From the NCBI RefSeq assembly GCF_016775155.1, contig NZ_JAEUGD010000066.1, positions 594,833-658,832 of the forward strand: 64,000 bases of DNA. Reading direction: 5' to 3'. Every line of letters starts with the position of its first letter. The stretch's first letter is position 1. Under the pieces are notes generated by a model. The model was not told the origin of the DNA. It ran no database searches and was given only the letters and a program-made list of their open reading frames with translations. This stretch comes from Fulvivirga marina (GTDB lineage Bacteria; Bacteroidota; Bacteroidia; Cytophagales; Cyclobacteriaceae). Below are positions 1 to 64,000 of this stretch, one piece after another. A program made the position numbers and the translations under genes.

Positions 1-1322
1 TCTCCTGTTCTAAACCAGCCTCCTTTGAAGAACACTTTGCTACTTTCGGCTTCTCTTTTCCAGTAACCTCTCATTACCTGCGGACCCCTTGCACAGATCT
101 CACCTACTTCGCCTTTACCCAACTTATTTCCGTTCTCATCAAATAACGCCATTTCTGTACTTGAGACAGGTAAACCAATTGTTCCCATTTTATGGGTACC
201 ATCCAGTGGGTTAACGGACAACACGGGAGATGTCTCGCTCAAGCCATAACCTTCTACCAACGGACCTCCTGTCACCTGTTCCCATTTCTTAGCGACAGCA
301 TCCTGAACTGCCATACCACCGCCGATCGCACCTTTTACTGATGAAAAGTCCACATCCTTAAAATCAGGCTGGTTAAGCAGACCATTGAAAAGAGTATTCA
401 CTCCGGTAAACAGGGTAAACTTGTGTTTTTTCAGTTCCTTAACGAACCCTTTCATATCACGTGGATTTGTTATTAGTACATTTTTAGCGCCGATCCTCAA
501 CATGAATATACCATTTACAGAGAGAGCAAAAATGTGATATAAAGGTATTGCTGTTATCATTGTTTCGGTTTTCCCCTCTTCCAAAAGAGGAGAAAACCAA
601 TGTCTGACCTGCTGTGTATGCGCCACTATATTTCGATGTGATAGCTGGGCTCCTTTAGAAACACCGGTGGTTCCACCAGTGTATTGTAAAAATGCCAAAT
701 CCTCAGGATCTATTTCAGGCTTCTTATACTCAAAATTACCCCCCTCAGAAAGGATTTTCTTGAACTTTACTGCATTGGGCAGATTAAATGAAGGCACCAT
801 TTTTTTTACGTGTTTCACTACGAAGTTCACAATGCTACCTTTTAAACCTCCCAACATATCACCTAGCTCAGTTACAATAACATGCTGGATGGAAGTATTT
901 TTAATAACCTTTTCCAGGTTCGAAGCAAAATTAGCTACGATAACCACCGCCTTAACTTCTGCATCTTTAAATTGATGTTCCATCTCACGGGGAGTATATA
1001 GTGGATTTGTATTTACCACTATCAGGCCTGCTCTGAGAGCTCCTACCAAAGCCACTGGATATTGCAACATGTTTGGCATTTGCAAGGCAATAGTATCTCC
1101 TTTTTTTAGGTTTAATTTATTTTGAAGGTATGCTGCAAAATTTTGTGATAAAACGTCGAGCTCTTTAAAGGTGATGGCCTTTCCCATATTCTCAAAAGCC
1201 TCCTTACCCGAATTTTTAGCAAATGAATCTTCAAACATCTCCACCAGAGACTTATACTCTATCTCACCGATCTCTGCAGGAATACTTTTTGGGTATCTTT
1301 TCACCCAGGGGAACTCGCTCAT
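1..1322 (-). CDS. fadD: long-chain fatty acid--CoA ligase, 3' end cut by window edge
   Basis: Adenylate-forming enzyme that activates fatty acids with ATP and CoA. The frame opens at ATG (1322-1320) and runs open to base 1, giving about 440 residues. Near residues 214-225 lies the AMP-binding P-loop YTGGTTGVSKGA; around 357-365 lies GYGLSETSP, the A5 motif of the superfamily. The visible end is the GGWFRTG motif, so the small C-terminal domain carrying the catalytic lysine is outside the window. Full-length FadD proteins are about 550 residues, so roughly a fifth is missing. No clear promoter box or Shine-Dalgarno was seen upstream. The chain-length preference is inferred from overall resemblance only. 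Confidence 0.92.
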   Translation of the reverse strand, partial: MSEFPWVKRYPKSIPAEIGEIEYKSLVEMFEDSFAKNSGKEAFENMGKAITFKELDVLSQNFAAYLQNKLNLKKGDTIALQMPNMLQYPVALVGALRAGLIVVNTNPLYTPREMEHQFKDAEVKAVVIVANFASNLEKVIKNTSIQHVIVTELGDMLGGLKGSIVNFVVKHVKKMVPSFNLPNAVKFKKILSEGGNFEYKKPEIDPEDLAFLQYTGGTTGVSKGAQLSHRNIVAHTQQVRHWFSPLLEEGKTETMITAIPLYHIFALSVNGIFMLRIGAKNVLITNPRDMKGFVKELKKHKFTLFTGVNTLFNGLLNQPDFKDVDFSSVKGAIGGGMAVQDAVAKKWEQVTGGPLVEGYGLSETSPVLSVNPLDGTHKMGTIGLPVSSTEMALFDENGNKLGKGEVGEICARGPQVMRGYWKREAESSKVFFKGGWFRTG

Positions 1323-1459
1323 TTATAAAAATCATTGGTTTACGCGACCAATATTGCAAAAATTTAGTGAATATCAGAACAGAACGGGCAAAAAGTTATG
1401 CATAACTAACACTTTAGCAGCTTAGTCGGGATCAGAATAGAATTTTGTTTGGTTTAATG

Positions 1460-1495
1460 AAAAAAGATGGCCCTCACTCCTAGCCATCTTTTTTT
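1460..1495 (-). terminator. rho-independent terminator of the tRNA-like gene
   Basis: Stem GATGGC/GCCATC with an 11-nt loop, flanked by A and T runs on both sides, so it could work in either direction. It lies about 30 nt past the 3' end of the tRNA-like RNA and ahead of the ligase gene, which suggests that the RNA is its own transcription unit. Confidence 0.75.
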
Positions 1496-1523
1496 CCAAT
1501 AAACCTAAACTTAAAGAAACTTG

Positions 1524-1652
1524 CTGTAGGGGGAGGATTCGAACCTCCACGAAGCGGTTAGTTCCCATTGCTATTGGATGCTTTAAGGAATTTATCCCGA
1601 ATTCTCCACCCTCGAGACCGGAGGGCTTGTCTGCCAGTTTCAACACCCTACA
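1524..1652 (-). ncRNA. unusual tRNA-like RNA, about 129 nt
   Basis: The ends form a perfect 7-bp acceptor stem (TGTAGGG with CCCTACA) with G as the unpaired discriminator base. Next to it sits a perfect T arm: GGAGG/CCTCC around loop TTCGAAT. After U8-G9 comes a 3-bp D stem (TTG/CAA) with a Leu-like D loop containing GG. A 5-bp stem CCCTC/GAGGG follows with 7-nt loop CGGTCTC, where an anticodon arm should be, but the invariant U33 is G and position 37 is a pyrimidine. Then comes a second 5-bp/7-nt hairpin (GAATT, loop CGGGATA, AATTC; plus-strand 1588-1604) and about 40 more nt before the T arm. Class II tRNAs are about 85-90 nt. It could be a tRNA-like regulatory RNA, an aberrant Leu/Ser-type tRNA, or a decayed one. 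No CCA is encoded. Confidence 0.6.
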
Positions 1653-1671
1653 TTGTGTTTGTTTGACATTT

Positions 1672-1679
1672 CAAAGGTA
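1672..1679 (-). promoter_or_regulatory. -7 box of tRNA-like gene
   Basis: On the minus strand this reads TACCTTTG, an exact match to the Bacteroidota TAnnTTTG box, about 20 nt before the mature 5' end of the tRNA-like RNA. No convincing -33 TTTG was seen at the usual distance. Confidence 0.6.
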
Positions 1680-1744
1680 GAAAAAGGATTCAATTTTTAA
1701 AAAAATACTAATCATAATACAAATTATTTACAATATTTTTAATA

Positions 1745-1761
1745 TAATTGTTTCACAATTA
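1745..1761. promoter_or_regulatory. perfect inverted repeat ahead of the Lrp-type gene
   Basis: TAATTGT-TTC-ACAATTA: 7-bp arms with a 3-bp centre, 27 bp before the regulator's ATG in very AT-rich DNA. Lrp/AsnC proteins commonly bind their own promoters, so an autoregulatory operator is plausible. This is inferred from position and symmetry only. Confidence 0.4.
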
Positions 1762-1788
1762 ACAAATACAAAATTAACCTGCTAATTC

Positions 1789-2259
1789 ATGCCTGCTAAT
1801 TATGAAATTGACAATATAGATCTCAAAATATTGGAGATCTTGCTAAAAAACGCAAAAAAACCCTACACCGAAGTAGCCAAACAAGTCTTTGTATCTGGAG
1901 GAACCGTACATGTACGGATGAAAAAGCTGGAAGACATGGGTATTGTAGAAGGTACTACTCTGAACCTTGACTATACGAAACTCGGATACGACATCACAGC
2001 ATTTATTGGGATCTTCTTATCTAAGAGTGCACTCTACGATGAAGTAATAGCTGAGCTAAAGCAAATACAGGAGGTTGTCAATGTACACTATACTACTGGC
2101 AATTATAGTATGTTTGCGAAAATACATTGCAAGGACACCCAACATTTGAAAGATGTTCTTCATGATAAAATTCAACGGGTAGAAGGTATAGTTCGCACCG
2201 ACACCATGATATCTCTGGAAGAAAGCATTAATCGCAGTATTCAACTCGAGATGAAGTGA
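1789..2259 (+). CDS. Lrp/AsnC family transcriptional regulator
   Basis: 156 residues, the usual size of the family. The N-terminal winged helix-turn-helix (about 8-60) contains the typical opening IDNIDLKILEILLKNAK and a recognition region around GGTVHVRMKKLE. The C-terminal RAM/ligand-binding domain (about 65-145) is complete. It is a single gene directly upstream of, and in line with, the suf operon, 120 bp away and with a separate promoter between them. The effector and targets cannot be read from sequence; an amino acid effector is the family norm. The nearby inverted repeat at 1745-1761 may be its own operator. Confidence 0.9.
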   Translation: MPANYEIDNIDLKILEILLKNAKKPYTEVAKQVFVSGGTVHVRMKKLEDMGIVEGTTLNLDYTKLGYDITAFIGIFLSKSALYDEVIAELKQIQEVVNVHYTTGNYSMFAKIHCKDTQHLKDVLHDKIQRVEGIVRTDTMISLEESINRSIQLEMK

Positions 2260-2338
2260 TTGATTTATACTATCATTCAATAGGCTTTTTCAATACCAAA
2301 ATTTATCTCTCAGGAACCTTAAAGTACAAATTTTGTTG

Positions 2339-2346
2339 TACATTTG
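2339..2346 (+). promoter_or_regulatory. candidate -7 box of the suf operon
   Basis: TACATTTG matches TAnnTTTG and lies 33 bp before the sufB ATG, giving a leader of roughly 25 nt. A clean TTTG at -33 is not visible, so the call rests on one box. Confidence 0.5.
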
Positions 2347-2379
2347 CATAGTAATTTGAAATTAGTCTAAATAACCGGA

Positions 2380-3825
2380 ATGAGTAAAGACAACCAGATT
2401 TTAGAAGAATTTACCTCGAAAGAATACGAGCACGGCTGGAACATAGATATAGAAGCAGACCAGGCTCCCAAAGGCCTGAATGAAGATATAGTCCGCTTCA
2501 TTTCCGCAAAAAAAGAGGAGCCCGAATGGCTTCTTGAATGGAGACTAAAAGCCTACAGGGCATGGACTAAAATGAAAGAGCCTAAATGGGCCAATGTTGG
2601 ATTTCCTGAGATCAACTACCAGGACATCATTTATTACTCAGCCCCTAAGCAGAAAGCAAAACCCAAGAGTCTGAATGAGGTAGATCCTGAGCTTTTAGAA
2701 ACTTTTAAAAAGCTGGGAATATCTCTGGAGGAGCAAAAAAGGTTAACAGGTGTAGCTGTTGATGCTGTTTTGGACAGTGTTTCTGTGGCCACTACTTTTA
2801 AAGACAAACTTGCTGAATTAGGCATCATATTCTGCTCTTTCAGCGAAGCTGTAAGGGAGCACCCGGAGTTGGTAAAAAAACACCTCGGCTCTGTTGTCCC
2901 TATTAGTGACAATTATTTCGCTGCCTTAAATTCTGCTGTATTCTCTGACGGTTCATTCTGCTACATTCCTAAAGGAGTACGTTGCCCTATGGAACTTTCC
3001 ACTTACTTCAGGATCAACGCAGCAAATACAGGACAGTTCGAGAGAACATTAATCGTGGCTGAAGAGGGCTCATACGTCAGCTATCTTGAAGGCTGTACAG
3101 CCCCGCAAAGAGATGAAAATCAATTACACGCTGCTGTAGTAGAAATATATGCTAAAAAAGATGCCGAGGTAAAATACTCAACGGTTCAAAACTGGTACCC
3201 TGGTGATAAAGATGGAAAAGGTGGCATTTACAATTTCGTAACCAAACGAGGTATTTGTGCCGGAGACAATTCTAAGATATCATGGACGCAGGTTGAAACC
3301 GGCTCTTCCATTACATGGAAATACCCTTCATGTATATTAAAGGGGGACAATTCAATTGGTGAATTTTACTCAGTCGCTGTAACTAATAACATGCAGCAAG
3401 CTGATACCGGCACCAAAATGATCCACATAGGTAAGAACACAAAATCAAGGATTGTATCTAAAGGTGTATCGGCCGGGCACTCACAAAATAGTTACCGCGG
3501 TCAGGTAAAAGTTATGAAAAGAGCTGAAGGTGCTCGTAACTTCTCTCAGTGCGATTCATTACTTATGGGGGATAAATGTGGAGCACATACTTTCCCATAC
3601 ATAGATATAGAAAACAAATCAGCTCAGATAGAGCATGAAGCTACCACTTCAAAAATCGGTGAAGATCAGATTTTCTATTGTACTCAGAGGGGAATAGATG
3701 AGGAAAAAGCTGTAGCCCTCATTGTGAATGGCTATTGTAAAGAAGTGCTAAATCAGCTACCTATGGAATTCGCTGTTGAAGCTCAAAAACTGCTAGCACT
3801 AACTCTCGAAGGTAGCGTTGGGTAA
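2380..3825 (+). CDS. sufB: Fe-S cluster assembly scaffold protein SufB
   Basis: 481 residues, full length for SufB. Works with SufC and SufD as the SufBC2D scaffold on which Fe-S clusters are assembled in the cytoplasm. Family landmarks are present: the [20 protein letters not shown] stretch, the core beta-helix, and the C-terminal block with [20 protein letters not shown] and [17 protein letters not shown]. The neighbours are sufC, sufD, sufS and sufE in the order usual for Bacteroidota. A 127-bp gap separates it from sufC; see the repeat entry. The call is secure from the sequence and the operon. Confidence 0.98.
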
Positions 3826-3860
3826 CCTTAAAAACGAATTGTTTTACTAACAAAATAATA

Positions 3861-3946
3861 CTGAATAATTAATAACTGTAAACAGTAACCGCCAATCACA
3901 ATCCGAACATTGAGAAACAGGCTGCGGCTAACTGTAAACTGAATAA
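3861..3946. repeat. short direct repeats in the sufB-sufC gap
   Basis: TAACTGTAAAC occurs at 3873-3883 and again at 3929-3939, and CTGAATAA occurs at 3861-3868 and 3939-3946. The first copy also forms the small palindrome ACTGT-AA-ACAGT. The gap is the longest inside an otherwise tight operon, so it could hold a processing site or an internal promoter, or be simple duplicated sequence. No function is proven. Confidence 0.4.
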
Positions 3947-3952
3947 CTGAAT

Positions 3953-4714
3953 ATGCTAAGCATTAAGAACTTACACGCATCAATTGAGGGAAAAGAGATA
4001 CTTAAAGGTATCAATCTGGAAGTGAAGCCAGGAGAAGTACATGCCATTATGGGACCTAACGGTTCAGGAAAAAGTACTTTGGCTTCTGTACTTGCCGGCC
4101 GTGAAGAGTATGAAGTAACTGCAGGTGAGGTGACTTATATGGGTCAGGACCTTCTGGACCTTGCCCCTGAAGAAAGAGCTCGTGAAGGTGTATTCCTTGC
4201 TTTTCAGTACCCTGTGGAAATACCCGGTGTGAGCACAACCAATTTCTTAAAAACTGCCCTTAATGAGGTTCGCGAGCATAAAGGCCTGGAACCCCTTGAT
4301 GCGGTATCTTTTCTTACCATGATGAAGGAAAAAATGAAGCTGGTAGAGATTGATCAAACCCTTCTCAGCCGTTCATTAAACGAGGGATTTTCTGGTGGAG
4401 AAAAGAAGCGCAACGAAGTCTTTCAGATGGCTATGCTTGAGCCAAAGCTTTCTATACTTGACGAAACTGATTCAGGATTGGATATTGATGCCCTACGTAT
4501 TGTTGCCAATGGTGTAAATAAACTTAAAACCAATGACAATGCTACGATCGTAGTAACCCACTATCAAAGACTTCTTGACTACATCGTTCCTGACTATGTG
4601 CACGTACTTTACAAAGGAAAAATAGTAAAATCCGGAAGCAAAGAACTTGCTCTTGAACTTGAAGAAAAAGGATACGACTGGATAAAAGAAGAAGCAGATA
4701 CTACTACAACGTAA
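3953..4714 (+). CDS. sufC: Fe-S cluster assembly ATPase SufC
   Basis: 253 residues. ABC-type ATPase of the SufBCD scaffold; soluble, not a transporter. Walker A GPNGSGKST is at residues 34-42, the ABC signature SGGEKKRNE lies near 143, and the Walker B region SILDETDSGLDIDAL follows, a form typical of SufC rather than of transport ATPases. Sixteen nt separate it from sufD. Its job is to drive a conformational change in SufB-SufD using ATP. Secure call. Confidence 0.98.
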   Translation: MLSIKNLHASIEGKEILKGINLEVKPGEVHAIMGPNGSGKSTLASVLAGREEYEVTAGEVTYMGQDLLDLAPEERAREGVFLAFQYPVEIPGVSTTNFLKTALNEVREHKGLEPLDAVSFLTMMKEKMKLVEIDQTLLSRSLNEGFSGGEKKRNEVFQMAMLEPKLSILDETDSGLDIDALRIVANGVNKLKTNDNATIVVTHYQRLLDYIVPDYVHVLYKGKIVKSGSKELALELEEKGYDWIKEEADTTTT

Positions 4715-4730
4715 AATTACTGGCAACAAT

Positions 4731-6068
4731 ATGAGCGAATCCACTAAAGACATAAGTTTAGAAAAAGAGTTTGTTGATAATTTCAAAGCACTGGAATCAC
4801 GAATAAACGGAGCCAGTGCTTTACCCGTACACCAAATTAGAAAGGAAGCTATCAGCGCTTTTCAAAAACTTGGAGTACCAACGACAAAAAATGAAGAATA
4901 TAAATTCACCGACCTTAATAAATCACTAAGGAAAAATTTTGACTTCACCTCCCCTTCCCTCTCGGGAAAGGTCAACAAAGAAACCATCAACAAATATTTC
5001 CTTCCGGAAATAGAAGCCAATAAACTGGTGTTCATTAATGGCGTCTACTCTGCTGAGTATTCATCAATTATGAGTCCGGAAGATCAACTCTCCGTAAAGG
5101 ATTTTGGTACTGCTTCAAAAGAAAACGAGGAGCAATTGCAATCTTATTTCGCCAAATATGCAGACTATCAATCTGATGCATTTATTGCACTAAATACGGC
5201 ATTTGCAGAGCATGGTTCTTTTATCCATATCCCTGAGAACAAAGTAGTTGATAAGCCTATAGCACTGTACTTTTTTAACGATGCTCAAACAGAAAAATGC
5301 TACAACCAACCCAGAAATCTGTTTGTGGTAGGAAAGAACAGCCAAGCTAAATTTATTGAAGTTTTCAACACCATAGGTGATTTTTCGAGCTTCACAAATA
5401 TTGTTTCTGAAATCGTAGTCAATGAAAACGCTCATGTTGACTACTACAAAATCCAGAATAATAAGGATACGGCTTTTCATGTAGGGACTACTCAAGTATG
5501 GCAAGCTCGCAGCAGTCACTTTTCTGCATATACCTTTACCCTAGATGGTGCTATGATTAGAAACAACTTGAATATAGCCTCTGACGGAGAAGGTTGTGAG
5601 ACTCACATGTATGGTTTGTATCTATTGCACGGCAAAACCCATGTTGATAACCACACTGTCGTTGACCACATCAAACCCAACTCTTTTAGTAACGAGTTGT
5701 ATAAAGGTATTATGGAGGATCAATCTCATGGTGTCTTCAATGGCAAAGTATACGTAAGACAGGCAGCCCAAAAAACAAACGCTTTTCAGTCAAATAAAAA
5801 CATACTGTTAAGTGATACAGCCACTATAAACTCTAAACCACAATTAGAGATATGGGCAGATGATGTTAAATGTTCTCATGGGTGTACTACCGGACAGCTT
5901 GATGAAGAAGCTATGTTTTACCTTCAATCACGTGGTATAAGCAAAGAGAGGGCTCGGGTATTGTTACTATATGCATTTGCCACAGATGTACTTGAAAACA
6001 TTAAACTGGAGCCTCTAAAAAATCACCTTGAAAACATAATTTCCGAACGATTACATAAAGACTTTTAA
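4731..6068 (+). CDS. sufD: Fe-S cluster assembly protein SufD
   Basis: 445 residues, a SufB paralogue. The N-terminal helical part (1-110) is followed by the beta-helix core and the C-terminal block with DDVKCSHGCTTGQLDEEAMF, in which the conserved Cys and His of SufD are present. Forms the heteromeric scaffold with SufB and SufC. It ends 2 nt before sufS, consistent with co-translation. Secure call. Confidence 0.97.
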   Translation: MSESTKDISLEKEFVDNFKALESRINGASALPVHQIRKEAISAFQKLGVPTTKNEEYKFTDLNKSLRKNFDFTSPSLSGKVNKETINKYFLPEIEANKLVFINGVYSAEYSSIMSPEDQLSVKDFGTASKENEEQLQSYFAKYADYQSDAFIALNTAFAEHGSFIHIPENKVVDKPIALYFFNDAQTEKCYNQPRNLFVVGKNSQAKFIEVFNTIGDFSSFTNIVSEIVVNENAHVDYYKIQNNKDTAFHVGTTQVWQARSSHFSAYTFTLDGAMIRNNLNIASDGEGCETHMYGLYLLHGKTHVDNHTVVDHIKPNSFSNELYKGIMEDQSHGVFNGKVYVRQAAQKTNAFQSNKNILLSDTATINSKPQLEIWADDVKCSHGCTTGQLDEEAMFYLQSRGISKERARVLLLYAFATDVLENIKLEPLKNHLENIISERLHKDF

Positions 6069-6070
6069 AT

Positions 6071-7318
6071 ATGTCTGCAATAAGTCAGGAAACCTTGAAA
6101 ACATTGGACATAGAGGCTATTCGAAATGAGTTCCCGATCCTGCATCAGGAGATTAACGGAAAGCCCCTGGTTTACTTTGATAATGCAGCGACTACTCAAA
6201 AGCCAAATGCCGTAATTCAGGCACTATCAGACTATTATGAAGGGTATAATTCCAACATACATCGCGGCATACACACGCTGGCAGAGAAGGCTACAAAAGC
6301 ATACGAGGCCACACGTACCTCACTACAAGCTTTCCTGAATACCAAAGAAAGTGAAGAAATAATCTTCACTAAGGGAACTACAGAATCCATTAATCTGGTT
6401 GCGGCGACTTACGGACGACAAAATGTAAAAGAGGGGGATGAAATCATTGTTTCCGGCATGGAGCATCACTCTAATATTGTACCTTGGCAAATTCTTGCCG
6501 AAGAAAAAGGAGCATCCATTAAGGTTATTCCGGTAAAGGAAAATGGTGAACTGGACTATGACCACTATTTAACCCAACTTAATAGTAGTACAAAAATTGT
6601 TGCAGTCAATCATGCTTCTAATAGCATGGGTACCATTAACCCAATTAAAGATATTATAAAGGCTGCTCATGACGTGGGTGCTAAAGTTTTAATCGATGGC
6701 GCCCAGGCCTCAGCGCATCTTCCCATAGATGTTCAGGATCTTGACTGTGATTTTTACGCTATTTCAGCTCACAAATTTTATGGCCCAACAGGTACTGGAG
6801 CGCTTTACGGTAAGCGTCAACTTCTTGAAGCCATGCCTCCATATCAGGGTGGTGGCGAGATGATCAAAGACGTAAGTTTTGAGAGTACCACTTACAATGA
6901 CATCCCATACAAATTTGAAGCTGGAACACCCAACATTGCCGATGTAGTGGCCTTTAAGGCGGCTATCGAATTTATTGAAAATACAGGTAAAGTCTCAATG
7001 GCCAAGTATGAATTAGAACTACTGCAATATGCCACCGAAGCCGTTTCCTCGATAAAAGATATTCGCCTGATAGGTACCTCCCCAAACAAAGTCAGTGTGC
7101 TTTCGTTTGTAATGGAAGGTGTTCATCACTTTGATATAGGTCAGATGCTGGATGCCAGGGGAGTAGCTGTAAGAACAGGCCATCATTGCACTCAGCCCTT
7201 AATGGACAGGTATGGAATAGAAGGAACTGTCCGTGCCTCATTTGCTGTTTACAATACGATAAATGAAATCGACCAAATGGTTGAGGGGCTTGAAAGAATT
7301 GTAAAATTCATGAAGTAA
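6071..7318 (+). CDS. sufS: cysteine desulfurase SufS
   Basis: 415 residues; PLP-dependent group II (SufS-type) desulfurase that removes sulfur from cysteine and passes it to SufE. Visible motifs: FDNAATTQKP near the N-terminus, the PLP lysine in SAHKF (Lys235), and the catalytic cysteine in RTGHHCTQP (Cys373), in the short loop typical of SufS. Sits between sufD and sufE with gaps of 2 and 7 nt. Full length, no anomalies. Confidence 0.98.
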   Translation: MSAISQETLKTLDIEAIRNEFPILHQEINGKPLVYFDNAATTQKPNAVIQALSDYYEGYNSNIHRGIHTLAEKATKAYEATRTSLQAFLNTKESEEIIFTKGTTESINLVAATYGRQNVKEGDEIIVSGMEHHSNIVPWQILAEEKGASIKVIPVKENGELDYDHYLTQLNSSTKIVAVNHASNSMGTINPIKDIIKAAHDVGAKVLIDGAQASAHLPIDVQDLDCDFYAISAHKFYGPTGTGALYGKRQLLEAMPPYQGGGEMIKDVSFESTTYNDIPYKFEAGTPNIADVVAFKAAIEFIENTGKVSMAKYELELLQYATEAVSSIKDIRLIGTSPNKVSVLSFVMEGVHHFDIGQMLDARGVAVRTGHHCTQPLMDRYGIEGTVRASFAVYNTINEIDQMVEGLERIVKFMK

Positions 7319-7325
7319 ACTTTCA

Positions 7326-7760
7326 ATGACCGAATCAATAGAAAAAGTTCAGAATAAAATTATAGAGGAGTTTTCCATCTTGGATGGAGACCAGGAAATG
7401 ACCAATTTCTACATTATGGAGTTGGGTCAGAAACTGCCTGAAATGGACGAGGCAGATAAAACGGAAGATAATATTGTAAAGGGTTGCCAATCCAAAGTGT
7501 GGCTTACCGCAAGCCTTCAAAATGGCAAAGTAGGTTACCTGGCTGACAGTAATACAGCGATTACAAAAGGATTAGTCAGCCTTTTAGTACGAGTTTTATC
7601 TAACCAAACTCCTGATAACATTATCAATGCGGAGCTATTTTTCCCTCAAAAAATGGGCATGGACCGTTTCATCGGTACCCAACGGTCAAATGGCTTTGCA
7701 GCAATGGTGAAGCAAATGAAATTGTACGCCCTTGCCCTAAAAAGTAAAGCAGAAGCATAA
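7326..7760 (+). CDS. sufE: SufE cysteine desulfuration protein
   Basis: 144 residues. Accepts persulfide sulfur from SufS and stimulates its activity. The acceptor cysteine is Cys54 in the motif VKGCQSKVW. Length and order in the operon fit SufE. The 12-nt gap to the next gene contains AGGAG, one of the few plausible Shine-Dalgarno sequences in this window. Confidence 0.96.
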   Translation: MTESIEKVQNKIIEEFSILDGDQEMTNFYIMELGQKLPEMDEADKTEDNIVKGCQSKVWLTASLQNGKVGYLADSNTAITKGLVSLLVRVLSNQTPDNIINAELFFPQKMGMDRFIGTQRSNGFAAMVKQMKLYALALKSKAEA

Positions 7761-7772
7761 AGGAGAAATTTT

Positions 7773-8108
7773 ATGAGTCAACAAACGGAAAATAAAGAAA
7801 CGGAAGTATCGCTTAGAGATAAGGTTCTTGAGGCACTTAAAACAGTGTACGATCCGGAGATACCTGTAGATATTTATGAGTTAGGGCTTATCTATGAAAT
7901 AAGTGTTCACCCTGTAAATAATGTCTATATTTTGATGACTTTAACCTCTCCGAACTGTCCTGCGGCAGAATCAATACCAACAGAGGTAGAGCAAAGCGTT
8001 AAAAAAATAGAAGGCGTTAACGATGTGAATGTTGAGATCACCTTTGACCCACCCTACTCTCAAGAAATGATGTCTGAGGCTGCCAAGCTTGAGTTAGGGT
8101 TCCTATAA
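7773..8108 (+). CDS. DUF59/MIP18-family SUF-associated protein (SufT-like)
   Basis: 111 residues. Contains the DUF59 signature VYDPEIPVDIYELGLIYEI and the conserved Cys-containing segment LTSPNCPAAESIP. Members in this operon position are thought to help Fe-S cluster maturation or insertion. The name SufT is used for related proteins that carry an added domain; here only the DUF59 domain is present, so no symbol is given. Position after sufE strongly supports the Fe-S role. Confidence 0.93.
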   Translation: MSQQTENKETEVSLRDKVLEALKTVYDPEIPVDIYELGLIYEISVHPVNNVYILMTLTSPNCPAAESIPTEVEQSVKKIEGVNDVNVEITFDPPYSQEMMSEAAKLELGFL

Positions 8109-8158
8109 GACTTAATAGTAAATTAAAACACTACACTAATACTAAATACTTACAACTT

Positions 8159-8575
8159 ATGTATCCAGAAGAATTAGTAGCACCTATGAGAACAGATTTG
8201 ACTTCAGTTGGATTCACTGAACTCAAAACTGCGGAGGAAGTTGATAATCATTTAAAAGACCTTAAAGGCACCTCATTGCTTGTAATTAACTCAGTGTGCG
8301 GATGTGCAGCTGGCGCAGCAAGACCTGGTGTTAAGTGGGCAGTCGAACAAAGTTCCAAAAAGCCTGATCACCTTACTACTGTATTTGCAGGAGTTGATCA
8401 GGGTGCAGTGGCTAAAGCCAGGGAGTATACTTTACCTTACCCTCCTTCTTCACCATCCATCGCTTTATTCAAAGATGGTGAATTGGTTCATTTCATTGAA
8501 AGACACCACATTGAGGGAAGAACTGCTGAAATGATCGGAAATCACCTGATAGAAGTATTTAACGAATACTGCTAA
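8159..8575 (+). CDS. bacilliredoxin, BrxA/BrxB (YphP/YqiW) family
   Basis: 138 residues. Thioredoxin-like family that removes bacillithiol from protein thiols in Firmicutes. The unusual active site Cys-Gly-Cys is seen at residues 47-49 (SVCGCAAG). N-terminal MYPEELVAPMR and C-terminal HHIEGR match the family. It is the last gene of the suf run, 50 bp after the DUF59 gene, with the operon terminator just downstream. This suggests thiol repair linked to Fe-S assembly, which is inference. Confidence 0.93.
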   Translation: MYPEELVAPMRTDLTSVGFTELKTAEEVDNHLKDLKGTSLLVINSVCGCAAGAARPGVKWAVEQSSKKPDHLTTVFAGVDQGAVAKAREYTLPYPPSSPSIALFKDGELVHFIERHHIEGRTAEMIGNHLIEVFNEYC

Positions 8576-8599
8576 CAGTAAAAACATAAACACTTCACT

Positions 8600-8634
8600 A
8601 AGCTGTTTGGAACAAACCTCCAAACAGCTTTTTT
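8600..8634 (+). terminator. rho-independent terminator of the suf operon
   Basis: An 11-bp stem (AAGCTGTTTGG paired with CCAAACAGCTT) with a 9-nt loop, followed by a T run. It starts 24 bp after the bacilliredoxin stop codon and marks the end of the operon. Confidence 0.9.
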
Positions 8635-8793
8635 ATTCTCAGACTATCCAGCATTTTATACCTTGGGTATGACCCTATAGCAAATGCTCAACCTGTGCAG
8701 TATCACACCATGTACTGGTCGAAAAAGGGCATCAAAACAGGGTCAAGCATGAGTATATACCGCATTTAAAAAAGCTGGTTACCTGTAAGGTGG

Positions 8794-10773
8794 CTAAATC
8801 TTAACGTGTTTGTTAAACTCGGATATTGCCTGAGGGGTACCCATTATAAAAATGATATCATCCTGAAGCACTTGGGTTTCCTTTGTAATGTTGATTTGAA
8901 AATCACCATCACGTTGTATGGCAATTAGGGTAATGCCATATTTATGTCTAACGCCAGACTCTTCAAGAGTTTTTCCAACAATATCATTATCAGATTGCTT
9001 CACTGAAAGTGAGCTTATCCGTAGGTTGGGAATGTGCAAACTCGCTGCAGCCATACCTTTTGGTCTAAGCATTTGGTTACCATCACTACGAATATCACTA
9101 ACAAAGTTCTCAATTTCTTCCTCAGGAACCAGGTACTTGTTCAACACCCGTGTAAATATTTCAATTGAAGTTTCAAATTCTTCTGATATAACCTCATCGG
9201 CCCCAAGGCGGAGTACACCCTCCACTTCCGTTTCATACCGTGTCCGTAAAATAATATAAACAGTTTTACAAATGTCCCTGATTGCCGTCACAATCTTCTT
9301 ACTCGCCGCTGGATCAGAAATAGCGATAACAGCTACCCTGGCACTCCATATGTTGACATGCTCAAGTATGAATGGGCTAACAGCATCTCCAAAAAGTATT
9401 GGCTCTCCTTTAGCTTTTTCAGCCTTAACTGTTTCTGCATTCATCTCGATGATCACATAAGGGATATTGGCCCGTTTTGCCACGGCGGCTACATTTCTGC
9501 CATTTATACCAAATCCAATGATCACTATATGATCCTTCATTGCATTTTCTCCCTCCGACTCTCCTCCTACATCGTTCCAATAATTGAACCTGGCCAACCC
9601 TCTTGATAGCTGGGTACTGGAGAACAGGTTAATTATATTTCCTGAAGCCATAAACACTAATGGGGTGATGCCCATTGATAATATCGAAATAGATAAAAAA
9701 TATTGGTTAGTACCTGAATCGATCAGTCCATTTTCAATACCAACCTTGGAAAGAATAAAAGCAAACTCCCCTACTTGGAAAAGGGCCAAACCTGTTAAAA
9801 TAGAAACTCTTGGTGGGTATTTTAAAACGGCTCCCGCAAGCGTAGCGATCAGTCCTTTAATGATGAAGACCACCACTGTAAAACCAAGAATAGGAAAAAG
9901 ATGCTGATAAAAAAATGAAACATCCAGCAGCATACCTATAGACACAAAGAAAAAACTTGTAAATATCTCCCGAAAAGGCAACACTTGACTGGTAGCTTGG
10001 TGACTATATTCAGACTCAGAAATAATCAAACCCGCAATAAAAGCTCCAAGTGCCAGTGACAGTCCGATACTGGAAGTTAACCATGCAACGGCCAAACAGG
10101 ACACTACAATGGTGAGGATAAACAGCTCCCGACTTCTGGTTTTAGCCACTTCATACAAAAGTCTGGGAAAAATGTACCGTGCAGCCAACACCACCAGCCC
10201 AATAACAAAAAGTGTTTTTAAAGCCAAAGATAACAAGGTGAACGCCACATCATCAGTCCTCCCTGAAAGTATCGGTGCCAACAACATCATTGGCACTACT
10301 ATGATATCCTGAAATATCAGAATAGCCAGTGATATTTTACCATGAGGGCTGTTGATCTCACTTCTACTTTGTAAGAGGTTGAGGACAATAGCTGTACTAC
10401 TTAATGAAAAAAGAAACCCTATAAAGACTGCCTTTGTTAAAGAGTAGTCCATCAGGTAAGCTATTAAAGAGGCTACGGCAATGGTTACGAAGACCTGAAA
10501 GCTCCCTCCCAGGAAAACCGCTTTTTTAATGGCCGCCAGGCTCTTCAGAGAAAACTCCAGACCAATAATAAACAATAGTAGGATAACCCCTATCTCAGAG
10601 AGTATTTCTACTTCATGAGAAGCTTCAACAAGACTAAGACCATGTGGTCCAGCCACAACGCCTGTTATTAAAAAACCAAGTATGGTTGGTAGTTTTAACC
10701 TTTGGAATATCAGGATAACAACCACTGAAAGGCCGAGTATAACTATGACATCCTGTAATAAAGGTATTTCCAT
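8794..10773 (-). CDS. Kef-type cation:proton antiporter with TrkA domains (CPA2)
   Basis: 659 residues. The N-terminal 390 residues hold about a dozen hydrophobic segments of the Na+/H+ exchanger fold. A Rossmann RCK/TrkA-N domain begins near residue 410 with the nucleotide-binding motif IVIIGFGINGRN, and a TrkA-C domain forms the last 90 residues (ending in QDDIIFIMGTPQAI). This layout is that of KefB/KefC-like potassium or sodium/proton antiporters gated by NAD(H) or other ligands. Single gene, 70 bp from the next start. The transported ion cannot be fixed from sequence. Confidence 0.93.
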   Translation of the reverse strand: MEIPLLQDVIVILGLSVVVILIFQRLKLPTILGFLITGVVAGPHGLSLVEASHEVEILSEIGVILLLFIIGLEFSLKSLAAIKKAVFLGGSFQVFVTIAVASLIAYLMDYSLTKAVFIGFLFSLSSTAIVLNLLQSRSEINSPHGKISLAILIFQDIIVVPMMLLAPILSGRTDDVAFTLLSLALKTLFVIGLVVLAARYIFPRLLYEVAKTRSRELFILTIVVSCLAVAWLTSSIGLSLALGAFIAGLIISESEYSHQATSQVLPFREIFTSFFFVSIGMLLDVSFFYQHLFPILGFTVVVFIIKGLIATLAGAVLKYPPRVSILTGLALFQVGEFAFILSKVGIENGLIDSGTNQYFLSISILSMGITPLVFMASGNIINLFSSTQLSRGLARFNYWNDVGGESEGENAMKDHIVIIGFGINGRNVAAVAKRANIPYVIIEMNAETVKAEKAKGEPILFGDAVSPFILEHVNIWSARVAVIAISDPAASKKIVTAIRDICKTVYIILRTRYETEVEGVLRLGADEVISEEFETSIEIFTRVLNKYLVPEEEIENFVSDIRSDGNQMLRPKGMAAASLHIPNLRISSLSVKQSDNDIVGKTLEESGVRHKYGITLIAIQRDGDFQINITKETQVLQDDIIFIMGTPQAISEFNKHVKI

Positions 10774-10843
10774 GTATAATTATTTATTCCCCAACTATTG
10801 GAGGCACCCTAGCTTAACACAGGGTAGATTTTTACATTATTCT

Positions 10844-11764
10844 CTAAAACGAGAACCTACTTTGAAAATGCTTAAGCTCTTCCATCAGGCTTATAGGCTC
10901 TGGCAATGACAAAGCTTTGTTCAGTATCTGATTAGGTTGCACTCTTAGCTCTCTCAATTTCAAGTGCTGGTTAACAAAAATAAACTCGAGTTCCGGTATC
11001 ATCTGCTTGAGCGTATCCACAATATCCAATATCTTCAAATCTCTGTTAACCAGGTTATAAACACCGGTTTGAAGCGGCCCATCCAACACATGTGATAGTG
11101 CCTGAGCTACATGGTCAATATGAATAAATGACCTGCGTTGTCTACCATCACCATGAATGGTGATCCTTTTATAGAAATTGGCTTCAAATACAAACTTATT
11201 GATCACTGCATCAAAGCGCATGCTTCGATTGTAACCATACACATTACCACACCTAAAAATATAAGTATCAATTTTATCACTTAGCCTTCCTACATGCTCC
11301 TCCCCTCTCATTTTAGATATTCCGTAAAACGTTTTTGGGTTTGGAGTAGCTGCTTCTTCAACAGATGATTTAGAAGAACCATAAACACCAGTGCTACTGG
11401 TAAAAATAAATTTTTTAACATCACTTTCCTCTACAGCATATACCAACTCCGCGGTCCCCCAATGGTTTACCTGCTCATAAAAATGAGGATCCGTATCAGC
11501 AAAGGGAGTAGTCACTTTAGCTGCAAGATGGTAAACTACGTCTACTCCTTTCAATACCTTTTTAAGAAACCGGGAATCCAGCAACTCCCCTTTAACAAAG
11601 CTGATACGCTCAGGGTTACTGAAATTATGTCCTAAAAATAAATTATAGTTTGCCCGACTGAGATTATCATAAATTATTATTTCTTCAACATCTTCTCTTT
11701 GGGTGAGTACATTTACCAGTTCGGTACCTATATATCCGGCACCTCCAGTGATCAGAATTTTCAT
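10844..11764 (-). CDS. NAD-dependent epimerase/dehydratase (extended SDR)
   Basis: 306 residues. Rossmann dinucleotide motif GGAGYIG at residues 7-13, the active-site YxxxK in FYGISKMRGE, and an upstream serine/threonine pair in FTSSTGVYG. The C-terminal half has the RRSFIHIDHVAQAL region typical of nucleotide-sugar epimerases and dehydratases. It probably acts on a nucleotide sugar in envelope glycan synthesis. No sugar genes flank it, so the exact substrate is open. Full length, no anomalies. Confidence 0.9.
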   Translation of the reverse strand: MKILITGGAGYIGTELVNVLTQREDVEEIIIYDNLSRANYNLFLGHNFSNPERISFVKGELLDSRFLKKVLKGVDVVYHLAAKVTTPFADTDPHFYEQVNHWGTAELVYAVEESDVKKFIFTSSTGVYGSSKSSVEEAATPNPKTFYGISKMRGEEHVGRLSDKIDTYIFRCGNVYGYNRSMRFDAVINKFVFEANFYKRITIHGDGRQRRSFIHIDHVAQALSHVLDGPLQTGVYNLVNRDLKILDIVDTLKQMIPELEFIFVNQHLKLRELRVQPNQILNKALSLPEPISLMEELKHFQSRFSF

Positions 11765-11848
11765 TTATAAAGTCATTTAAAAAATAATAGGGTAAAACTG
11801 GCTCAGCAATTACCCTTAACTGAAAGCCATACTTGATATCACCTCTAT

Positions 11849-12526
11849 TTACTTAACTAAATCAGTATGTAGACCGCACTCGGTTTTACTCATTCCATAC
11901 CATCGAGCCTCCCTCTCCATCATTTCAGGATCAACCTTTCGTGTACATGGTTCGCAACCAATGCTGAGGTAACCCGAATTTTCGAGTGGATGCTTTGGCA
12001 GGTTATATTCCTTCTGATACTGATAGATCATCTTAGCGTTCCAATCCAGCATCGGGTGAAACCTAATAGTACCATGCGGCGCTGGTTGTTCCATTTTCAT
12101 AGCCTTGCGCACAGCACTCTGATCTGCTCTTACACCATTGATCCAGATGTCATTTTGCATCAAAAGCGCATCTACAGGCTGAGTCTTATTCAAATAACAG
12201 CAATGATCCGGATCTGATGTAAAAAGAAGTCTGCCATCAGTTCCTCGCTGCATAAATTTAGGAGTATTAGACCTGAGATCAATAACCTCAAGGCCAAATT
12301 CCTGTGACACTCTATCCTTAAACTCTACCGTTTCAGGAAAATGATACCCAGTATTAATAAATACTACCTGAATGTCTTTATTGATCCTACTAATTATATG
12401 CAATAGTACAATACTGTGAGACTGAAAAGAAGAGGTGGTAAACATCTTCTTCCCTTCCGATGCATATTTCTCAAATTGCTCTTTTATCCCTTCAAATGTC
12501 ACCTTAGTATAGCCATTAGTGTTCAA
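11849..12526 (-). CDS. cysH: phosphoadenylyl- or adenylyl-sulfate reductase
   Basis: Reduces activated sulfate to sulfite. The PP-loop region is TTSSFQSHS. Two cysteine pairs (CCYLNK and GCEPCTRK) mark the 4Fe-4S-binding APS-reductase type, and the C-terminal ECGLH holds the catalytic cysteine. The frame extends to a TTG at 12526, giving 225 residues. A TAnnTTTG-like box (TATCTTTG, 12528-12535 on this strand) lies directly before that codon, so the true start may be further in, for example GTG at 12502. No other sulfate-assimilation gene is in the window. Confidence 0.92.
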   Translation of the reverse strand: MNTNGYTKVTFEGIKEQFEKYASEGKKMFTTSSFQSHSIVLLHIISRINKDIQVVFINTGYHFPETVEFKDRVSQEFGLEVIDLRSNTPKFMQRGTDGRLLFTSDPDHCCYLNKTQPVDALLMQNDIWINGVRADQSAVRKAMKMEQPAPHGTIRFHPMLDWNAKMIYQYQKEYNLPKHPLENSGYLSIGCEPCTRKVDPEMMEREARWYGMSKTECGLHTDLVK

Positions 12527-12793
12527 CCAAAGATATCCAAATGCTACTCAAAAGAAATGAAATTGAGGAACTTATTGATCAAATCGACTAAAATTTTTAT
12601 ACTCCTCAAAAAGTGCGGTTATTATCTATTCTTCTTACCTATTTTTAGTTATAAGCTTTAATACTAAGGCGCAGGGTAAGCTGACTTTTCTGCTTAGGAA
12701 AAGCCTAAGATTACATTTCAAAGTTGAGGACTAATGTTTTATCAATACAGCTAGTTTCTCTTTTAAAGCAAAGGTTCTCTAAGGATACCCAAT

Positions 12794-13894
12794 TTAAACC
12801 TGATCCTTATCAAGCTGTTGTATCCAGTTTTTAATCAGCTTTATACCTTCTTCATGTACAGTGGAACGTCCCAATTCTGGCATCATAATGGCTGGGTCAT
12901 TAGACTGCATTCTATAAATAAGAATGGACTCATTTGGCTCCCCTGGCACAATATCATATTTTAAACCACCACTACCCTTTCCAGCAGCAACGGGCGCCTT
13001 AAAAATACCCATTGCATGGGCCTCATGTGCCTCGGTAGTTAGATCAAGACCGGAGTTTTTTGCTGGACCATCACTTCTGTGGCAATGCCCACAATTGATC
13101 TCCAGATAAGCTCTGGCTCGCTGTTCAAGACTCTCTGTATCATTCTCCCATTGCACCAGTGTCGGCCATTGGTCTGCCGGAGGTGCATTTTTTAGCCACT
13201 TTTTGTTAACCAATTTGGCCAGTTGATTATCTCCATCCTGGCCTAACTTATTCAACTGTCTCGCAGAAGGGCCTATTGGCGTTATTTTACCTTTTCTATC
13301 GTGGCAGCTTTTACATTGTAGCATGTTGGGAACAGCGTAATCGATAGTACCCTGAGAAACTAACTGCAAAGGCACTTTTTTTCCTGTGATTTCAATAAAA
13401 GCATCGGTCTGTTCGTCATTCCATATATAAACAAGGGCCTTCCAACCTTCCGGCTCATTAACCAAAAGGCGCGTTTCTATTATTCCTCCTTTCCCTCCTG
13501 TAAGTTGCTCACCTGAGTAGTGAAAGTTCTTGATTAGAATGGTCCCTTCAGGAAATTCCAGCACTTCATCATCATTATAAATGATCTCTTTACTCTCTGG
13601 CAGATATATAAATCTCTTTTTCAAAGCATAATCCGTAAATAAAGGACTATTGATGTCATAAGGAAAAACTCGATCACCAGGATTCAGGTCTGCCAGTTTT
13701 CCTTCAAAAAAATTATAGTCAGAGAGTTTTGCCTTACCATATTTAACGTAGCTAGCTGTATCTGGCATTTGCCATGCCAATTCATGAGTCATAGCGGTGG
13801 CTTGCTGCTCGTTTTCGGTAGTATTCGCCACTTCACCTCCACATGATGTCAACATCATGAGTCCAACAAGGGCCAATCCCAGTAATAACTTCAT
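12794..13894 (-). CDS. SO2930-type diheme c-type cytochrome lipoprotein (TIGR03806-like)
   Basis: 366 residues from the chosen ATG at 13894. That start gives a clean lipoprotein signal (MKLLLGLALVGL then MLTSC lipobox). A longer frame from 13960 adds 22 residues that overlap the upstream gene and are unlikely. Two haem c motifs are visible, CKSCH at about 194-198 and CGHCH at about 268-272, so it is a periplasm-facing electron carrier. A Met-rich segment (SNDPAIMMPE) near the C-terminus could supply an axial ligand. It follows the beta-helix gene by 4 nt; these two families are known as a conserved pair of unknown function. Confidence 0.88.
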   Translation of the reverse strand: MKLLLGLALVGLMMLTSCGGEVANTTENEQQATAMTHELAWQMPDTASYVKYGKAKLSDYNFFEGKLADLNPGDRVFPYDINSPLFTDYALKKRFIYLPESKEIIYNDDEVLEFPEGTILIKNFHYSGEQLTGGKGGIIETRLLVNEPEGWKALVYIWNDEQTDAFIEITGKKVPLQLVSQGTIDYAVPNMLQCKSCHDRKGKITPIGPSARQLNKLGQDGDNQLAKLVNKKWLKNAPPADQWPTLVQWENDTESLEQRARAYLEINCGHCHRSDGPAKNSGLDLTTEAHEAHAMGIFKAPVAAGKGSGGLKYDIVPGEPNESILIYRMQSNDPAIMMPELGRSTVHEEGIKLIKNWIQQLDKDQV

Positions 13895-13898
13895 AATC

Positions 13899-15161
13899 TT
13901 ATAACTTGCAATTAAATATTTCAGGATAGCTTTTGAGATTATCAAAATCATTTGCGGCATCTAAATCGGTCGTCTTCACCGACTCCTCTTCCTGGATACA
14001 TATTCTATACTCTTCGTTGATAGAGCCATCATCAGAGAGGTATGCCTCTGAACGTATGCCATCCCAGGCAATGTCTGGTAAGGAAAATCCAAAATTGAAC
14101 ACAAAAAGTTTCCCAAAATCATTATTCAGAGCGGGGAGCCAGTAAGATGACTCAATCCTATTATCATGCGTGTAGATTTTTCTAGGATACGGGTTGTAGT
14201 TTTTATCCTGCTTGTAATTGTTATTTACCGTCTGTGCTGAGCCAACACCATCTGCTTCTTCAGAAGTTTCTCCTGAAATAGCTGCTACGAGTTCGTAACT
14301 GATAATGGCTATACCTATGGTCTTATTATCGGTAATCTCATTGTCGTAAAGCTCCACCCCTTCTGTGGCCAATATTATCATACCTGTACCCTTTGGTACA
14401 ACTCCAACAATATTGCCTGCCGGCGCAAAATTTTCAAAGTTGTTCTCATAAACCTTATTATTATACACTTTTATATTTTTACCATACCGGGTTAAACCGG
14501 GTAAATCAAATACAAGAATTCCTCCCGTATTATGATAAGCCACATTATCGTAAATCTCTACATTTTCTGAGTTTTCACTTTCTATACCTGCCACATTCCA
14601 GTACACTTCGTTATTTCTTATAATCACACCTTCTGACTGTCCTACATAAACACCAGCATCACTGGCACCTATTACAATACATTCTTCAATCAGCACGTTT
14701 TTACAGATTACCGGATAAAGCCCATATGCTCCATTCTCCTCAGACACCTCACCAGTCCATGCAGACTTCACCCGCCTGAAGGTAATACCATCTGTATCTG
14801 TAACTTTGATATTATCACCGGCAGCATCTTCAATAGAAAGGTCCTCAATAGTGATATTCTCACAGTTCGCAACTCTTATACCTTCAGCCCCCTCTTTCTG
14901 GTCTTTAAATGATAATATAGTTTTATCTATACCTTGCCCCTTTATAGTCACATGCTTCTTTCCTTCCAGAATCAGGCTGCCACTAAATAGAAATTGTCCT
15001 TCAGGAAGCTCGATAACGGAACTGTCCTCTGCCATGATAAATTCAGAAAGCAACTGCTGCTGCTTATCTTCAAAGTTTCTTTCGGGTAGGTATTCGGCAG
15101 GTTGATCACATGAAAAAGTTATTGCAGCAATAGCAATAACCAGAGATAGTCTTCTAATCAC
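13899..15161 (-). CDS. parallel beta-helix repeat lipoprotein (TIGR03805-like)
   Basis: 420 residues. Signal with lipobox near residue 18 (AITFSC). Residues about 70-290 carry right-handed beta-helix repeats, seen as recurring segments such as ENITIEDLSIEDA, GVIIRNNEVYWN and NVEIYDNVAYHN. Beta-helix proteins of this kind often bind or cleave polysaccharide, but no lyase active site is recognisable. It is followed at once by the diheme cytochrome, forming the known TIGR03805/TIGR03806 pairing. Function is unknown. Confidence 0.86.
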   Translation of the reverse strand: MIRRLSLVIAIAAITFSCDQPAEYLPERNFEDKQQQLLSEFIMAEDSSVIELPEGQFLFSGSLILEGKKHVTIKGQGIDKTILSFKDQKEGAEGIRVANCENITIEDLSIEDAAGDNIKVTDTDGITFRRVKSAWTGEVSEENGAYGLYPVICKNVLIEECIVIGASDAGVYVGQSEGVIIRNNEVYWNVAGIESENSENVEIYDNVAYHNTGGILVFDLPGLTRYGKNIKVYNNKVYENNFENFAPAGNIVGVVPKGTGMIILATEGVELYDNEITDNKTIGIAIISYELVAAISGETSEEADGVGSAQTVNNNYKQDKNYNPYPRKIYTHDNRIESSYWLPALNNDFGKLFVFNFGFSLPDIAWDGIRSEAYLSDDGSINEEYRICIQEEESVKTTDLDAANDFDNLKSYPEIFNCKL

Positions 15162-15332
15162 AGGTTTTTCAATTTATTTATAAATAATTATTACTTTGAG
15201 AAATAATTAATCCGGATACTGCAAAGTAAAATGACACTTTGAACAGGCTCCGGATGTCTACTAACGCCAATATATTGAATATTTAAACAAAATCGATAGG
15301 CAAACCTGCGAGATTTCGACACTTGTAAGATT

Positions 15333-16421
15333 ATGTTATCGAATGAACCAATTAATATGAGTAAACCTTTATCCCCATTCACCTGCTCGTACTCTCCTAA
15401 TCTACCGGAACTACTCAATCAATTAAATTGCACCGTAGCTATCAGCACCTACCAGGCAGGGAAGGTAATACTAATCAGTGCCATGAATAACAATAACCTT
15501 ATTCAGCTACCTCGAAACTTTCAGAAGCCAATGGGGATGGCTTTCAACGGTAAAAAAATGGCAATAGCTACCAAAGATGAAGTTATTATTCTTGCCAATT
15601 CTCCAGAAATGGCTCCAAACTACCCTAACCAGCCCAACACCTATGATTCGCTGTATTTACCGCGTGTTACATACTATTCGGGAGCTATTGATATTCATGA
15701 CCTTGAATGGGTTGATGGCAAGTTATGGGCAGTAAACACTTTGTTCTCCTGCCTCGTAACACTGGATGAAGATTATAGCTTTAAACCTGTATGGAAACCT
15801 CCCTTCGTAACAACATATGCTCCGAGTGACTTTTGCCACCTGAACGGACTGGCTATGGAAAATGGAAGGCCCAAATTTACAAGTGCACTGGGTGATGGGA
15901 ATACTACCGAGAGCTGGCGTACCGGCAAAGCCAGTGGTGGAATAATTATTGATGTTGAAACCGACGAGATAATAACCAGAAATCTCGCCATGCCTCATTC
16001 ACCTAGAATTTATGAAGGTGAACTATTCACCCTGCTATCGGCTACCGGAGAATTGATAAGGATAGATACCAATACAGGTAAGTATGATGTCATTAAAAAA
16101 TTTGATGGTTTTGTAAGAGGTATGGTCAGACATGGTGACTACCTTTTTATCGGACTATCTAAATTAAGAGAAACTAGCTCTACATTTCGAGATCTACCAA
16201 TTGCCAAAAGGTCGTTGTTCTGTGGCATAATGGTTTTACATTTGCCAACAGCAGGTATTGTTGGTCATATTAAATATGAAAACAGTGTTGAGGAAATATA
16301 CGATGTAAAGATAATGGCAGGCAGCAGACGTCCTGGATTACTCAACCATGAAAGCGCCAATCACAAAGTGGCTATAACATCACCTGTTGGAGATTTCTGG
16401 GCTATGAAAAGAGATAACTAG
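15333..16421 (+). CDS. TIGR03032-family (DUF4915-like) protein
   Basis: 362 residues. Recognised by the opening FTCSYSPNLPELLNQL and STYQAGKVILIS, the HDLEWVDGKLWAVNT block and the late LPIAKRSLFCGI block of this uncharacterised family. The repeated sheet-forming segments suggest a beta-propeller. No signal peptide or membrane segment, so cytoplasmic. An internal ATG at 15357 is an alternative start. It sits 1 nt ahead of an acyl carrier protein gene and is probably co-transcribed with it and the P450 gene, hinting at a role on carrier-bound intermediates. That role is inference. Confidence 0.8.
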   Translation: MLSNEPINMSKPLSPFTCSYSPNLPELLNQLNCTVAISTYQAGKVILISAMNNNNLIQLPRNFQKPMGMAFNGKKMAIATKDEVIILANSPEMAPNYPNQPNTYDSLYLPRVTYYSGAIDIHDLEWVDGKLWAVNTLFSCLVTLDEDYSFKPVWKPPFVTTYAPSDFCHLNGLAMENGRPKFTSALGDGNTTESWRTGKASGGIIIDVETDEIITRNLAMPHSPRIYEGELFTLLSATGELIRIDTNTGKYDVIKKFDGFVRGMVRHGDYLFIGLSKLRETSSTFRDLPIAKRSLFCGIMVLHLPTAGIVGHIKYENSVEEIYDVKIMAGSRRPGLLNHESANHKVAITSPVGDFWAMKRDN

Positions 16422-16422
16422 A

Positions 16423-16683
16423 ATGGTCAAACCAAAGTCACAAGGTGAAATCATAGTTTTCCTGCAAAAGGTAATCGCTGAAGAAACCAAATTGCCTTAC
16501 TCTGATGTTGATGAAAACCTTGGTCTTCACCAGTTCGGACTTGATTCCATCAGCTCGGTATACCTCCTTGAAAAAGTTGAAAACTACTATGGTATTACCA
16601 TCAGTCCATTATACTTCTGGGACTACCCTACCATAAGGCTACTTGCAACTCAAATATTTAAAGAAAACTTTCAACAACAATGA
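16423..16683 (+). CDS. acyl carrier protein (phosphopantetheine-binding)
   Basis: 86 residues, the usual carrier protein size. The phosphopantetheine attachment site is Ser42 in FGLDSISSV. It is more like carrier domains of secondary metabolism than the housekeeping AcpP, which normally has DSLD at this site. The stop codon overlaps the P450 start by 4 nt (ATGA), so the two are translationally coupled. No ketosynthase, adenylation domain or phosphopantetheinyl transferase lies nearby, so loading must come from elsewhere in the genome. Confidence 0.92.
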   Translation: MVKPKSQGEIIVFLQKVIAEETKLPYSDVDENLGLHQFGLDSISSVYLLEKVENYYGITISPLYFWDYPTIRLLATQIFKENFQQQ

Positions 16684-17879
16684 ACCTATGGGTACCGCTG
16701 GATCAGGACAATGTCCGGGATCCCTTTCCAATGTATGCACGCTTAAGACAAGAATCCCCCATTTATAAGGCCCAAACCGGTGAGTGGATCATAAGTTGTT
16801 ACGAAAACGTCAAATATATACTGAAGGATCAACGGTTCAGATCCGGGAACAAGCTGGAATGGATTAATCGCGGTATCACATATTTTAAAAGTAGAGATCG
16901 AGATCTGTCAGCCATTGCAACCGCCATCAACTCATTTTTATTATTAATCAACCCTCCTGAACATACACAAATACGGAAATTCGTTTCCTCTGTATGGGAT
17001 GACAAAGTGGTGGATCAACTTATATTAGAAAATATTGACATTTTACTCGCCACCAGAAGAAGAGGTAGTACTTTAGACATTGTCGATGATCTTGCAAAAC
17101 CCCTTCCCAATATGACAATTTGTAAAATCATGGGAATTACAAATGATGACTATGAAAAGCTCAGCACTCTAAGTAATAATTTGGTGAAAGTGCTAAATCT
17201 ATACAATAGCTTCAAGGACCTGGTAAATATAGACTCCGCATCAAAAAACCTGATTTCGCTATTTAACAAACTATTAAAATCAAAGCAACAAACTCCAGGC
17301 AACGATCTCATCAGTAAATTAATAGTAGCCAATGAACAGGAGAGCGAACCTTTATCAGATGAAGCTCTGATTTCAGTGTTTATATTTCTTTTTATTGCCG
17401 GACAAGAAACTACCATAGGCTTGATAAGCACAGGGCTTATGCACTTATCTAAAAACCCTGATCAGCTAGGTCGGCTCATTGCTCAACCGGAGCTTATGCC
17501 CAATGCAATAGACGAACTCCTGCGATACGATGGCCCTGTTCACCTGCTGGGTAGAATTGCTACTGAAGATGTTGAATTGATCGGCAAGCAAATCAAAAAG
17601 GGAGATACCGTTACCTTATGTCTGGCAAGTGCCAACCGAGATGGTAATTACTTTGAACAACCCGACACCCTTGATTTAACTCGTACCCCAAACCGGCATA
17701 TTGCTTTTGGAAGCGGTATTCACTTCTGCCTTGGTGACTGGCTGGCTAAGAGACAAGGAGCATTAGCAATAGGAAAATTCCTGGAAATGTTCCCTGATTA
17801 CCGCATCAACACCACTAATCCGATTTGGAACAACAACCTTTCTGTCAGAACCTTAAAGTCGCTTCCCTGTCATATATAA
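16680..17879 (+). CDS. cytochrome P450
   Basis: 399 residues, a soluble bacterial class P450. I-helix oxygen-binding motif AGQETT near 240, K-helix ExxR in DELLRYDG, and the haem-binding motif FGSGIHFCLG with the ligand cysteine near 349. It belongs to the CYP107-like group often seen in natural-product pathways, judged by overall look only. Coupling to the acyl carrier gene suggests oxidation of a carrier-bound acyl or aminoacyl substrate, as is known for several P450s. No ferredoxin partner gene is adjacent. Confidence 0.95.
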   Translation: MNLWVPLDQDNVRDPFPMYARLRQESPIYKAQTGEWIISCYENVKYILKDQRFRSGNKLEWINRGITYFKSRDRDLSAIATAINSFLLLINPPEHTQIRKFVSSVWDDKVVDQLILENIDILLATRRRGSTLDIVDDLAKPLPNMTICKIMGITNDDYEKLSTLSNNLVKVLNLYNSFKDLVNIDSASKNLISLFNKLLKSKQQTPGNDLISKLIVANEQESEPLSDEALISVFIFLFIAGQETTIGLISTGLMHLSKNPDQLGRLIAQPELMPNAIDELLRYDGPVHLLGRIATEDVELIGKQIKKGDTVTLCLASANRDGNYFEQPDTLDLTRTPNRHIAFGSGIHFCLGDWLAKRQGALAIGKFLEMFPDYRINTTNPIWNNNLSVRTLKSLPCHI

Positions 17880-17903
17880 TAATAGAAATTGTTTTCTTAA
17901 GAA

Positions 17904-18401
17904 CTATATTTTAGCTCCTTTAAAGTAGTAAAGCCTGATATGATGTCCGGCTTTGGTTTGCCCTATAAAAGCCATTTTGGTACTTGGGAAAACCGCTTCT
18001 CTCCGCTCCTGTTTTAACCGTTCATTTTCTATTAAAGTGATGAGTCCTATACAATCAGACTGACCTGAAATATAAAGAGTTTCCAAAAAGTCGCGCGTAA
18101 GCACGGCTAGTTTGTCTACCAAACCCGGTATACGGTATTTTGGATGGATTAGTGTTCTGAAGTTATAAAAATAATTATCATTGAGCTTGGGGATTCTGGC
18201 TCGTTGAGCCGTAGTAACACCAATTACCCGGGCATCATCCACTGCAACAAACACCAATTGTCGTGCCCTTTCGTCAACATTAACGTTTTCAGGCAAAGCC
18301 TTCAGTTGCCTCCAAAACTCCTTCACCCGCTCCTTCAGGTCAAGATCTTTTTCCCAAACGTTTTTAAACAAGATATTCATTGTTGCCATAACCATCAGCA
18401 T
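17904..18401 (-). CDS. unrecognised protein, possibly acyltransferase-like
   Basis: 165 residues, not confidently assigned. The N-terminus has three near-by Met codons; MNILFKNVW (eighth residue) may be the true start. The core shows sheet-like LVFVAVDDARVIGVTTAQRAR followed by LIHPKYRIPGLVDKLAVLTRDF, which resembles the central strand and CoA-binding helix of GNAT acetyltransferases, but the usual Q/RxxGxG/A is not clear. It converges on the P450 gene with a 24-bp gap. No signal peptide. Confidence 0.65.
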   Translation of the reverse strand: MLMVMATMNILFKNVWEKDLDLKERVKEFWRQLKALPENVNVDERARQLVFVAVDDARVIGVTTAQRARIPKLNDNYFYNFRTLIHPKYRIPGLVDKLAVLTRDFLETLYISGQSDCIGLITLIENERLKQERREAVFPSTKMAFIGQTKAGHHIRLYYFKGAKI

Positions 18402-18519
18402 TAACTAAAGTGACCAAAGTTAATATATTGCCCTTACTTTCCATTTATTTATTCATATCTATTAATATTTAAATTAAAAGATGTAAAAATCATAAAATAA
18501 GATAAGGAAATTTGCTGAT

Positions 18520-18527
18520 TATTTTTG
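18520..18527 (+). promoter_or_regulatory. candidate -7 box of the T9SS cargo gene
   Basis: TATTTTTG fits TAnnTTTG and lies 41 bp ahead of the ATG at 18569. It supports that ATG as the start, although the signal peptide core begins only 60 residues later. No -33 box was recognised. Confidence 0.4.
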
Positions 18528-18568
18528 TACCTTAGATTTTTAAAAACAATACCCTTTATAGAGGTTTT

Positions 18569-21289
18569 ATGGATAACCATCTTCGCATACTCTATCGATA
18601 TACACTTGCCAAGTACAAGAAATACCAATCTAGATTTAGTAAAAGCCTTAAAACAGGTCAGTATTATGAATACTCTGAAAAGAAACAAAGGCAGATTGTT
18701 CATAGAATTGACAAGCTGAAGCAACGCCTTTCTTCTCTGAAGTGGCAAATCAAACTGGGTTTGGCATCAGGAACACTGGCCATGTCATTAAGCTTATCTC
18801 AAGCAAACGCCCAACAATTGGGTCCCTTTGTTTCAAATGAACCCAAAAATCCTCTACCCTCCGTACAGCTTAATTCATTTGGCAATGAACACCCTGCAGT
18901 TGTAGATATAGATGATGATGGTGATTTAGATGTTTTTGTAGGTTCAAATTATGGTACAATAGCATTTTTAAGAAACGATGGCACGGCTTCAACCCCCCTG
19001 TTTGTACAACTCTATTCTACTGACAACCCCGCTAACGGTATAGATATTGGAGATTCCGCAACACCTGCTTTTGCTGACTTGGACAAAGATGGTGACTTCG
19101 ATCTGATTATTGGACAATCTTACCAGTATCCCTATTTTCCTAACCCAAATGTTCGCTATTATGAAAATACCGGGTCAGCCTCCAAACCTGTTTTCTCATT
19201 GCCATCAAATGAACACCCGATGGACAATGTCTTTTCAGACAGTTACCATAGCCATCCTGCTTTTGTTGATATTGATGACGACGGGGATCTTGATGTATTT
19301 GTTGGTGGATCGAGAAACACCAATTATTCAAGCTATCGAGAAACTATAAAATTCTGGAGAAACGATGGAACTCTGCCCATTGCTCAGTTTACAGCCGAAG
19401 AAAGTTCTTCAAACCCTATTTCCATCGTGAACCCTGAGTTCGGAGGTACCCTTGATCGTGCTGCCCCTGCTTTGGTCGACATCGATGGCGATGGTGACAA
19501 AGACATGTTTGTGGGTGATGCCAATGGCAATATCAGGTTTTTTAGAAATACAGGAAGCAACACGAGTCCGGCATTCCCATCAGAAATAATCGGCACCAAC
19601 AACCCATTTAATGGCATTAACCTAAGCTCAAATGCGTCTCCAGAATTTGCCGATTTTGATGGAGATGGTGACTTTGATGCCATAGCAGGAAGTGGCCCTT
19701 ACACAAGGCTGCACTATTTTGAAAACATTGGATCTCCGACCTCCCCCAATTTTATAGAGAGGTTTAGTGTTAGCAATCCTTTTGAAGGGCTGACCTTAGA
19801 CTTCAATGCCTCACCTGCCTTTGCCGATCTAGATTTTGATAAAGATATAGATGTAATTATAGGAGGCAAATACGCTGATGACACCATCCAATATTTCCAA
19901 AATAACAATGGTGTATTTACCCAAGTTAATACCCCTGCAAACCCCATTAAAGAAAGCTTCGAGAGCAACCTCTTCAAGTTTAGCCCTGCATTGGCCGACC
20001 TTGATAATGATGGTGATGCAGACATGCTGTTAGGCCTTGAAGACCGATATACATATCCAGGTACAACATTTCTTCATTACTATAAAAACAATAATAATAA
20101 CGCACTTGAGCTACAACCTCCGCTCATTGCTGACACTACCCAAAATCAAACATTCTCACCCACCTTTGGAGATGTAGATCTCGATGGAGACTTTGACCTC
20201 GTTTTGGGAAGCAAAGAAGAGGGCCGCCTCAGGTATTTTGAAAATACTGGCAGCATTACTTCCCCTGCTTTTACTGAACGTACCGGCACTGAGAACCCTT
20301 TTGAGGGAGTATTTTTAATCACCACCCCTTATCGAAATTTTGCTAAGCCCGAATTGATTGACTTGGATCATGACGGTGACTATGACCTTGTAGTTGGTGT
20401 AGGTGATAATGATTATTCCGGGGATTTTATAACCGAAGATGGAACATTAAGATACTTTATGAATGAAGGTGGCGTATTCAGTGAGGCCAAAGGTACTACT
20501 AACCCATTTGATGGTTTTGATGTTGGAAAAGATGCAGATCCTGCATTTGCAGACCTTGATGAAGATGGTGATCTCGATGCTCATGTGGGTAATCACTATG
20601 GAGAGGTTAGGTTCTTTGAAAATCAAAACCAACCTCCCCAAATCTCACTGGGTGTAACTTCTCAGTCCTATACTGAAGGAGACCCACCTGTTGTTCTGGC
20701 CCCTTCTCTGATTATTTCAGATGATACTAATGATGACATCATAGGAGCTCAAATAGCCATTACCGGCAACTATCTAACCGGTACCGACTCGCTTGCTTTC
20801 ACACCGCAAGGTGCAATAACGGGTTCTTTTAACCCTTCCAGTGGAATACTATCGTTAAGTGGTTATGGTTCCATTACAGATTACCAGGCTGCGCTACGAA
20901 CAGTGACCTTTGTCAATACCGGGAGCGAACCAGGTTCTGCGATAAGAACCATTGAAATATCGGCAACTGACTTTGACAATACCACTCCTACACCTGCATC
21001 TATGGAAGTCAATGTAACACCTACTGAAGACCCAATACCTTCAAAATTAACCATTTACAATGCCATTTCTCCTAATAATGATGGTTTGAATGACTGGTGG
21101 GAAATTTTCAAAATATCAAGTCCTAACAAAATTGAACTGTACAATCGTTGGGGAGACCTTGTTAAAACACTCAATAACTATGTTAGCGAGGAAAACACCC
21201 TATTAGATGATCTACCATCGGCGACTTACTACTATAAAATAGAATCTCCTCAAGGAAAGTATACTGGCTATTTAGTTATTAAGAAATAA
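18569..21289 (+). CDS. FG-GAP/VCBS repeat protein with T9SS type B sorting domain
   Basis: 906 residues, secreted. An unusual basic N-terminal extension of about 60 residues precedes the hydrophobic signal core (residues 62-79, ending ANAQ). Then come ten FG-GAP/VCBS-type units, each with an acidic Ca-binding loop such as DIDDDGDLDVFVG or DLDHDGDYDLVVG, followed by a YFENxG-like strand. An immunoglobulin or cadherin-like region occupies about 690-810. The last 80 residues form the gliding-motility-type C-terminal domain (SPNNDGLNDWWEI, YNRWGDLV, ending YLVIKK) that directs export through the type IX system. Its PorP/SprF partner starts 2 nt downstream. Likely role: surface adhesion or binding. 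Confidence 0.92.
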   Translation: MDNHLRILYRYTLAKYKKYQSRFSKSLKTGQYYEYSEKKQRQIVHRIDKLKQRLSSLKWQIKLGLASGTLAMSLSLSQANAQQLGPFVSNEPKNPLPSVQLNSFGNEHPAVVDIDDDGDLDVFVGSNYGTIAFLRNDGTASTPLFVQLYSTDNPANGIDIGDSATPAFADLDKDGDFDLIIGQSYQYPYFPNPNVRYYENTGSASKPVFSLPSNEHPMDNVFSDSYHSHPAFVDIDDDGDLDVFVGGSRNTNYSSYRETIKFWRNDGTLPIAQFTAEESSSNPISIVNPEFGGTLDRAAPALVDIDGDGDKDMFVGDANGNIRFFRNTGSNTSPAFPSEIIGTNNPFNGINLSSNASPEFADFDGDGDFDAIAGSGPYTRLHYFENIGSPTSPNFIERFSVSNPFEGLTLDFNASPAFADLDFDKDIDVIIGGKYADDTIQYFQNNNGVFTQVNTPANPIKESFESNLFKFSPALADLDNDGDADMLLGLEDRYTYPGTTFLHYYKNNNNNALELQPPLIADTTQNQTFSPTFGDVDLDGDFDLVLGSKEEGRLRYFENTGSITSPAFTERTGTENPFEGVFLITTPYRNFAKPELIDLDHDGDYDLVVGVGDNDYSGDFITEDGTLRYFMNEGGVFSEAKGTTNPFDGFDVGKDADPAFADLDEDGDLDAHVGNHYGEVRFFENQNQPPQISLGVTSQSYTEGDPPVVLAPSLIISDDTNDDIIGAQIAITGNYLTGTDSLAFTPQGAITGSFNPSSGILSLSGYGSITDYQAALRTVTFVNTGSEPGSAIRTIEISATDFDNTTPTPASMEVNVTPTEDPIPSKLTIYNAISPNNDGLNDWWEIFKISSPNKIELYNRWGDLVKTLNNYVSEENTLLDDLPSATYYYKIESPQGKYTGYLVIKK

Positions 21290-21291
21290 TT

Positions 21292-22200
21292 ATGAAGAAG
21301 TTTTTACCATTCGTCTTTATTCTCTGCTGGGTGTATAATCAATCCAAAGCCCAACAAGATCCTCTATATGCCCAGTATATAAACAATCCGCTGGTAATCA
21401 ACCCAGCCTATACAGGTATCAATAATGTGTTGAACGCTTCCATTAGCCATCGGGCACAATGGACAAGTATAGAGGGTGCGCCCAATACCACATCTTTAAG
21501 TGTACATTCGTCATTTTTTGAAAACAAGGTAGGCGGAGGTATTCTTCTGGTCAGAGATAAACTTGGAGCTACTACCACTACTCAATTCAATGTTACGGGA
21601 AGCTACAAAATTGAATATGGAGAAAATATCTTCTCTTTTGGTATGCAGGCAGGTGTGCTTAACTTAAAAGAGAACAATGAGGAACTTCTGGTAAAAGACC
21701 CTAATGATCCTGTATTTACCAGCAACGAAAGTTTCTCTAAGTTTAATATTGGGGCTGGTGTCTCACTTAAAGGCCCCACATACTATGTAGGGTTTTCAGT
21801 ACCCAGAATGATCAAAAGCAAAGAAGAATTTGGCAACATACAAACTGAGGTATATCAACGACATTTTTACCTGGCTGCCGGCTACGTTTATCATGTAGGG
21901 GTAGACTTTGCTTTAAAGCCATCTATACTACTTAAAGGAGTGGCTGATGCCCCCTTGTCTGTTGATTACAACGCCAGTCTTATATTCAGAGATAAATATA
22001 CAATAGGTATCATTTCAAGAAACTTTCAAACCTATGGTCTCCTGGCCCAATTAAACATCAATGATAATTTACGCTTCGGTTATATATTTGAAGTCCCCAC
22101 AGAAAAGTCCGTTGGCCCCAGTTTCAATACCCATGAACTGACGCTTACACTTGATATGGAAGTATTTGATTTTCATTTCTTATCAGAAAGGTATTTTTAG
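21292..22200 (+). CDS. PorP/SprF family type IX secretion membrane protein
   Basis: 302 residues. Signal peptide (cleavage near residue 21, SKAQ), then the family hallmark DPLYAQYINNPLVINPAYTG and alternating beta-barrel strands. SprF/PorP proteins anchor or help attach type B cargo at the outer membrane, and are typically encoded next to the cargo they serve. Here the gene follows the VCBS repeat protein by 2 nt, a typical dedicated pair. Confidence 0.93.
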   Translation: MKKFLPFVFILCWVYNQSKAQQDPLYAQYINNPLVINPAYTGINNVLNASISHRAQWTSIEGAPNTTSLSVHSSFFENKVGGGILLVRDKLGATTTTQFNVTGSYKIEYGENIFSFGMQAGVLNLKENNEELLVKDPNDPVFTSNESFSKFNIGAGVSLKGPTYYVGFSVPRMIKSKEEFGNIQTEVYQRHFYLAAGYVYHVGVDFALKPSILLKGVADAPLSVDYNASLIFRDKYTIGIISRNFQTYGLLAQLNINDNLRFGYIFEVPTEKSVGPSFNTHELTLTLDMEVFDFHFLSERYF

Positions 22201-22214
22201 CCCTGTAAAATTCT

Positions 22215-22222
22215 TAATTTTG
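22215..22222 (+). promoter_or_regulatory. candidate -7 box of the queD-folE unit
   Basis: TAATTTTG fits TAnnTTTG, 95 bp ahead of the TTG start, implying a leader of nearly 90 nt. I found no known riboswitch motif in that leader. Confidence 0.35.
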
Positions 22223-22316
22223 CCTTTTGTTTAAAGCAAGGAACTTTTCGTTAAACTTGATGTTATAACATTCGTCATCGAGCTTAGCGACTGAGTCAGT
22301 AAAACATTGTACTAAT

Positions 22317-22724
22317 TTGAAAGTAGCTGTATTTAGAAAGGAGCATTTCAATGCTGCCCATCGATTACATAATCCGGAATGGAGTGAGGAGAAAAATGAT
22401 CTGATTTTCGGAAAGTGCAACAACCCTCATTATCATGGCCATAACTATGAATTATTCGTAAAACTAACTGGTGAGGTTGACCCTGTTACCGGTTATGTTT
22501 ATGATATGAAAGAACTCAGTGATCTTATTAAGGATAAAGTAATTAGCAAATTTGATCACAAAAATCTCAATCTGGACACAGAATACTTTAAAAATTTAAA
22601 TCCTACCGCTGAAAACATTGCCGTGGTCATTTACAATATTCTCAGGAAGGAGTTGGACCATAATTTAGACCTTAAAATCAGATTATATGAAACCGAAAGA
22701 AATTTTGTTGAATACCCAGCATGA
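22317..22724 (+). CDS. queD: 6-pyruvoyl-tetrahydropterin synthase / 6-carboxytetrahydropterin synthase (QueD family)
   Basis: 135 residues. Zinc-binding histidines are seen in HFNAAHRLHN and in HYHGHNYEL; a C-terminal ETERNFVEY block completes the fold. The start is TTG: the family begins exactly at this codon (MKVAVFRKEHF) and there is no in-frame ATG nearby. It converts 7,8-dihydroneopterin triphosphate, the product of FolE encoded just downstream with a 38-nt overlap. QueD (queuosine precursor) or a tetrahydropterin role are both possible, as queC and queE are not in the window. Confidence 0.92.
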   Translation: MKVAVFRKEHFNAAHRLHNPEWSEEKNDLIFGKCNNPHYHGHNYELFVKLTGEVDPVTGYVYDMKELSDLIKDKVISKFDHKNLNLDTEYFKNLNPTAENIAVVIYNILRKELDHNLDLKIRLYETERNFVEYPA

Positions 22725-23376
22725 AAAAGACCTTGTTGATGAGTTTGGTGATGATCATGTGACATCTTCTTACGAAACCCCTCTCAGGCCTGATGCATTT
22801 GATATGAGTGATGATGAAAAAATAAAGCAGATCGAGGGACACTTCAGGGAAATAATGAACATCATGGGTCTTGACCTGAATGATGACTCACTCAGTGGCA
22901 CTCCAAAAAGAGTGGCCAAAATGTTTGTTAAGGAGGTATTCAGTGGTCTTAACCCTGCCAATAAACCTCATGCCCGCCTATTTGAAAACAAATACAAGTA
23001 TGATCAAATGCTTGTTGAAAAGGACATCACTTTCTACTCCCATTGTGAACATCATTTTGTTCCTATTTTCGGAAAAGTACATGTGGCCTATATTTCATCA
23101 GGTAAAGTTATCGGGCTTTCTAAAATAAATAGAATTGTCCAGTATTATGCGAAACGCCCCCAAGTGCAAGAGAGGCTTACTGTTCAAATTTCCAAAGAAC
23201 TTCAAAAGGCATTAAACACAGAAGATGTAGGAGTTGTCGTAGATGCTACGCACCTATGTGTAGCATCCAGAGGTGTGGGAGATACCAATAGTAAAACAGG
23301 TACAGCCTACTTTATGGGCAAATTTAAAGAGAACCAAACAAAGAATGAGTTTTTAAATTATATCAATAGTAAATGA
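22687..23376 (+). CDS. folE: GTP cyclohydrolase I
   Basis: 229 residues. Makes 7,8-dihydroneopterin triphosphate from GTP, the entry step for folate, biopterin and queuosine. Zinc ligands and active-site residues are seen in FYSHCEHHFVP and HLCVASRG. The N-terminal 35 residues before the folded core are poorly conserved in such proteins, and the ATG lies inside the end of queD, so a later start is possible. Full length catalytic domain. Confidence 0.96.
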   Translation: MKPKEILLNTQHEKDLVDEFGDDHVTSSYETPLRPDAFDMSDDEKIKQIEGHFREIMNIMGLDLNDDSLSGTPKRVAKMFVKEVFSGLNPANKPHARLFENKYKYDQMLVEKDITFYSHCEHHFVPIFGKVHVAYISSGKVIGLSKINRIVQYYAKRPQVQERLTVQISKELQKALNTEDVGVVVDATHLCVASRGVGDTNSKTGTAYFMGKFKENQTKNEFLNYINSK

Positions 23377-23430
23377 AATTTTAGCTGAAAGTCTGTAACT
23401 TCATAGGTTGAAACCAACCAACGAAATAAA

Positions 23431-23895
23431 ATGGGACTAGCTGAAGAAATTCAACAAAAAGAATTCAAAAATGAACACCAGAAAACATTAATCAACATAA
23501 TCTTCACGTATAATCACATTATACACGAGATGAATCTGGTTTTCAAAGAGGTAGACATTACAAGACAACAGTACAACGTTTTAAGGATATTGAGAGGGCA
23601 ATATCCTTATCCGGCGTCCATAAGCTTGATAAAAGAAAGAATGCTGGACAAAATGAGTGACGCTTCACGCATTGTACAACGATTAGCGAAGAAAGGACTG
23701 ATCACGCGGGAAATTTCAGAGGATGATCGTAGGTCTGTTGAAGTAATCATCTCTCAAAAAGGATTAGAACTATTATCAATAACTGATGAAAGAGTTAAAG
23801 GCTTTAATCACCTCATTGATAATCTGGATCTAGAAGAAGCAAAACAGCTTAATGGGCTATTAGATAAACTTCGGGAGCCAGTAGCTGTTATTTAA
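23431..23895 (+). CDS. MarR family transcriptional regulator
   Basis: 154 residues. Winged helix-turn-helix in the middle (about 45-110), with the wing signature SEDDRRSVEVIISQKGLELL typical of MarR proteins, framed by dimerisation helices at both ends. It lies between folE and aconitase, followed by a strong hairpin. It may control a neighbouring gene or itself; no ligand is evident. Confidence 0.92.
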   Translation: MGLAEEIQQKEFKNEHQKTLINIIFTYNHIIHEMNLVFKEVDITRQQYNVLRILRGQYPYPASISLIKERMLDKMSDASRIVQRLAKKGLITREISEDDRRSVEVIISQKGLELLSITDERVKGFNHLIDNLDLEEAKQLNGLLDKLREPVAVI

Positions 23896-23908
23896 AGTAG
23901 ATATAAAT

Positions 23909-23934
23909 AAGGATCAGAGGGAGGGCTGATCCTT
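23909..23934 (+). terminator. perfect hairpin after the MarR gene
   Basis: AAGGATCAG and CTGATCCTT pair perfectly (9 bp) around an 8-nt purine loop, 14 bp after the marR-type stop. No T run follows, so termination strength is uncertain. It precedes the candidate aconitase promoter. Confidence 0.5.
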
Positions 23935-23953
23935 AAATAAATAATTTAATTCG

Positions 23954-23961
23954 TAATTTTG
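23954..23961 (+). promoter_or_regulatory. candidate -7 box of the aconitase gene
   Basis: TAATTTTG fits TAnnTTTG and lies 35 bp before the ATG, just past the hairpin of the preceding gene. The -33 box is not clear. Confidence 0.45.
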
Positions 23962-23996
23962 CAGTTCATTTCAAACCCCTTAAATACTCAATATAT

Positions 23997-26270
23997 ATGG
24001 CATTTGATATTGACATGATTAAGGCAGTATATTCTTCAATGGGAGAAAAAATAGATGCTGCCAGAAAGGTGGTAGGTAAACCACTCACACTATCTGAAAA
24101 AATCTTGTATTCTCACCTTCATGCAGAGGAACAACCTCTGGAAAACTTCGTGAGGGCTAAATCATACGTAAACTTTGCCCCTGACAGGGTGGCCATGCAG
24201 GATGCAACTGCACAAATGGCGCTATTGCAGTTTATGCAAGCTGGAAAAAAGCAGGCGGCAGTGCCTTCAACGGTACATTGCGACCACCTTATTCTAGCAA
24301 AGGAAGGTGCAAAGGAAGACCTTCAGAATTCAATCTCCGCAAGTGGCGAGGTGTTTAACTTCCTGGAGTCCGTATCTAACAAGTATGGAATCGGCTTCTG
24401 GAAACCTGGTGCTGGTATTATTCATCAGGTAGTGTTGGAAAACTATGCCTTTCCTGGGGGGATGATGATAGGTACTGATTCACATACAGTAAATGCAGGT
24501 GGTCTTGGAATGGTAGCTGTAGGTGTAGGTGGTGCCGATGCTGTAGATGTAATGGCTGGCATGCCATGGGAGTTAAAATTCCCCAAACTCATCGGTGTAA
24601 AACTTACAGGGCAGCTAAGCGGCTGGGCATCAGCTAAAGATGTAATCCTGAAAGTAGCAGGAATTTTAACCGTAAAAGGAGGAACTGGTGCCATTGTAGA
24701 ATATTTTGGCGAAGGGGCCAAATCTCTATCCTGCACAGGAAAAGGAACCATCTGTAACATGGGTGCTGAAATTGGAGCAACCACATCTACTTTCGGATAC
24801 GACGAAAAAATGGAAGAGTATCTAAGGGGAACCGGAAGAGATGAAGTAGCTGATTTGGCTAACGGTATAAAAGAACATCTTACTGGTGATGAAGAGGTTT
24901 ACGCAAACCCTGAAAAATATTTCGATCAGGTTATAGAAATTAACCTTTCTGAACTTGAACCACACATTAATGGGCCTTTTACTCCTGATAGAGCTACTCC
25001 TCTTTCTAAGTTTGCAGAGGAGGTAAAGAAAAACGACTGGCCTGCAACACTTGAGGTAGGTCTGATAGGTTCATGTACTAACTCTTCATATGAAGACATT
25101 ACGCGTTCAGCATCTATAGCTAAACAGGCTACAGATAAAAACCTGAAAGCAAAAGCAGAATTTACTATTACTCCGGGATCGGAGATGGTAAGATATACAG
25201 TGGATAGAGACGGGTACCTCGAAACATTTGACAAAATGGGTGGGGTTGTACTGGCTAATGCATGTGGTCCTTGTATCGGGCAGTGGGCCAGACATACCAA
25301 TGACCCTACGAGAAAGAACTCCATCATCACTTCTTTCAATAGAAACTTTGCTAAAAGAAATGACGGTAACCCTAACACCCATGCATTTGTAGCGTCTCCC
25401 GAGATCGTTACTGCATTTGCGATTGCAGGTGACCTGACTTTCAACCCTATGACTGACACGCTAACCAACGAAAACGGTGAGCAAGTAAAATTGGATGAAC
25501 CACAAGGTATACAGTTTCCTCCAAAAGGGTTTGATGTAGAAGACAGTGGCTATAAAGCCCCCGCTGCAGATGGTAGTAGCATTGATATAGAAGTTGCTCC
25601 TGATTCAAAAAGGTTGCAACTACTTGAGCCTTTTAAGCCATGGGATGGTAAAAACCTGACTGGCATGAAATTGTTGATCAAAGCTAAAGGAAAATGTACC
25701 ACTGACCACATCTCTATGGCAGGGCCTTGGTTGAGGTTCAGAGGACACTTGGATAACATTGCTGACAATACCCTGACAGGTGCTATCAACTTTTTCAATG
25801 ATCAGGCTGACTCTGTAAAAAATCAATTAACAGGTGAATACGGCCCTGTCCCTGCTACTCAAAGAGCATATAAGGCTGAAAGCATTCCTACAATAGTAGT
25901 AGGAGATCACAACTATGGGGAAGGGTCTTCCAGAGAGCATGCAGCAATGCAACCAAGACACTTGGGAGTAAAGGTTATTCTTGTAAAATCATTTGCAAGA
26001 ATCCATGAGACTAACCTGAAAAAACAAGGTATGCTTGGTCTGACTTTCGCTAACGAAAATGATTATGATAAGATATTGGAAGATGACACCATAGATATCA
26101 TTGATCTAGATCAATTTGCTCCTGATAAGCCATTGACTCTAGTGCTGAAACATGCGGATGGTACTGAAGATACCATCATAGCTAATCACACTTACAATGA
26201 ACAGCAAATTGGATGGTTTAAAGCAGGGTCTGCCCTTAACCTTATCAAAGAAAAGGAAAAGCAGAAGTAA
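23997..26270 (+). CDS. aconitate hydratase
   Basis: 757 residues. Citric acid cycle enzyme interconverting citrate and isocitrate with a 4Fe-4S cluster. Cluster cysteines are Cys360 ([11 protein letters not shown]), Cys423 and Cys426 ([10 protein letters not shown]). The swivel domain has [20 protein letters not shown]. The length and the motifs match the mitochondrial-type aconitase common in Bacteroidota, rather than bacterial AcnA (about 890) or AcnB (about 860). It depends on the Fe-S assembly pathway encoded at 2.4-8.6 kb. Single gene with its own terminator. Confidence 0.97.
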
Positions 26271-26285
26271 TTTCTCTAAAACTCT

Positions 26286-26314
26286 AAAAGGCAGCTTATG
26301 GCTGCCTTTTTTTT
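26286..26314 (+). terminator. rho-independent terminator of the aconitase gene
   Basis: AAAAGGCAGC pairs with GCTGCCTTTT around a 5-nt loop and is followed by more T, 16 bp after the stop codon. Confidence 0.9.
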
Positions 26315-26869
26315 AAACCAACTTTTAATTGACTTTTCATACCCTACTATTCTAAAAATTAATTTTACAAGCACGTAATAGTCCACTCCTTACACTTTCT
26401 TGATTTAAATTTTCATATTGAAATTTAAAAATAAAATGACAATAAACGTATATGGAGTTCCCCAGGGCTTTACACAAGGTTAGCAAAGAAAAACAGAAAG
26501 GGAACATGTGTTATCAATCCACCATCACATGACATAAATGAAATTATTTATACTCCGATAAAATCTAATTTCATGACAATATTCACTAACCATTCATAGC
26601 AGTACCTCTTTTCCAAAATTAAAAGCACTTATTTTGCATTAACCTATATATAAAAACAGAAGATAGAGATGAAGCCCCAGACTTCATTGATTTTCTAAGA
26701 AGTGAATACCCTTATAACAAACAGGAAATTAGGGATAATGTAAGGTATTTTGCATTTGCAGCTTCAGGTGTCAGCAGTGCCCGGAAATAAACTTACCTGG
26801 TACCCTTTCAGACAAAGTCTTCATTATTAGTGTATTATTAAAAGCTATTAGCTTCTAAATTTCACCATA
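26315..26869. other. gene-poor stretch with a possible coding remnant
   Basis: No complete gene is visible in these 555 bases. From about 26638 to the stop at 26790 one plus-strand frame reads like protein (about 50 residues, including EDRDEAPDFIDFLRSEYPY and ending VSSARK) but has no ATG, GTG or TTG start in place. It may be the tail of a decayed gene. The rest is AT-rich and featureless to me. The final part abuts the stop of the transpeptidase gene on the other strand. Confidence 0.3.
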
Positions 26870-27448
26870 TCATGTAACAATTTTTACAGGCATTCCCTCA
26901 TAAATATATTTATAAATTTCATTGACATCCTTATTCTTCAATGATACACACCCTAAAGTCCAATTCATCTTGTAATCTATCGCATGATCATATCCTGCGG
27001 GCACACCATGAATGCCTATTTCACCACCAATCTTAGCCGTTTCCGGAATGAGTCCCTCCTTCTTGGCTTGCTTATGTTTTTTCCATGAATCTTGAGTTGG
27101 GTAATCTATCCAGATAAACTTTGACCAGCTTTTATGAGGATAAAACCCTCGAATAGAAAACACACCTTCCGGCGTCCGTTCATCTCCCTCCATTAACTTA
27201 TCCCCAACAGGATCGCCTCCAAATACTACAGGATATTCCTTCACCCTTACATCTTCAGAGTATAAAGTAAGCTTATATTCACTTTTATCGATAAGTATTC
27301 TCAGTTTTTTCTTATCAACCTTTAATGAATCCATGAGTCGATCAAGCTCAATCGAATAATTCAGATAATCTTCATATTTATCAATACTGCCACATTGAAG
27401 CAACGTAGTCAGCATAATTACACATATTTGCAAATTGAACTTCAACAT
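26870..27448 (-). CDS. L,D-transpeptidase (YkuD domain) lipoprotein
   Basis: 192 residues. Signal with lipobox near residue 19 (TLLQC). The YkuD domain covers about 50-190: it holds IRGFYPHKSWSKF, the catalytic-region histidine in GIHGVPAGYDH, and the nucleophile Cys167 in TLGCVSLKN. The more usual ending is SHGCVRL; the variant here, lacking the arginine, resembles the YafK-like branch. It would cross-link or modify peptidoglycan, or attach proteins to it, in the periplasm. Single gene. Confidence 0.88.
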   Translation of the reverse strand: MLKFNLQICVIMLTTLLQCGSIDKYEDYLNYSIELDRLMDSLKVDKKKLRILIDKSEYKLTLYSEDVRVKEYPVVFGGDPVGDKLMEGDERTPEGVFSIRGFYPHKSWSKFIWIDYPTQDSWKKHKQAKKEGLIPETAKIGGEIGIHGVPAGYDHAIDYKMNWTLGCVSLKNKDVNEIYKYIYEGMPVKIVT

Positions 27449-27655
27449 TGTAACTTATTTTTCACGGATAATGCTTAACGAATTGAAATTTAATTTATTT
27501 TAATTATTGAAAAGATAATAGCCATAGACACAATTTTATTGAGGTTTCTTAAATGTTAAAAGCTTTTGACATTACCGTCTTTAAAAAAGTGTTTTTTTTA
27601 AATATTAATGCTCTAAAATCTTTATTTAACCTATGAAATATTATATATTTCACAC

Positions 27656-28711
27656 ATGTCCTTAATTCTATATTGTCTGGCTTTGATCACTTCATTTTAC
27701 CTACTGGCAGAAGTAAGTGATCGCTATTTTGTAGTTTCACTGGACAAAATTGCTGAAAGACTAAAAATGTCACATGAAATGGCAGGAGCAACTTTAATGG
27801 CCATTGGATCTAGTGCTCCTGAACTGTTTGTAGCCATTATTTCATTGATCAGATCTGGTGATCATGCAGCGATTGGTGTTGGTACGATTGTAGGCTCAGC
27901 CTTATTTAATATATTAGTGATTATCGGAGCCTCAGCCATAGTACGTAATGCCAAACTTATGTGGCAACCAGTAGTTCGAGATTTCGTTTTCTATGCCCTA
28001 TCTGTAGCCGCTCTTTTTGTAGTATTAGGCGATGGCTTGGTTACGTGGGTAGAAAGCCTGTTACTCATTATCTTTTATGGAGGCTACCTGCTCACTGTAA
28101 TGAACTGGAAAAGGCTTTTCAACTTTGAAGATGGAGACCTTATAGATGAAGGGTATGAAAACCCAACACTAAAAGGCTGGAAAAGGATTTTCATCCCATT
28201 GCGCTATGCTCTTAGAAAAATGTTTCCCCATCCGAAACATTACATACTCACGTTCATATTTTCTATAGTAGCCATTGCATTTCTATGCTGGGTTCTTGTT
28301 GAATCTGCCATTGGCATTTCAATGATCATGAAAATACCTGAAGTGGTAATAGCGCTCACAGTATTAGCCATTGGAACTTCAATTCCAGATATGGTTTCAT
28401 CAGTTATCGTGGCTCGTCAAGGGCGCGGTGGAATGGCTGTAAGTAATGCTGTAGGGTCTAATATTTTTGATATACTTATAGGCTTGGGATTTCCCTGGTT
28501 AATTATATCAATCGTTAAAAATGAACCTATCCTGACCAATGCTGCAAGTTTAAATGAATCGGTTATTCTACTTTTTGCATCTGTAGCACTAATCTTTCTG
28601 ACCTTCGTTATTTACAAATGGAGAGTAAATAAAAAACTCGGATACATTCTCATATTCATTTATGTAGCTTATCTGGCCAGAGAAATTATTGGATTGTACT
28701 ACCCTATTTAA
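27656..28711 (+). CDS. calcium/sodium antiporter (CaCA family, YrbG-like)
   Basis: 351 residues, about ten hydrophobic segments. Both inverted alpha-repeat signatures are present: GATLMAIGSSAPELFVA near residue 43 and LAIGTSIPDMVSSV near 239, each with the acidic residue needed for Ca2+ binding. A cytoplasmic loop (about 150-190) separates the halves. Inner-membrane Ca2+ (or K+-dependent Na+/Ca2+) exchanger. Single gene. Confidence 0.94.
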   Translation: MSLILYCLALITSFYLLAEVSDRYFVVSLDKIAERLKMSHEMAGATLMAIGSSAPELFVAIISLIRSGDHAAIGVGTIVGSALFNILVIIGASAIVRNAKLMWQPVVRDFVFYALSVAALFVVLGDGLVTWVESLLLIIFYGGYLLTVMNWKRLFNFEDGDLIDEGYENPTLKGWKRIFIPLRYALRKMFPHPKHYILTFIFSIVAIAFLCWVLVESAIGISMIMKIPEVVIALTVLAIGTSIPDMVSSVIVARQGRGGMAVSNAVGSNIFDILIGLGFPWLIISIVKNEPILTNAASLNESVILLFASVALIFLTFVIYKWRVNKKLGYILIFIYVAYLAREIIGLYYPI

Positions 28712-28747
28712 ACCTGATATCAAGTAAGTCAAGTCGATGTAATACTT

Positions 28748-28803
28748 AAAAAAAGAAAGTTACCCTCAAGGTTATGTAATAACACCAACCTCAAGAGTAA
28801 CTT
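28748..28803 (-). terminator. terminator of the gene at 28825
   Basis: Long imperfect hairpin with arms built on AAGTTAC and GTAACTT plus inner CAAGGTT/AACCTC pairing. On the minus strand it is followed by a seven-T run (plus 28748-28754). It starts 22 bp past the stop codon. Confidence 0.7.
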
Positions 28804-28824
28804 GTCTCTTAAGCTATAAAAAGC

Positions 28825-29433
28825 TTATTTCAATACCTTTTTGGCTAAATACTGTCCCAATTCCTTACCTGCCTTAGCATAAGACTCCTGAATTCTGTAT
28901 CCTGTATCAAAATCGTACCCCATACCTCCTCTACCGGGTGAATTTTCGATAGTAACTACTGCTACAGGGTCAGTCGTGCCGGTTTTTACAAATACAGCTT
29001 CAAGATCAGTATATGCATTTTTTCTAACTACACCTACATTAAATCCAGGCTCAGTAAAAGTAGTTTTCAATATCAATGTATATTCTGTACCATCAAAATC
29101 ACCTCCCACCAGGTTGTACTTCTCCAAATTCTTATTGAACAACTCTTCAAATTTTGGTTCAAACCTCTCGTTTCGATCAGCTATCCAGTTCTTCTTCCAC
29201 TTATCTCCCGATCCTACTTCTTTCTTATTTAACTTAGCCACTTTTTCATTAACGTAGTCCTCTTCTTTTTCAAACTTTCCTACCCCCATATTACTGTAGT
29301 CATACTCAATATTCAGTTTCTTCTGACTTTTAAGAAAATCAAGATCACCGGATCTTACTTTCATTTTCTGTCCGCAAACAACTGCTACCGGGGCAAGCAA
29401 CAATGATGAAATAATTAAGGCTTTTATGTTCAT
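28825..29433 (-). CDS. secreted protein of unknown function
   Basis: 202 residues, not recognised. Signal peptide (MNIKALIISSLLLAPVAVVC then GQK). The mature part starts with KMKVRSGDLDFLKSQKKLNIEYDYS and has a central sheet-rich region with YTLILKTTFTEPGFNVGV; the end is helical. No catalytic motif. Similar Bacteroidota proteins are called hypothetical secreted proteins. A perfect 18-bp palindrome lies 15 bp upstream of its start, so it may be specifically regulated. Confidence 0.8.
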   Translation of the reverse strand: MNIKALIISSLLLAPVAVVCGQKMKVRSGDLDFLKSQKKLNIEYDYSNMGVGKFEKEEDYVNEKVAKLNKKEVGSGDKWKKNWIADRNERFEPKFEELFNKNLEKYNLVGGDFDGTEYTLILKTTFTEPGFNVGVVRKNAYTDLEAVFVKTGTTDPVAVVTIENSPGRGGMGYDFDTGYRIQESYAKAGKELGQYLAKKVLK

Positions 29434-29447
29434 AGTTTATAGAGTTT

Positions 29448-29465
29448 ATTTACAAGCTTGTAAAT
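29448..29465. promoter_or_regulatory. perfect 18-bp palindrome upstream of secreted protein gene
   Basis: ATTTACAAG-CTTGTAAAT, 9-bp arms without a spacer, 15 bp before the minus-strand ATG at 29433. Its size and position suit a dimeric repressor binding over the transcription start. Nothing is known of the regulator. Confidence 0.5.
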
Positions 29466-29633
29466 TATTCAGATTATTATAATATACAATAAAATCATCC
29501 TTTTAAAATTGATCTTTCGATAACTGGGTTATTAATCACACCCTCGCAGGTCAGTCTTCTACGAAATTCAATGATGAAATTAGCACCTTTTACTTTCCTC
29601 AAACTGTAGGTAAACTTTAAATGCGCTTGAACT

Positions 29634-30224
29634 TTAGCTCTCGGTTTGCGCGCCTGCAATCTTTGTTGATAAAACTGATTTGTTCATATCATAAGCCATA
29701 ATAAAATATTCCTGATTGTTATATTGAAATTCGCCTACAGTGCTCCAACCTAACTTATTAGTATGAGCCTTCAATGAACGGGCATTAGCTTTATTTATAA
29801 ATGTAGCAGTCAAAGGGTATCTCTCTACCATTTGGAGGCGCATCACCTCAAAAAGGGATTTCAGCAGATCTCCTCCTCTGTAAGCCTTGTCTATGCATAT
29901 CGGTCCATATTGAAAGCTATTTTCTGTAGTAAGATCATATCCTGGAAATTGGACTTTTGGGAAAAACGAGGTCATATAAGTAAAAATAGGCCACTGTGCA
30001 TAGTAATCCCAGCTACCAGCAAATATGTATGCTACCACTGCTCCTTTATCGAAAGCAATGAACAAGCCACCCTCAGAAATTATACGTTCAACTTGCTGTT
30101 GAGTAAAAGGTGTTGTTACAAAACCATCCTTTCTATCCTCTTCTTTTAAGTTGTTAAACAGGTATTTTTCCTGAAGATCCAAAACACTTTGAACGTCTTC
30201 CAGCGTAGCACTTCTTACTTCCAT
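29634..30224 (-). CDS. GNAT family N-acetyltransferase
   Basis: 196 residues. The N-terminal strand-helix pattern MEVRSATLEDVQSVLDLQEKY is typical of GNAT proteins; a central GGLFIAFDKGAVVAYIFAGSW strand pair and the segment ICIDKAYRGGDLLKSLFEVM correspond to the acetyl-CoA binding core, with RGGDL as a weak form of the pyrophosphate loop. The substrate is unknown. The next gene upstream begins 30 bp away on the same strand. Confidence 0.85.
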   Translation of the reverse strand: MEVRSATLEDVQSVLDLQEKYLFNNLKEEDRKDGFVTTPFTQQQVERIISEGGLFIAFDKGAVVAYIFAGSWDYYAQWPIFTYMTSFFPKVQFPGYDLTTENSFQYGPICIDKAYRGGDLLKSLFEVMRLQMVERYPLTATFINKANARSLKAHTNKLGWSTVGEFQYNNQEYFIMAYDMNKSVLSTKIAGAQTES

Positions 30225-30253
30225 AGGGTAATAATTGAATATAAACAGATTGA

Positions 30254-30553
30254 TTAACCTCGCAAATGTGTATCAAGCACATCCTCTGAAGAATATGACG
30301 ATACTGGTGTTGCAAACTTCACGATTTGATAGCTTAAAAAACCTCCAAACGCAGCTCCAAGTATGGCCAGCACATAAACCAAAGGACTTTGCCCGTATAA
30401 GATAGCTCCTACCATGGCACCAGACACCTCAAACCCGAACAGCAGTATCAACAGTATAATAACATATTTCCATGGTTTCAAGCCCTTCTTCCTTGCTATT
30501 TTACTAATAGTTTTTCCAAGGGTTAGAACAGTCAAAACTTCAAGCATAGACAC
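30254..30553 (-). CDS. small membrane protein of unknown function
   Basis: 99 residues with two hydrophobic segments, about 29-50 (YVIILLILLFGFEVSGA) and 56-78 (LVYVLAILGAAFGGFLSY), and a basic segment before the first. Not recognised. It lies 30 bp upstream of the GNAT gene on the same strand and may share its transcript. Confidence 0.65.
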   Translation of the reverse strand: MSMLEVLTVLTLGKTISKIARKKGLKPWKYVIILLILLFGFEVSGAMVGAILYGQSPLVYVLAILGAAFGGFLSYQIVKFATPVSSYSSEDVLDTHLRG

Positions 30554-30701
30554 GTACTCATATAACTACTAAAGATCAGTTAACTCTGCAATTTTGGCAG
30601 GGGCAGCAATGTAATCAATTAGCGTGAAAAATTGGCATAAATGAGAAGATTGTTTATTCGCACCGACGATCATGATTTCTGAAGGAAAAATTAGATAAAA
30701 C

Positions 30702-30732
30702 AGGCTGTATCAGTAATGTTGCGATACAGCCT
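30702..30732 (-). terminator. terminator of the imelysin/TonB receptor operon
   Basis: Perfect 10-bp stem AGGCTGTATC/GATACAGCCT with an 11-nt loop; on the minus strand it is followed by GTTTTAT. It lies 55 bp past the receptor stop codon. Confidence 0.75.
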
Positions 30733-30786
30733 TTAATTATTTAGTAACATCAAAACAATAACACTACTTACAAGGTAAGAGGCTAT

Positions 30787-33225
30787 CTAAAATTTAAGTT
30801 CCAATGTCAGGTAAAAAGTACGGCCATCTGCTGGGATTATTCCAGGTCCCGGGTAGCCCGATGCTCTCCTTGTAAAATACTTATTATCTGTCAGGTTATT
30901 AATGCTGGCCTCTAATTTTGCAAACCTGTAACGATAACTTGCTGAGAGGTCCATCACATAATAAGTAGGTATTGGACCTGATACAGCCCCCGGAACCATA
31001 TCATCCGCATTGGTGGCATCCGTAAAATGTTTTTGAACATAAGAGTACTGATAAGTGACCTTGAAATCATTGTGAATATAAGACAACCCGGCACGTAAAC
31101 TGAATGGAGGTACAAGCTCCACCCTATTCCCTTCTATAGCCTCTTCTTCACTCGCCAGATACCTTGCATCTATTACAGATGCATTGACGAATAAATTCAG
31201 GTTGTTTTGTGAGTCAAACCCAAGCGCATCAAACAGTTCGAGTTCACCAAAAGCCTCTACTCCAGTGCTATAAGCATCCGATATATTTCCTCTATATCGG
31301 TAAACTCTGAAGTTAACCGTATCCTTTTTCTGAATGGCACTGATGCGATCATTATACCGGAGATAGAACAGGCTTATATCATAATTAAATTTCCCTGGCT
31401 TATTCCCTCTTATCCCAAGATCAAAGTTATAACCAAACTCATCTTTAATATTTGGATCTACCACCAAATTTGGGTTAACTACTCTGATATCATTGAAGTT
31501 AATAGATTTATAGTTTTGAGAGAAATTAGCATAAACTTCCTTATTCTCAAGCTTATAGCTAAGACCTAAGCCGAAAAACATGAAGTCCCTTGATCGCTCT
31601 CTGGATTCATACTCTTGATAGGTTGAATCTTTCTTAAACCCTGTTACCGGATCCTTCACAAAGGTACTTTTTTGATAGTATCCATCTGCACCAGTAAATA
31701 TATGCTCGAAACGTAACCCTGGAGTCACGCTAAATTTATCTGTAATGTCAAAAATATTCTCGGTAAATATCGATAGGTTCTCGCTAGGCAGGTCAAAATC
31801 CGAATCTTCTAGATTATTAGGGTTCAAAAAGGTAAAGTGAGGCTCACTTGTAGCATCGGCCAAGCCTTGCTTTCTATCTGTGAAACCATTGTAATACCTA
31901 ACACCTACCAGTGACACTGCTTGCTTATCAGCGATGCTGTAGTTGTAAATCAGACGTGTTTCATTACCAAAATTATGAAATTCATCGGAAAACAAGTTTC
32001 TTTCCTTTTCCACATCATCTGTGCGGTCAATTCTCCCCAAGTTACCGAGTGCATCTCTACCTCCTAACAGGGCAAAACTCCTTACATTTAGCTTTAGTTT
32101 GTTATTAATCTTATAATTGATGGTATTGGCAAACAAATTCCAGTTTACCTGAAACCAGTTCCTCCCTCGAATAGACTGTCTAGGATTCTCAGCAAAGAAC
32201 TGGTCAGTAAGCCCTCCCGGTTGCTGGGCCAGATAATCCATGAAAGTATATTCAAACTTTATGGAGAGCCTTTCAGAAGGCTCATACTTCAAAGCCCCAT
32301 AAGCCATCTTGGAATCAAAGGAGCTGTTATCCCTCCACCCATCACCTCTTTTATATTGAAAAAAGGTGTAGTAGTTCCACTTTCCAACGGTACCTCCCAA
32401 ACTATTAAAAGTGCTATAGAAACCGTAAGAACCTACCGTATTACGTGTAATACCTTCGATCTTCTTCTCCTCTGCCCCTTCTTTCATCACAAAATTCAGT
32501 AACCCTCCAAACTGAGTACCATATTGCAGGGAAGCAGCCCCCCTCACCACTTCTATGCGCTCCACCGCCTCAGTTGCCGGGGTATAATAGCTTTCCGGGT
32601 AGCCTAAAGCATCCGCACTAATATCATAGCCATTTTGTCTTACGTTAAAGTTTGCTGTCCTACTGGGATCAAGTCCTCGTGCGCCAATTCCCAACTGCAG
32701 GCCAGCTCCATCACTTTCCCAAATGTTAAGCCCCGGGACTTTGGCATAAACCTGACGGCTATTATTTACGGCCAGATTAGCTGTAATATCACGAAGTTCT
32801 ATTACTTCATTTTTTTTTGCTTCATAAATGGCAGCCCCCTCAACAGCTTGCAACCTGCGAATACCTGAGGTTTCTTCACGTTGGCTTTTGATCGTCACAT
32901 TATCCAACTCTGCCGCAAGCTCTGTTAATTCAAAATCAATGTTTAATACGCTATTTTCAGATGTAAGTGTTACCTCTTTGCTCGAGGTTGCCTTCCCCAT
33001 TGAAAATGCTGCCAGTGTATAAGTTCCGTAAGGCACATCCTTTAACTCAAAATAGCCTCTTTTGTTTGTAGAAGTAATATAAGCTGTGTTTTGAAGGAAA
33101 ACTTCCACTTCAACAACAGGAACTCCATCAGTAGACTTAACAGTTCCTTTAATAATACCCTGAGCACTAGCCTGTATGGCTAGAAAAACCAAAAGTATGG
33201 TTACGTACTTAAACTTTACTTTCAT
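30787..33225 (-). CDS. TonB-dependent receptor with carboxypeptidase-like N-terminal domain
   Basis: 812 residues. Signal peptide (AIQASAQ), then a carboxypeptidase-regulatory-like beta-sandwich (about 25-105), a plug domain (about 125-240, with VPGLNIWESDGAGLQLGIGARG and ASLQYGTQFGGLLNFV) and a long beta-barrel ending in the aromatic outer-membrane signature FYLTLELKF. Similar to siderophore or Fe-citrate receptors. It is the last gene of the operon with DUF4856, imelysin-like and HTTM genes; its start overlaps the HTTM stop by 1 nt. Probable ligand is iron or another metal complex, from context. Confidence 0.92.
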   Translation of the reverse strand: MKVKFKYVTILLVFLAIQASAQGIIKGTVKSTDGVPVVEVEVFLQNTAYITSTNKRGYFELKDVPYGTYTLAAFSMGKATSSKEVTLTSENSVLNIDFELTELAAELDNVTIKSQREETSGIRRLQAVEGAAIYEAKKNEVIELRDITANLAVNNSRQVYAKVPGLNIWESDGAGLQLGIGARGLDPSRTANFNVRQNGYDISADALGYPESYYTPATEAVERIEVVRGAASLQYGTQFGGLLNFVMKEGAEEKKIEGITRNTVGSYGFYSTFNSLGGTVGKWNYYTFFQYKRGDGWRDNSSFDSKMAYGALKYEPSERLSIKFEYTFMDYLAQQPGGLTDQFFAENPRQSIRGRNWFQVNWNLFANTINYKINNKLKLNVRSFALLGGRDALGNLGRIDRTDDVEKERNLFSDEFHNFGNETRLIYNYSIADKQAVSLVGVRYYNGFTDRKQGLADATSEPHFTFLNPNNLEDSDFDLPSENLSIFTENIFDITDKFSVTPGLRFEHIFTGADGYYQKSTFVKDPVTGFKKDSTYQEYESRERSRDFMFFGLGLSYKLENKEVYANFSQNYKSINFNDIRVVNPNLVVDPNIKDEFGYNFDLGIRGNKPGKFNYDISLFYLRYNDRISAIQKKDTVNFRVYRYRGNISDAYSTGVEAFGELELFDALGFDSQNNLNLFVNASVIDARYLASEEEAIEGNRVELVPPFSLRAGLSYIHNDFKVTYQYSYVQKHFTDATNADDMVPGAVSGPIPTYYVMDLSASYRYRFAKLEASINNLTDNKYFTRRASGYPGPGIIPADGRTFYLTLELKF

Positions 33226-34565
33226 TAATTCTTATAGGATAATATCCATTTTTTATGTTTAAACCCGTCCTGCTCTTTCGTCAGGTCCACTTCCGGATCA
33301 ATGAATAACCTACTTCCACTACCATTCAATGTCACGTAGGCCTCCGCCCTAATCTCCGGGTCATTAATTCCTTGTTTTATATATTCTTGCTCCAAAAAGT
33401 GAGCATATTGCAATATCATATCTGGTTGAGTCGACATTTGCTTCTCCTGCATAGGCGTTAAATGGTCATGTGCATATGCCTCCCATTGTCGTCCGGTTTC
33501 AGGATCCTTAACATGAAAAATGACATACCCTGCTTTTTCCATGAGCATAACTCTCCATGAAAAACGAAAACCCTGCTCCGTCCAAAAAAGCTTTCCGGGG
33601 TATAGCGTAAAGCGCCACGGCAGTAATACCTGCACTATTAAAAAAAGGGTAAAAAAACTAACCACCCATCGACTGGCAGTAGTAACATCATATTCTTTAG
33701 GAGTAGAACCTCTGTAAATTCCCATGCGCTGCAAAACAACCCTTAATTTATTTATTAAACCCTGATGAAAATCAGGAGAAAAGAAAATGGTTGTAGAGAG
33801 TATCATTATAAAAGGGAACATCCCTATAGGGAAAAGCAACCAGGTAATGATATGAAATGCTATAACTGCTACATAAGCATATGAGCGAGTGCGTTTATAA
33901 AAAAGGAAGAAAGGAATGGTAAGATCGTAAATCGCACCAAACCAACTAAAAAAATAGGCCACCCAAACCTTTTCAAAAAGAGAGCCTACGACAGGGACAT
34001 GCGCATTAGGTGGGAGCCACATTCTCAACGGAAGTGCTTCAACCAGCCAATCGTAGTTAAGTTTGGCCACTCCGGCGTAGAAATAGACCAATGCCAGCTG
34101 TAATTGAATAACAAGGATGCACCAATATGGCACCTTGCTGACATTCAAGCTTGGCTTACGCCACACATCAATGGAAAAATGACGATGAGCCGGCAAGAAG
34201 ATCATAGCCAGGCTTACCAGACTTACAAAATAGTAGTGATTCAGGTAGTTGGTTTTATCTATGAGCTCTACATAGGTGAATGCGAGAAAGAATACCGAAG
34301 AAGATACCCTATAAAAAGCTCCTGCCATAACACATAGTGCAGTTATGGCCATAACAATAAACATGGCGTAGATGCCCACTTCACCGAGAGGTTTGATCCA
34401 CTCAAATCCATAGTAAGAAAAGAAGAAACGCGGCATGAGGTATTGGGAATCAACCCATCCGTTAAGCATAAACCGCATTACACTTACAAACATTATAAAG
34501 CCAAAAAGCACCCTGAATACAACTAAGGGTGCGATGGATGTTGGCTTATATATGATATTTTTCAT
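33225..34565 (-). CDS. HTTM domain membrane protein (vitamin K-dependent gamma-carboxylase-like)
   Basis: 446 residues. About eight hydrophobic segments in the first 300 residues, with the family hallmark DKTNYLNHYYFVSLVSL near 82-98 and a following H-rich segment PAHRHFSID. The C-terminal 130 residues are soluble. Related to the membrane part of vitamin K-dependent gamma-carboxylase, but bacterial HTTM proteins have no assigned substrate. The place between the imelysin-like gene (11 nt upstream) and the TonB receptor is recurrent in Bacteroidota, to my knowledge. Confidence 0.88.
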   Translation of the reverse strand: MKNIIYKPTSIAPLVVFRVLFGFIMFVSVMRFMLNGWVDSQYLMPRFFFSYYGFEWIKPLGEVGIYAMFIVMAITALCVMAGAFYRVSSSVFFLAFTYVELIDKTNYLNHYYFVSLVSLAMIFLPAHRHFSIDVWRKPSLNVSKVPYWCILVIQLQLALVYFYAGVAKLNYDWLVEALPLRMWLPPNAHVPVVGSLFEKVWVAYFFSWFGAIYDLTIPFFLFYKRTRSYAYVAVIAFHIITWLLFPIGMFPFIMILSTTIFFSPDFHQGLINKLRVVLQRMGIYRGSTPKEYDVTTASRWVVSFFTLFLIVQVLLPWRFTLYPGKLFWTEQGFRFSWRVMLMEKAGYVIFHVKDPETGRQWEAYAHDHLTPMQEKQMSTQPDMILQYAHFLEQEYIKQGINDPEIRAEAYVTLNGSGSRLFIDPEVDLTKEQDGFKHKKWILSYKN

Positions 34566-34576
34566 CTTCGAATGAT

Positions 34577-35692
34577 CTAATCACCATCATTGTCCTGGTA
34601 GGTAATCAAAACCCCAAGAGCAGAAGGCATATCGGCCTTTAACATTACTACCAACTTCTGCAACTCAGTGTAAGCCTCCTCGGCAGGTGTTGGATTAACT
34701 TCTACGGTCTCTTTATATGGAGATGGAATCTCCCCTACCTCTTTCATTGCTCTTTCAAATTGTAATTTGATAGCATCCGAAAGAAGACCTCCATTATATT
34801 GGGCGTTTATAGTGGTCAAATAGTCATAGAAGCTGACCTTATCACCACTTACACCAATGCCCATATAAAAATTATATAGTGCCTTCAGGTTTTCTGAAGC
34901 CAGCGAAATAGAGAGATCGCTATATCCTGCCTCTACCTCTGCCGGGATCGGAATTCCCTGAGATCTTTTGCCTAATGGAATACCGATTTTGCCATCACGG
35001 GTTTCTCTTTCAACAAATTTGTTTAGTTCATTAACCATAAGCCCCACACTACTCCCAACATCAGTTCCATCATTATTGATAAATACTGACTTATAATCAC
35101 CACCGGCTGCACTCCACCCGGTAGCCACTTCTGATACCCTCGTACGAATATCCAAGGCAACCGCCTTTAAGTAGTCTTTTCTGTTCGAAGCGTCGCCATC
35201 AACAGTAAACATATCCACAATACCCTGATCGGTATCGGAAATGCCATACAATAAATACCCAACTGCTGGAAATCCTTTCTCATCCTGCCCTGAAATGGTA
35301 TTAAAATCGTATGACCCGGTGACTATATTATTATCAATAGAAATGTAGTCTGCAGGAAATGAGTTGACAGAACTCATCAACAAAACATCAAATGCAGGAC
35401 CAAATTCCCAGAAGGAAGATCTCTGCCATGCATGATAGGCCACTTGAAATGCATTTCTAGCAGCATTAAGATTAGAGAGATCCGGAGTAGCTACAAAAGC
35501 ATTGACTGCTTCATCTAAAGTAATCACCTCCTTATTTAGAGTATCATAAGCCGGTATAATAACATTATCGGCCAGATCTTCTAACATTGCTTTACGATCA
35601 AAACCGGGAGTATTACCTCCGGTTTCATCATCACTGCAGCCTATAACCGCAATGAGATTTATTAACAGTATTACAGAAATTACTTGCTTCAT
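34577..35692 (-). CDS. imelysin family lipoprotein
   Basis: 371 residues. Lipobox near residue 19 (LIAVIGC). Helical body of the imelysin/EfeO-like fold: AYHAWQRSSFWEFGPAFD near 90-110 and GFPAVGYLLYG near 142-152. In classical imelysins the latter motif carries a His and a Glu (GxHxxE) that are thought to bind metal; both are replaced here. Probably surface or periplasmic, taking part in iron capture together with the TonB receptor. It directly abuts the DUF4856 gene. Confidence 0.9.
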   Translation of the reverse strand: MKQVISVILLINLIAVIGCSDDETGGNTPGFDRKAMLEDLADNVIIPAYDTLNKEVITLDEAVNAFVATPDLSNLNAARNAFQVAYHAWQRSSFWEFGPAFDVLLMSSVNSFPADYISIDNNIVTGSYDFNTISGQDEKGFPAVGYLLYGISDTDQGIVDMFTVDGDASNRKDYLKAVALDIRTRVSEVATGWSAAGGDYKSVFINNDGTDVGSSVGLMVNELNKFVERETRDGKIGIPLGKRSQGIPIPAEVEAGYSDLSISLASENLKALYNFYMGIGVSGDKVSFYDYLTTINAQYNGGLLSDAIKLQFERAMKEVGEIPSPYKETVEVNPTPAEEAYTELQKLVVMLKADMPSALGVLITYQDNDGD

Positions 35693-36817
35693 TTATAACT
35701 GATCTTTAATAGCTTCCAGTGATGGGTATGTTGCCACTAAGGTGGCCTTTGCCTTTTGAATCCCTGCAAGTTTTACCTCCCAGAAGTTACCATCAATACC
35801 CAGATCTGTGTTGAGTATTTCATTGATTTCAGCTTGGGTGATCTTCTTAACCGGGCTGTATTGTAAAGCCTTCACAAAAGCATAACCTTCAGACAAATGG
35901 TGAAATAAATTGCCATGATCTGCTGCACTTAAATCACTCATGGCCTGATTAAGATAATGAACAGCTGTAGCTGCGGCTACCAATTCATGGGCTTCATAAA
36001 TAATTTCCTTCTGCTCATTTTTCACCTCATACCTTTGAGCTACGATTGCAGCTCTACCTGTCAGATATGCGTTCATCAATGTTGTGCTAACTCCCAAAAG
36101 TGCATCACGCCCCAGAGTATACTTTGCCCAAAATCTATCCTCTGATTCTGATAATACCGGGGTACCATTTGGAAAATCAACAGGAACACCCCAATATCCA
36201 AAAGCTTCATCCCAGTGGTGCTCCATAGTAGTATAATTCTTACCATCAACCATGGTCTCATTATCTACATCATCACCTGTTTTGGCATCTGACAAATAAG
36301 AGTTGTAGATCTGGTTATAGAATACAGCACCCATCAATCCCTTCTCTACAAACTGAGTAAACTCCCAACCTTTCTCATTAACCAGGATAAAACCCGTTCC
36401 TCTTTCTAAAAGTCCGGCTTGTCCATTGCTTGCAGATATACCTGAATTACTTGCCTCTTCAGCTCCTACAAATAAATTCTTAAACCATTGTACATCAGAA
36501 ATAAAAGTTTTATCCTCAAGTTGCTTAGATGATGCATTCAGCTCAGCACTGATAAAGGCATTGTTCTCATTAGCAAACATGTTGAGTAGTTTAGATGCTT
36601 CTATGGCTTCTCCCAGGTTACCTGTAGAAAGGTAACTTTTTATCTCTGCAACCATATCAAGTCTATCAATCTGCCCCTGATAGCTTACTGTAGACTGACC
36701 ATCTCTGGTAAATTCATAAGTAGCTGGCACCTCTACATTCGGCAAAGCATCTTCATCCTCATCGCAAGAAAACAAGGCCGCTACAAACAATAGACTATAC
36801 AATAATTTAAGCTTCAT
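35693..36817 (-). CDS. DUF4856 lipoprotein
   Basis: 374 residues. Lipobox near residue 18 (LFVAALFSC). The family hallmark HHWDEAFGYWGVP is present near residue 202, with other helical segments similar in design to imelysin. First gene of the four-gene operon, with a very clear promoter about 50 bp upstream. DUF4856 and imelysin-like proteins next to each other are commonly found beside iron receptors in Bacteroidota; a direct function has not been shown. Confidence 0.9.
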   Translation of the reverse strand: MKLKLLYSLLFVAALFSCDEDEDALPNVEVPATYEFTRDGQSTVSYQGQIDRLDMVAEIKSYLSTGNLGEAIEASKLLNMFANENNAFISAELNASSKQLEDKTFISDVQWFKNLFVGAEEASNSGISASNGQAGLLERGTGFILVNEKGWEFTQFVEKGLMGAVFYNQIYNSYLSDAKTGDDVDNETMVDGKNYTTMEHHWDEAFGYWGVPVDFPNGTPVLSESEDRFWAKYTLGRDALLGVSTTLMNAYLTGRAAIVAQRYEVKNEQKEIIYEAHELVAAATAVHYLNQAMSDLSAADHGNLFHHLSEGYAFVKALQYSPVKKITQAEINEILNTDLGIDGNFWEVKLAGIQKAKATLVATYPSLEAIKDQL

Positions 36818-37134
36818 AAGTGGTTAACGTTATCTTTATTTAGACTTTGTTTAAATAATGACACAAATATAACAGGCTCTAGGAAGTCATCAAATTTTGT
36901 TTAGAATAATTTTAAATAAAAATAATATGTTGGTATCCAGTAGCCAATGTGCATTTCTGAAGGTGAATTCTCCATTGCAAAAAATATACTTTCCTAAGTA
37001 TTTAGGAATCCCGCAATTAATATTTCCGTGCATGAAGCCTTGAATCCGTTGATTGGGTAATGGATTTATTTCCTCAATCGCTAACTGAAATATAACCTAG
37101 GGGATAAATATTGGAGAAAACAAACTCAGTGTCT
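36818..37134. other. 317-bp intergenic region with operon promoter
   Basis: Holds the DUF4856 operon promoter (separate entry) and, at 36991-37008, an inverted repeat TTCCTAA-gtat-TTAGGAA which on the minus strand is followed after a few bases by six T. It may terminate the DUF819 gene. An 8-bp TAACGTTA palindrome lies near 36826-36833 between promoter and start; no Fur-type box was recognised. The rest has no gene. Confidence 0.5.
36864..36894 (-). promoter_or_regulatory. promoter of the DUF4856-imelysin-HTTM-TonB receptor operon
   Basis: On the minus strand a TTTG box (36894-36891), exactly 19 nt, then TATATTTG (36871-36864). This is the full Bacteroidota sigma factor pattern TTTG-N19-TAnnTTTG. 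The ATG of the first gene follows about 47 nt later. It is the best promoter in the window. Confidence 0.85.
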
Positions 37135-38391
37135 CTATTTAGACACTATCTGCATGAGTATACCACATAGCCAGGCGCCGTAAGTTCCCAGCGCATACCC
37201 TAATACGGCCAACAATACACCTACCGGAGCTAGAGCAGGGTGAAACGCTGCAGCCAAAACAGGTGCTGATGCAGCTCCCCCAATGTTGGCTTTGCTACCA
37301 ACTGCCAAAAAGAAATAAGGAGCTTTGATAGCTTTGGCCACAATAATCAGTAACAGAACATGAATGATCATCCAAATAAGACCTACCAGAAAAAATCCGG
37401 GATTCTCAAGAATGGCTAGGACATCCATTTTCATACCTATTGTTGCCACAAGTATGAAAATAAATACTGTCCCTATTTTAGATGCTCCAGCTCCTTCTAA
37501 CTCACGTAATTTAGTGAATGAAAATATCACTCCAATAGTGGTAGATATTACTACAATCCAGAAAAACTCAGCATCCAGACTAAAGTTTTTAAGATATGGA
37601 GCATGCTCTGCAATGTATGGAGCTACAATATCCGCGATGAAATGTGAAAACCCCGTTGCTCCAAAGCCAATAGCCAAAATAATCATTAAATCAGCCACTG
37701 ATGGTATTTTAGCTATGCTTAGGCTATAAGCTTCCATTTTATTTTTCAAAGTAGTAATGGCTGAGCTGTCAGCCTTCAGAAAGTTATCGATATCATCAGC
37801 ACGGCCTATTCCTAATAACAATGCTGTCATCCAAAGTTCTGCAACAATTACATCTACAGTAATACTCACGGAAAAGAGACTATCGGAAGGTTGAAATAAT
37901 TCATACATTGCCGCCTGATTTGCGCCCCCACCTATCCAGCTCCCAGCTATCGTTGTCATACCACGCCAAACCGCATCAGGGCCAATACCTCCTACAAAAT
38001 CCGGTTCTATAGCAGAGACCATGAGAATAGCTAAGGGCCCTCCTATAACCACACCGACCGTAGCTGTCAAAAACATGACCAGGGCTTTAGGCCCCAACCT
38101 TATAATTTCTTTTAAATCAACACTCAGTGTTAACAGCACCAAACATGCCGGCAAAAGATATCTGGAAGCAACAAAATAAAGCCTCGACTCTTCAGCATCC
38201 ACCAGCCCAAAGGTGTTTAATAGTGATGGCAGGAAGTAGCAAAGGAGTATAGTAGGAATAACTTTATAAAATTTTTTCCATCCCGGACTTTGACTGGCAG
38301 CAGTTTTAAATACTATGGCCAGAATAGTCATTAAAATGCCAAAGATTACGGCATCATTAGTAAAGAGAGGCTCAAAGTTTTCGTCTTCCAT
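37135..38391 (-). CDS. DUF819 family integral membrane protein
   Basis: 418 residues with about eleven hydrophobic segments. Landmarks of DUF819 (YjcL-like): PSLLNTFGLVDAE near 53-65, GSWIGGGANQAAMYELF near 150-166, and the closing LAVGSKANIGGAASAPVLAAAF. The repeated glycine-rich helices suggest a transporter, in the same broad group as ion/proton antiporters; substrate unknown. The preceding gene on this strand ends 51 bp upstream. Confidence 0.88.
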   Translation of the reverse strand: MEDENFEPLFTNDAVIFGILMTILAIVFKTAASQSPGWKKFYKVIPTILLCYFLPSLLNTFGLVDAEESRLYFVASRYLLPACLVLLTLSVDLKEIIRLGPKALVMFLTATVGVVIGGPLAILMVSAIEPDFVGGIGPDAVWRGMTTIAGSWIGGGANQAAMYELFQPSDSLFSVSITVDVIVAELWMTALLLGIGRADDIDNFLKADSSAITTLKNKMEAYSLSIAKIPSVADLMIILAIGFGATGFSHFIADIVAPYIAEHAPYLKNFSLDAEFFWIVVISTTIGVIFSFTKLRELEGAGASKIGTVFIFILVATIGMKMDVLAILENPGFFLVGLIWMIIHVLLLIIVAKAIKAPYFFLAVGSKANIGGAASAPVLAAAFHPALAPVGVLLAVLGYALGTYGAWLCGILMQIVSK

Positions 38392-38442
38392 AAAATCGAT
38401 AGTTTTTTTAAGGAGGCCAAACTAATCGATAATTGTTAAGAA

Positions 38443-39081
38443 TTACAAATTCATTTCTATTTCACGCATCAACATCACCAACTCGGAAAGCATCATTGCC
38501 GTGGCACCCCATACTACTCTGCCATCAATATCAAAGAATGGCGCATTTAACTTGTATTTTCCCCTTACCAATATATCCTTTCTCTTCAATGTAGCCTCAC
38601 TGGTCAATAATGACAAAGGGACTTCTATAAGTGTTTCAACCTCATAGGGGTCGATATTAAACGTTGGGTATTCATCTACATAACCAACAATAGGTGACAC
38701 CCTGAAGTTACTTGGTGGTATGTAAAGATCAGTAAGTCTGCCTATTACCTTAACATCAGATTGGCTCACCCCAATCTCTTCGTAAGTTTCTCTCAATGCT
38801 GTAAATTCCAGATTAGGGTCTCCTTCTTCCCACTTACCTCCCGGGAAACTTACCTGACCTCCATGCGTACCTCTATAATCATGGCGCTGAGTCAAAGGCA
38901 GGTATATTTCATTGTTTTTCGGATACAATAACACCATTACTCCTCCCAAACGAGCATCTCTCCTGTTGAGATCAAAACGGGCATCAGAACTCTCCTTGGG
39001 CATCATTATCCTCTGTGCCTCGGCCCCTGGCAATGGTTTACTCAACCTATCCTGTAAAAGGTTAACAAATTTGTATATCAC
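38443..39081 (-). CDS. CoA pyrophosphatase, Nudix hydrolase
   Basis: 212 residues. The CoA-specific signature (LTQRHDYRGTHGGQVSFPGGK) leads into the Nudix box ALRETYEEIGV (about 95-105), whose glutamates bind Mg2+. Hydrolyses CoA or its derivatives to phosphopantetheine and 3',5'-ADP, as NudL-type enzymes do. The first 4 nt overlap the end of the lipocalin-like gene, so they are probably co-translated. Confidence 0.93.
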   Translation of the reverse strand: MIYKFVNLLQDRLSKPLPGAEAQRIMMPKESSDARFDLNRRDARLGGVMVLLYPKNNEIYLPLTQRHDYRGTHGGQVSFPGGKWEEGDPNLEFTALRETYEEIGVSQSDVKVIGRLTDLYIPPSNFRVSPIVGYVDEYPTFNIDPYEVETLIEVPLSLLTSEATLKRKDILVRGKYKLNAPFFDIDGRVVWGATAMMLSELVMLMREIEMNL

Positions 39082-40145
39082 TTTTTATTAAATGCGTCTC
39101 TATTAGTTAATTCAACATATGATTTTCCTGTAACCGGTTTACCATTCAGTTCTCCTGTCACCGAACACATACCTTCCCAATAATACAGTTTGTAAAAAGT
39201 AGTAAACCCAACTCCAAGCTCCTGATCAGGAATTCGGGCTTCAATGATAATATCGAGGTTCAGACTCAACACTTTTAGCCGCCACTTAACAGGGTAAATA
39301 GCTTTGGACCTACTGCTCTCCCAGTATCCCAGTTCTTCCAGTTCCATATCCTCCTCCTGCAACGTAAACGCATTACCCTCCTCATCATAATAACTTCCTC
39401 CAAACAATACCTTATTATCTCCAAAGTGATGAAGCCGGTAAAGCATAAGTTCGCTCGATGGATCTTCAAACTGCACTGATATCCAATCCCAGGCTACTTC
39501 CTTTTGCCATACCCCAACGCAATTCCACTGCCTATCGTACCACAGCTCCCCTGCTACTTCGATATTCTTTCCATCAATATTTAAATACCCCTTGGCACTA
39601 AGTCTTGGAAAGGAATAGTAGCCAGCCTTAGTATATTCTCCATAAGTTTCATACCCTGTGTTATTGTGAAGTAATACTGGCTTCAATGCTTCAGTACTCA
39701 ATTCTACTTCCACAGGTTCTTTTTTCATATTAGCCTTAATATAGTACTTCCCCATTGAGCCTTCCAACTTATGCAACCTTCCCTTATCTTCAGCAACCAA
39801 CCGCAACGGTAATTCCGGTTTAAGCAATGAATCCAACTTCAATATTTTGTAATCATAAACAAATTTGCCACTCTCCGGGACGGTAATAGCAAAGTTAGTC
39901 ATCAGGTAGTCATTCTTATTTCTGGGATTAAAATGAAATATTACATACTCCAAGCCATATTCACGACCAGAGTTAACATCATCCAGATGTCCGGTAAAGT
40001 ACCACCACTCCAACGAGTTTTTAAAGTGTAATGCTTCATCTTCAGGCAGATGTGCTTCTGCATTGTAAACATCGCTGCCGCTATAGGGAGTAAATTTGCA
40101 TGAAACAAGTACAGGCAGGCATATCAAAATTAGTTTCCTCATCAT
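39078..40145 (-). CDS. lipocalin-like / carotenoid 1,2-hydratase-like (AttH-type) lipoprotein
   Basis: 355 residues. Short signal with lipobox near residue 16 (LPVLVSC). Sequence features of the AttH/CrtC-like family: SLEWWYFTGHLDD near 45-57, then GELWYDRQWNCVGVWQKEVAWDWISVQF near the middle, and VTGELNGKPVTGKSYVEL at the end. Known members act as secreted hydrolases or carotenoid hydratases, but for Bacteroidota the activity is not known. The Nudix gene overlaps it by 4 nt. Confidence 0.85.
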   Translation of the reverse strand: MMRKLILICLPVLVSCKFTPYSGSDVYNAEAHLPEDEALHFKNSLEWWYFTGHLDDVNSGREYGLEYVIFHFNPRNKNDYLMTNFAITVPESGKFVYDYKILKLDSLLKPELPLRLVAEDKGRLHKLEGSMGKYYIKANMKKEPVEVELSTEALKPVLLHNNTGYETYGEYTKAGYYSFPRLSAKGYLNIDGKNIEVAGELWYDRQWNCVGVWQKEVAWDWISVQFEDPSSELMLYRLHHFGDNKVLFGGSYYDEEGNAFTLQEEDMELEELGYWESSRSKAIYPVKWRLKVLSLNLDIIIEARIPDQELGVGFTTFYKLYYWEGMCSVTGELNGKPVTGKSYVELTNRDAFNKK

Positions 40146-40228
40146 CAGTTAAACATCAATAAAATTAAGATGTTTGTATAATAAAATTGGTAATTTGTAA
40201 TTATTAAAGCAGCTAATCTTCTTTTTAA

Positions 40229-41230
40229 ATGTCCATACGGATACTTCAGCTTGTCTTACTCTTATTCAGTGCAGCTCCGGTACTTGCTCAGGAGCCAATA
40301 GTAAACTGTACTGACTCCGTCTTTTGTATACCTGGTGTTGTAGGGCTGCCTCGCTCTAAAGGTATTGTCATAAAAAGAGAGATTGTGCGTGATTATAGTA
40401 TCAAGTCCGAATCCAACGACGGTAACTCTTCTGCAGAGGTAAGGAGAAACCGTCGGTGGGAATTTAAGTTGAGAGCCCCCATCATTTTGAAAGATGGTTT
40501 CAAAATAGCCGCCGGAGTTAAATACTTTGTTGAGGAATTTAACTTTGACAGTCCTGAAAATCTTGACTACCCATTCTACAAAAACCTTGAGAATCGATCT
40601 TTAAAAAGCATAAGAGGAGAAATTTTCATGGTAAAACCGACTAGAACCAATAAGTACTATCTCCTCAGACTAAGCGGCGGCTTAAACGGTGACTATCAAT
40701 CTGAGTCTTTTGCAAAGAATGACTTCTTCAAGTTTTCAATCTCCCCTCTGATTGGCTGGAAGAAAAATGATTACGTTTCATATGCCTTTGGTATCGCCTT
40801 TAGTTATGGTTTTGGTAAACGCTCTATTTACCCCCTCATCGCTTATAACAAATCCTTTAATAACCAGTGGGGGATAGAGTCCATACTACCTGCTGAGATA
40901 AAGCTAAGGTATAGCACGCTTAATCAAAAAAACTACTTCTACGCCAAAACCGAACTGCATGGTTCTAATTACAGTATTAGACTGGATGAAGATAAAAATG
41001 ACCTGGTTTTTCTGGATAAATCCGAAGTAAGGTTTCTACTCACCTGGGAACGGGAAATACATGACTGGTTATGGTTTGGTATCGAAGGCGGACTGAGAAG
41101 CAATATCAGCTTTGATCTCTCCAACGATGCATCTATTAACTCCAAAGTTATAGTTGACAATCAGCTTAATTCTGCCCTCGTATACAACTTCAGTATTTTT
41201 GTAGTACCACCCAGAAAATTACTTCGATAG
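40229..41230 (+). CDS. secreted barrel-like protein (possibly DUF6268 family)
   Basis: 333 residues. Signal peptide (LLLFSAAPVLAQ). The mature protein alternates polar and aromatic residues (FKLRAPIILKDGFKIAAGVKYF, KYYLLRLSGGLNGDYQS, YVSYAFGIAFSYGF), as outer-membrane barrel strands do, but the end (VVPPRKLLR) lacks the usual terminal aromatic. I take it as a DUF6268-like outer-membrane protein with moderate certainty. Monocistronic, diverging from the lipocalin-like gene. Confidence 0.7.
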   Translation: MSIRILQLVLLLFSAAPVLAQEPIVNCTDSVFCIPGVVGLPRSKGIVIKREIVRDYSIKSESNDGNSSAEVRRNRRWEFKLRAPIILKDGFKIAAGVKYFVEEFNFDSPENLDYPFYKNLENRSLKSIRGEIFMVKPTRTNKYYLLRLSGGLNGDYQSESFAKNDFFKFSISPLIGWKKNDYVSYAFGIAFSYGFGKRSIYPLIAYNKSFNNQWGIESILPAEIKLRYSTLNQKNYFYAKTELHGSNYSIRLDEDKNDLVFLDKSEVRFLLTWEREIHDWLWFGIEGGLRSNISFDLSNDASINSKVIVDNQLNSALVYNFSIFVVPPRKLLR

Positions 41231-41405
41231 TAGCTTTCTCCATCTAAACTCATGCAAATCAGTGTATTTTCAGAATGAAATTTTAAAAACCACCCTAATT
41301 CTGGGATAAACCACTGAAAATTAACCCCTTTACAAGTTTATATTTCGACTTTTAATTTATATCTTAATCCTGCAATACTTATGTCGAACCTAAAAAATCA
41401 ACACT

Positions 41406-44400
41406 ATGAAGAAAAATTACTACTTTCTTCTGGCTGCTTGTTTGAGCTTAATGCTTTCTCAGGTTGTATACAGTCAGGAGATCACCGTCAATGGGAAAGT
41501 GACGGAAGCTAATAGCGGTGACCCTATTGCAGGTGTTAACGTTATTGTAAAAGGTACCACAAACGGTACGATAACCGACGGCGATGGAGAATATAGCCTC
41601 AAAGTTGATAACGGAACTCTTCTGGTATTTTCATTTATTGGCTACAAAAATAAAGAAGCTGCGGTTACCGGTTCAAGGTTAGATATTCAACTTGAAGAAG
41701 ATATAACAAGCCTTGAAGAAGTTGTGATCAGTGGACTTGCCTCCAATATCAAGCGAAGTAACCTGGCCAACTCCGTGGCCTCCATCTCTGCTAAGGAGAT
41801 CATAGGTACAACTACCCCTCAAACTGTAGACGGGGCGCTTTATGGTAAGTTTAAGGGAGCAAATATTGTATCAAACTCAGGAGCACCGGGAGGTGGTATA
41901 GCTGTAAAGCTTAGAGGTATCACTTCCATCACGGGTAGCTCACAGCCTCTCTTCATCGTGGATGGGGTTTATGTGGATAACTCATCCATTGCATCAGGGT
42001 TAAATGTTGTTTCTGCTGCGGCAGCCGGAGGTAGTTCTTCAAACCAAGATAACCCTTCTAACAGGATTGCAGACCTGTCGCCAGATGATATTGAGACTAT
42101 CGAAATCCTAAAGGGTGCATCTGCAGCATCTATTTATGGATCACGATCTTCTGCGGGTGTTATTGTTATCACTACTAAAAAGGGAACGCCTGGGAAAACA
42201 AAAATACGTCTTGAACAAGCCGTAGGCCAGGCTTCTATCCTTAATCCTTTGGGCACAAGAACATTTACAGAACAAAGGATACGTAACACATACTTCGCTC
42301 CCGGCGACAATGAAACACCTCAGGAAACCGCCGAAAGAGAAGCCGCTGCAGCAGCAGAGGTGTTGAGATTCCAGAATGCAAGAGATGCCGGTCTCATTCA
42401 TGATTACGAAGATGAGCTGTATGGAAACAAAGGCCTGTTGTTAAACACAGTACTTAGCGCATCGGGTGGTAATGATAATACCCGATATTACGGTTCATTC
42501 ATCAGAAAAGATGAAGAAGGCATTGTAAAAAACACAGGGTATGAGAAAACTTCCATGAGGTTAAACTTCTCACATGACATCGTTAAAAATGTTAATGTGG
42601 CTCTCACCTCAAACTACATTTTATCTTCAGCTGATCGTGGATTCTTTAACAACGATAACTCTGGTACGACAATGGGTATATCGTATATCTCTACAAGACC
42701 ATATACTCAGCTATTTGCAGATGAAAACGGCAACTACCCTAATAACCCTGATGCCCCCTCCAACTTCCTGCAAACCCGTGATCTCGTCACTAACCGTGAA
42801 GAGGTGCAAAGGTTTATAGGTAGTGCTAAACTGGAAGCTACGGTTTTCCAAACTGACAACATGCAACTAAAATTCATAGGCTTGGCTGGTTTGGATAGTT
42901 ACACCCTTAAAACGACTGCCTTGTTCCCAAGAGAACTTCAGTTTCAGCAAGATAACAATGGTACAGGGGGTGCCTCCATTCAAGGTAGAACCGTGCTGGA
43001 AAACAGAAACCTGCAAGCTTTCCTTGTTCACAGCTTCTTCCCATCAAGCAAACTGAGCTTTATTACGCAGCTTGGTGTATTGAAGCTGGATTTTAACAGG
43101 AATACAACTTTGATCACGGCCACCCAGTTGATCGGTACACAATCTAACCTGGATCAAGCCAGTGCTATTAATGCTGAGCAAACTATTCAGCCTGAAGAGG
43201 ATGCAGGTTTCTTTATTCAGGAAGAAGTTAATTTCTCTGACCAGTTCATAGCCACCATTGGTCTACGGGCTGATAAGTCATCTAACAATGGAGATGTAAA
43301 CAAACTATTTTACTACCCTAAAGCTAACCTGGCCCTGAATCTACACGAATTTGGTTTTTGGGGAATTGATGCAGTTAATTCTTTAAAACTAAGAGCTGCT
43401 TACGGACAGGCAGGTAGATTTGCAACATTTGGATCAAAGTACACCGGATTTGGTAGTGTAATTATAGACGGACAGGCAGGTTCTTTGATTGGCGCTCAGT
43501 TAGGGAACCAGGAAGTTGAGCCTGAAAAGCAATCTGAAATCGAGGCAGGCTTTGATATAGGCGTGGTAAATAACAGAGTAATGTTTGACTTCACCTATTA
43601 TAAAAAGAATGTAACGGACCTTCTGCTAAGTGCATTAGTACCTACATCAACAGGTTATACAACTCAAATCATCAACGGTGCCGAGCTTGAGAATCAGGGT
43701 ATTGAAATGGGATTAAATGTGCTGGCAATTGATAAGCCGGATCTGAAGTATAATTCTTCTTTAAACTTCTGGTTTAACCGTTCTGAAGTTACAGAGCTAA
43801 GGGTTCCTGCATTCAATACAGGTGCATTTGGTGCTACTCTGGGTACACTGAGAGTGGAGGAAGGAAAAAGCGCTACGCAACTGGTAGGTATTGACCCTAA
43901 CAACCCTGATGGTGTAACGAAATGGGGTGACGCTGAACCTGACTTCCAATTGTCATGGAATAACTTCATCACATGGAAAAACTTTGAGTTTTCATTTTTA
44001 TGGCATTGGAAAGAAGGTGCTGAAAATGTGAACCTGTCTACACTTTTGACAGACCTTAATGGTACCAGCCCTGATTTTGATGATGGAGATCTTGACCCTT
44101 CAGGGCAGTTGCAAAATGGTCCTTACCGCCTTTCTCAGTTGGGTGTATCAGCAGAGCCATTCGTAGAAGATGCATCATACATCAGATTAAGGGAAGTGGG
44201 TGTTTACTACAACCTTGATGACGAATTACTTCTTAATATTTTCAATGGTGTATTTACTGGTATAAGAGTTGGTTTCTCTGGTTATAACCTGGTAAACTTC
44301 TTCGATTATAACAGTTACGACCCTGAAGTATCTAACTTTGGTGGCGACGGTCTCTCAACTGGTATTGAGGTTACTCCGTTCCCTTCTTCAAAAAGATATT

Positions 44401-44426
44401 TTTTCCACCTGGCTTTAGAACTTTAA
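41406..44426 (+). CDS. SusC/RagA family TonB-linked outer membrane protein
   Basis: 1006 residues. Signal peptide (MLSQVVYSQ), carboxypeptidase-like domain (about 25-100: VNGKVTEANSGDPIAGVNV), plug with SusC signatures RGITSITGSSQPLFIVDGV and SIYGSRSSAGVIVITTKKG, and a barrel to the last residue. Active transport of oligomers across the outer membrane with its SusD partner, encoded 5 nt downstream. Most SusC proteins import glycans, some peptides; no hydrolase gene is linked, so the substrate is unknown. Confidence 0.96.
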   Translation: MKKNYYFLLAACLSLMLSQVVYSQEITVNGKVTEANSGDPIAGVNVIVKGTTNGTITDGDGEYSLKVDNGTLLVFSFIGYKNKEAAVTGSRLDIQLEEDITSLEEVVISGLASNIKRSNLANSVASISAKEIIGTTTPQTVDGALYGKFKGANIVSNSGAPGGGIAVKLRGITSITGSSQPLFIVDGVYVDNSSIASGLNVVSAAAAGGSSSNQDNPSNRIADLSPDDIETIEILKGASAASIYGSRSSAGVIVITTKKGTPGKTKIRLEQAVGQASILNPLGTRTFTEQRIRNTYFAPGDNETPQETAEREAAAAAEVLRFQNARDAGLIHDYEDELYGNKGLLLNTVLSASGGNDNTRYYGSFIRKDEEGIVKNTGYEKTSMRLNFSHDIVKNVNVALTSNYILSSADRGFFNNDNSGTTMGISYISTRPYTQLFADENGNYPNNPDAPSNFLQTRDLVTNREEVQRFIGSAKLEATVFQTDNMQLKFIGLAGLDSYTLKTTALFPRELQFQQDNNGTGGASIQGRTVLENRNLQAFLVHSFFPSSKLSFITQLGVLKLDFNRNTTLITATQLIGTQSNLDQASAINAEQTIQPEEDAGFFIQEEVNFSDQFIATIGLRADKSSNNGDVNKLFYYPKANLALNLHEFGFWGIDAVNSLKLRAAYGQAGRFATFGSKYTGFGSVIIDGQAGSLIGAQLGNQEVEPEKQSEIEAGFDIGVVNNRVMFDFTYYKKNVTDLLLSALVPTSTGYTTQIINGAELENQGIEMGLNVLAIDKPDLKYNSSLNFWFNRSEVTELRVPAFNTGAFGATLGTLRVEEGKSATQLVGIDPNNPDGVTKWGDAEPDFQLSWNNFITWKNFEFSFLWHWKEGAENVNLSTLLTDLNGTSPDFDDGDLDPSGQLQNGPYRLSQLGVSAEPFVEDASYIRLREVGVYYNLDDELLLNIFNGVFTGIRVGFSGYNLVNFFDYNSYDPEVSNFGGDGLSTGIEVTPFPSSKRYFFHLALEL

Positions 44427-44431
44427 TTTGA

Positions 44432-45763
44432 ATGAAAATGAAAAAAATATTTATATATAAAAATAAGTTAATCGCTCTTGCAATAGCCTGTATGCTTTTT
44501 GCTACTGGCTGCGAGATTGACGAACTGGATGACCCGAACAACCCTAGTGTTGACCTCATTGATGATGCAACATTAAGTGAGCTACAGAACCTGATCACCG
44601 GTGTAGAGGCTGGGATGAGAACCCGGCTAGGCACATATTATGACGATGTGGGCGTAATCGGCAGGGAGTTTTACAGATTCTCAGGTTCAGATCCAAGGTT
44701 TACTGCCGATCTCCTGGGAAAAGGTTCTTCAGAGCTTGATAATAACACTTTTTATATCACCGGGCCTTATGCAGAGAGATACCGTGTAATCAAAAACACC
44801 AATTTTCTTTTGGAAGCAATAGACAAAACTTCTGCAGTCATCAGTGATGCGCAAAAAAACTATATGCGAGGATATGCCAAAACAATTAAGGCTTATCAAC
44901 TGCTGCTAAACCTGAACTTGCTTTACCAAAACGGTATACGAACGAATGTAAGCGACCCTGATAACCTCGGTCCTTTCAGGACTTTTGAACAATCGCTTGA
45001 CGATATCGAAACCTTGCTTAATGAAGCTGCTACTGAGCTTGCAGGTAGTGAGGATGAGTTTATATTCAGCTTAAGTTCGGGATTTGCCGGCTTTGATGAT
45101 CCTGCAGGTTTCTTACAGTTTAACAGGGCTATTGCCGCAAGAGTAGCTATATACCAAGAGGACTTTACCACTGCACTCAACTACATTGACGATTCATTTT
45201 ACGATTTAACCGGAGACCTGAATGTTGGACCTCAGCATTTCTATTCAACAGCTGGTGGTGACTTAACCAATCCATTGTTTTTCCCTGCTAATGCCAGTGG
45301 AGAGACCAGGGTTGCACACCCTTCATTTGTAACCGATGCTTTACCTAATGATGACAGACTTAGCAAAGTTTCTGCAAGGGAATCTGCAGCATCATTGGAT
45401 AACCTGAATAGTAACTATGACGTGATGGTATACCCTTCTCAGTCTGATAATATTTCAATTATCCGTAATGAAGAGCTCATTCTTATTTACGCTGAAGCGA
45501 ATGCACGGCTTGGTAACACCGGTCCTGCGGTTACTGCAATAGATCAAATCAGGTCTTCTCACGGACTTGACCCTTACACTGGAGGAGTAGCAGAATCGGA
45601 CCTTATCAACGAGATATTATTTCAAAAAAGATATTCTCTATTTGGTGAAGGTCATCGATGGATAGACATGAGGCGCTATAATAAACTGAATGAATTACCT
45701 ATTGACAGAGAAGGTGATGATGTATGGACACAGTTCCCGGTACCAGTTACTGAGGCAGAATAG
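44432..45763 (+). CDS. RagB/SusD family nutrient uptake lipoprotein
   Basis: 443 residues. Signal peptide with lipobox near residue 22 (ACMLFATGC). TPR-like helices with AYQLLLNLNLLYQNG and the C-terminal SusD block ELILIYAEANARLGN, ILFQKRYSLFGEGHRWIDMRRYN. Forms the substrate-binding lid on the SusC pore at the cell surface. Full length. Followed by a strong terminator shared with the convergent GNAT gene. Confidence 0.95.
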   Translation: MKMKKIFIYKNKLIALAIACMLFATGCEIDELDDPNNPSVDLIDDATLSELQNLITGVEAGMRTRLGTYYDDVGVIGREFYRFSGSDPRFTADLLGKGSSELDNNTFYITGPYAERYRVIKNTNFLLEAIDKTSAVISDAQKNYMRGYAKTIKAYQLLLNLNLLYQNGIRTNVSDPDNLGPFRTFEQSLDDIETLLNEAATELAGSEDEFIFSLSSGFAGFDDPAGFLQFNRAIAARVAIYQEDFTTALNYIDDSFYDLTGDLNVGPQHFYSTAGGDLTNPLFFPANASGETRVAHPSFVTDALPNDDRLSKVSARESAASLDNLNSNYDVMVYPSQSDNISIIRNEELILIYAEANARLGNTGPAVTAIDQIRSSHGLDPYTGGVAESDLINEILFQKRYSLFGEGHRWIDMRRYNKLNELPIDREGDDVWTQFPVPVTEAE

Positions 45764-45784
45764 TTTTTCCTAATTCAAGTATGT

Positions 45785-45817
45785 AAAAAGGCCGTTCTCA
45801 AAAGGAACGGCCTTTTT
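45785..45817. terminator. bidirectional terminator between the SusD and GNAT genes
   Basis: AAAAAGGCCGTTC pairs perfectly with GAACGGCCTTTTT (13 bp) around a 7-nt loop. A and T runs at the edges let it stop both convergent genes, whose stops are 22 and 8 bp away. Confidence 0.92.
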
Positions 45818-45824
45818 ACATACT

Positions 45825-46262
45825 CTATACTCGTTTGGACATTTTGATCAGTTGGTGACCTGCAACCTCATATACTTTCTCTTCTGCTTGTAAATAGCCA
45901 ACGCTCTCATAAAACCTTTTTAAATAACTATGCGGATAGAGATCAAACTCTTTAACCCCATGACTTAATCCATGCTTTTCCAATTCGTTAATGATCAGTT
46001 TAGCATATCCTTTACCTCTAAAATCTGGCAGAACTGCAATTCTGGCTAATATTGCTTTGTTATCCTCAAATACCACCCTACCTGTGCCCGCCACTACTCC
46101 ATCTACATAAAGCAACAGATTTGTTGCATCAGGATCCTTTCCATCATTATCCAGCTCCTCAGATATACCCTGCTCATCGGTAAACACAACCTTGCGGATC
46201 ATATACACCTGCTTCATATGGTGCTCACCTAATGCTTGCTTTATTTCTATTTTTGCATTCAT
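45825..46262 (-). CDS. GNAT family N-acetyltransferase
   Basis: 145 residues from ATG at 46262. That start is chosen because GGAGGAGCT lies directly before it, a rare strong Shine-Dalgarno here; a longer frame to 46325 adds 21 non-conserved residues. Motif A is clear: ARIAVLPDFRGKGYAKLIINELE with the pyrophosphate loop RGKGYA, and the C-terminal FYESVGYLQAEE. Resembles the ElaA/YjcF-like group. Substrate unknown. Confidence 0.92.
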   Translation of the reverse strand: MNAKIEIKQALGEHHMKQVYMIRKVVFTDEQGISEELDNDGKDPDATNLLLYVDGVVAGTGRVVFEDNKAILARIAVLPDFRGKGYAKLIINELEKHGLSHGVKEFDLYPHSYLKRFYESVGYLQAEEKVYEVAGHQLIKMSKRV

Positions 46263-46385
46263 AGCTCCTCCTGACTGCATCATCAAATTAATAAATCTCC
46301 GGCTTTGATAAATATACCGAAACAAATGATTTTACGTCATTGTTTGTATAGATGAATGGTCTAAATCACACTGTCTTTCTGCACT

Positions 46386-46997
46386 ATGTTCTATAATAGA
46401 GAAGATGCCGGGCAGCAGCTTGCCCATAGCCTAAAAAAATATCAGAATAAAAATGCCATAATCCTGGCTGTACCGCGTGGTGGTGTACCCATTGGAAAAG
46501 TGGTTGCTAAAACTCTAGGTCTTCCTTTGGATATCATTCTAACCAAAAAAATCGGGCACCCTGGAAATAAAGAATATGCTATTGGTGCAGTTGGCCTTGA
46601 TGGTAGCTATTTTACAAAAGAAGTGGACATGATACCCGAAGTATATATTGAGCAGGAAGTAGAAAACGTAAGAGCCGCATTAAGGCACAGGTATGAGCAG
46701 TACATGCATAAAAAAACACCTTTGAACCTCCATAATAAAACTGTAATTATTGTTGATGATGGTATTGCAACCGGCAGTACTTTGCTGGCAACTATTAAAA
46801 TAGCCAGAAAAAAAGGAGCATCAAGCGTAATTATTGCTGCACCTGTTGCTCCTCCACAAGCTATAAAAAAGCTAGCGGATGCTGCCGATGAAGTTGTATG
46901 CCTTGAAACCCACCCAGACTTTAATGCAGTGGGTCAATATTACAGACACTTTGACCAAGTGTCTGATGAAGAAGTCTCGGCAATGCTAAATGATTGA
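46386..46997 (+). CDS. phosphoribosyltransferase family protein
   Basis: 203 residues. The PRPP-binding loop is VIIVDDGIATGSTLLAT (about 118-134), with an earlier NAIILAVPRGGVPIGKVVA region. This stand-alone family, found in many bacteria and often near stress genes, has no firm substrate. The sequence before the PRPP loop differs from purine or pyrimidine salvage enzymes. Single gene. Confidence 0.9.
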   Translation: MFYNREDAGQQLAHSLKKYQNKNAIILAVPRGGVPIGKVVAKTLGLPLDIILTKKIGHPGNKEYAIGAVGLDGSYFTKEVDMIPEVYIEQEVENVRAALRHRYEQYMHKKTPLNLHNKTVIIVDDGIATGSTLLATIKIARKKGASSVIIAAPVAPPQAIKKLADAADEVVCLETHPDFNAVGQYYRHFDQVSDEEVSAMLND

Positions 46998-47012
46998 TAG
47001 CATTCAAACTGG

Positions 47013-48203
47013 CTAGAAACTCCATTTAAGCCGTAAGTAATTCAAAAAACCAAGCTCATCATACTGCGATTCATCCGGACCAAAAAAGAACTGCCCAAAA
47101 AACAAAACATAAAGATTGTCTGAAAGCGAAATTTCAGCATTAGGACCAAGGAATACGCTACGCACCTCTGGGTTATAAATACTGGAAACCCCAGCCTTTA
47201 CCAACGGGCTAACTTGGTATGAAATTTCATTAAACCAAGACCATTCCGTTGCAGTTAATGTTTTGGGCGTTCGTGACTCTGAAAAGAACCCTAAATCACC
47301 AGCCGCCTTATTGCCAAAACTGTTGTAAATAGCCTCTGAGTGTATAAAAAAGGAGTTTTTAAAAGTGTAATCAGAAGAAACTGTAATAACCACAGCCCTC
47401 TCCGATTCTGACTTGTGCTCGGGCTCCAACCAGGTAGCCTCCCCTTTGAAGCCAGCATCTTTTATTTGTCCTGACCACCCAACCCCTAAGGCCATGTCCT
47501 GTTCCACTTTTCCTGCTATAACCTGAAAATCATAGTCATACACATTCCAACGGTACATTGCGGTCATCTTAAACTTATCAAAGCTATCTGCAAATGAAGT
47601 AGCAAATTCAACCGAAGACGTAGTGCCTGTATAGTACCGCACTAAAACCGCATCTGACCCAGGCCTCTCCTCATAATCAAAGTCAAAAAATGAATAGGCA
47701 TTGAAAATATCATTGGGATTCCATACAAAACACTGCCCCCAGTTAATCCGCTGCCTCCCTGCCCTTACCTGCCAGTTATCAACAGACCAGTCAAGATAAA
47801 GTCGATCCATGGTAGTGTGAATAAAATATGCCCCCCCTTCAACTACAATGGCAGAAAAATCAAAATAACCAACATCTCTATTAACAAGATCAGAATATTG
47901 TGGGTATGTTTCCACTGTTTCCCCATAAAACAATCGAGTTCGGGCTTCAGTAACAAATTTTAATGAAGGAGATAGAAACCATTTAAAATTCAATCTATTG
48001 TGAATGATATTATCTGTCGTCCAGTTCCCATCAACATCTTCAAACTGTACCGTCTGTAGAAATTTAAGGTATCCGTTGAGCGATGTCTTTGGCGGCCTGT
48101 AGCTATCATCCTGAGCATGTAGTATAGGCGGAATTAGCACCATCCAAAACAGTCCTAAGTAAAATTGCCATTTCACCTCTCCATATCCACGTGGCTTCAT
48201 CAA
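47013..48203 (-). CDS. outer-membrane beta-barrel protein of the FtsX/LolA-like operon
   Basis: 396 residues. Signal peptide (hydrophobic WMVLIPPILHAQ). Strand-rich throughout, with YLKFLQTVQFEDVDGNWTTD, WQVRAGRQRINWGQ and the C-terminal FLNYLRLKWSF ending on the aromatic expected for a barrel. Resembles porin or alginate-export-like proteins (DUF1302 type); the exact family is not certain. Last gene of the six-gene transport operon; its start overlaps the ATPase stop by 4 nt. It may be the outer-membrane exit of the system. Confidence 0.8.
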   Translation of the reverse strand: MMKPRGYGEVKWQFYLGLFWMVLIPPILHAQDDSYRPPKTSLNGYLKFLQTVQFEDVDGNWTTDNIIHNRLNFKWFLSPSLKFVTEARTRLFYGETVETYPQYSDLVNRDVGYFDFSAIVVEGGAYFIHTTMDRLYLDWSVDNWQVRAGRQRINWGQCFVWNPNDIFNAYSFFDFDYEERPGSDAVLVRYYTGTTSSVEFATSFADSFDKFKMTAMYRWNVYDYDFQVIAGKVEQDMALGVGWSGQIKDAGFKGEATWLEPEHKSESERAVVITVSSDYTFKNSFFIHSEAIYNSFGNKAAGDLGFFSESRTPKTLTATEWSWFNEISYQVSPLVKAGVSSIYNPEVRSVFLGPNAEISLSDNLYVLFFGQFFFGPDESQYDELGFLNYLRLKWSF

Positions 48204-48898
48204 ATCACCTCCTGCTTTACAAGCTCAGGTTTTGCTATCTTTCCATCTTCAAGCATAATTATTCGTCTGGCTTTATCAATCACCCGCTGATCATGTGTTG
48301 AAAAAATAAATGTGATATTTTCTTCTCTATTCAACTTCAACATAATATCCAGAAGGTCACTTGTTGAATGAGAGTCTAAATTAGCCGTTGGCTCATCTGC
48401 AAGCACAAATTTTGGTTTTGATGCCAGGGCTCTGGCAACGGCCACACGTTGTTGCTGTCCTCCTGAAAGTTTTGTTGGATATACATTTAACTTATCTTCA
48501 AGCCCCACTTCCCGAAGTAAAGTAACTACACGCTCCTTTATCTTTTTCTTCGGCTGCTTCTGTAATTGCATTATAAATTCTGTATTCTCCCTAGCCGTCA
48601 AAACGGGGAGCAAGCTATAATCCTGAAAAACGAAACCAATATTCTGTAGCCTGAAATCTATTAACTGTCCTCTATCAAGTGTTGACAGATCAGTACCATC
48701 AATAATCACCTTTCCGCTGGTAGGCTGGTCCAGCCCCCCTATTATATTCAATAATGTTGTTTTCCCACAGCCTGACGGACCTACAATAGCAGTAAACTCA
48801 CCTTGCTTAAACTCCAAATTAAGATCTGACAAGGCATGTACAGGTATGGTGTCCGGATTATAAGTTTTGTCAATGTTTATTAACTTAATAATGCTCAT
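48200..48898 (-). CDS. ABC transporter ATP-binding protein (LolD/MacB type)
   Basis: 232 residues. Walker A GPSGCGKTT at about 39-47, Q-loop in FVFQDYSLLPVLTAREN, ABC signature LSGGQQQRVAVARALASKP and Walker B FVLADEPTANLD. It belongs to the LolD/MacB/FtsE branch that works with FtsX-type permeases in mechanotransmission or lipoprotein release, not conventional channel transport. Two such permease genes are directly upstream. Confidence 0.95.
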   Translation of the reverse strand: MSIIKLINIDKTYNPDTIPVHALSDLNLEFKQGEFTAIVGPSGCGKTTLLNIIGGLDQPTSGKVIIDGTDLSTLDRGQLIDFRLQNIGFVFQDYSLLPVLTARENTEFIMQLQKQPKKKIKERVVTLLREVGLEDKLNVYPTKLSGGQQQRVAVARALASKPKFVLADEPTANLDSHSTSDLLDIMLKLNREENITFIFSTHDQRVIDKARRIIMLEDGKIAKPELVKQEVI

Positions 48899-48927
48899 AT
48901 TATCATTATTTAATTATATTGTTTTCA

Positions 48928-50145
48928 TTAACCGTGTATAGCATCCACTGGATTAAGTTTCAAGGCTTTGAGTGCAGGGTATATGGACGACAGTAATGCA
49001 GTTACAACAACCATTGCCGCGATATTAAGATAGAAATGGGCTTCCAATTGCGGATATATCACATTGCCAAGTCCCCAGGATTCCAACCCTTCAGTAAAGC
49101 GTGACAGATTAATACCAGAGCTATTGGTTTTTCTCACCAGAAGCGCGCTCACCCCTAAACCAACAAAAGCACCTGTTAATGATAGAAATACCGTTTCCAG
49201 TACTATCATGGTAAATATCTTAAACCTATTCATGCCCACTGCCATAAGCACTCCTATCTCCTTTACTCTTTCAAAAATAGCCATCAACATGGTGTTGAGT
49301 ATTCCAAAGGCCAAAGCGAGTAATATGATGATCAGGATAAGGAAGTTGATCTGCCAGGTTGCATCGTTGATATATGCCAGCTCCGGTTGAATTTCCCGCC
49401 AGCTTTGAATGTCCAGCTCCTGGTCATCAAATTTGGACTCAAAATTCTGAAGCAATTTTTCAACCTGACCGATTGACTTCATACGCAGGGCTATTTCATT
49501 AATAGTGCTACCAGCACCCAAAACACGCTCAAGATCCTGTTTTTTAACAAACACGTTACCTTCATCAAACAGGCTATGTGTAGTTTTAAAAATACCTCCT
49601 ACCCTAAAGGCTGCACCTACAATTTGCCCATTAATATCCTGCAAAGTGATAATTACTTTGGAGCGCAACTTCAGTTTAAGTTTTTTAGCGGTTTTACTGC
49701 TGATCAGGATTTGGTTCTTTTTACCGGACTCAAAATAGTCACCCTCTCTTACAAATTGATAAATAGTACTTACTCTTCTCTCTTGTTCGGGGATAATTCC
49801 ATTTAACTGCACCCCGGCATTAGATGTAGAAGTGGCAGCCATCCCGGTAGCTATTAGTCTTGTAGCAACTCCTTCTACGTCTTGTTGCTCTTGAATAGCC
49901 GAGAGTATATTTTCAGGCTGTTTTATATATAGCCGTATATCCTTATTCTTTTGAAACCCTCTTGCATGAATTTGCAGATGGGCCGTCTGGGTATCAATGG
50001 CTGTTCTTAGTTTTTGCTCCGACATACCATTATAAACCGCTACGGTAAAAACGCCGCCAACAAGACCTACTGTAATGGCCATAATAATAACAAAGCTTCG
50101 TAACTTATTTCTCCAGACATTTCTCCATGATATTGAAACGATCAT
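48928..50145 (-). CDS. FtsX-family ABC transporter permease
   Basis: 405 residues. The MacB/LolC/LolE plan: an N-terminal helix (SWRNVWRNKLRSFVIIMAITVGLVG), a large periplasmic domain (about 45-260) and three C-terminal helices with the FtsX motif (MAIFERVKEIGVLMAVGM). The conserved cytoplasmic ERxKEIG elbow would contact the ATPase. Second of two permeases, 19 nt after the first. Confidence 0.93.
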   Translation of the reverse strand: MIVSISWRNVWRNKLRSFVIIMAITVGLVGGVFTVAVYNGMSEQKLRTAIDTQTAHLQIHARGFQKNKDIRLYIKQPENILSAIQEQQDVEGVATRLIATGMAATSTSNAGVQLNGIIPEQERRVSTIYQFVREGDYFESGKKNQILISSKTAKKLKLKLRSKVIITLQDINGQIVGAAFRVGGIFKTTHSLFDEGNVFVKKQDLERVLGAGSTINEIALRMKSIGQVEKLLQNFESKFDDQELDIQSWREIQPELAYINDATWQINFLILIIILLALAFGILNTMLMAIFERVKEIGVLMAVGMNRFKIFTMIVLETVFLSLTGAFVGLGVSALLVRKTNSSGINLSRFTEGLESWGLGNVIYPQLEAHFYLNIAAMVVVTALLSSIYPALKALKLNPVDAIHG

Positions 50146-50164
50146 TTTTTTATAGATTTTGCTG

Positions 50165-51385
50165 TCAGTGTTTAAGAGCGGCTATAGCCTTTAAGTTCAT
50201 AATCTTAGTTAATGGATATGCCAGGCATACTAAAACAATGACCAAAATGGCCAACATTTGACTTATAAAGATCATCGGATCCAGAGAAAATGGCATAATA
50301 GGTTCAATCCCCATTTTCAACATGGCTTCTGCCGCGTTGCCTGTGAGAGGTATGGGATGGTAGTGCATGTAGAGCAGCAGAAGAATGCCTGCTACCAAAG
50401 AAACCTTCAAACCAAGAACACCGATGATGAAGGTCTCCAGGGTTACCAGTAAAGACAACTTTCGCCGACGCATACCGACTGCCACCAAAACTCCAAATTC
50501 CCGATTCCTTTCCATACTCATCATCATGATGGTGCCAAATATGCCAAACGCAATAACCAAATAGAGTATGCCTAGCATAATAATACCCCCAGCATTATCA
50601 GATTGTATTAACTGTACCAACTCCGGCTGCATCTCCGTCCAATCCATCACTTCATACTCACTTCCTAGCTTACTTATTAAGTGTTGTTTGGTATTCTTGA
50701 TTTGATCAATATCATCAACCGATAATACCAAAGCGGTTGACAAGCCCAAGGCACTGTTAAATTCCCTGGCAAGCTCTATGGGCATATAGACCATGTTATC
50801 ATTAGCCTGAGGGTTAGGAAATTTTAAAATCGCAGTAATAGGATATTGATCGACTGCGTTTACTCCATGGTATCCCTGACCAATCATAACCAATGTATCT
50901 CCCAGGCCCAGTTCCAGATAATTAGCTAAACCTTCAGCCACCATAACACCACGAGTATCACTTTTAAAATAACTACCTTCTTGAACCCGGTCAGCCAGCT
51001 TCGTCATACGATTCTCCTTCTTCGGAGCAGTACCTACCACCACTATTCCCTTAGATATCTCATCGGAGGCTGCCAACACAAAGGACTCTAATCTTGGAAT
51101 GTAAAACTCCACATTTGGTGCATTCAGTATAGTGGCTTTAAGGGAATCACTTTCCACCATCATCTTGTTAATAGATTTATCTTCCCAGTAACCTGTTTTA
51201 TGTATTTGAATATAACCCGAATAAAACTCAACACTATTCCTTATCATATTTTCGTAAGATCCCAACTGCATTGATCTCATAAAAAGAGCAAGCAATACAG
51301 CAAAAAATATTGAAGACAGCGTGATAACGGTCCTTCTTTTATTTCGCCAAACATTTCGCCAAGCCAGTTGAATAAGCATATGCAT
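50165..51385 (-). CDS. FtsX-family ABC transporter permease
   Basis: 406 residues, paralogue of the downstream permease and of the same four-helix plan. N-terminal helix after LAWRNVWRNKRRTVITLS, periplasmic domain, then helices with the motif SMERNREFGVLVAVGMRRRKL. Having two distinct permeases is like LolC plus LolE. It follows the LolA-like gene by 8 nt. Confidence 0.93.
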   Translation of the reverse strand: MHMLIQLAWRNVWRNKRRTVITLSSIFFAVLLALFMRSMQLGSYENMIRNSVEFYSGYIQIHKTGYWEDKSINKMMVESDSLKATILNAPNVEFYIPRLESFVLAASDEISKGIVVVGTAPKKENRMTKLADRVQEGSYFKSDTRGVMVAEGLANYLELGLGDTLVMIGQGYHGVNAVDQYPITAILKFPNPQANDNMVYMPIELAREFNSALGLSTALVLSVDDIDQIKNTKQHLISKLGSEYEVMDWTEMQPELVQLIQSDNAGGIIMLGILYLVIAFGIFGTIMMMSMERNREFGVLVAVGMRRRKLSLLVTLETFIIGVLGLKVSLVAGILLLLYMHYHPIPLTGNAAEAMLKMGIEPIMPFSLDPMIFISQMLAILVIVLVCLAYPLTKIMNLKAIAALKH

Positions 51386-51393
51386 TTAAATTT

Positions 51394-52185
51394 TCATCTA
51401 ACCCTATTCATATTTTGCTTTGAAAAAAAGCTATCCCGAATATCAATATCGAAGTCAATATCTTTATATGTGAGCACCGTCTTTTTCCCCTCCTCATCCA
51501 CCGGCACCATTTCCCAGCGAGTAGGAACAAGCCTTCCATCCAGTGTTTTAAGATCATAGCCTGTCATGACATTGACCAACTCCTGCCCCTCATCATAATA
51601 CTCTACTTTTAGCTGGTTATTGAGATCTTTAGAGATCCACATCAAAATTTTCCCCCAAACCACCGGAGCATCGGGCTTGGGTATCAGTTCAATTTTATAA
51701 CAAGGCTCCCCTTGAATAATCTCTTCTTTAAGAATTTTATGCTTATAATCATTTACGATGGAAGATTGCTTGATCAAATCGTCGTTAGTGAAGTCGGATC
51801 CCATCCAAGACTGCATCATCATGGATGGAGAAATTTTTATACTCCGTTCGATAGACGGTAACCAATTCCACATCTCATTGTCAATTTTCAATGAAACGGT
51901 ACCCTTATCTTTAGCCGGAGCCTGAATTAATACCAATGCATATTTGGTTCCTTTGGACCAGCTTTTCATACTCATAGTCCTGCTCCAATCCGGCCGTATA
52001 ATTTCCATTGTCATTTCTGCTAAATTAGACTGGCCTCGCATTCGCTCGTCAGCCTTTTTAACCAATGCTGTAGCATCAAGATTATCCTGGCATTGTGCCT
52101 CTAAGTTCAGTAAGCACAGAAAAACCAACAAAATTTTAAGTTTTGCCATTACACCAATTGTCGCTATTATCCTATACATGTTCAT
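51394..52185 (-). CDS. LolA-like outer membrane lipoprotein-sorting protein
   Basis: 263 residues from the ATG that overlaps the TetR stop by 4 nt; an internal ATG at 52149 gives a more standard signal peptide (MAKLKILLVFLCLL, cleavage near EAQC). Mature protein: LVKKADERMRGQSNLAEMTMEII at the start of the half-barrel, then VSLKIDNEMWNWLPSIERSIKISPS and MLMQ-type loops. These secreted LolA-fold proteins (often paired with MMPL or FtsX transporters) are believed to carry a lipid or lipoprotein across the periplasm. Confidence 0.9.
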   Translation of the reverse strand: MNMYRIIATIGVMAKLKILLVFLCLLNLEAQCQDNLDATALVKKADERMRGQSNLAEMTMEIIRPDWSRTMSMKSWSKGTKYALVLIQAPAKDKGTVSLKIDNEMWNWLPSIERSIKISPSMMMQSWMGSDFTNDDLIKQSSIVNDYKHKILKEEIIQGEPCYKIELIPKPDAPVVWGKILMWISKDLNNQLKVEYYDEGQELVNVMTGYDLKTLDGRLVPTRWEMVPVDEEGKKTVLTYKDIDFDIDIRDSFFSKQNMNRVR

Positions 52186-52763
52186 GTGTTGATATATTTT
52201 TTAATAATTGAAGTCTCAACATCTTTCAATGGGTATTCTTCTCCAAGCATCAAGTAATGCAAAAAAGCTCCGTCCATGGTTGCCCCTAACATTTTGGCCT
52301 CAATTGCCGCATTTTCAACTCCCAACGCTTCCATAAGGTGAGTTATAAATGTGAACATGTCGGTGATCATTGGCCCCATGATCTGCTCCAACGATTTTGG
52401 CAAATTCAATTGCGTCAATAGGGAAAAATAAAGCTGCCAAAAATCTTTTCTATCCCTGACTGAATCGAACGATAAAGAAACAAGTGTTTCCAACTGTTCT
52501 TTTGGGGATGCTTTCGACTGTACCAGCTTCATTATACCCTCAAGCTCAGTAACACCATTAACTATCACCTCCTGCAATACTGCTTCCTTGCTTTCAAAAT
52601 AGTGATACACTGACCCTTTAGCAACACCCGCCTTTTTAGCTATCTCTCCGATAGAAGAACTGTGATAACCCTTTTCTGCAAAAACTTCTAACGCTGCCAT
52701 AAGGATTTTCACCCTACTCTGTTCTCTTATTTCCTGAAACTGCTCTTTTGTTCGTGGACTCAT
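52182..52763 (-). CDS. TetR/AcrR family transcriptional regulator
   Basis: 193 residues. N-terminal helix-turn-helix: ILMAALEVFAEKGYHSSSIG then AKKAGVAKGSVYHYFESKEAV. C-terminal ligand and dimer region is the usual helical type. First gene of the transport operon, overlapping the LolA-like gene by 4 nt, which makes it the likely controller of the whole system. A candidate operator lies 40 bp upstream. The effector is unknown; lipids or hydrophobic compounds would be typical. Confidence 0.93.
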   Translation of the reverse strand: MSPRTKEQFQEIREQSRVKILMAALEVFAEKGYHSSSIGEIAKKAGVAKGSVYHYFESKEAVLQEVIVNGVTELEGIMKLVQSKASPKEQLETLVSLSFDSVRDRKDFWQLYFSLLTQLNLPKSLEQIMGPMITDMFTFITHLMEALGVENAAIEAKMLGATMDGAFLHYLMLGEEYPLKDVETSIIKKYINT

Positions 52764-52802
52764 TGCAATAATATTTTGCGCTAATTTACATTATATTTTT
52801 TA

Positions 52803-52822
52803 TTGACCAAATAGTCAGTCAA
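52803..52822. promoter_or_regulatory. candidate TetR operator upstream of transport operon
   Basis: TTGAC-N10-GTCAA inverted repeat, with TGACCAAATAGTCAGTCA inside, a pattern like known TetR-family boxes built on TGAC/GTCA half-sites. It lies 40 bp upstream of the tetR-type start. No second copy was seen. Confidence 0.45.
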
Positions 52823-52968
52823 AAAATATGTATAGAAAATTCAATGCTTAAAAACTCCTTTTAAAAAACACGTATAGTCAACAACAATGTTGGAATGAGG
52901 TTACATGATATGGTCTGTTCTGACCAGCCTGGTATGTCTTGGGGTTATTGTTAAAAAGTGCAGATAGA

Positions 52969-53982
52969 TCATCTACACTTTTCCATTAGCTCTTCGGCTA
53001 TCATTGTTTTATTTTTTCCGGCTTCTCGCAGCGCCTGGCATCCCAGCTTCATTTCACCTAATTGAAAATAAGCCTGGGCCAGAAATAAATACCCCTTACT
53101 CACAAATGGATCAAGTTTTACGGCACGCTCCAACAACCTGACAGCATCTTCATAGTTCTCATTTTTGAAATAATACCATCCTTTGTTTCGATATGCCCAA
53201 CCATTGTTAGGATCAATGGTTATGCTACGGTCTATATCGTTTTTCGCACTTTCCTCATCACCCTGCATCAGATAAATAAACCCTCTGTTATTCAAAAAGT
53301 AAGGCTGCCCCGGCTCCAGTTCCAAAGCCCTGTTTACCAAATCCATTGCCTCTGTATAATTTTCCTTTTCCACCTCTATGAGTGACAACGCATTGTAAGC
53401 ATTCGCTTGCAACGGATCTCTCTTTAAAGCCGCATTCAGGTCATTTTGAGCGCCCTCAAAGTTGCCCATATAGTACTTTACAGTACCTCGGTTGATCAAT
53501 GTCTCCTCATTCGTAGTGTCGAGTTCAAAGGCCCGGTCAAAAGAGTTAAGCGCTTCTTCGTACTTTCTCATTTTTGTTTTCACAAGACCTTTTCTGAAAT
53601 GCACAGTGGCAGAATCAGGTATATGTTTCTCTACATATTCAAGGTCGTCCAATGCCCTGAACAGTTCATTGAGTTCATAAAAGGCATTAGCTCGGTTCAT
53701 GTAAGCATCCATAAAGGCTGGATCGCATGCCAGTGCCCTGGTGTACTCCAACTCGGCTTTGTGGTACTGTCCGGTGCGGAAGTAAACAATACCCAGGTTA
53801 TTGATAGCAGCGGTATAACAGGAGTCGAGGTTGATGGCTTCGTTAAAAAACCTGGTAGCTTCCCTGAAATTCTGTTGTTGAAGGGCATCGTTCCCACGGA
53901 TCAAAAATCGCTGTTTCTGAGTATCGGTATTAGTTCCGCAGGCAGATAAAAAAATAATAATTACAGGAATAAGATAACGCAT
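52969..53982 (-). CDS. tetratricopeptide repeat lipoprotein
   Basis: 337 residues. Signal with lipobox near residue 15 (IIIFLSACG). About eight TPR units of 34 residues follow, seen as NNLGIVYFRTGQYHKAELEY, NRANAFYELNELFRALDD, NRGTVKYYMGNFEGAQ and similar. Such lipoproteins serve as scaffolds for protein complexes in the periplasm or at the inner face of the outer membrane. Single gene with a good promoter. The partner cannot be identified. Confidence 0.92.
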   Translation of the reverse strand: MRYLIPVIIIFLSACGTNTDTQKQRFLIRGNDALQQQNFREATRFFNEAINLDSCYTAAINNLGIVYFRTGQYHKAELEYTRALACDPAFMDAYMNRANAFYELNELFRALDDLEYVEKHIPDSATVHFRKGLVKTKMRKYEEALNSFDRAFELDTTNEETLINRGTVKYYMGNFEGAQNDLNAALKRDPLQANAYNALSLIEVEKENYTEAMDLVNRALELEPGQPYFLNNRGFIYLMQGDEESAKNDIDRSITIDPNNGWAYRNKGWYYFKNENYEDAVRLLERAVKLDPFVSKGYLFLAQAYFQLGEMKLGCQALREAGKNKTMIAEELMEKCR

Positions 53983-53999
53983 GCCAATATTGTTTTTGA

Positions 54000-54030
54000 C
54001 AAAAATAGCTATTCCGGTTTATAAAACAGA
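54000..54030 (-). promoter_or_regulatory. promoter of the TPR lipoprotein gene
   Basis: On the minus strand TATTTTTG (54007-54000) fits TAnnTTTG, and TCTG, one mismatch from TTTG, lies exactly 19 nt upstream (54030-54027). The ATG follows 17 nt after the -7 box, so the leader is very short. Confidence 0.6.
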
Positions 54031-54064
54031 TTGATTTTAAAAGTATTGCTAAAGTGCAAATGTG

Positions 54065-54715
54065 CTATTTCTTTAGCAACCTAAAGGCATGATCCCATTG
54101 GTTATGGTTAAACCCAGGGATACACCATAAAATGCACAAGGGCTCAATAGCTCTGGCTGCTTCATCCTTACCCACATCTTCCGTTTCCCAACCAAACTGA
54201 TCAAGAATATCTTTCACTTCGGCCTTAGCTTCTACACTATTACCACAAATGAACATGGTCGGCTTCTCCTCTCCAAAATCAGGATTAACCATCAGATGGG
54301 CTCCTACACTGTTAAAAGCCTTAACGAAGTGAGACTCTCTGAAACTGTTTTGTAGTTGCTCCATGAGTGATGTATTCAAAGTCGTAAAGAATTTAAGTAC
54401 ACCATTGACAGGAGGGTCTTCGGAGATGGGGTTGGTAGCATCTATAACGACCTTACCTTTTAAGTTATGCAAGCCACACTGCTCCAATACATTTTTCGCT
54501 ACACTCCCCTTAACGGCCAATACAATGATATCTGCAGATTTTGTAGCTTCATTAAAACTACCCACCAAAACTTTATTCCCAACCTTCTCCTGCCAAGCGG
54601 CTAACTTTTCAGGATGACCAGTACCAATAACTACTGGATAACCATATTTAACAAACCCCTCTGCCAAGGTCTGCCCTACTATTCCTGACCCGAGAATACC
54701 TATATTCTTTTTCAT
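54065..54715 (-). CDS. NADPH-dependent F420 reductase-type oxidoreductase
   Basis: 216 residues. Rossmann motif at the start (NIGILGSGIVGQTLAEGF) and the family's DATNPIS and HFVKAFNSVGAHL segments. Members reduce F420 with NADPH in Archaea and Actinobacteria, but in Bacteroidota, which generally lack F420, the homologues have an unknown small-molecule substrate. Single gene, full length. Confidence 0.88.
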   Translation of the reverse strand: MKKNIGILGSGIVGQTLAEGFVKYGYPVVIGTGHPEKLAAWQEKVGNKVLVGSFNEATKSADIIVLAVKGSVAKNVLEQCGLHNLKGKVVIDATNPISEDPPVNGVLKFFTTLNTSLMEQLQNSFRESHFVKAFNSVGAHLMVNPDFGEEKPTMFICGNSVEAKAEVKDILDQFGWETEDVGKDEAARAIEPLCILWCIPGFNHNQWDHAFRLLKK

Positions 54716-54763
54716 AGTTTAAAAGTCACTAAATCATATAAGTTGAAGAATGAACCCTAATAC

Positions 54764-56068
54764 TTATTCGATAAACATGGTGGATGTCTCCACATTGGCT
54801 TTTAACATATTCAACAAATTATATAAGCCGAAATATGTTCTATTGATATACAGACCGTCTTTGTTTCCCCTGGCTGTTTTGGACTTTCTAAACTCCTTCA
54901 TTTTAGACACGCGCTCTCCTGCCTCAAATATCTGCTGAAAGTATTCATCATTACCGAAATCAAACCGTTCCATCCTGAATGGTCTTCCCAGCAGTTCTAT
55001 CATTTCTTTAAATATGTTCATGAAAAACATCTTATCCTTCTCAGAGTCTGCATCACTGAGAAAACCCAGAGCAGTAAACAGCGCTTCCAATTCATGGTCC
55101 TCCTGTGATATATCCTGTTCCAGAAGCTTGAAATAAGGATCATAAAATTCATCCGGCACCACTTTTACACATCCAAAATCAATGATACCCAACTCCCCTG
55201 ACGAAGTTATAATAAAGTTTCCGGGATGGGGATCTGCATGTACTTGCTTTAAAGTATGCATTTGATAGTCATAGAAATGCCATAAAGCCTGTCCTATCCT
55301 ATTCCTTTCTTTTTGCGAAGGGTTTTGGTCCAACCAGTCTTTGAGATGCAAACCATCCAACCAATCCATAACAATAATACGCTCACCGGATAATTCAGGA
55401 TAGTATTTGGGAAATACCACATGTTTTAGATGAGCACACTTCTTTGACAGTTCCATGGACCTCCGAACTTCCAGCTCATAATCTGTTTCTTCCAATAACT
55501 TAGATTCGACCTCTCCAAAAAACAAGTCCAGCTCACTCTTACTGACATTAAACATTTGAGCTGCTATGGGCCTGACCATACGTAGATCGGAACTGATACT
55601 ATCCGAGACTCCGGGGTATTGAATTTTTACAGCGAGCTTTTTGCCATTCAATTCAGCCTGGTGTACCTGACCGATAGAAGCCGCATTGACAGCATTTTTA
55701 GAAAAAGAATCAAATATCTTGTCTGGACCTTTACCCAGATAAGTTTGAAATGTTTTGACCACCAGAGGGTAAGAAAGCGGAGGAGCACTGTATTGAGACA
55801 AAGAAAACTTATCCTGATATGCCGGAGGCAATGCATTTTTATCCATGCTAAGCATTTGTGCCACTTTTAAGGCACTACCCTTTAATTCACTCAGAGACTG
55901 ATATATATCCGCTGCATTTTCAGCATCCAGCTCTTCTCTTGTACACTCTGAATTAAGAAGTTTCTTACTGTAGTGTTTGATATAGTTGCCCCCTACCTTG
56001 GCTCCAGTGCGTATAAATCTTGAAGCCCTTTCTACTTTTGAAGTAGGTATTCTTGCTTGTTCCTTCAT
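54764..56068 (-). CDS. ABC1/UbiB (AarF) family protein kinase-like protein
   Basis: 434 residues. Atypical kinase fold of the ADCK/UbiB family: the KxGQ-type motif here reads KVAQ (68-71, Gly replaced by Ala), then the alanine-rich loop NAASIGQVHQAEL (128-140), invariant lysine in LAVKIQYPG (148), catalytic HADPHPGNF and metal-binding GIIDFGCVK. Family roles are in quinone or lipid metabolism. It lies 6 nt after a TetR-like gene, a pair that recurs in Bacteroidota as far as I know. Confidence 0.92.
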   Translation of the reverse strand: MKEQARIPTSKVERASRFIRTGAKVGGNYIKHYSKKLLNSECTREELDAENAADIYQSLSELKGSALKVAQMLSMDKNALPPAYQDKFSLSQYSAPPLSYPLVVKTFQTYLGKGPDKIFDSFSKNAVNAASIGQVHQAELNGKKLAVKIQYPGVSDSISSDLRMVRPIAAQMFNVSKSELDLFFGEVESKLLEETDYELEVRRSMELSKKCAHLKHVVFPKYYPELSGERIIVMDWLDGLHLKDWLDQNPSQKERNRIGQALWHFYDYQMHTLKQVHADPHPGNFIITSSGELGIIDFGCVKVVPDEFYDPYFKLLEQDISQEDHELEALFTALGFLSDADSEKDKMFFMNIFKEMIELLGRPFRMERFDFGNDEYFQQIFEAGERVSKMKEFRKSKTARGNKDGLYINRTYFGLYNLLNMLKANVETSTMFIE

Positions 56069-56074
56069 AGATCA

Positions 56075-56782
56075 CTATCTGTTATTATAAAGGAATTTCG
56101 CAAAGTCAACCATGGTATCCAAGGGTCCACGCCCCATGAGTTCAAAAGAAAGGTGTACTGACTTTTCGATTGCTGCATCAGTATTGATAAATCCTTTACT
56201 TTCATCCTTTAGCCAGAAATTCAAAACAAACATCAATTGCAACCAAAGTCCATCTTTATACCTATCCGAAATCAGTGGTCGTTTTATTATTTCTTCTGTG
56301 TCAAGGCCTTCATTCAATATCCCCTGAACAAAATCAATAAAATCAGTTTTAAACTCTTTAAGGAATGAGGGTGTCAATTCCGGCCTCTTTACATTTTTAA
56401 ATGAATAGCTCACATAACTCCGGTCCTTCTTCAGCACCTCAATCAGAGTATAATAAAATGCGAGAAGTTTCTCCCGGGAAGAATATGCTGCATAATTGTC
56501 GTCATTATGAAGTATGGAGGTCGTTTCGGTTATATATCCACTCCAGATTTCCTTTTCCAGGTTTTCAAATGAACCATAGTACTCATAAAATACATCTTCC
56601 TTCATTTTAAGGTTTTTCATAAACTGAAAAACAGAAGGCGGCTGACTGCCATTAAGCAGAACATATTCTCGATAAGCCTCAGTTATTTTTGATGAAGGAT
56701 TTACCTTCGCTTTCGGTGATCTTTTCTTGGTCTGTTCCATACCTGTAGTAAACGTGTTATTAAAACATATGTTTGTATCCAA
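56075..56782 (-). CDS. TetR-like regulator paired with UbiB kinase
   Basis: 235 residues; a start at 56740 (MEQTKKRSP, residue 15) is also possible. The N-terminal helix-turn-helix is divergent: KITEAYREYVLLNGSQPPSVFQF, then LKMKEDVFYEYYGSFENLEKEIW, which is like the TetR recognition helix YxxYxSxExL. The rest is helical. TetR proteins with this type of C-terminal domain often lie next to an AarF gene. DNA binding is likely but not certain. Confidence 0.75.
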   Translation of the reverse strand: MDTNICFNNTFTTGMEQTKKRSPKAKVNPSSKITEAYREYVLLNGSQPPSVFQFMKNLKMKEDVFYEYYGSFENLEKEIWSGYITETTSILHNDDNYAAYSSREKLLAFYYTLIEVLKKDRSYVSYSFKNVKRPELTPSFLKEFKTDFIDFVQGILNEGLDTEEIIKRPLISDRYKDGLWLQLMFVLNFWLKDESKGFINTDAAIEKSVHLSFELMGRGPLDTMVDFAKFLYNNR

Positions 56783-56854
56783 ACGTTAAAATTCATTGCA
56801 TCGGTATGGAAATATTCATGATGTTGCATCTTTATTAAAAACAAAAAAATAACT

Positions 56855-57547
56855 ATGAAAAAATTAGCTTTAATAGCCGCCATTTTGGTTAGCGGAATGA
56901 CCTACGCACAACAGCAAAACCAGCAGCCTTTTATCAAAAAGATTGAGGTAATGGGTACGGCTGAAATGGAAGTGGTCCCTGATGAAATCTACCTGCGTAT
57001 TGCACTAAAGGAATATAAGGAAAATGCAAAAATCGTGAATATGGATAAGCTGGAGGCTCAATTGGTAAAAGCTGTTGACCAACTGGGACTACCAAAAGAA
57101 AACTTAATGGTGGACAACATTTATGGTTATAACTGGGACTGGAGAAAAAAGAAAAGTGACGATTTTCTAGCTACCAAGAGCTTTAAACTTAAAGTCTCCA
57201 ATGTAAAAATGGTTAACAACCTGATCGAGAAGCTTGACCCTGAGGGAATAAACAGCATGGGGGTTGCTGAAATAACACATTCAAAAATCAAAGAATATCA
57301 AAACAACCTAAAACTGCAAGCACTAAAAACAGCAAAGGAAAAAGCCAGTCACTTGCTAAAAGGTATTGGAGAAGAACTGGGGGGAGCACTTGAAATACAT
57401 GAAGAGGATTATGGAACCCCTCAGCCATTATATGAGAGATCCAGGGCTTACTCTAAAGCAGCTCAAAATGATAGCTATCAATCTGATCTTGAATTTAAAA
57501 CCATAAAAATAAAATCTAACATCAGAGCCATTTTTGAAATAGAATAA
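56855..57547 (+). CDS. SIMPL domain (DUF541) periplasmic protein
   Basis: 230 residues. Signal peptide ending MTYAQ, followed by the SIMPL domain: IEVMGTAEMEVVPDEIYLRIAL at its start, and ALKTAKEKASHLLKGIGEELGGAL near its end. DUF541 proteins (BP26/Omp28 and YggE types) may be involved in stress resistance or cell-surface complexes; mechanism unknown. Monocistronic. Downstream to 57761 no other gene was seen; a weak bulged hairpin lies near 57553-57588. Confidence 0.9.
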   Translation: MKKLALIAAILVSGMTYAQQQNQQPFIKKIEVMGTAEMEVVPDEIYLRIALKEYKENAKIVNMDKLEAQLVKAVDQLGLPKENLMVDNIYGYNWDWRKKKSDDFLATKSFKLKVSNVKMVNNLIEKLDPEGINSMGVAEITHSKIKEYQNNLKLQALKTAKEKASHLLKGIGEELGGALEIHEEDYGTPQPLYERSRAYSKAAQNDSYQSDLEFKTIKIKSNIRAIFEIE

Positions 57548-57761
57548 AAGCTGAAAGAGGCCGTCAATATTTTCAGGGCGGTCTTTCCTATACGTATTTC
57601 TTACCTCCCGTTAATACCTTCCTGAGTGTTGGAGTTAAAAAAAAATTCCACACTGAGTAGAAAAAATTCCCTGCTTCAACCCTGGTAATTAGCCGTTTTT
57701 CAACAAAAATATAAGAGGCACACACCTTGCTCATACTTTAGTATAGCCAAATATCTATGAT

Positions 57762-58499
57762 ATGAAAAAGTATCACATTGGTTGTTCCGGATTTTACTAT
57801 AGCGATTGGGTTGGAAAATTTTACCCTGAAGACCTCAACAAGAAAAAGTGGCTGGAATTTTATGCCGGCAGGTTTGATACTGTAGAGATCAACAACTCTT
57901 TTTACAGGCTACCAAAAGAGACTACTGTTGAGGGTTGGTATGACCGAACACCCGAAAAATTTCTGTTTACACTGAAAGGGAGCAGATATATTACTCACGT
58001 AAAACGCTTAATAGGAGCCCGGGAAAGCATAGCACATTTCTACCATTTGGCCGACATTCTTAAAGAAAAGATGGGAAGTATTCTTTGGCAGCTTCCTCCT
58101 AACTTAAAAATTGATAAGGAAAGGCTAATCAATTTTTGCAAGGCACTTTCAACAAATTATAAAAACGTTATTGAATTCCGTCATGCCTCATGGTTTCATA
58201 AAGAAATCTATGAAATATTGAGGGAATACAAAATTGCTTATTGCATCATTTCAGCTCCTGGAAACCTTCCTGAAGATATAATTACAACTACTAACTTTGC
58301 GTATCTACGGTTTCATGGTAAAACGGATTGGTACAACTACCACTATTCTAAAAAGCAGCTTAACTACTGGAAGAATCGAATAGAAAGGTTAAAAGTGAAA
58401 GAAGTTTTTATTTATTTTAATAATGATCACAACACACAGGCTGTTGAAAATGGTCTGTTACTCAAAAAGCTTTTAAAGAAAGAAGAAGAACATGCTTAA
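57762..58499 (+). CDS. DUF72 domain-containing protein
   Basis: 245 residues, TIM-barrel-like family. Hallmarks: HIGCSGFYYSDWVGKFYPE at the start, FDTVEINNSFYRLP near 38-51, FTLKGSRYITH, LWQLPPN and YLRFHGK followed by a late YFNND segment. DUF72 has been suggested to act as a nuclease or in nucleic-acid related stress, without firm proof. Full length; single gene. Confidence 0.93.
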   Translation: MKKYHIGCSGFYYSDWVGKFYPEDLNKKKWLEFYAGRFDTVEINNSFYRLPKETTVEGWYDRTPEKFLFTLKGSRYITHVKRLIGARESIAHFYHLADILKEKMGSILWQLPPNLKIDKERLINFCKALSTNYKNVIEFRHASWFHKEIYEILREYKIAYCIISAPGNLPEDIITTTNFAYLRFHGKTDWYNYHYSKKQLNYWKNRIERLKVKEVFIYFNNDHNTQAVENGLLLKKLLKKEEEHA

Positions 58500-58507
58500 C
58501 GAGAAAG

Positions 58508-59026
58508 TTACTCACTTTTACAAACCGCAATCTTAACCCTGCCGCTTATACTGGATGCTTTTGTGTCTTCACCAATGTTACCTCCTGCAAGCACTACACT
58601 CTTTCCATCACCTGTTGCTGCAAGGTGTACTTTGACACTACCACCAAACGTCATCATATCATCGTAACCGAAAGGTGTTTCGTCCATCAATTTTGTAATT
58701 AGGGTTAGGCTTTCTCCCGTTTTAGCTGATAGATCATTCAGGGGTAAAGCCATTTCTGCATCAGGGTTCGAAATATCTCCATAGTGCATATGAGCAGGGT
58801 GTACAGCATCGCCTTCAGTGCCTTCTAATTTCACCACCGCCTGGAGCGAAAGATCTTTGCGTTCTTTGAAAGTAACTGTACCATAGACTGGAAAATCTGA
58901 ACCTTGCAAAAGGTTATAGGTTACTTCCCTTCCGGTAAAAAGTGTATTTTCAGCTTGATCATCGTCAGAGCATGACGCTATGATCACGGATGTCATCAGC
59001 AAGAAAGCATAGAGAGTATTTTTCAT
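58508..59026 (-). CDS. lipoprotein of unknown function, CHRD-like
   Basis: 172 residues. Lipobox near residue 19 (SVIIASC). One beta-sandwich-like domain with VYGTVTFKERKDLSLQAVVKLEG, the HPAHMHYGDIS histidine cluster and GKSVVLAGGNIGEDTK. The histidine cluster and the order of strands recall CHRD or Cu/Zn superoxide dismutase-like folds, but metal ligands are not complete, so no activity is proposed. Monocistronic, convergent with DUF72. Confidence 0.7.
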   Translation of the reverse strand: MKNTLYAFLLMTSVIIASCSDDDQAENTLFTGREVTYNLLQGSDFPVYGTVTFKERKDLSLQAVVKLEGTEGDAVHPAHMHYGDISNPDAEMALPLNDLSAKTGESLTLITKLMDETPFGYDDMMTFGGSVKVHLAATGDGKSVVLAGGNIGEDTKASSISGRVKIAVCKSE

Positions 59027-59163
59027 ATTTCCATTTTAATAAATATATCTTATAACGATAACAAAGTCCTTTTAATTCACTTTTTCATCGTTTGACAATG
59101 ATTTCGACAAAACAAATTATGAGTTGTCTGAATTAAAAAATATTTTTAGCAAAAAAAGTATAT

Positions 59164-59664
59164 ATGATGATAAGAGTAGTTGTTGTTATCCTCGTTTTGG
59201 CCTCCATAAGCTGTACAAGCAACACAAAATCAGAAACCTCATCCAATGAAACTACCGACATCGTGGATGGTATTAAACTAAAAACACTGAATGACGAAGA
59301 GCTGAAACTAGAAAAATTTAAGGGTAAAGCATTATTGATCAATTTCTGGGCTACCTGGTGCCGTCCGTGTATTCAGGAGATGCCATCTATTGAAAAGGCT
59401 AGCGAAACACTAAAAGAAGAAAATATTGAGTTCTTATTGGTTTCCAACGAATCCGCAAGTCAGATAAAAAGTTTTATGCATGCTCATAAGTATACATTCA
59501 ATTATGCACAGCTTGACATACCTCTCGCGCAACTCAACATTCAGGGCCTACCAACCACATTTATCATCAACCCAAAAGGAGAGCTTACTTTTTCAGAAAT
59601 GGGAGCTCGCGACTGGAATAGTGAAGAAAGCATACAACTCATCAAAAATGCCATTTCAAAATAG
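59164..59664 (+). CDS. TlpA-type thioredoxin-like lipoprotein
   Basis: 166 residues. Signal with lipobox near residue 17 (LASISC). Thioredoxin fold with active site WCRPC in INFWATWCRPCIQEMPS and the cis-proline GLPTTFIINPKGEL. Works as a periplasmic thiol reductase, for example in cytochrome c or metal-centre maturation. It is immediately followed (1 nt) by a propeller lipoprotein carrying a Cys-Asp-Cys-Cys motif, a possible dedicated target. Confidence 0.93.
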   Translation: MMIRVVVVILVLASISCTSNTKSETSSNETTDIVDGIKLKTLNDEELKLEKFKGKALLINFWATWCRPCIQEMPSIEKASETLKEENIEFLLVSNESASQIKSFMHAHKYTFNYAQLDIPLAQLNIQGLPTTFIINPKGELTFSEMGARDWNSEESIQLIKNAISK

Positions 59665-59665
59665 T

Positions 59666-60886
59666 ATGAAAAACCATTGGCTACCCATAGTCTTTTCATT
59701 TGCACTCTTTGCCTGCCAGCATGCCGGCGACGAAAAAAAAGCCAGTTTTAGATTGGATACCATCACATCGCCTGCAGATACTGTTAGTGGAGAACCTTAC
59801 CTTTTCACCAACTCCCGGAAAGAGGTTTATTTATCCTGGGTCCAAACAAAGCATGACTCTGCCTATCTGAAATTCACTAAACTGGACCAGGGACGCTGGT
59901 CAATACCTCAAACAGTAGCCAAAGGCAACAACTGGTTTATAAACTGGGCAGATTACCCCATGGTGACCTCAGGTAGCAAGCAACATATGATGGCACACTT
60001 TCTCGAAAAAAGTGGCTCAGGCACATATGCTTATGATATTAAAATCACGCACTCCACCAATGGCGGAGCTTCCTGGTCTGCTCCGTTAACTTTACATGAC
60101 GATGGAAAACAGGCAGAACACGGATTTGTAACCACTCTTCCCTATCAAAACAACTACTTTGTGTTCTGGCTGGATGGAAGAAATACGGTTTTGGCAGATA
60201 CTTCAAGCCAGCACGACCATTCAGGTGGGCATGGTGCAGGGGCGATGACACTAAGAGCAGCTCTACTGGATTCCATTGGTACAAAAATCGAGGAATGGCT
60301 GCTTGACGATAGAGTTTGTGATTGCTGTCAGACCACCGCAGCAATTACTGAAAACGGCCCTGTCGTAATTTACCGTGATCGCTCTGAGAGAGAAATAAGA
60401 GATATGTCCATTATCCGTTGGGAAGACACTACATGGACCCAACCCAAAACAATTTATGCTGACAACTGGAAAATAGCTGGCTGCCCAGTCAATGGACCCA
60501 GAGTGGCAAGTTTAAATAAAACTCTTGCCGTGGCATGGTTTTCCGCTCCGGAAGGAAAAGCTCAGGTCAAACTGGCTTTTTCTGAAGATGAGGGTATTTC
60601 CTTTCATAAGCCGATAAGAATTGGTACCGATAAGGCCATCGGACGTGTAGGTGTTATTCTAATCAATGAACAAGACGCGGTAGTCAGCTGGATGGAAGGT
60701 AATAACATTAATGCCGTTAAGGTCAATCAGTCAGGCACCAAATCTCCAACTGTCACCATAGCCTCCTCATCTGAGGCAAGGGCAAGTGGTTTCCCTCAAA
60801 TGACACATAGAGATAATGAAATCATTTTTGCATGGACAGACCATGAAAAGAAGAATATCAAAACTGCCGTTTTGACGAATTTTTAG
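59666..60886 (+). CDS. sialidase-like (BNR/Asp-box) beta-propeller lipoprotein
   Basis: 406 residues from ATG at 59666, chosen because it begins a lipoprotein signal (FSFALFAC) 1 nt after the tlpA-type stop; the longer frame back to 59480 is inside that gene. At least one clear Asp-box (STNGGASWSAP) and a degenerate second (SEDEGISFHKP), with sheet-like repeats throughout, suggest a propeller. Odd features: a histidine-rich stretch from residue 183 (HDHSGGHG) and CDCC at 218-221 plus Cys273 in GCPVNG. No sialidase catalytic residues recognised, so enzymatic activity is doubtful; metal or thiol chemistry with its TlpA partner is possible. Confidence 0.82.
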   Translation: MKNHWLPIVFSFALFACQHAGDEKKASFRLDTITSPADTVSGEPYLFTNSRKEVYLSWVQTKHDSAYLKFTKLDQGRWSIPQTVAKGNNWFINWADYPMVTSGSKQHMMAHFLEKSGSGTYAYDIKITHSTNGGASWSAPLTLHDDGKQAEHGFVTTLPYQNNYFVFWLDGRNTVLADTSSQHDHSGGHGAGAMTLRAALLDSIGTKIEEWLLDDRVCDCCQTTAAITENGPVVIYRDRSEREIRDMSIIRWEDTTWTQPKTIYADNWKIAGCPVNGPRVASLNKTLAVAWFSAPEGKAQVKLAFSEDEGISFHKPIRIGTDKAIGRVGVILINEQDAVVSWMEGNNINAVKVNQSGTKSPTVTIASSSEARASGFPQMTHRDNEIIFAWTDHEKKNIKTAVLTNF

Positions 60887-60982
60887 TCACCTTTTCAATA
60901 GCTGCGTAATTATTTCATTTTATAATTAATTCTTTATAATAATTAAACTCCCCTTTCAAACGTTTTCATATTCGTAATTATC

Positions 60983-60990
60983 TATATTTG
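60983..60990 (+). promoter_or_regulatory. -7 box of the desaturase gene
   Basis: TATATTTG, an exact TAnnTTTG match. It decides the desaturase start: a TTG at 60988 lies inside the box and cannot be the initiator, so the ATG at 61009 is used. Confidence 0.6.
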
Positions 60991-61008
60991 CCATTTGTCT
61001 ACAACTGT

Positions 61009-62106
61009 ATGAATTACAAATCCATCAAATTTTCCAGAGATAATCGTGTTGACTTTGTTAAAGTTGTCAGAAAACGAGTAAGTGATTATTTTGAAACCAA
61101 CGACATCTCAAAATATGGTAACACCCAAATGGTTATCAAAACCATCACCATGCTGCTAATATACATTATCCCTTATGTGATTATGATGTCTGGCTTACTT
61201 ACGAATACCTGGGCGGTTTTTGGCATGTGGATTATTATGGGAGTAGCCATGGCAGGGATTGGATTTTCTATTATGCATGATGCCAATCATGGTGCATATT
61301 CTAAAAACCAAAATGTTAACAAATATCTGGGGTATCTCATCAACATTGTTGGAGGAAGTGCAATTAACTGGAAAATCCAACACAATGTACTTCATCACAC
61401 CTACACCAATGTAGATGGTATGGATGAAGATATTGATCCAGGAAAACTGATGCGTTTATCTCCGCATAGAAAGAGGTATAAACTGCATCGGATTCAACAT
61501 ATTTACGGCTGGGGTCTATACGGGTTAATGACCTTTCTATGGATCACAACCAAAGATTTCAGGCAACTGTACAGATACAAAAAGATGGGACTTACCAAAG
61601 CTCAGAATATAAAGATGCCTGCTCAACTCACCAAGCTGATCATTGCCAAGGTAGTTTATTATACGATATTTCTTGTATTGCCTCTTATATTTTTGACTAT
61701 TGCCTGGTGGCAAGTGTTACTCTTTTTTATTGCCATGCATTTTACTGCAGGCCTGATCCTTGGCTGTGTATTTCAGCCCGCCCACGTTATGCCATCTGCA
61801 AAGTACCCTCTTCCTGATAAAGAAGGGAACCTTGAAAATGACTGGGCTGTTCATCAACTTTACACAACCACCAATTTTAGCCCAAAAAGCAAAATTTTAG
61901 GCTGGTACGTTGGTGGACTCAACTATCAGATAGAACATCACCTTTTCCCTACCATATGCCATGTGCATTACAAGAAAATATCTAAAATAGTAAAGGAGAC
62001 TGCTGAAGAATTCGGTTTACCTTATCATTCACAGCCTAATTTCTTCGCAGCCATTGCGCTTCATGCCAGGATGCTGAGAGACCTGGGCAAATATGATGTA
62101 GTTTAA
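61009..62106 (+). CDS. membrane fatty acid / acyl-CoA desaturase
   Basis: 365 residues. The three histidine boxes of membrane desaturases are clear: HDANHG, HNVLHHTYTN and NYQIEHHLFPTICHVHY (with the HxxHH box). Four or more hydrophobic segments lie between. The extended third box resembles front-end or delta-9-type desaturases of Bacteroidota. Introduces a cis double bond in membrane lipid acyl chains, for example in adaptation to cold. Start chosen on promoter evidence. Single gene. Confidence 0.94.
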   Translation: MNYKSIKFSRDNRVDFVKVVRKRVSDYFETNDISKYGNTQMVIKTITMLLIYIIPYVIMMSGLLTNTWAVFGMWIIMGVAMAGIGFSIMHDANHGAYSKNQNVNKYLGYLINIVGGSAINWKIQHNVLHHTYTNVDGMDEDIDPGKLMRLSPHRKRYKLHRIQHIYGWGLYGLMTFLWITTKDFRQLYRYKKMGLTKAQNIKMPAQLTKLIIAKVVYYTIFLVLPLIFLTIAWWQVLLFFIAMHFTAGLILGCVFQPAHVMPSAKYPLPDKEGNLENDWAVHQLYTTTNFSPKSKILGWYVGGLNYQIEHHLFPTICHVHYKKISKIVKETAEEFGLPYHSQPNFFAAIALHARMLRDLGKYDVV

Positions 62107-62144
62107 GCAGTAAGGGACTTGTCTCTATACCCTGCCTATATATT

Positions 62145-63290
62145 TCATTTAACTCCTTTTCCAGAAAGCACAGCAACAGTGACACCGATCACTGCAAGGA
62201 AAATAAAGGACACTCTCAGATCAAACGCCCCGGCAATCAGCCCAATAATAGGAGGCCCCAACAGAAAGCCAAAGAAGCCTAAGGTAGAAACGGAGGCAAG
62301 CGCTACTCCAGGCGACTGAACTTTAGACTTGCCTGCTACACTAAAAACAAGTGGTATTACTGACGACACTCCTATTCCCACGAAGAAAAAGCCGATGATA
62401 CCCGGAATAAAGTATGGCAGCGCTACAACCAGAAATAACCCAAAAGCTGTTAGTAAACCACTGACCATAAGCACCTTCCTCAGACCATGCCTATGCACAA
62501 GGGTATCGGCTACAAAACGGGTGCCTGCCATTGATATCATAAAAGCCGTATAACCTATCCCAATCCAGTCTTTACGAACGGCTATGATCTTCTTAAAATA
62601 AATACCACTCCAGTCAAACATAGCTCCCTCGCACATCATAGAGAAAAAGGCTATTACACCGAGTAGCATTAAAGAGCGATCGGGAAGTGAAAAAAGAGGT
62701 TTATCAGGGTCGGTATTTACATCTTTACGCAACAGGTACCTGAAGCTGTATAGCAGCACACCAAGTATCGAAGCGGCAATAATTACATAATGCACTGACG
62801 GAGAAATGGGAAGAGCGATCATTAATGCTCCTATCCCTGCCCCTGTAAAACCTGCCAGACTCCACATACCGTGAAATTTGGCCATTATATTACGATTATA
62901 AGCCGATTCTACGCCCACCGCCTGGGTATTTATCGAGATATTAAGCATATTTCCGATCAGACCAAAAGCAAATAGTGAGGCTAGAAGCAGCATAACATTG
63001 GAGGACAGACCGATACATATAAGCGATAATCCATATGTAAGTGCCGCTGCCATGACTACATGCCTGCTGCCAAATTTAGCTACCAAAAAACCGGAAAGCG
63101 GTAATGATGCCAAAGATCCCGCCGGCAAGGCGAACAAGACTCCTCCAAGTTCAGCTTCAGAAAGGTTTAACAACTGCTGAATAGTAGGGATTCTTGATGC
63201 CCAACTGGCAAAACATAATCCATAGCTAAAAAAAATAAGGCTAATGGCTATACGGGAGCGTTTTATGAATGGTGTGATCATCAATATCAA
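62145..63290 (-). CDS. MFS transporter (YbjJ-like)
   Basis: 381 residues, about twelve hydrophobic segments. First-half hallmarks: ASWASRIPTIQQLLNLSEAELGG and LSGFLVAKFGSRHVVM, which resemble the FucP/YbjJ group. Its start overlaps the 5'-nucleotidase stop by 4 nt, so the two form an operon, and a DeoR-type regulator diverges just upstream. Substrate may be a sugar, a nucleoside or a derivative; context supports nucleoside or phosphosugar salvage, which is inference. Confidence 0.93.
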   Translation of the reverse strand: MILMITPFIKRSRIAISLIFFSYGLCFASWASRIPTIQQLLNLSEAELGGVLFALPAGSLASLPLSGFLVAKFGSRHVVMAAALTYGLSLICIGLSSNVMLLLASLFAFGLIGNMLNISINTQAVGVESAYNRNIMAKFHGMWSLAGFTGAGIGALMIALPISPSVHYVIIAASILGVLLYSFRYLLRKDVNTDPDKPLFSLPDRSLMLLGVIAFFSMMCEGAMFDWSGIYFKKIIAVRKDWIGIGYTAFMISMAGTRFVADTLVHRHGLRKVLMVSGLLTAFGLFLVVALPYFIPGIIGFFFVGIGVSSVIPLVFSVAGKSKVQSPGVALASVSTLGFFGFLLGPPIIGLIAGAFDLRVSFIFLAVIGVTVAVLSGKGVK

Positions 63291-63832
63291 TGGTTTGAAT
63301 AAAGGTACTGAAGTGCTTCACTCCAATCATTCACCCTCACATCATAATCTATTGCCATGTTATGACTAGCCGTGTACATGATACCACGGCCTTTGCAATA
63401 GTTCAGGTTCTTAAGGTGATCATCAACCATAAAGTCTGTATCCACGACACTTTTATCTCCGCAAAAAATAATATTCTTCCAGCCGATAAAGGGGAAGTGC
63501 TCTTTTAACCATTCGTATTTCTCATGTAATGACAGGGGAAATTCCATGGCCGCTGAGACTATATAGATATCAAAATCATTCCACAACTTTACAACGGCTT
63601 CCTGCGCGCCTGGAATAACACGGGCTTCTCTAAAAAAACCTGGCTCATAGAGCAACTGACGTACCTTTTCCCTTTCAGGAAATGCAGCACCCTCAGGAAG
63701 CCCCTTTAGTGCTTCTCTCTCCACTAATACTCCGTGCTTTTTGTGATACCAATCGATCATTTGGTATTCAATATCAGCAATCACATGATCCATGTCTATG
63801 GCTATAGATTTTCTTGATTTTGGCATATACAT
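63287..63832 (-). CDS. 5'-nucleotidase, NT5C type (HAD superfamily)
   Basis: 181 residues. The HAD nucleophile motif is at the N-terminus (IAIDMDHVIADIEYQM: Asp nucleophile and Asp+2), motif II lies in IYIVSAAMEFPLS, and the late FCGDKSVVDTDFMVDD gives the terminal acidic pair. Such enzymes remove phosphate from (deoxy)ribonucleotides. Operon with the MFS gene; together they may dephosphorylate and move a nucleoside. Promoter at 63857-63864. Confidence 0.9.
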   Translation of the reverse strand: MYMPKSRKSIAIDMDHVIADIEYQMIDWYHKKHGVLVEREALKGLPEGAAFPEREKVRQLLYEPGFFREARVIPGAQEAVVKLWNDFDIYIVSAAMEFPLSLHEKYEWLKEHFPFIGWKNIIFCGDKSVVDTDFMVDDHLKNLNYCKGRGIMYTASHNMAIDYDVRVNDWSEALQYLYSNH

Positions 63833-63856
63833 TTTCTTTTATGCAACATTTCACTT

Positions 63857-63864
63857 CAAAAGTA
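63857..63864 (-). promoter_or_regulatory. -7 box of the nucleotidase-MFS operon
   Basis: On the minus strand TACTTTTG matches TAnnTTTG, 24 bp before the ATG. A TTG lies 21 nt upstream, within the neighbouring inverted repeat, so a bound regulator would overlap the promoter. Confidence 0.6.
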
Positions 63865-63873
63865 TTTAATTAT

Positions 63874-63896
63874 TGCATATTATTGCAATATATGCA
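63874..63896. promoter_or_regulatory. nested inverted repeats between MFS operon and DeoR-type gene
   Basis: TGCATAT-N9-ATATGCA is a perfect inverted repeat (7-bp arms). A second one, TATTGC-N8-GCAATA at 63871-63890, is interleaved with it, and TATTGCA is also repeated directly with a 10-bp period (63871, 63881). The spacing of one helical turn suits a regulator binding on one face of the DNA. The adjacent DeoR-type protein is the natural candidate. Confidence 0.55.
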
Positions 63897-63914
63897 GCAC
63901 AAAATCGCAAAACA

Positions 63915-64000
63915 ATGTTAAAGGAAGAGCGTTTCAAACATATACTTAACAGACTCAGCACCGACAATAAAGTACTGTTGCACGAGCTCAGCAAGGAATT
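63915..64000 (+). CDS. DeoR family transcriptional regulator, 5' end only
   Basis: Only 28 complete codons are inside the window. They read MLKEERFKHILNRLSTDNKV and LLHELSKE, the exact opening of the DeoR winged helix-turn-helix (ERxxxILxxLxxxxxVxxxELSxxL). DeoR proteins are mostly repressors answering to sugar phosphates or nucleosides. It diverges from the nucleotidase/MFS operon and likely controls it through the repeats between them. The ligand-binding domain is outside the window. Confidence 0.82.
   Translation, partial: MLKEERFKHILNRLSTDNKVLLHELSKE

What the first reader, a model, noticed from the sequence alone, without database searches (positions are those of the whole stretch)
1524..1652. 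A 129-nt tRNA-like RNA with two anticodon-like hairpins
Acceptor stem, D arm and T arm are intact with the elbow bases (GG in the D loop, TTCGAAT in the T loop), so it should fold like a tRNA. The presumed anticodon loop lacks U33 and has a pyrimidine at 37, and a second 5-bp hairpin with a 7-nt loop follows. Both loops start CGG. About 60 nt separate the first hairpin from the T arm, far more than any class II variable arm. It has a TAnnTTTG box and a terminator of its own, so it is probably expressed. It may be a tRNA-like regulatory RNA or a non-decoding tRNA (cell-wall or tetrapyrrole use), or a pseudogene.
Basis: partly seen in the sequence, partly recalled or inferred. Interest (0 to 1): 0.72.

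Follow-up and report, generated by a model that had tools for sequence, protein, structure and literature searches.

The report
Non-decoding tRNA for making asparagine
Many Bacteroidota bacteria and some of their phages carry an overlooked transfer-RNA-like molecule that probably does not read codons but may serve as a carrier on which aspartate is turned into asparagine; if confirmed, it would be an RNA devoted to making an amino acid.

Summary
The feature is real, exactly at 1524-1652, on the minus strand. It belongs to an RNA family for which I found no Rfam match and no paper; ARAGORN misses it. It occurs in seven of the Bacteroidota families sampled and in 54 IMG/VR contigs. Covariation supports a tRNA-Leu-like body with an enlarged variable arm.

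In 78 distinct copies U1-A72, G2-C71, G73, U35, C36 and C38 are invariant and G34 is in 74: strong aspartate identity elements plus the first pair that the amidotransferase GatCAB needs. An AsnC-like gene is divergent beside the RNA in 26 of 32 genomes. gatB is in 32/32 RNA-positive and 2/21 RNA-negative genomes; where AsnRS and GlnRS are both present, gatB and RNA agree in 46/46.

Best reading: a non-decoding tRNA charged by AspRS and amidated by GatCAB, for asparagine supply under AsnC-type control. Co-occurrence is shown; charging, amidation and release are inferred. Against: A34/C34/U34 variants, no G10, two phage copies with A1-U72, six relatives with gatB but no RNA found (GlnRS untested).

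The parts
1524..1652 (-). tRNA-like RNA, 129 nt
1614..1620 (-). anticodon-type loop CGGUCUC (positions 32-38; GUC at 34-36)
1550..1608 (-). enlarged variable region, 59 nt: 5-bp stem 1604-1608/1550-1554, 3-bp stem 1597-1599/1555-1557, internal loop 1591-1596/1558-1561, variable stem
1537..1548 (-). T loop and 5' side of T stem
1672..1679 (-). TAnnTTTG promoter box (TACCTTTG)
1461..1496 (-). hairpin with T tail, likely terminator (by eye; not reported by the scan)
1789..2259 (+). AsnC-like Lrp/AsnC-family regulator gene, divergent from the RNA
3..1322 (-). AMP-binding enzyme gene (fadD-like) downstream of the RNA, cut by the window edge; context
2380..6068 (+). sufB, sufC, sufD (context)

Best explanation
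The RNA is a dedicated, non-decoding tRNA of the tRNA-dependent asparagine pathway. It is transcribed from a promoter beside a divergent asnC-like gene and processed like a tRNA. AspRS charges it with aspartate through G34-U35-C36, C38 and G73; GatCAB recognises U1-A72 and amidates Asp to Asn on the RNA; Asn is released or handed on and feeds AsnRS and metabolism. U37, the frequent loss of U33 and the large variable arm keep the charged RNA off the ribosome. Phage copies would support asparagine supply during infection. Shown by computation: the family, the fold, the invariant bases, the AsnC-like neighbour, the co-occurrence with gatB. Inferred: expression, charging, amidation, release, regulation, the phage role.
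For: The invariant bases include the five strong bacterial Asp determinants (G34 in 74/78) and the minor G2-C71 (PMC9976931, passages), and the U1-A72 pair required by GatCAB (PMC4206432, passages). gatB (TIGR00133) in 32/32 RNA-positive vs 2/21 RNA-negative genomes. Of these two, G047 carries a short-armed member with U1-A72, G73 and loop CUAUCUC, and G098 lacks GlnRS over cut-off. AsnRS in 53/53. Of the 46 genomes with AsnRS and GlnRS, gatB and RNA agree in 46 (27 both, 19 neither; Fisher 2.4e-13, not corrected for kinship). Joint absences inside f22, f23 and f1. Second set of 54: gatB in 41/41 RNA-positives and in G049, whose copy is split over contig ends. AsnC-like gene divergent at 136-225 bp in 26/32. 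asnA or short E. coli-type asnB in 3/33 vs 16/20, G047 counted as positive.
Against: Position 34 is C or U in 4/78 and A in Hymenobacter and Pontibacter copies; G10 and G1-C72 of tRNA-Asp are absent; 2 of 40 complete distinct phage copies have A1-U72. gatB without a detected RNA: G008 (gatB in two frames), G036, G037, G041, G051, G056, GlnRS untested. 28 of 32 RNA-positives have an asnB homologue over cut-off (long form), which may make asparagine. No enzyme for releasing Asn was identified or sought. In f26 (5/5) and G147 the RNA is not beside asnC, and G059, G178, G413 and G047 have the asnC homologue without the RNA beside it. No AsnC binding site was demonstrated. The 46/46 agreement is not corrected for kinship. 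G73 with a long variable arm would also suit SerRS.
Confidence: 0.62

Rival explanations
1. A regulatory RNA of the asparagine response: AsnC-type control and perhaps its charging state report Asp/Asn supply, while GatCAB acts on tRNA-Asn charged by a non-discriminating AspRS.
For: Divergent AsnC-like gene; large arm with a conserved internal loop; the published model for cells with AsnRS, GlnRS and GatCAB uses tRNA-Asn (PMC4206432, passages).
Against: Invariant U1-A72 with an Asp-type loop is what a substrate needs; the short member G047 keeps these without the arm; phage copies are seen without tested AsnC.
Confidence: 0.15
2. A carrier that donates Asp or Asn to another pathway (envelope, lipid or peptide) rather than supplying free asparagine.
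For: Same base and gatB evidence; most hosts keep an asnB homologue.
Against: Neighbour is AsnC-like; no transferase was recurrent in the listed neighbour clusters, though no transferase family was searched for genome-wide.
Confidence: 0.1
3. A class II tRNA charged with serine (G73 plus long variable arm), or a Glu/Gln carrier in lineages with C34.
For: Ser identity in bacteria includes G73, G2-C71 and a large variable region (PMC9976931, passages); CUC loops in some copies.
Against: Arm spacing is Leu-like, not Ser-like; the conserved UC at 35-36 and C38 would be unexplained; gatB link.
Confidence: 0.07
4. A decoding tRNA for Asp codons with an unusual arm.
For: GUC anticodon in most copies.
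Against: U33 only 49/78, purine 37 in 0/78; the window's genome has two ordinary tRNA-Asp genes.
Confidence: 0.05
5. A tRNA pseudogene or chance fold.
For: Not found by ARAGORN or RF00005; single-sequence fold not better than shuffles.
Against: Covariation, conservation across families, promoter box.
Confidence: 0.01

Closest known systems
tRNA-dependent asparagine synthesis (Deinococcus, Thermus, Bdellovibrio: AspRS + GatCAB on tRNA-Asn)
   Same: AspRS, GatCAB and U1-A72; found together with AsnRS and GlnRS
   Different: There the carrier is the decoding tRNA-Asn and a non-discriminating AspRS is required; here a separate RNA with an Asp-type loop could let an ordinary AspRS do it
tRNA-Leu (class II)
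   Same: D arm and G-U48 spacing before the T stem
   Different: G73 instead of A73, GUC-type loop, 59-nt variable region in the window copy with its own conserved loop
Non-decoding tRNAs for cell-wall synthesis (staphylococcal tRNA-Gly; recalled)
   Same: tRNA body with lost decoding features
   Different: Other amino acid and partners; different structure
allo-tRNA and tRNA-Sec (PMC7609411, passages)
   Same: Unusual cloverleaf with a long variable arm
   Different: Here 7-bp acceptor and 5-bp T stem; GUC-type rather than UCA anticodon

Membership tests
Canonical tRNA (RF00005, ARAGORN) | Detected by tRNA models | tested here: not met
   ARAGORN 0 genes in the window; RF00005 lists 44 tRNAs in the genome at E<=0.001, neither copy among them. 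The short member G047 is called tRNA-Asp(atc) by ARAGORN
Canonical tRNA (RF00005, ARAGORN) | U33 and purine 37 | tested here: not met
   U33 in 49/78; position 37 is U 75, C 3
tRNA-Leu | A73 | tested here: not met
   G73 in 78/78
AspRS substrate | G73, G34, U35, C36, C38 | tested here: met
   78, 74, 78, 78, 78 of 78; G34 not universal
AspRS substrate | G10 and G1-C72 | tested here: not met
   Position 10 is mostly A or U; first pair U1-A72 in 78/78
GatCAB substrate | U1-A72 | tested here: met
   78/78 in A3; 162/163 in the host set; 38 of 40 complete distinct viral copies
GatCAB substrate | Amidation of the charged RNA | not testable with these tools
   Needs enzymes and transcript
tRNA-dependent Asn synthesis | GatCAB in the host | tested here: met
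   gatB in 32/32 and 41/41 plus G049; gatA and gatC not searched
tRNA-dependent Asn synthesis | No other asparagine synthetase | tested here: inconclusive
   asnA in 2/32; short asnB in 0/32; long asnB homologues over cut-off in 28/32
tRNA-dependent Asn synthesis on tRNA-Asn | Non-discriminating AspRS | tested here: inconclusive
   The window genome's AspRS is bacterial type, TIGR00459 712 bits; TIGR00458 227.3 under its cut-off 368.4; specificity not settled by this
tmRNA | Called as tmRNA with a tag frame | tested here: not met
   No tmRNA called in the window; phage contigs carry tmRNA as separate genes
Any Rfam family | Match above gathering score | tested here: not met
   Six sub-threshold chance matches only in 1000-2200

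The most novel reading that the evidence does not exclude
An RNA whose job is to be a biosynthetic carrier for an amino acid: it joins AspRS identity to the GatCAB first-pair mark, so that a cell with ordinary AspRS, AsnRS and GlnRS can make asparagine on RNA under an AsnC-type regulator, and phages carry their own copy as an auxiliary metabolic RNA.
Probability: 0.58. Interest if true: 0.92.

Novelty: new variant of a known kind. Interest (0 to 1): 0.85.

Why it matters
It would explain why many Bacteroidota keep GatCAB although they have AsnRS and GlnRS (retention in such bacteria is discussed as unsettled, and for some as possibly vestigial, in PMC4206432), and would show a tRNA turned from decoding into a dedicated biosynthetic carrier. 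It adds a widespread RNA gene family, present in phages, that the tRNA finders tried here overlook, and the model can be tested with two enzymes and one transcript.

Tried and rejected
Single-sequence folding was uninformative. INPHARED phages and PLSDB plasmids gave no match by blastn. A resemblance of the anticodon arm to the anti-Shine-Dalgarno end of 16S rRNA (my idea from memory, not computed) was dropped because C32 and stem bases vary in copies not found by the pattern. An AsnC-type palindrome over the -33 box was not clearly above control promoters (7 or more of 8 arm matches in 11/54 against 3/60, no preferred centre, control less AT-rich). The suf and fadD-like neighbours are conserved in some clades only and are taken as shared ancestry. 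For the six gatB-positive relatives without the RNA, the model hits that I fetched (seven stretches) are ordinary tRNA-Leu.

Selection and dropped rows: the genome contigs pattern fixed most of the anticodon arm, so arm conservation was counted on BLAST- and model-found copies (A3: 80 matches, 78 distinct; the model itself was trained partly on pattern-found rows). Of 199 extracted elements 12 were dropped as mis-delimited, cut, N-filled or not members; 46 of 74 representatives went into A1. The 53-genome set holds 32 of the 40 RNA-positives (eight f1 genomes left out) and 21 of its RNA-negatives, all named, before gatB was searched. RNA-positive means a best hit of at least 91 bits or 99 bits; G047 and G049 were reclassified after inspection and counts are given with and without them. 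The list is cut at its weak end. Some genomes are incomplete (G022 83%, G046 88%).

Papers: passages read of PMC7609411, PMC9976931, PMC4206432 and PMC3927822; all other papers were seen only in search listings. No listed title or abstract describes this RNA; the library holds open-licence papers only and no preprints.

Full report
What is there. The element is on the minus strand at 1524-1652. The covariance model built from relatives gives the same two ends (138.1 bits). The same genome has one further copy, G000:C40:11949-12079, at 132 bits; the eleven other hits at E <= 10 score 52.6 bits or less and coincide with ordinary tRNA genes. ARAGORN finds nothing in the window and no Rfam family reaches its threshold in 1000-2200.

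Conservation. BLAST finds it in 42 of 58 genomes (own genome included), with up to six matches per genome and tandem arrays. The model finds it in 40 of 395 genomes drawn across the phylum, with a gap in best scores between 91.8 and 68.7 bits. Counted by family from that list: f1 9/9, f11 3/3, f13 2/3, f22 7/10, f23 11/13, f26 5/5, f66 3/3, none in the other families sampled. The 68.7-bit hit (G047) proved to be a short-armed member (below).

Structure. In 46 diverse copies 94.3% of cells pair, 19 of 32 pairs change on both sides, and the covariation score is 0.378 against 0.169 in shuffles (0/500), 0.129 or less when slid. In 80 matches in loci found by BLAST or the model (78 distinct) the figures are 94.9%, 19 pairs, and 0.336 against 0.164 (this alignment was fitted to the model). 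The body resembles tRNA-Leu: in the same genome's tRNA-Leu(CAG) the D arm and the G-U48 spacing before the T stem are alike. The variable region has a 5-bp stem, a 3-bp covarying stem, an internal loop RAYAAA/CUAA (similar to the UAA/GAN motif, recalled) and a stem of variable length. The anticodon stem varies little.

Invariant bases. In 78 distinct copies U1-A72, G2-C71, G73, U35, C36 and C38 are invariant; G34 is in 74, U37 in 75, U33 in only 49. Published bacterial aspartate determinants are G73, G34, U35, C36 and C38, with G10 and the first two acceptor pairs (PMC9976931, passages); the RNA has the five strong ones and G2-C71, but not G10 or G1-C72. U1-A72 is the pair that bacterial GatCAB recognises (PMC4206432, passages). 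The window's genome has ordinary tRNA-Asp(GTC) with G1-C72 and tRNA-Asn with U1-A72. The RNA thus joins an Asp-type anticodon loop to the amidotransferase mark.

Neighbourhood. In 49 of 118 loci an Lrp/AsnC-family gene lies upstream and divergent (the 8-kb stretches do not always reach it), also where the other neighbours differ. In the window it is 1789-2259; NCBIfam places it nearest AsnC (168.9 bits, under the cut-off of 227) against LrpA 89.1 and Lrp 54.3. Of 32 RNA-positive genomes 26 have the RNA divergent from this gene at 136-225 bp, in f1, f11, f13, f22, f23 and f66; f26 (5 genomes) and G147 do not. RNA-negative G074, G171, G098 and G102 have no match to the gene at E 1e-20, the negatives of f24, f25, f29 and f30 have weaker ones, and G047, G059, G178 and G413 have a good one without the RNA beside it. 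In E. coli asnC is divergent from asnA (recalled). The TAnnTTTG box is upstream of 79 of 158 host copies against 4.6 in base shuffles; later members of several tandem arrays lack it.

Test of the idea. The bases and the neighbour suggested AspRS plus GatCAB, so I asked whether RNA and GatCAB occur together. In 53 genomes (32 RNA-positive, 21 negative, named beforehand) gatB is over cut-off in 32/32 and 2/21. AsnRS is in 53/53. GlnRS is over cut-off in 46/53, missing in G441, G221, G047, G337, G329, G395 and G098. Among the 46 with both synthetases gatB and RNA agree in 46 (27 with both, 19 with neither). The two exceptions both lack GlnRS, so GatCAB would be needed for Gln; and G047's 68.7-bit hit is a short member, called tRNA-Asp(atc) by ARAGORN, with U1-A72, G2-C71, G73 and the loop CUAUCUC but almost no variable arm. 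Fisher tests are; they ignore kinship, but joint absences occur inside f22, f23 and f1. In a second set of 54 relatives all 41 RNA-positives, and G049 whose copy is split over two contig ends, have gatB. Of the other 12, six lack gatB (G022, 83% complete; G024, G028, G042, G046, 88% complete; G048) and six have it (G008, in two frames; G036, G037, G041, G051, G056), with GlnRS untested.

Asparagine synthetases. asnA is in 2 of 32 RNA-positives and 6 of 21 negatives; with G047 moved, 3 of 33 and 5 of 20. Short E. coli-type asnB (open frames of 541-578 aa, over cut-off) is in 15 negatives and in none of the 32 positives; long forms (594-717 aa) over cut-off are in 28 of the 32 and may or may not make asparagine; G045, G303, G323 and G205 have neither asnA nor asnB over cut-off. 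This fits an RNA route to asparagine but does not prove a need for it.

Phages. 54 IMG/VR stretches carry it; 53 score 81.6 bits or more, and two of the 54 are cut by a stretch end. 35 of the 54 have at least one further tRNA or tmRNA called, nine a tmRNA and one a doubtful one. Phage-type genes lie near it in the four contigs checked: Sak4-like protein, exonucleases and PhoH (L154), DNA ligase and endonuclease (L191), endolysin-like peptidase and DNA methyltransferase (L158), endonuclease (L163). Of 41 distinct copies one is truncated; of the other 40 all have G73 and G2-C71, 38 have U1-A72 and two have A1-U72; the search pattern fixed most of the arm in this set.

Mechanism and certainty. 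Shown by computation: a structured RNA family, its invariant bases, its divergent regulator gene, and its association with GatCAB, perfect in the 46 sampled genomes where GatCAB has no evident role in translation. Inferred: expression, Asp charging, amidation, release of Asn, AsnC-type control, use by phages. In the published model for cells with AsnRS, GlnRS and GatCAB a non-discriminating AspRS charges tRNA-Asn; 18 of 547 genera, Bacteroidetes among the clades, had all three and no Asn synthetase (PMC4206432, passages). The window genome's AspRS found is of bacterial type, of unknown specificity. The new RNA would make non-discrimination unnecessary.

Verdict. Existence of a conserved RNA family 0.99; link to GatCAB and Asp/Asn about 0.8; dedicated carrier for asparagine synthesis 0.62. 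It is a new RNA family as far as these searches go and, if the model holds, a new variant of tRNA-dependent amino acid synthesis.

Noticed in passing
L158 (4832-8251, -), L160 (4332-5973, +), L194 3170-3298, L195 5065-5412, L188 39-153: Phage contigs hold repeated tRNA-Leu-like genes with similar constant ends (AGTCAGGTGGCG......CAGGTTCGAATCCTGTCCTGACTAC) around unrelated inserts of roughly 50-110 nt in place of the anticodon and variable arms. They look like a tRNA scaffold presenting variable RNAs.
   Followed up: partly
L152, L153, L155, L163, L164, L169, L176, L180, L188: Phage copies of the main RNA with an insertion or extra hairpin in the D loop.
   Followed up: no
G047:C23:55338-55413 (L326 838-914, -): Short-armed member of the family, called tRNA-Asp(atc) by ARAGORN; other 'tRNA-Asp(AUC)' genes in relatives may be the same.
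   Followed up: partly
G401:C54:82131-84050: In an RNA-negative genome an AsnC/Lrp-like gene lies tail to tail with asnS, about 80 bp apart.
   Followed up: no
G009:C32, G012:C214, G013:C66, G020:C28: gatB and an RNA copy lie about 9-17 kb apart on one contig; three of the four are from one genus.
   Followed up: no
L266 (G000:C64) and L260, L261 (G000): Two neighbouring tRNA-like genes to which ARAGORN gives four-base anticodons (ctgg, cttc), and four differing tRNA-Cys(gca) genes.
   Followed up: no
L060 and G007:C33: A Fulvivirga sediminis scaffold has the same length (444519) as contig C33 of a genus-mate, so the window is probably from Fulvivirga.
   Followed up: no
L026, L036, L046, L149 and similar: Long-armed copies in hosts and phages share a further module GGGUUGACCAC inside the variable arm, role unknown.
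   Followed up: no
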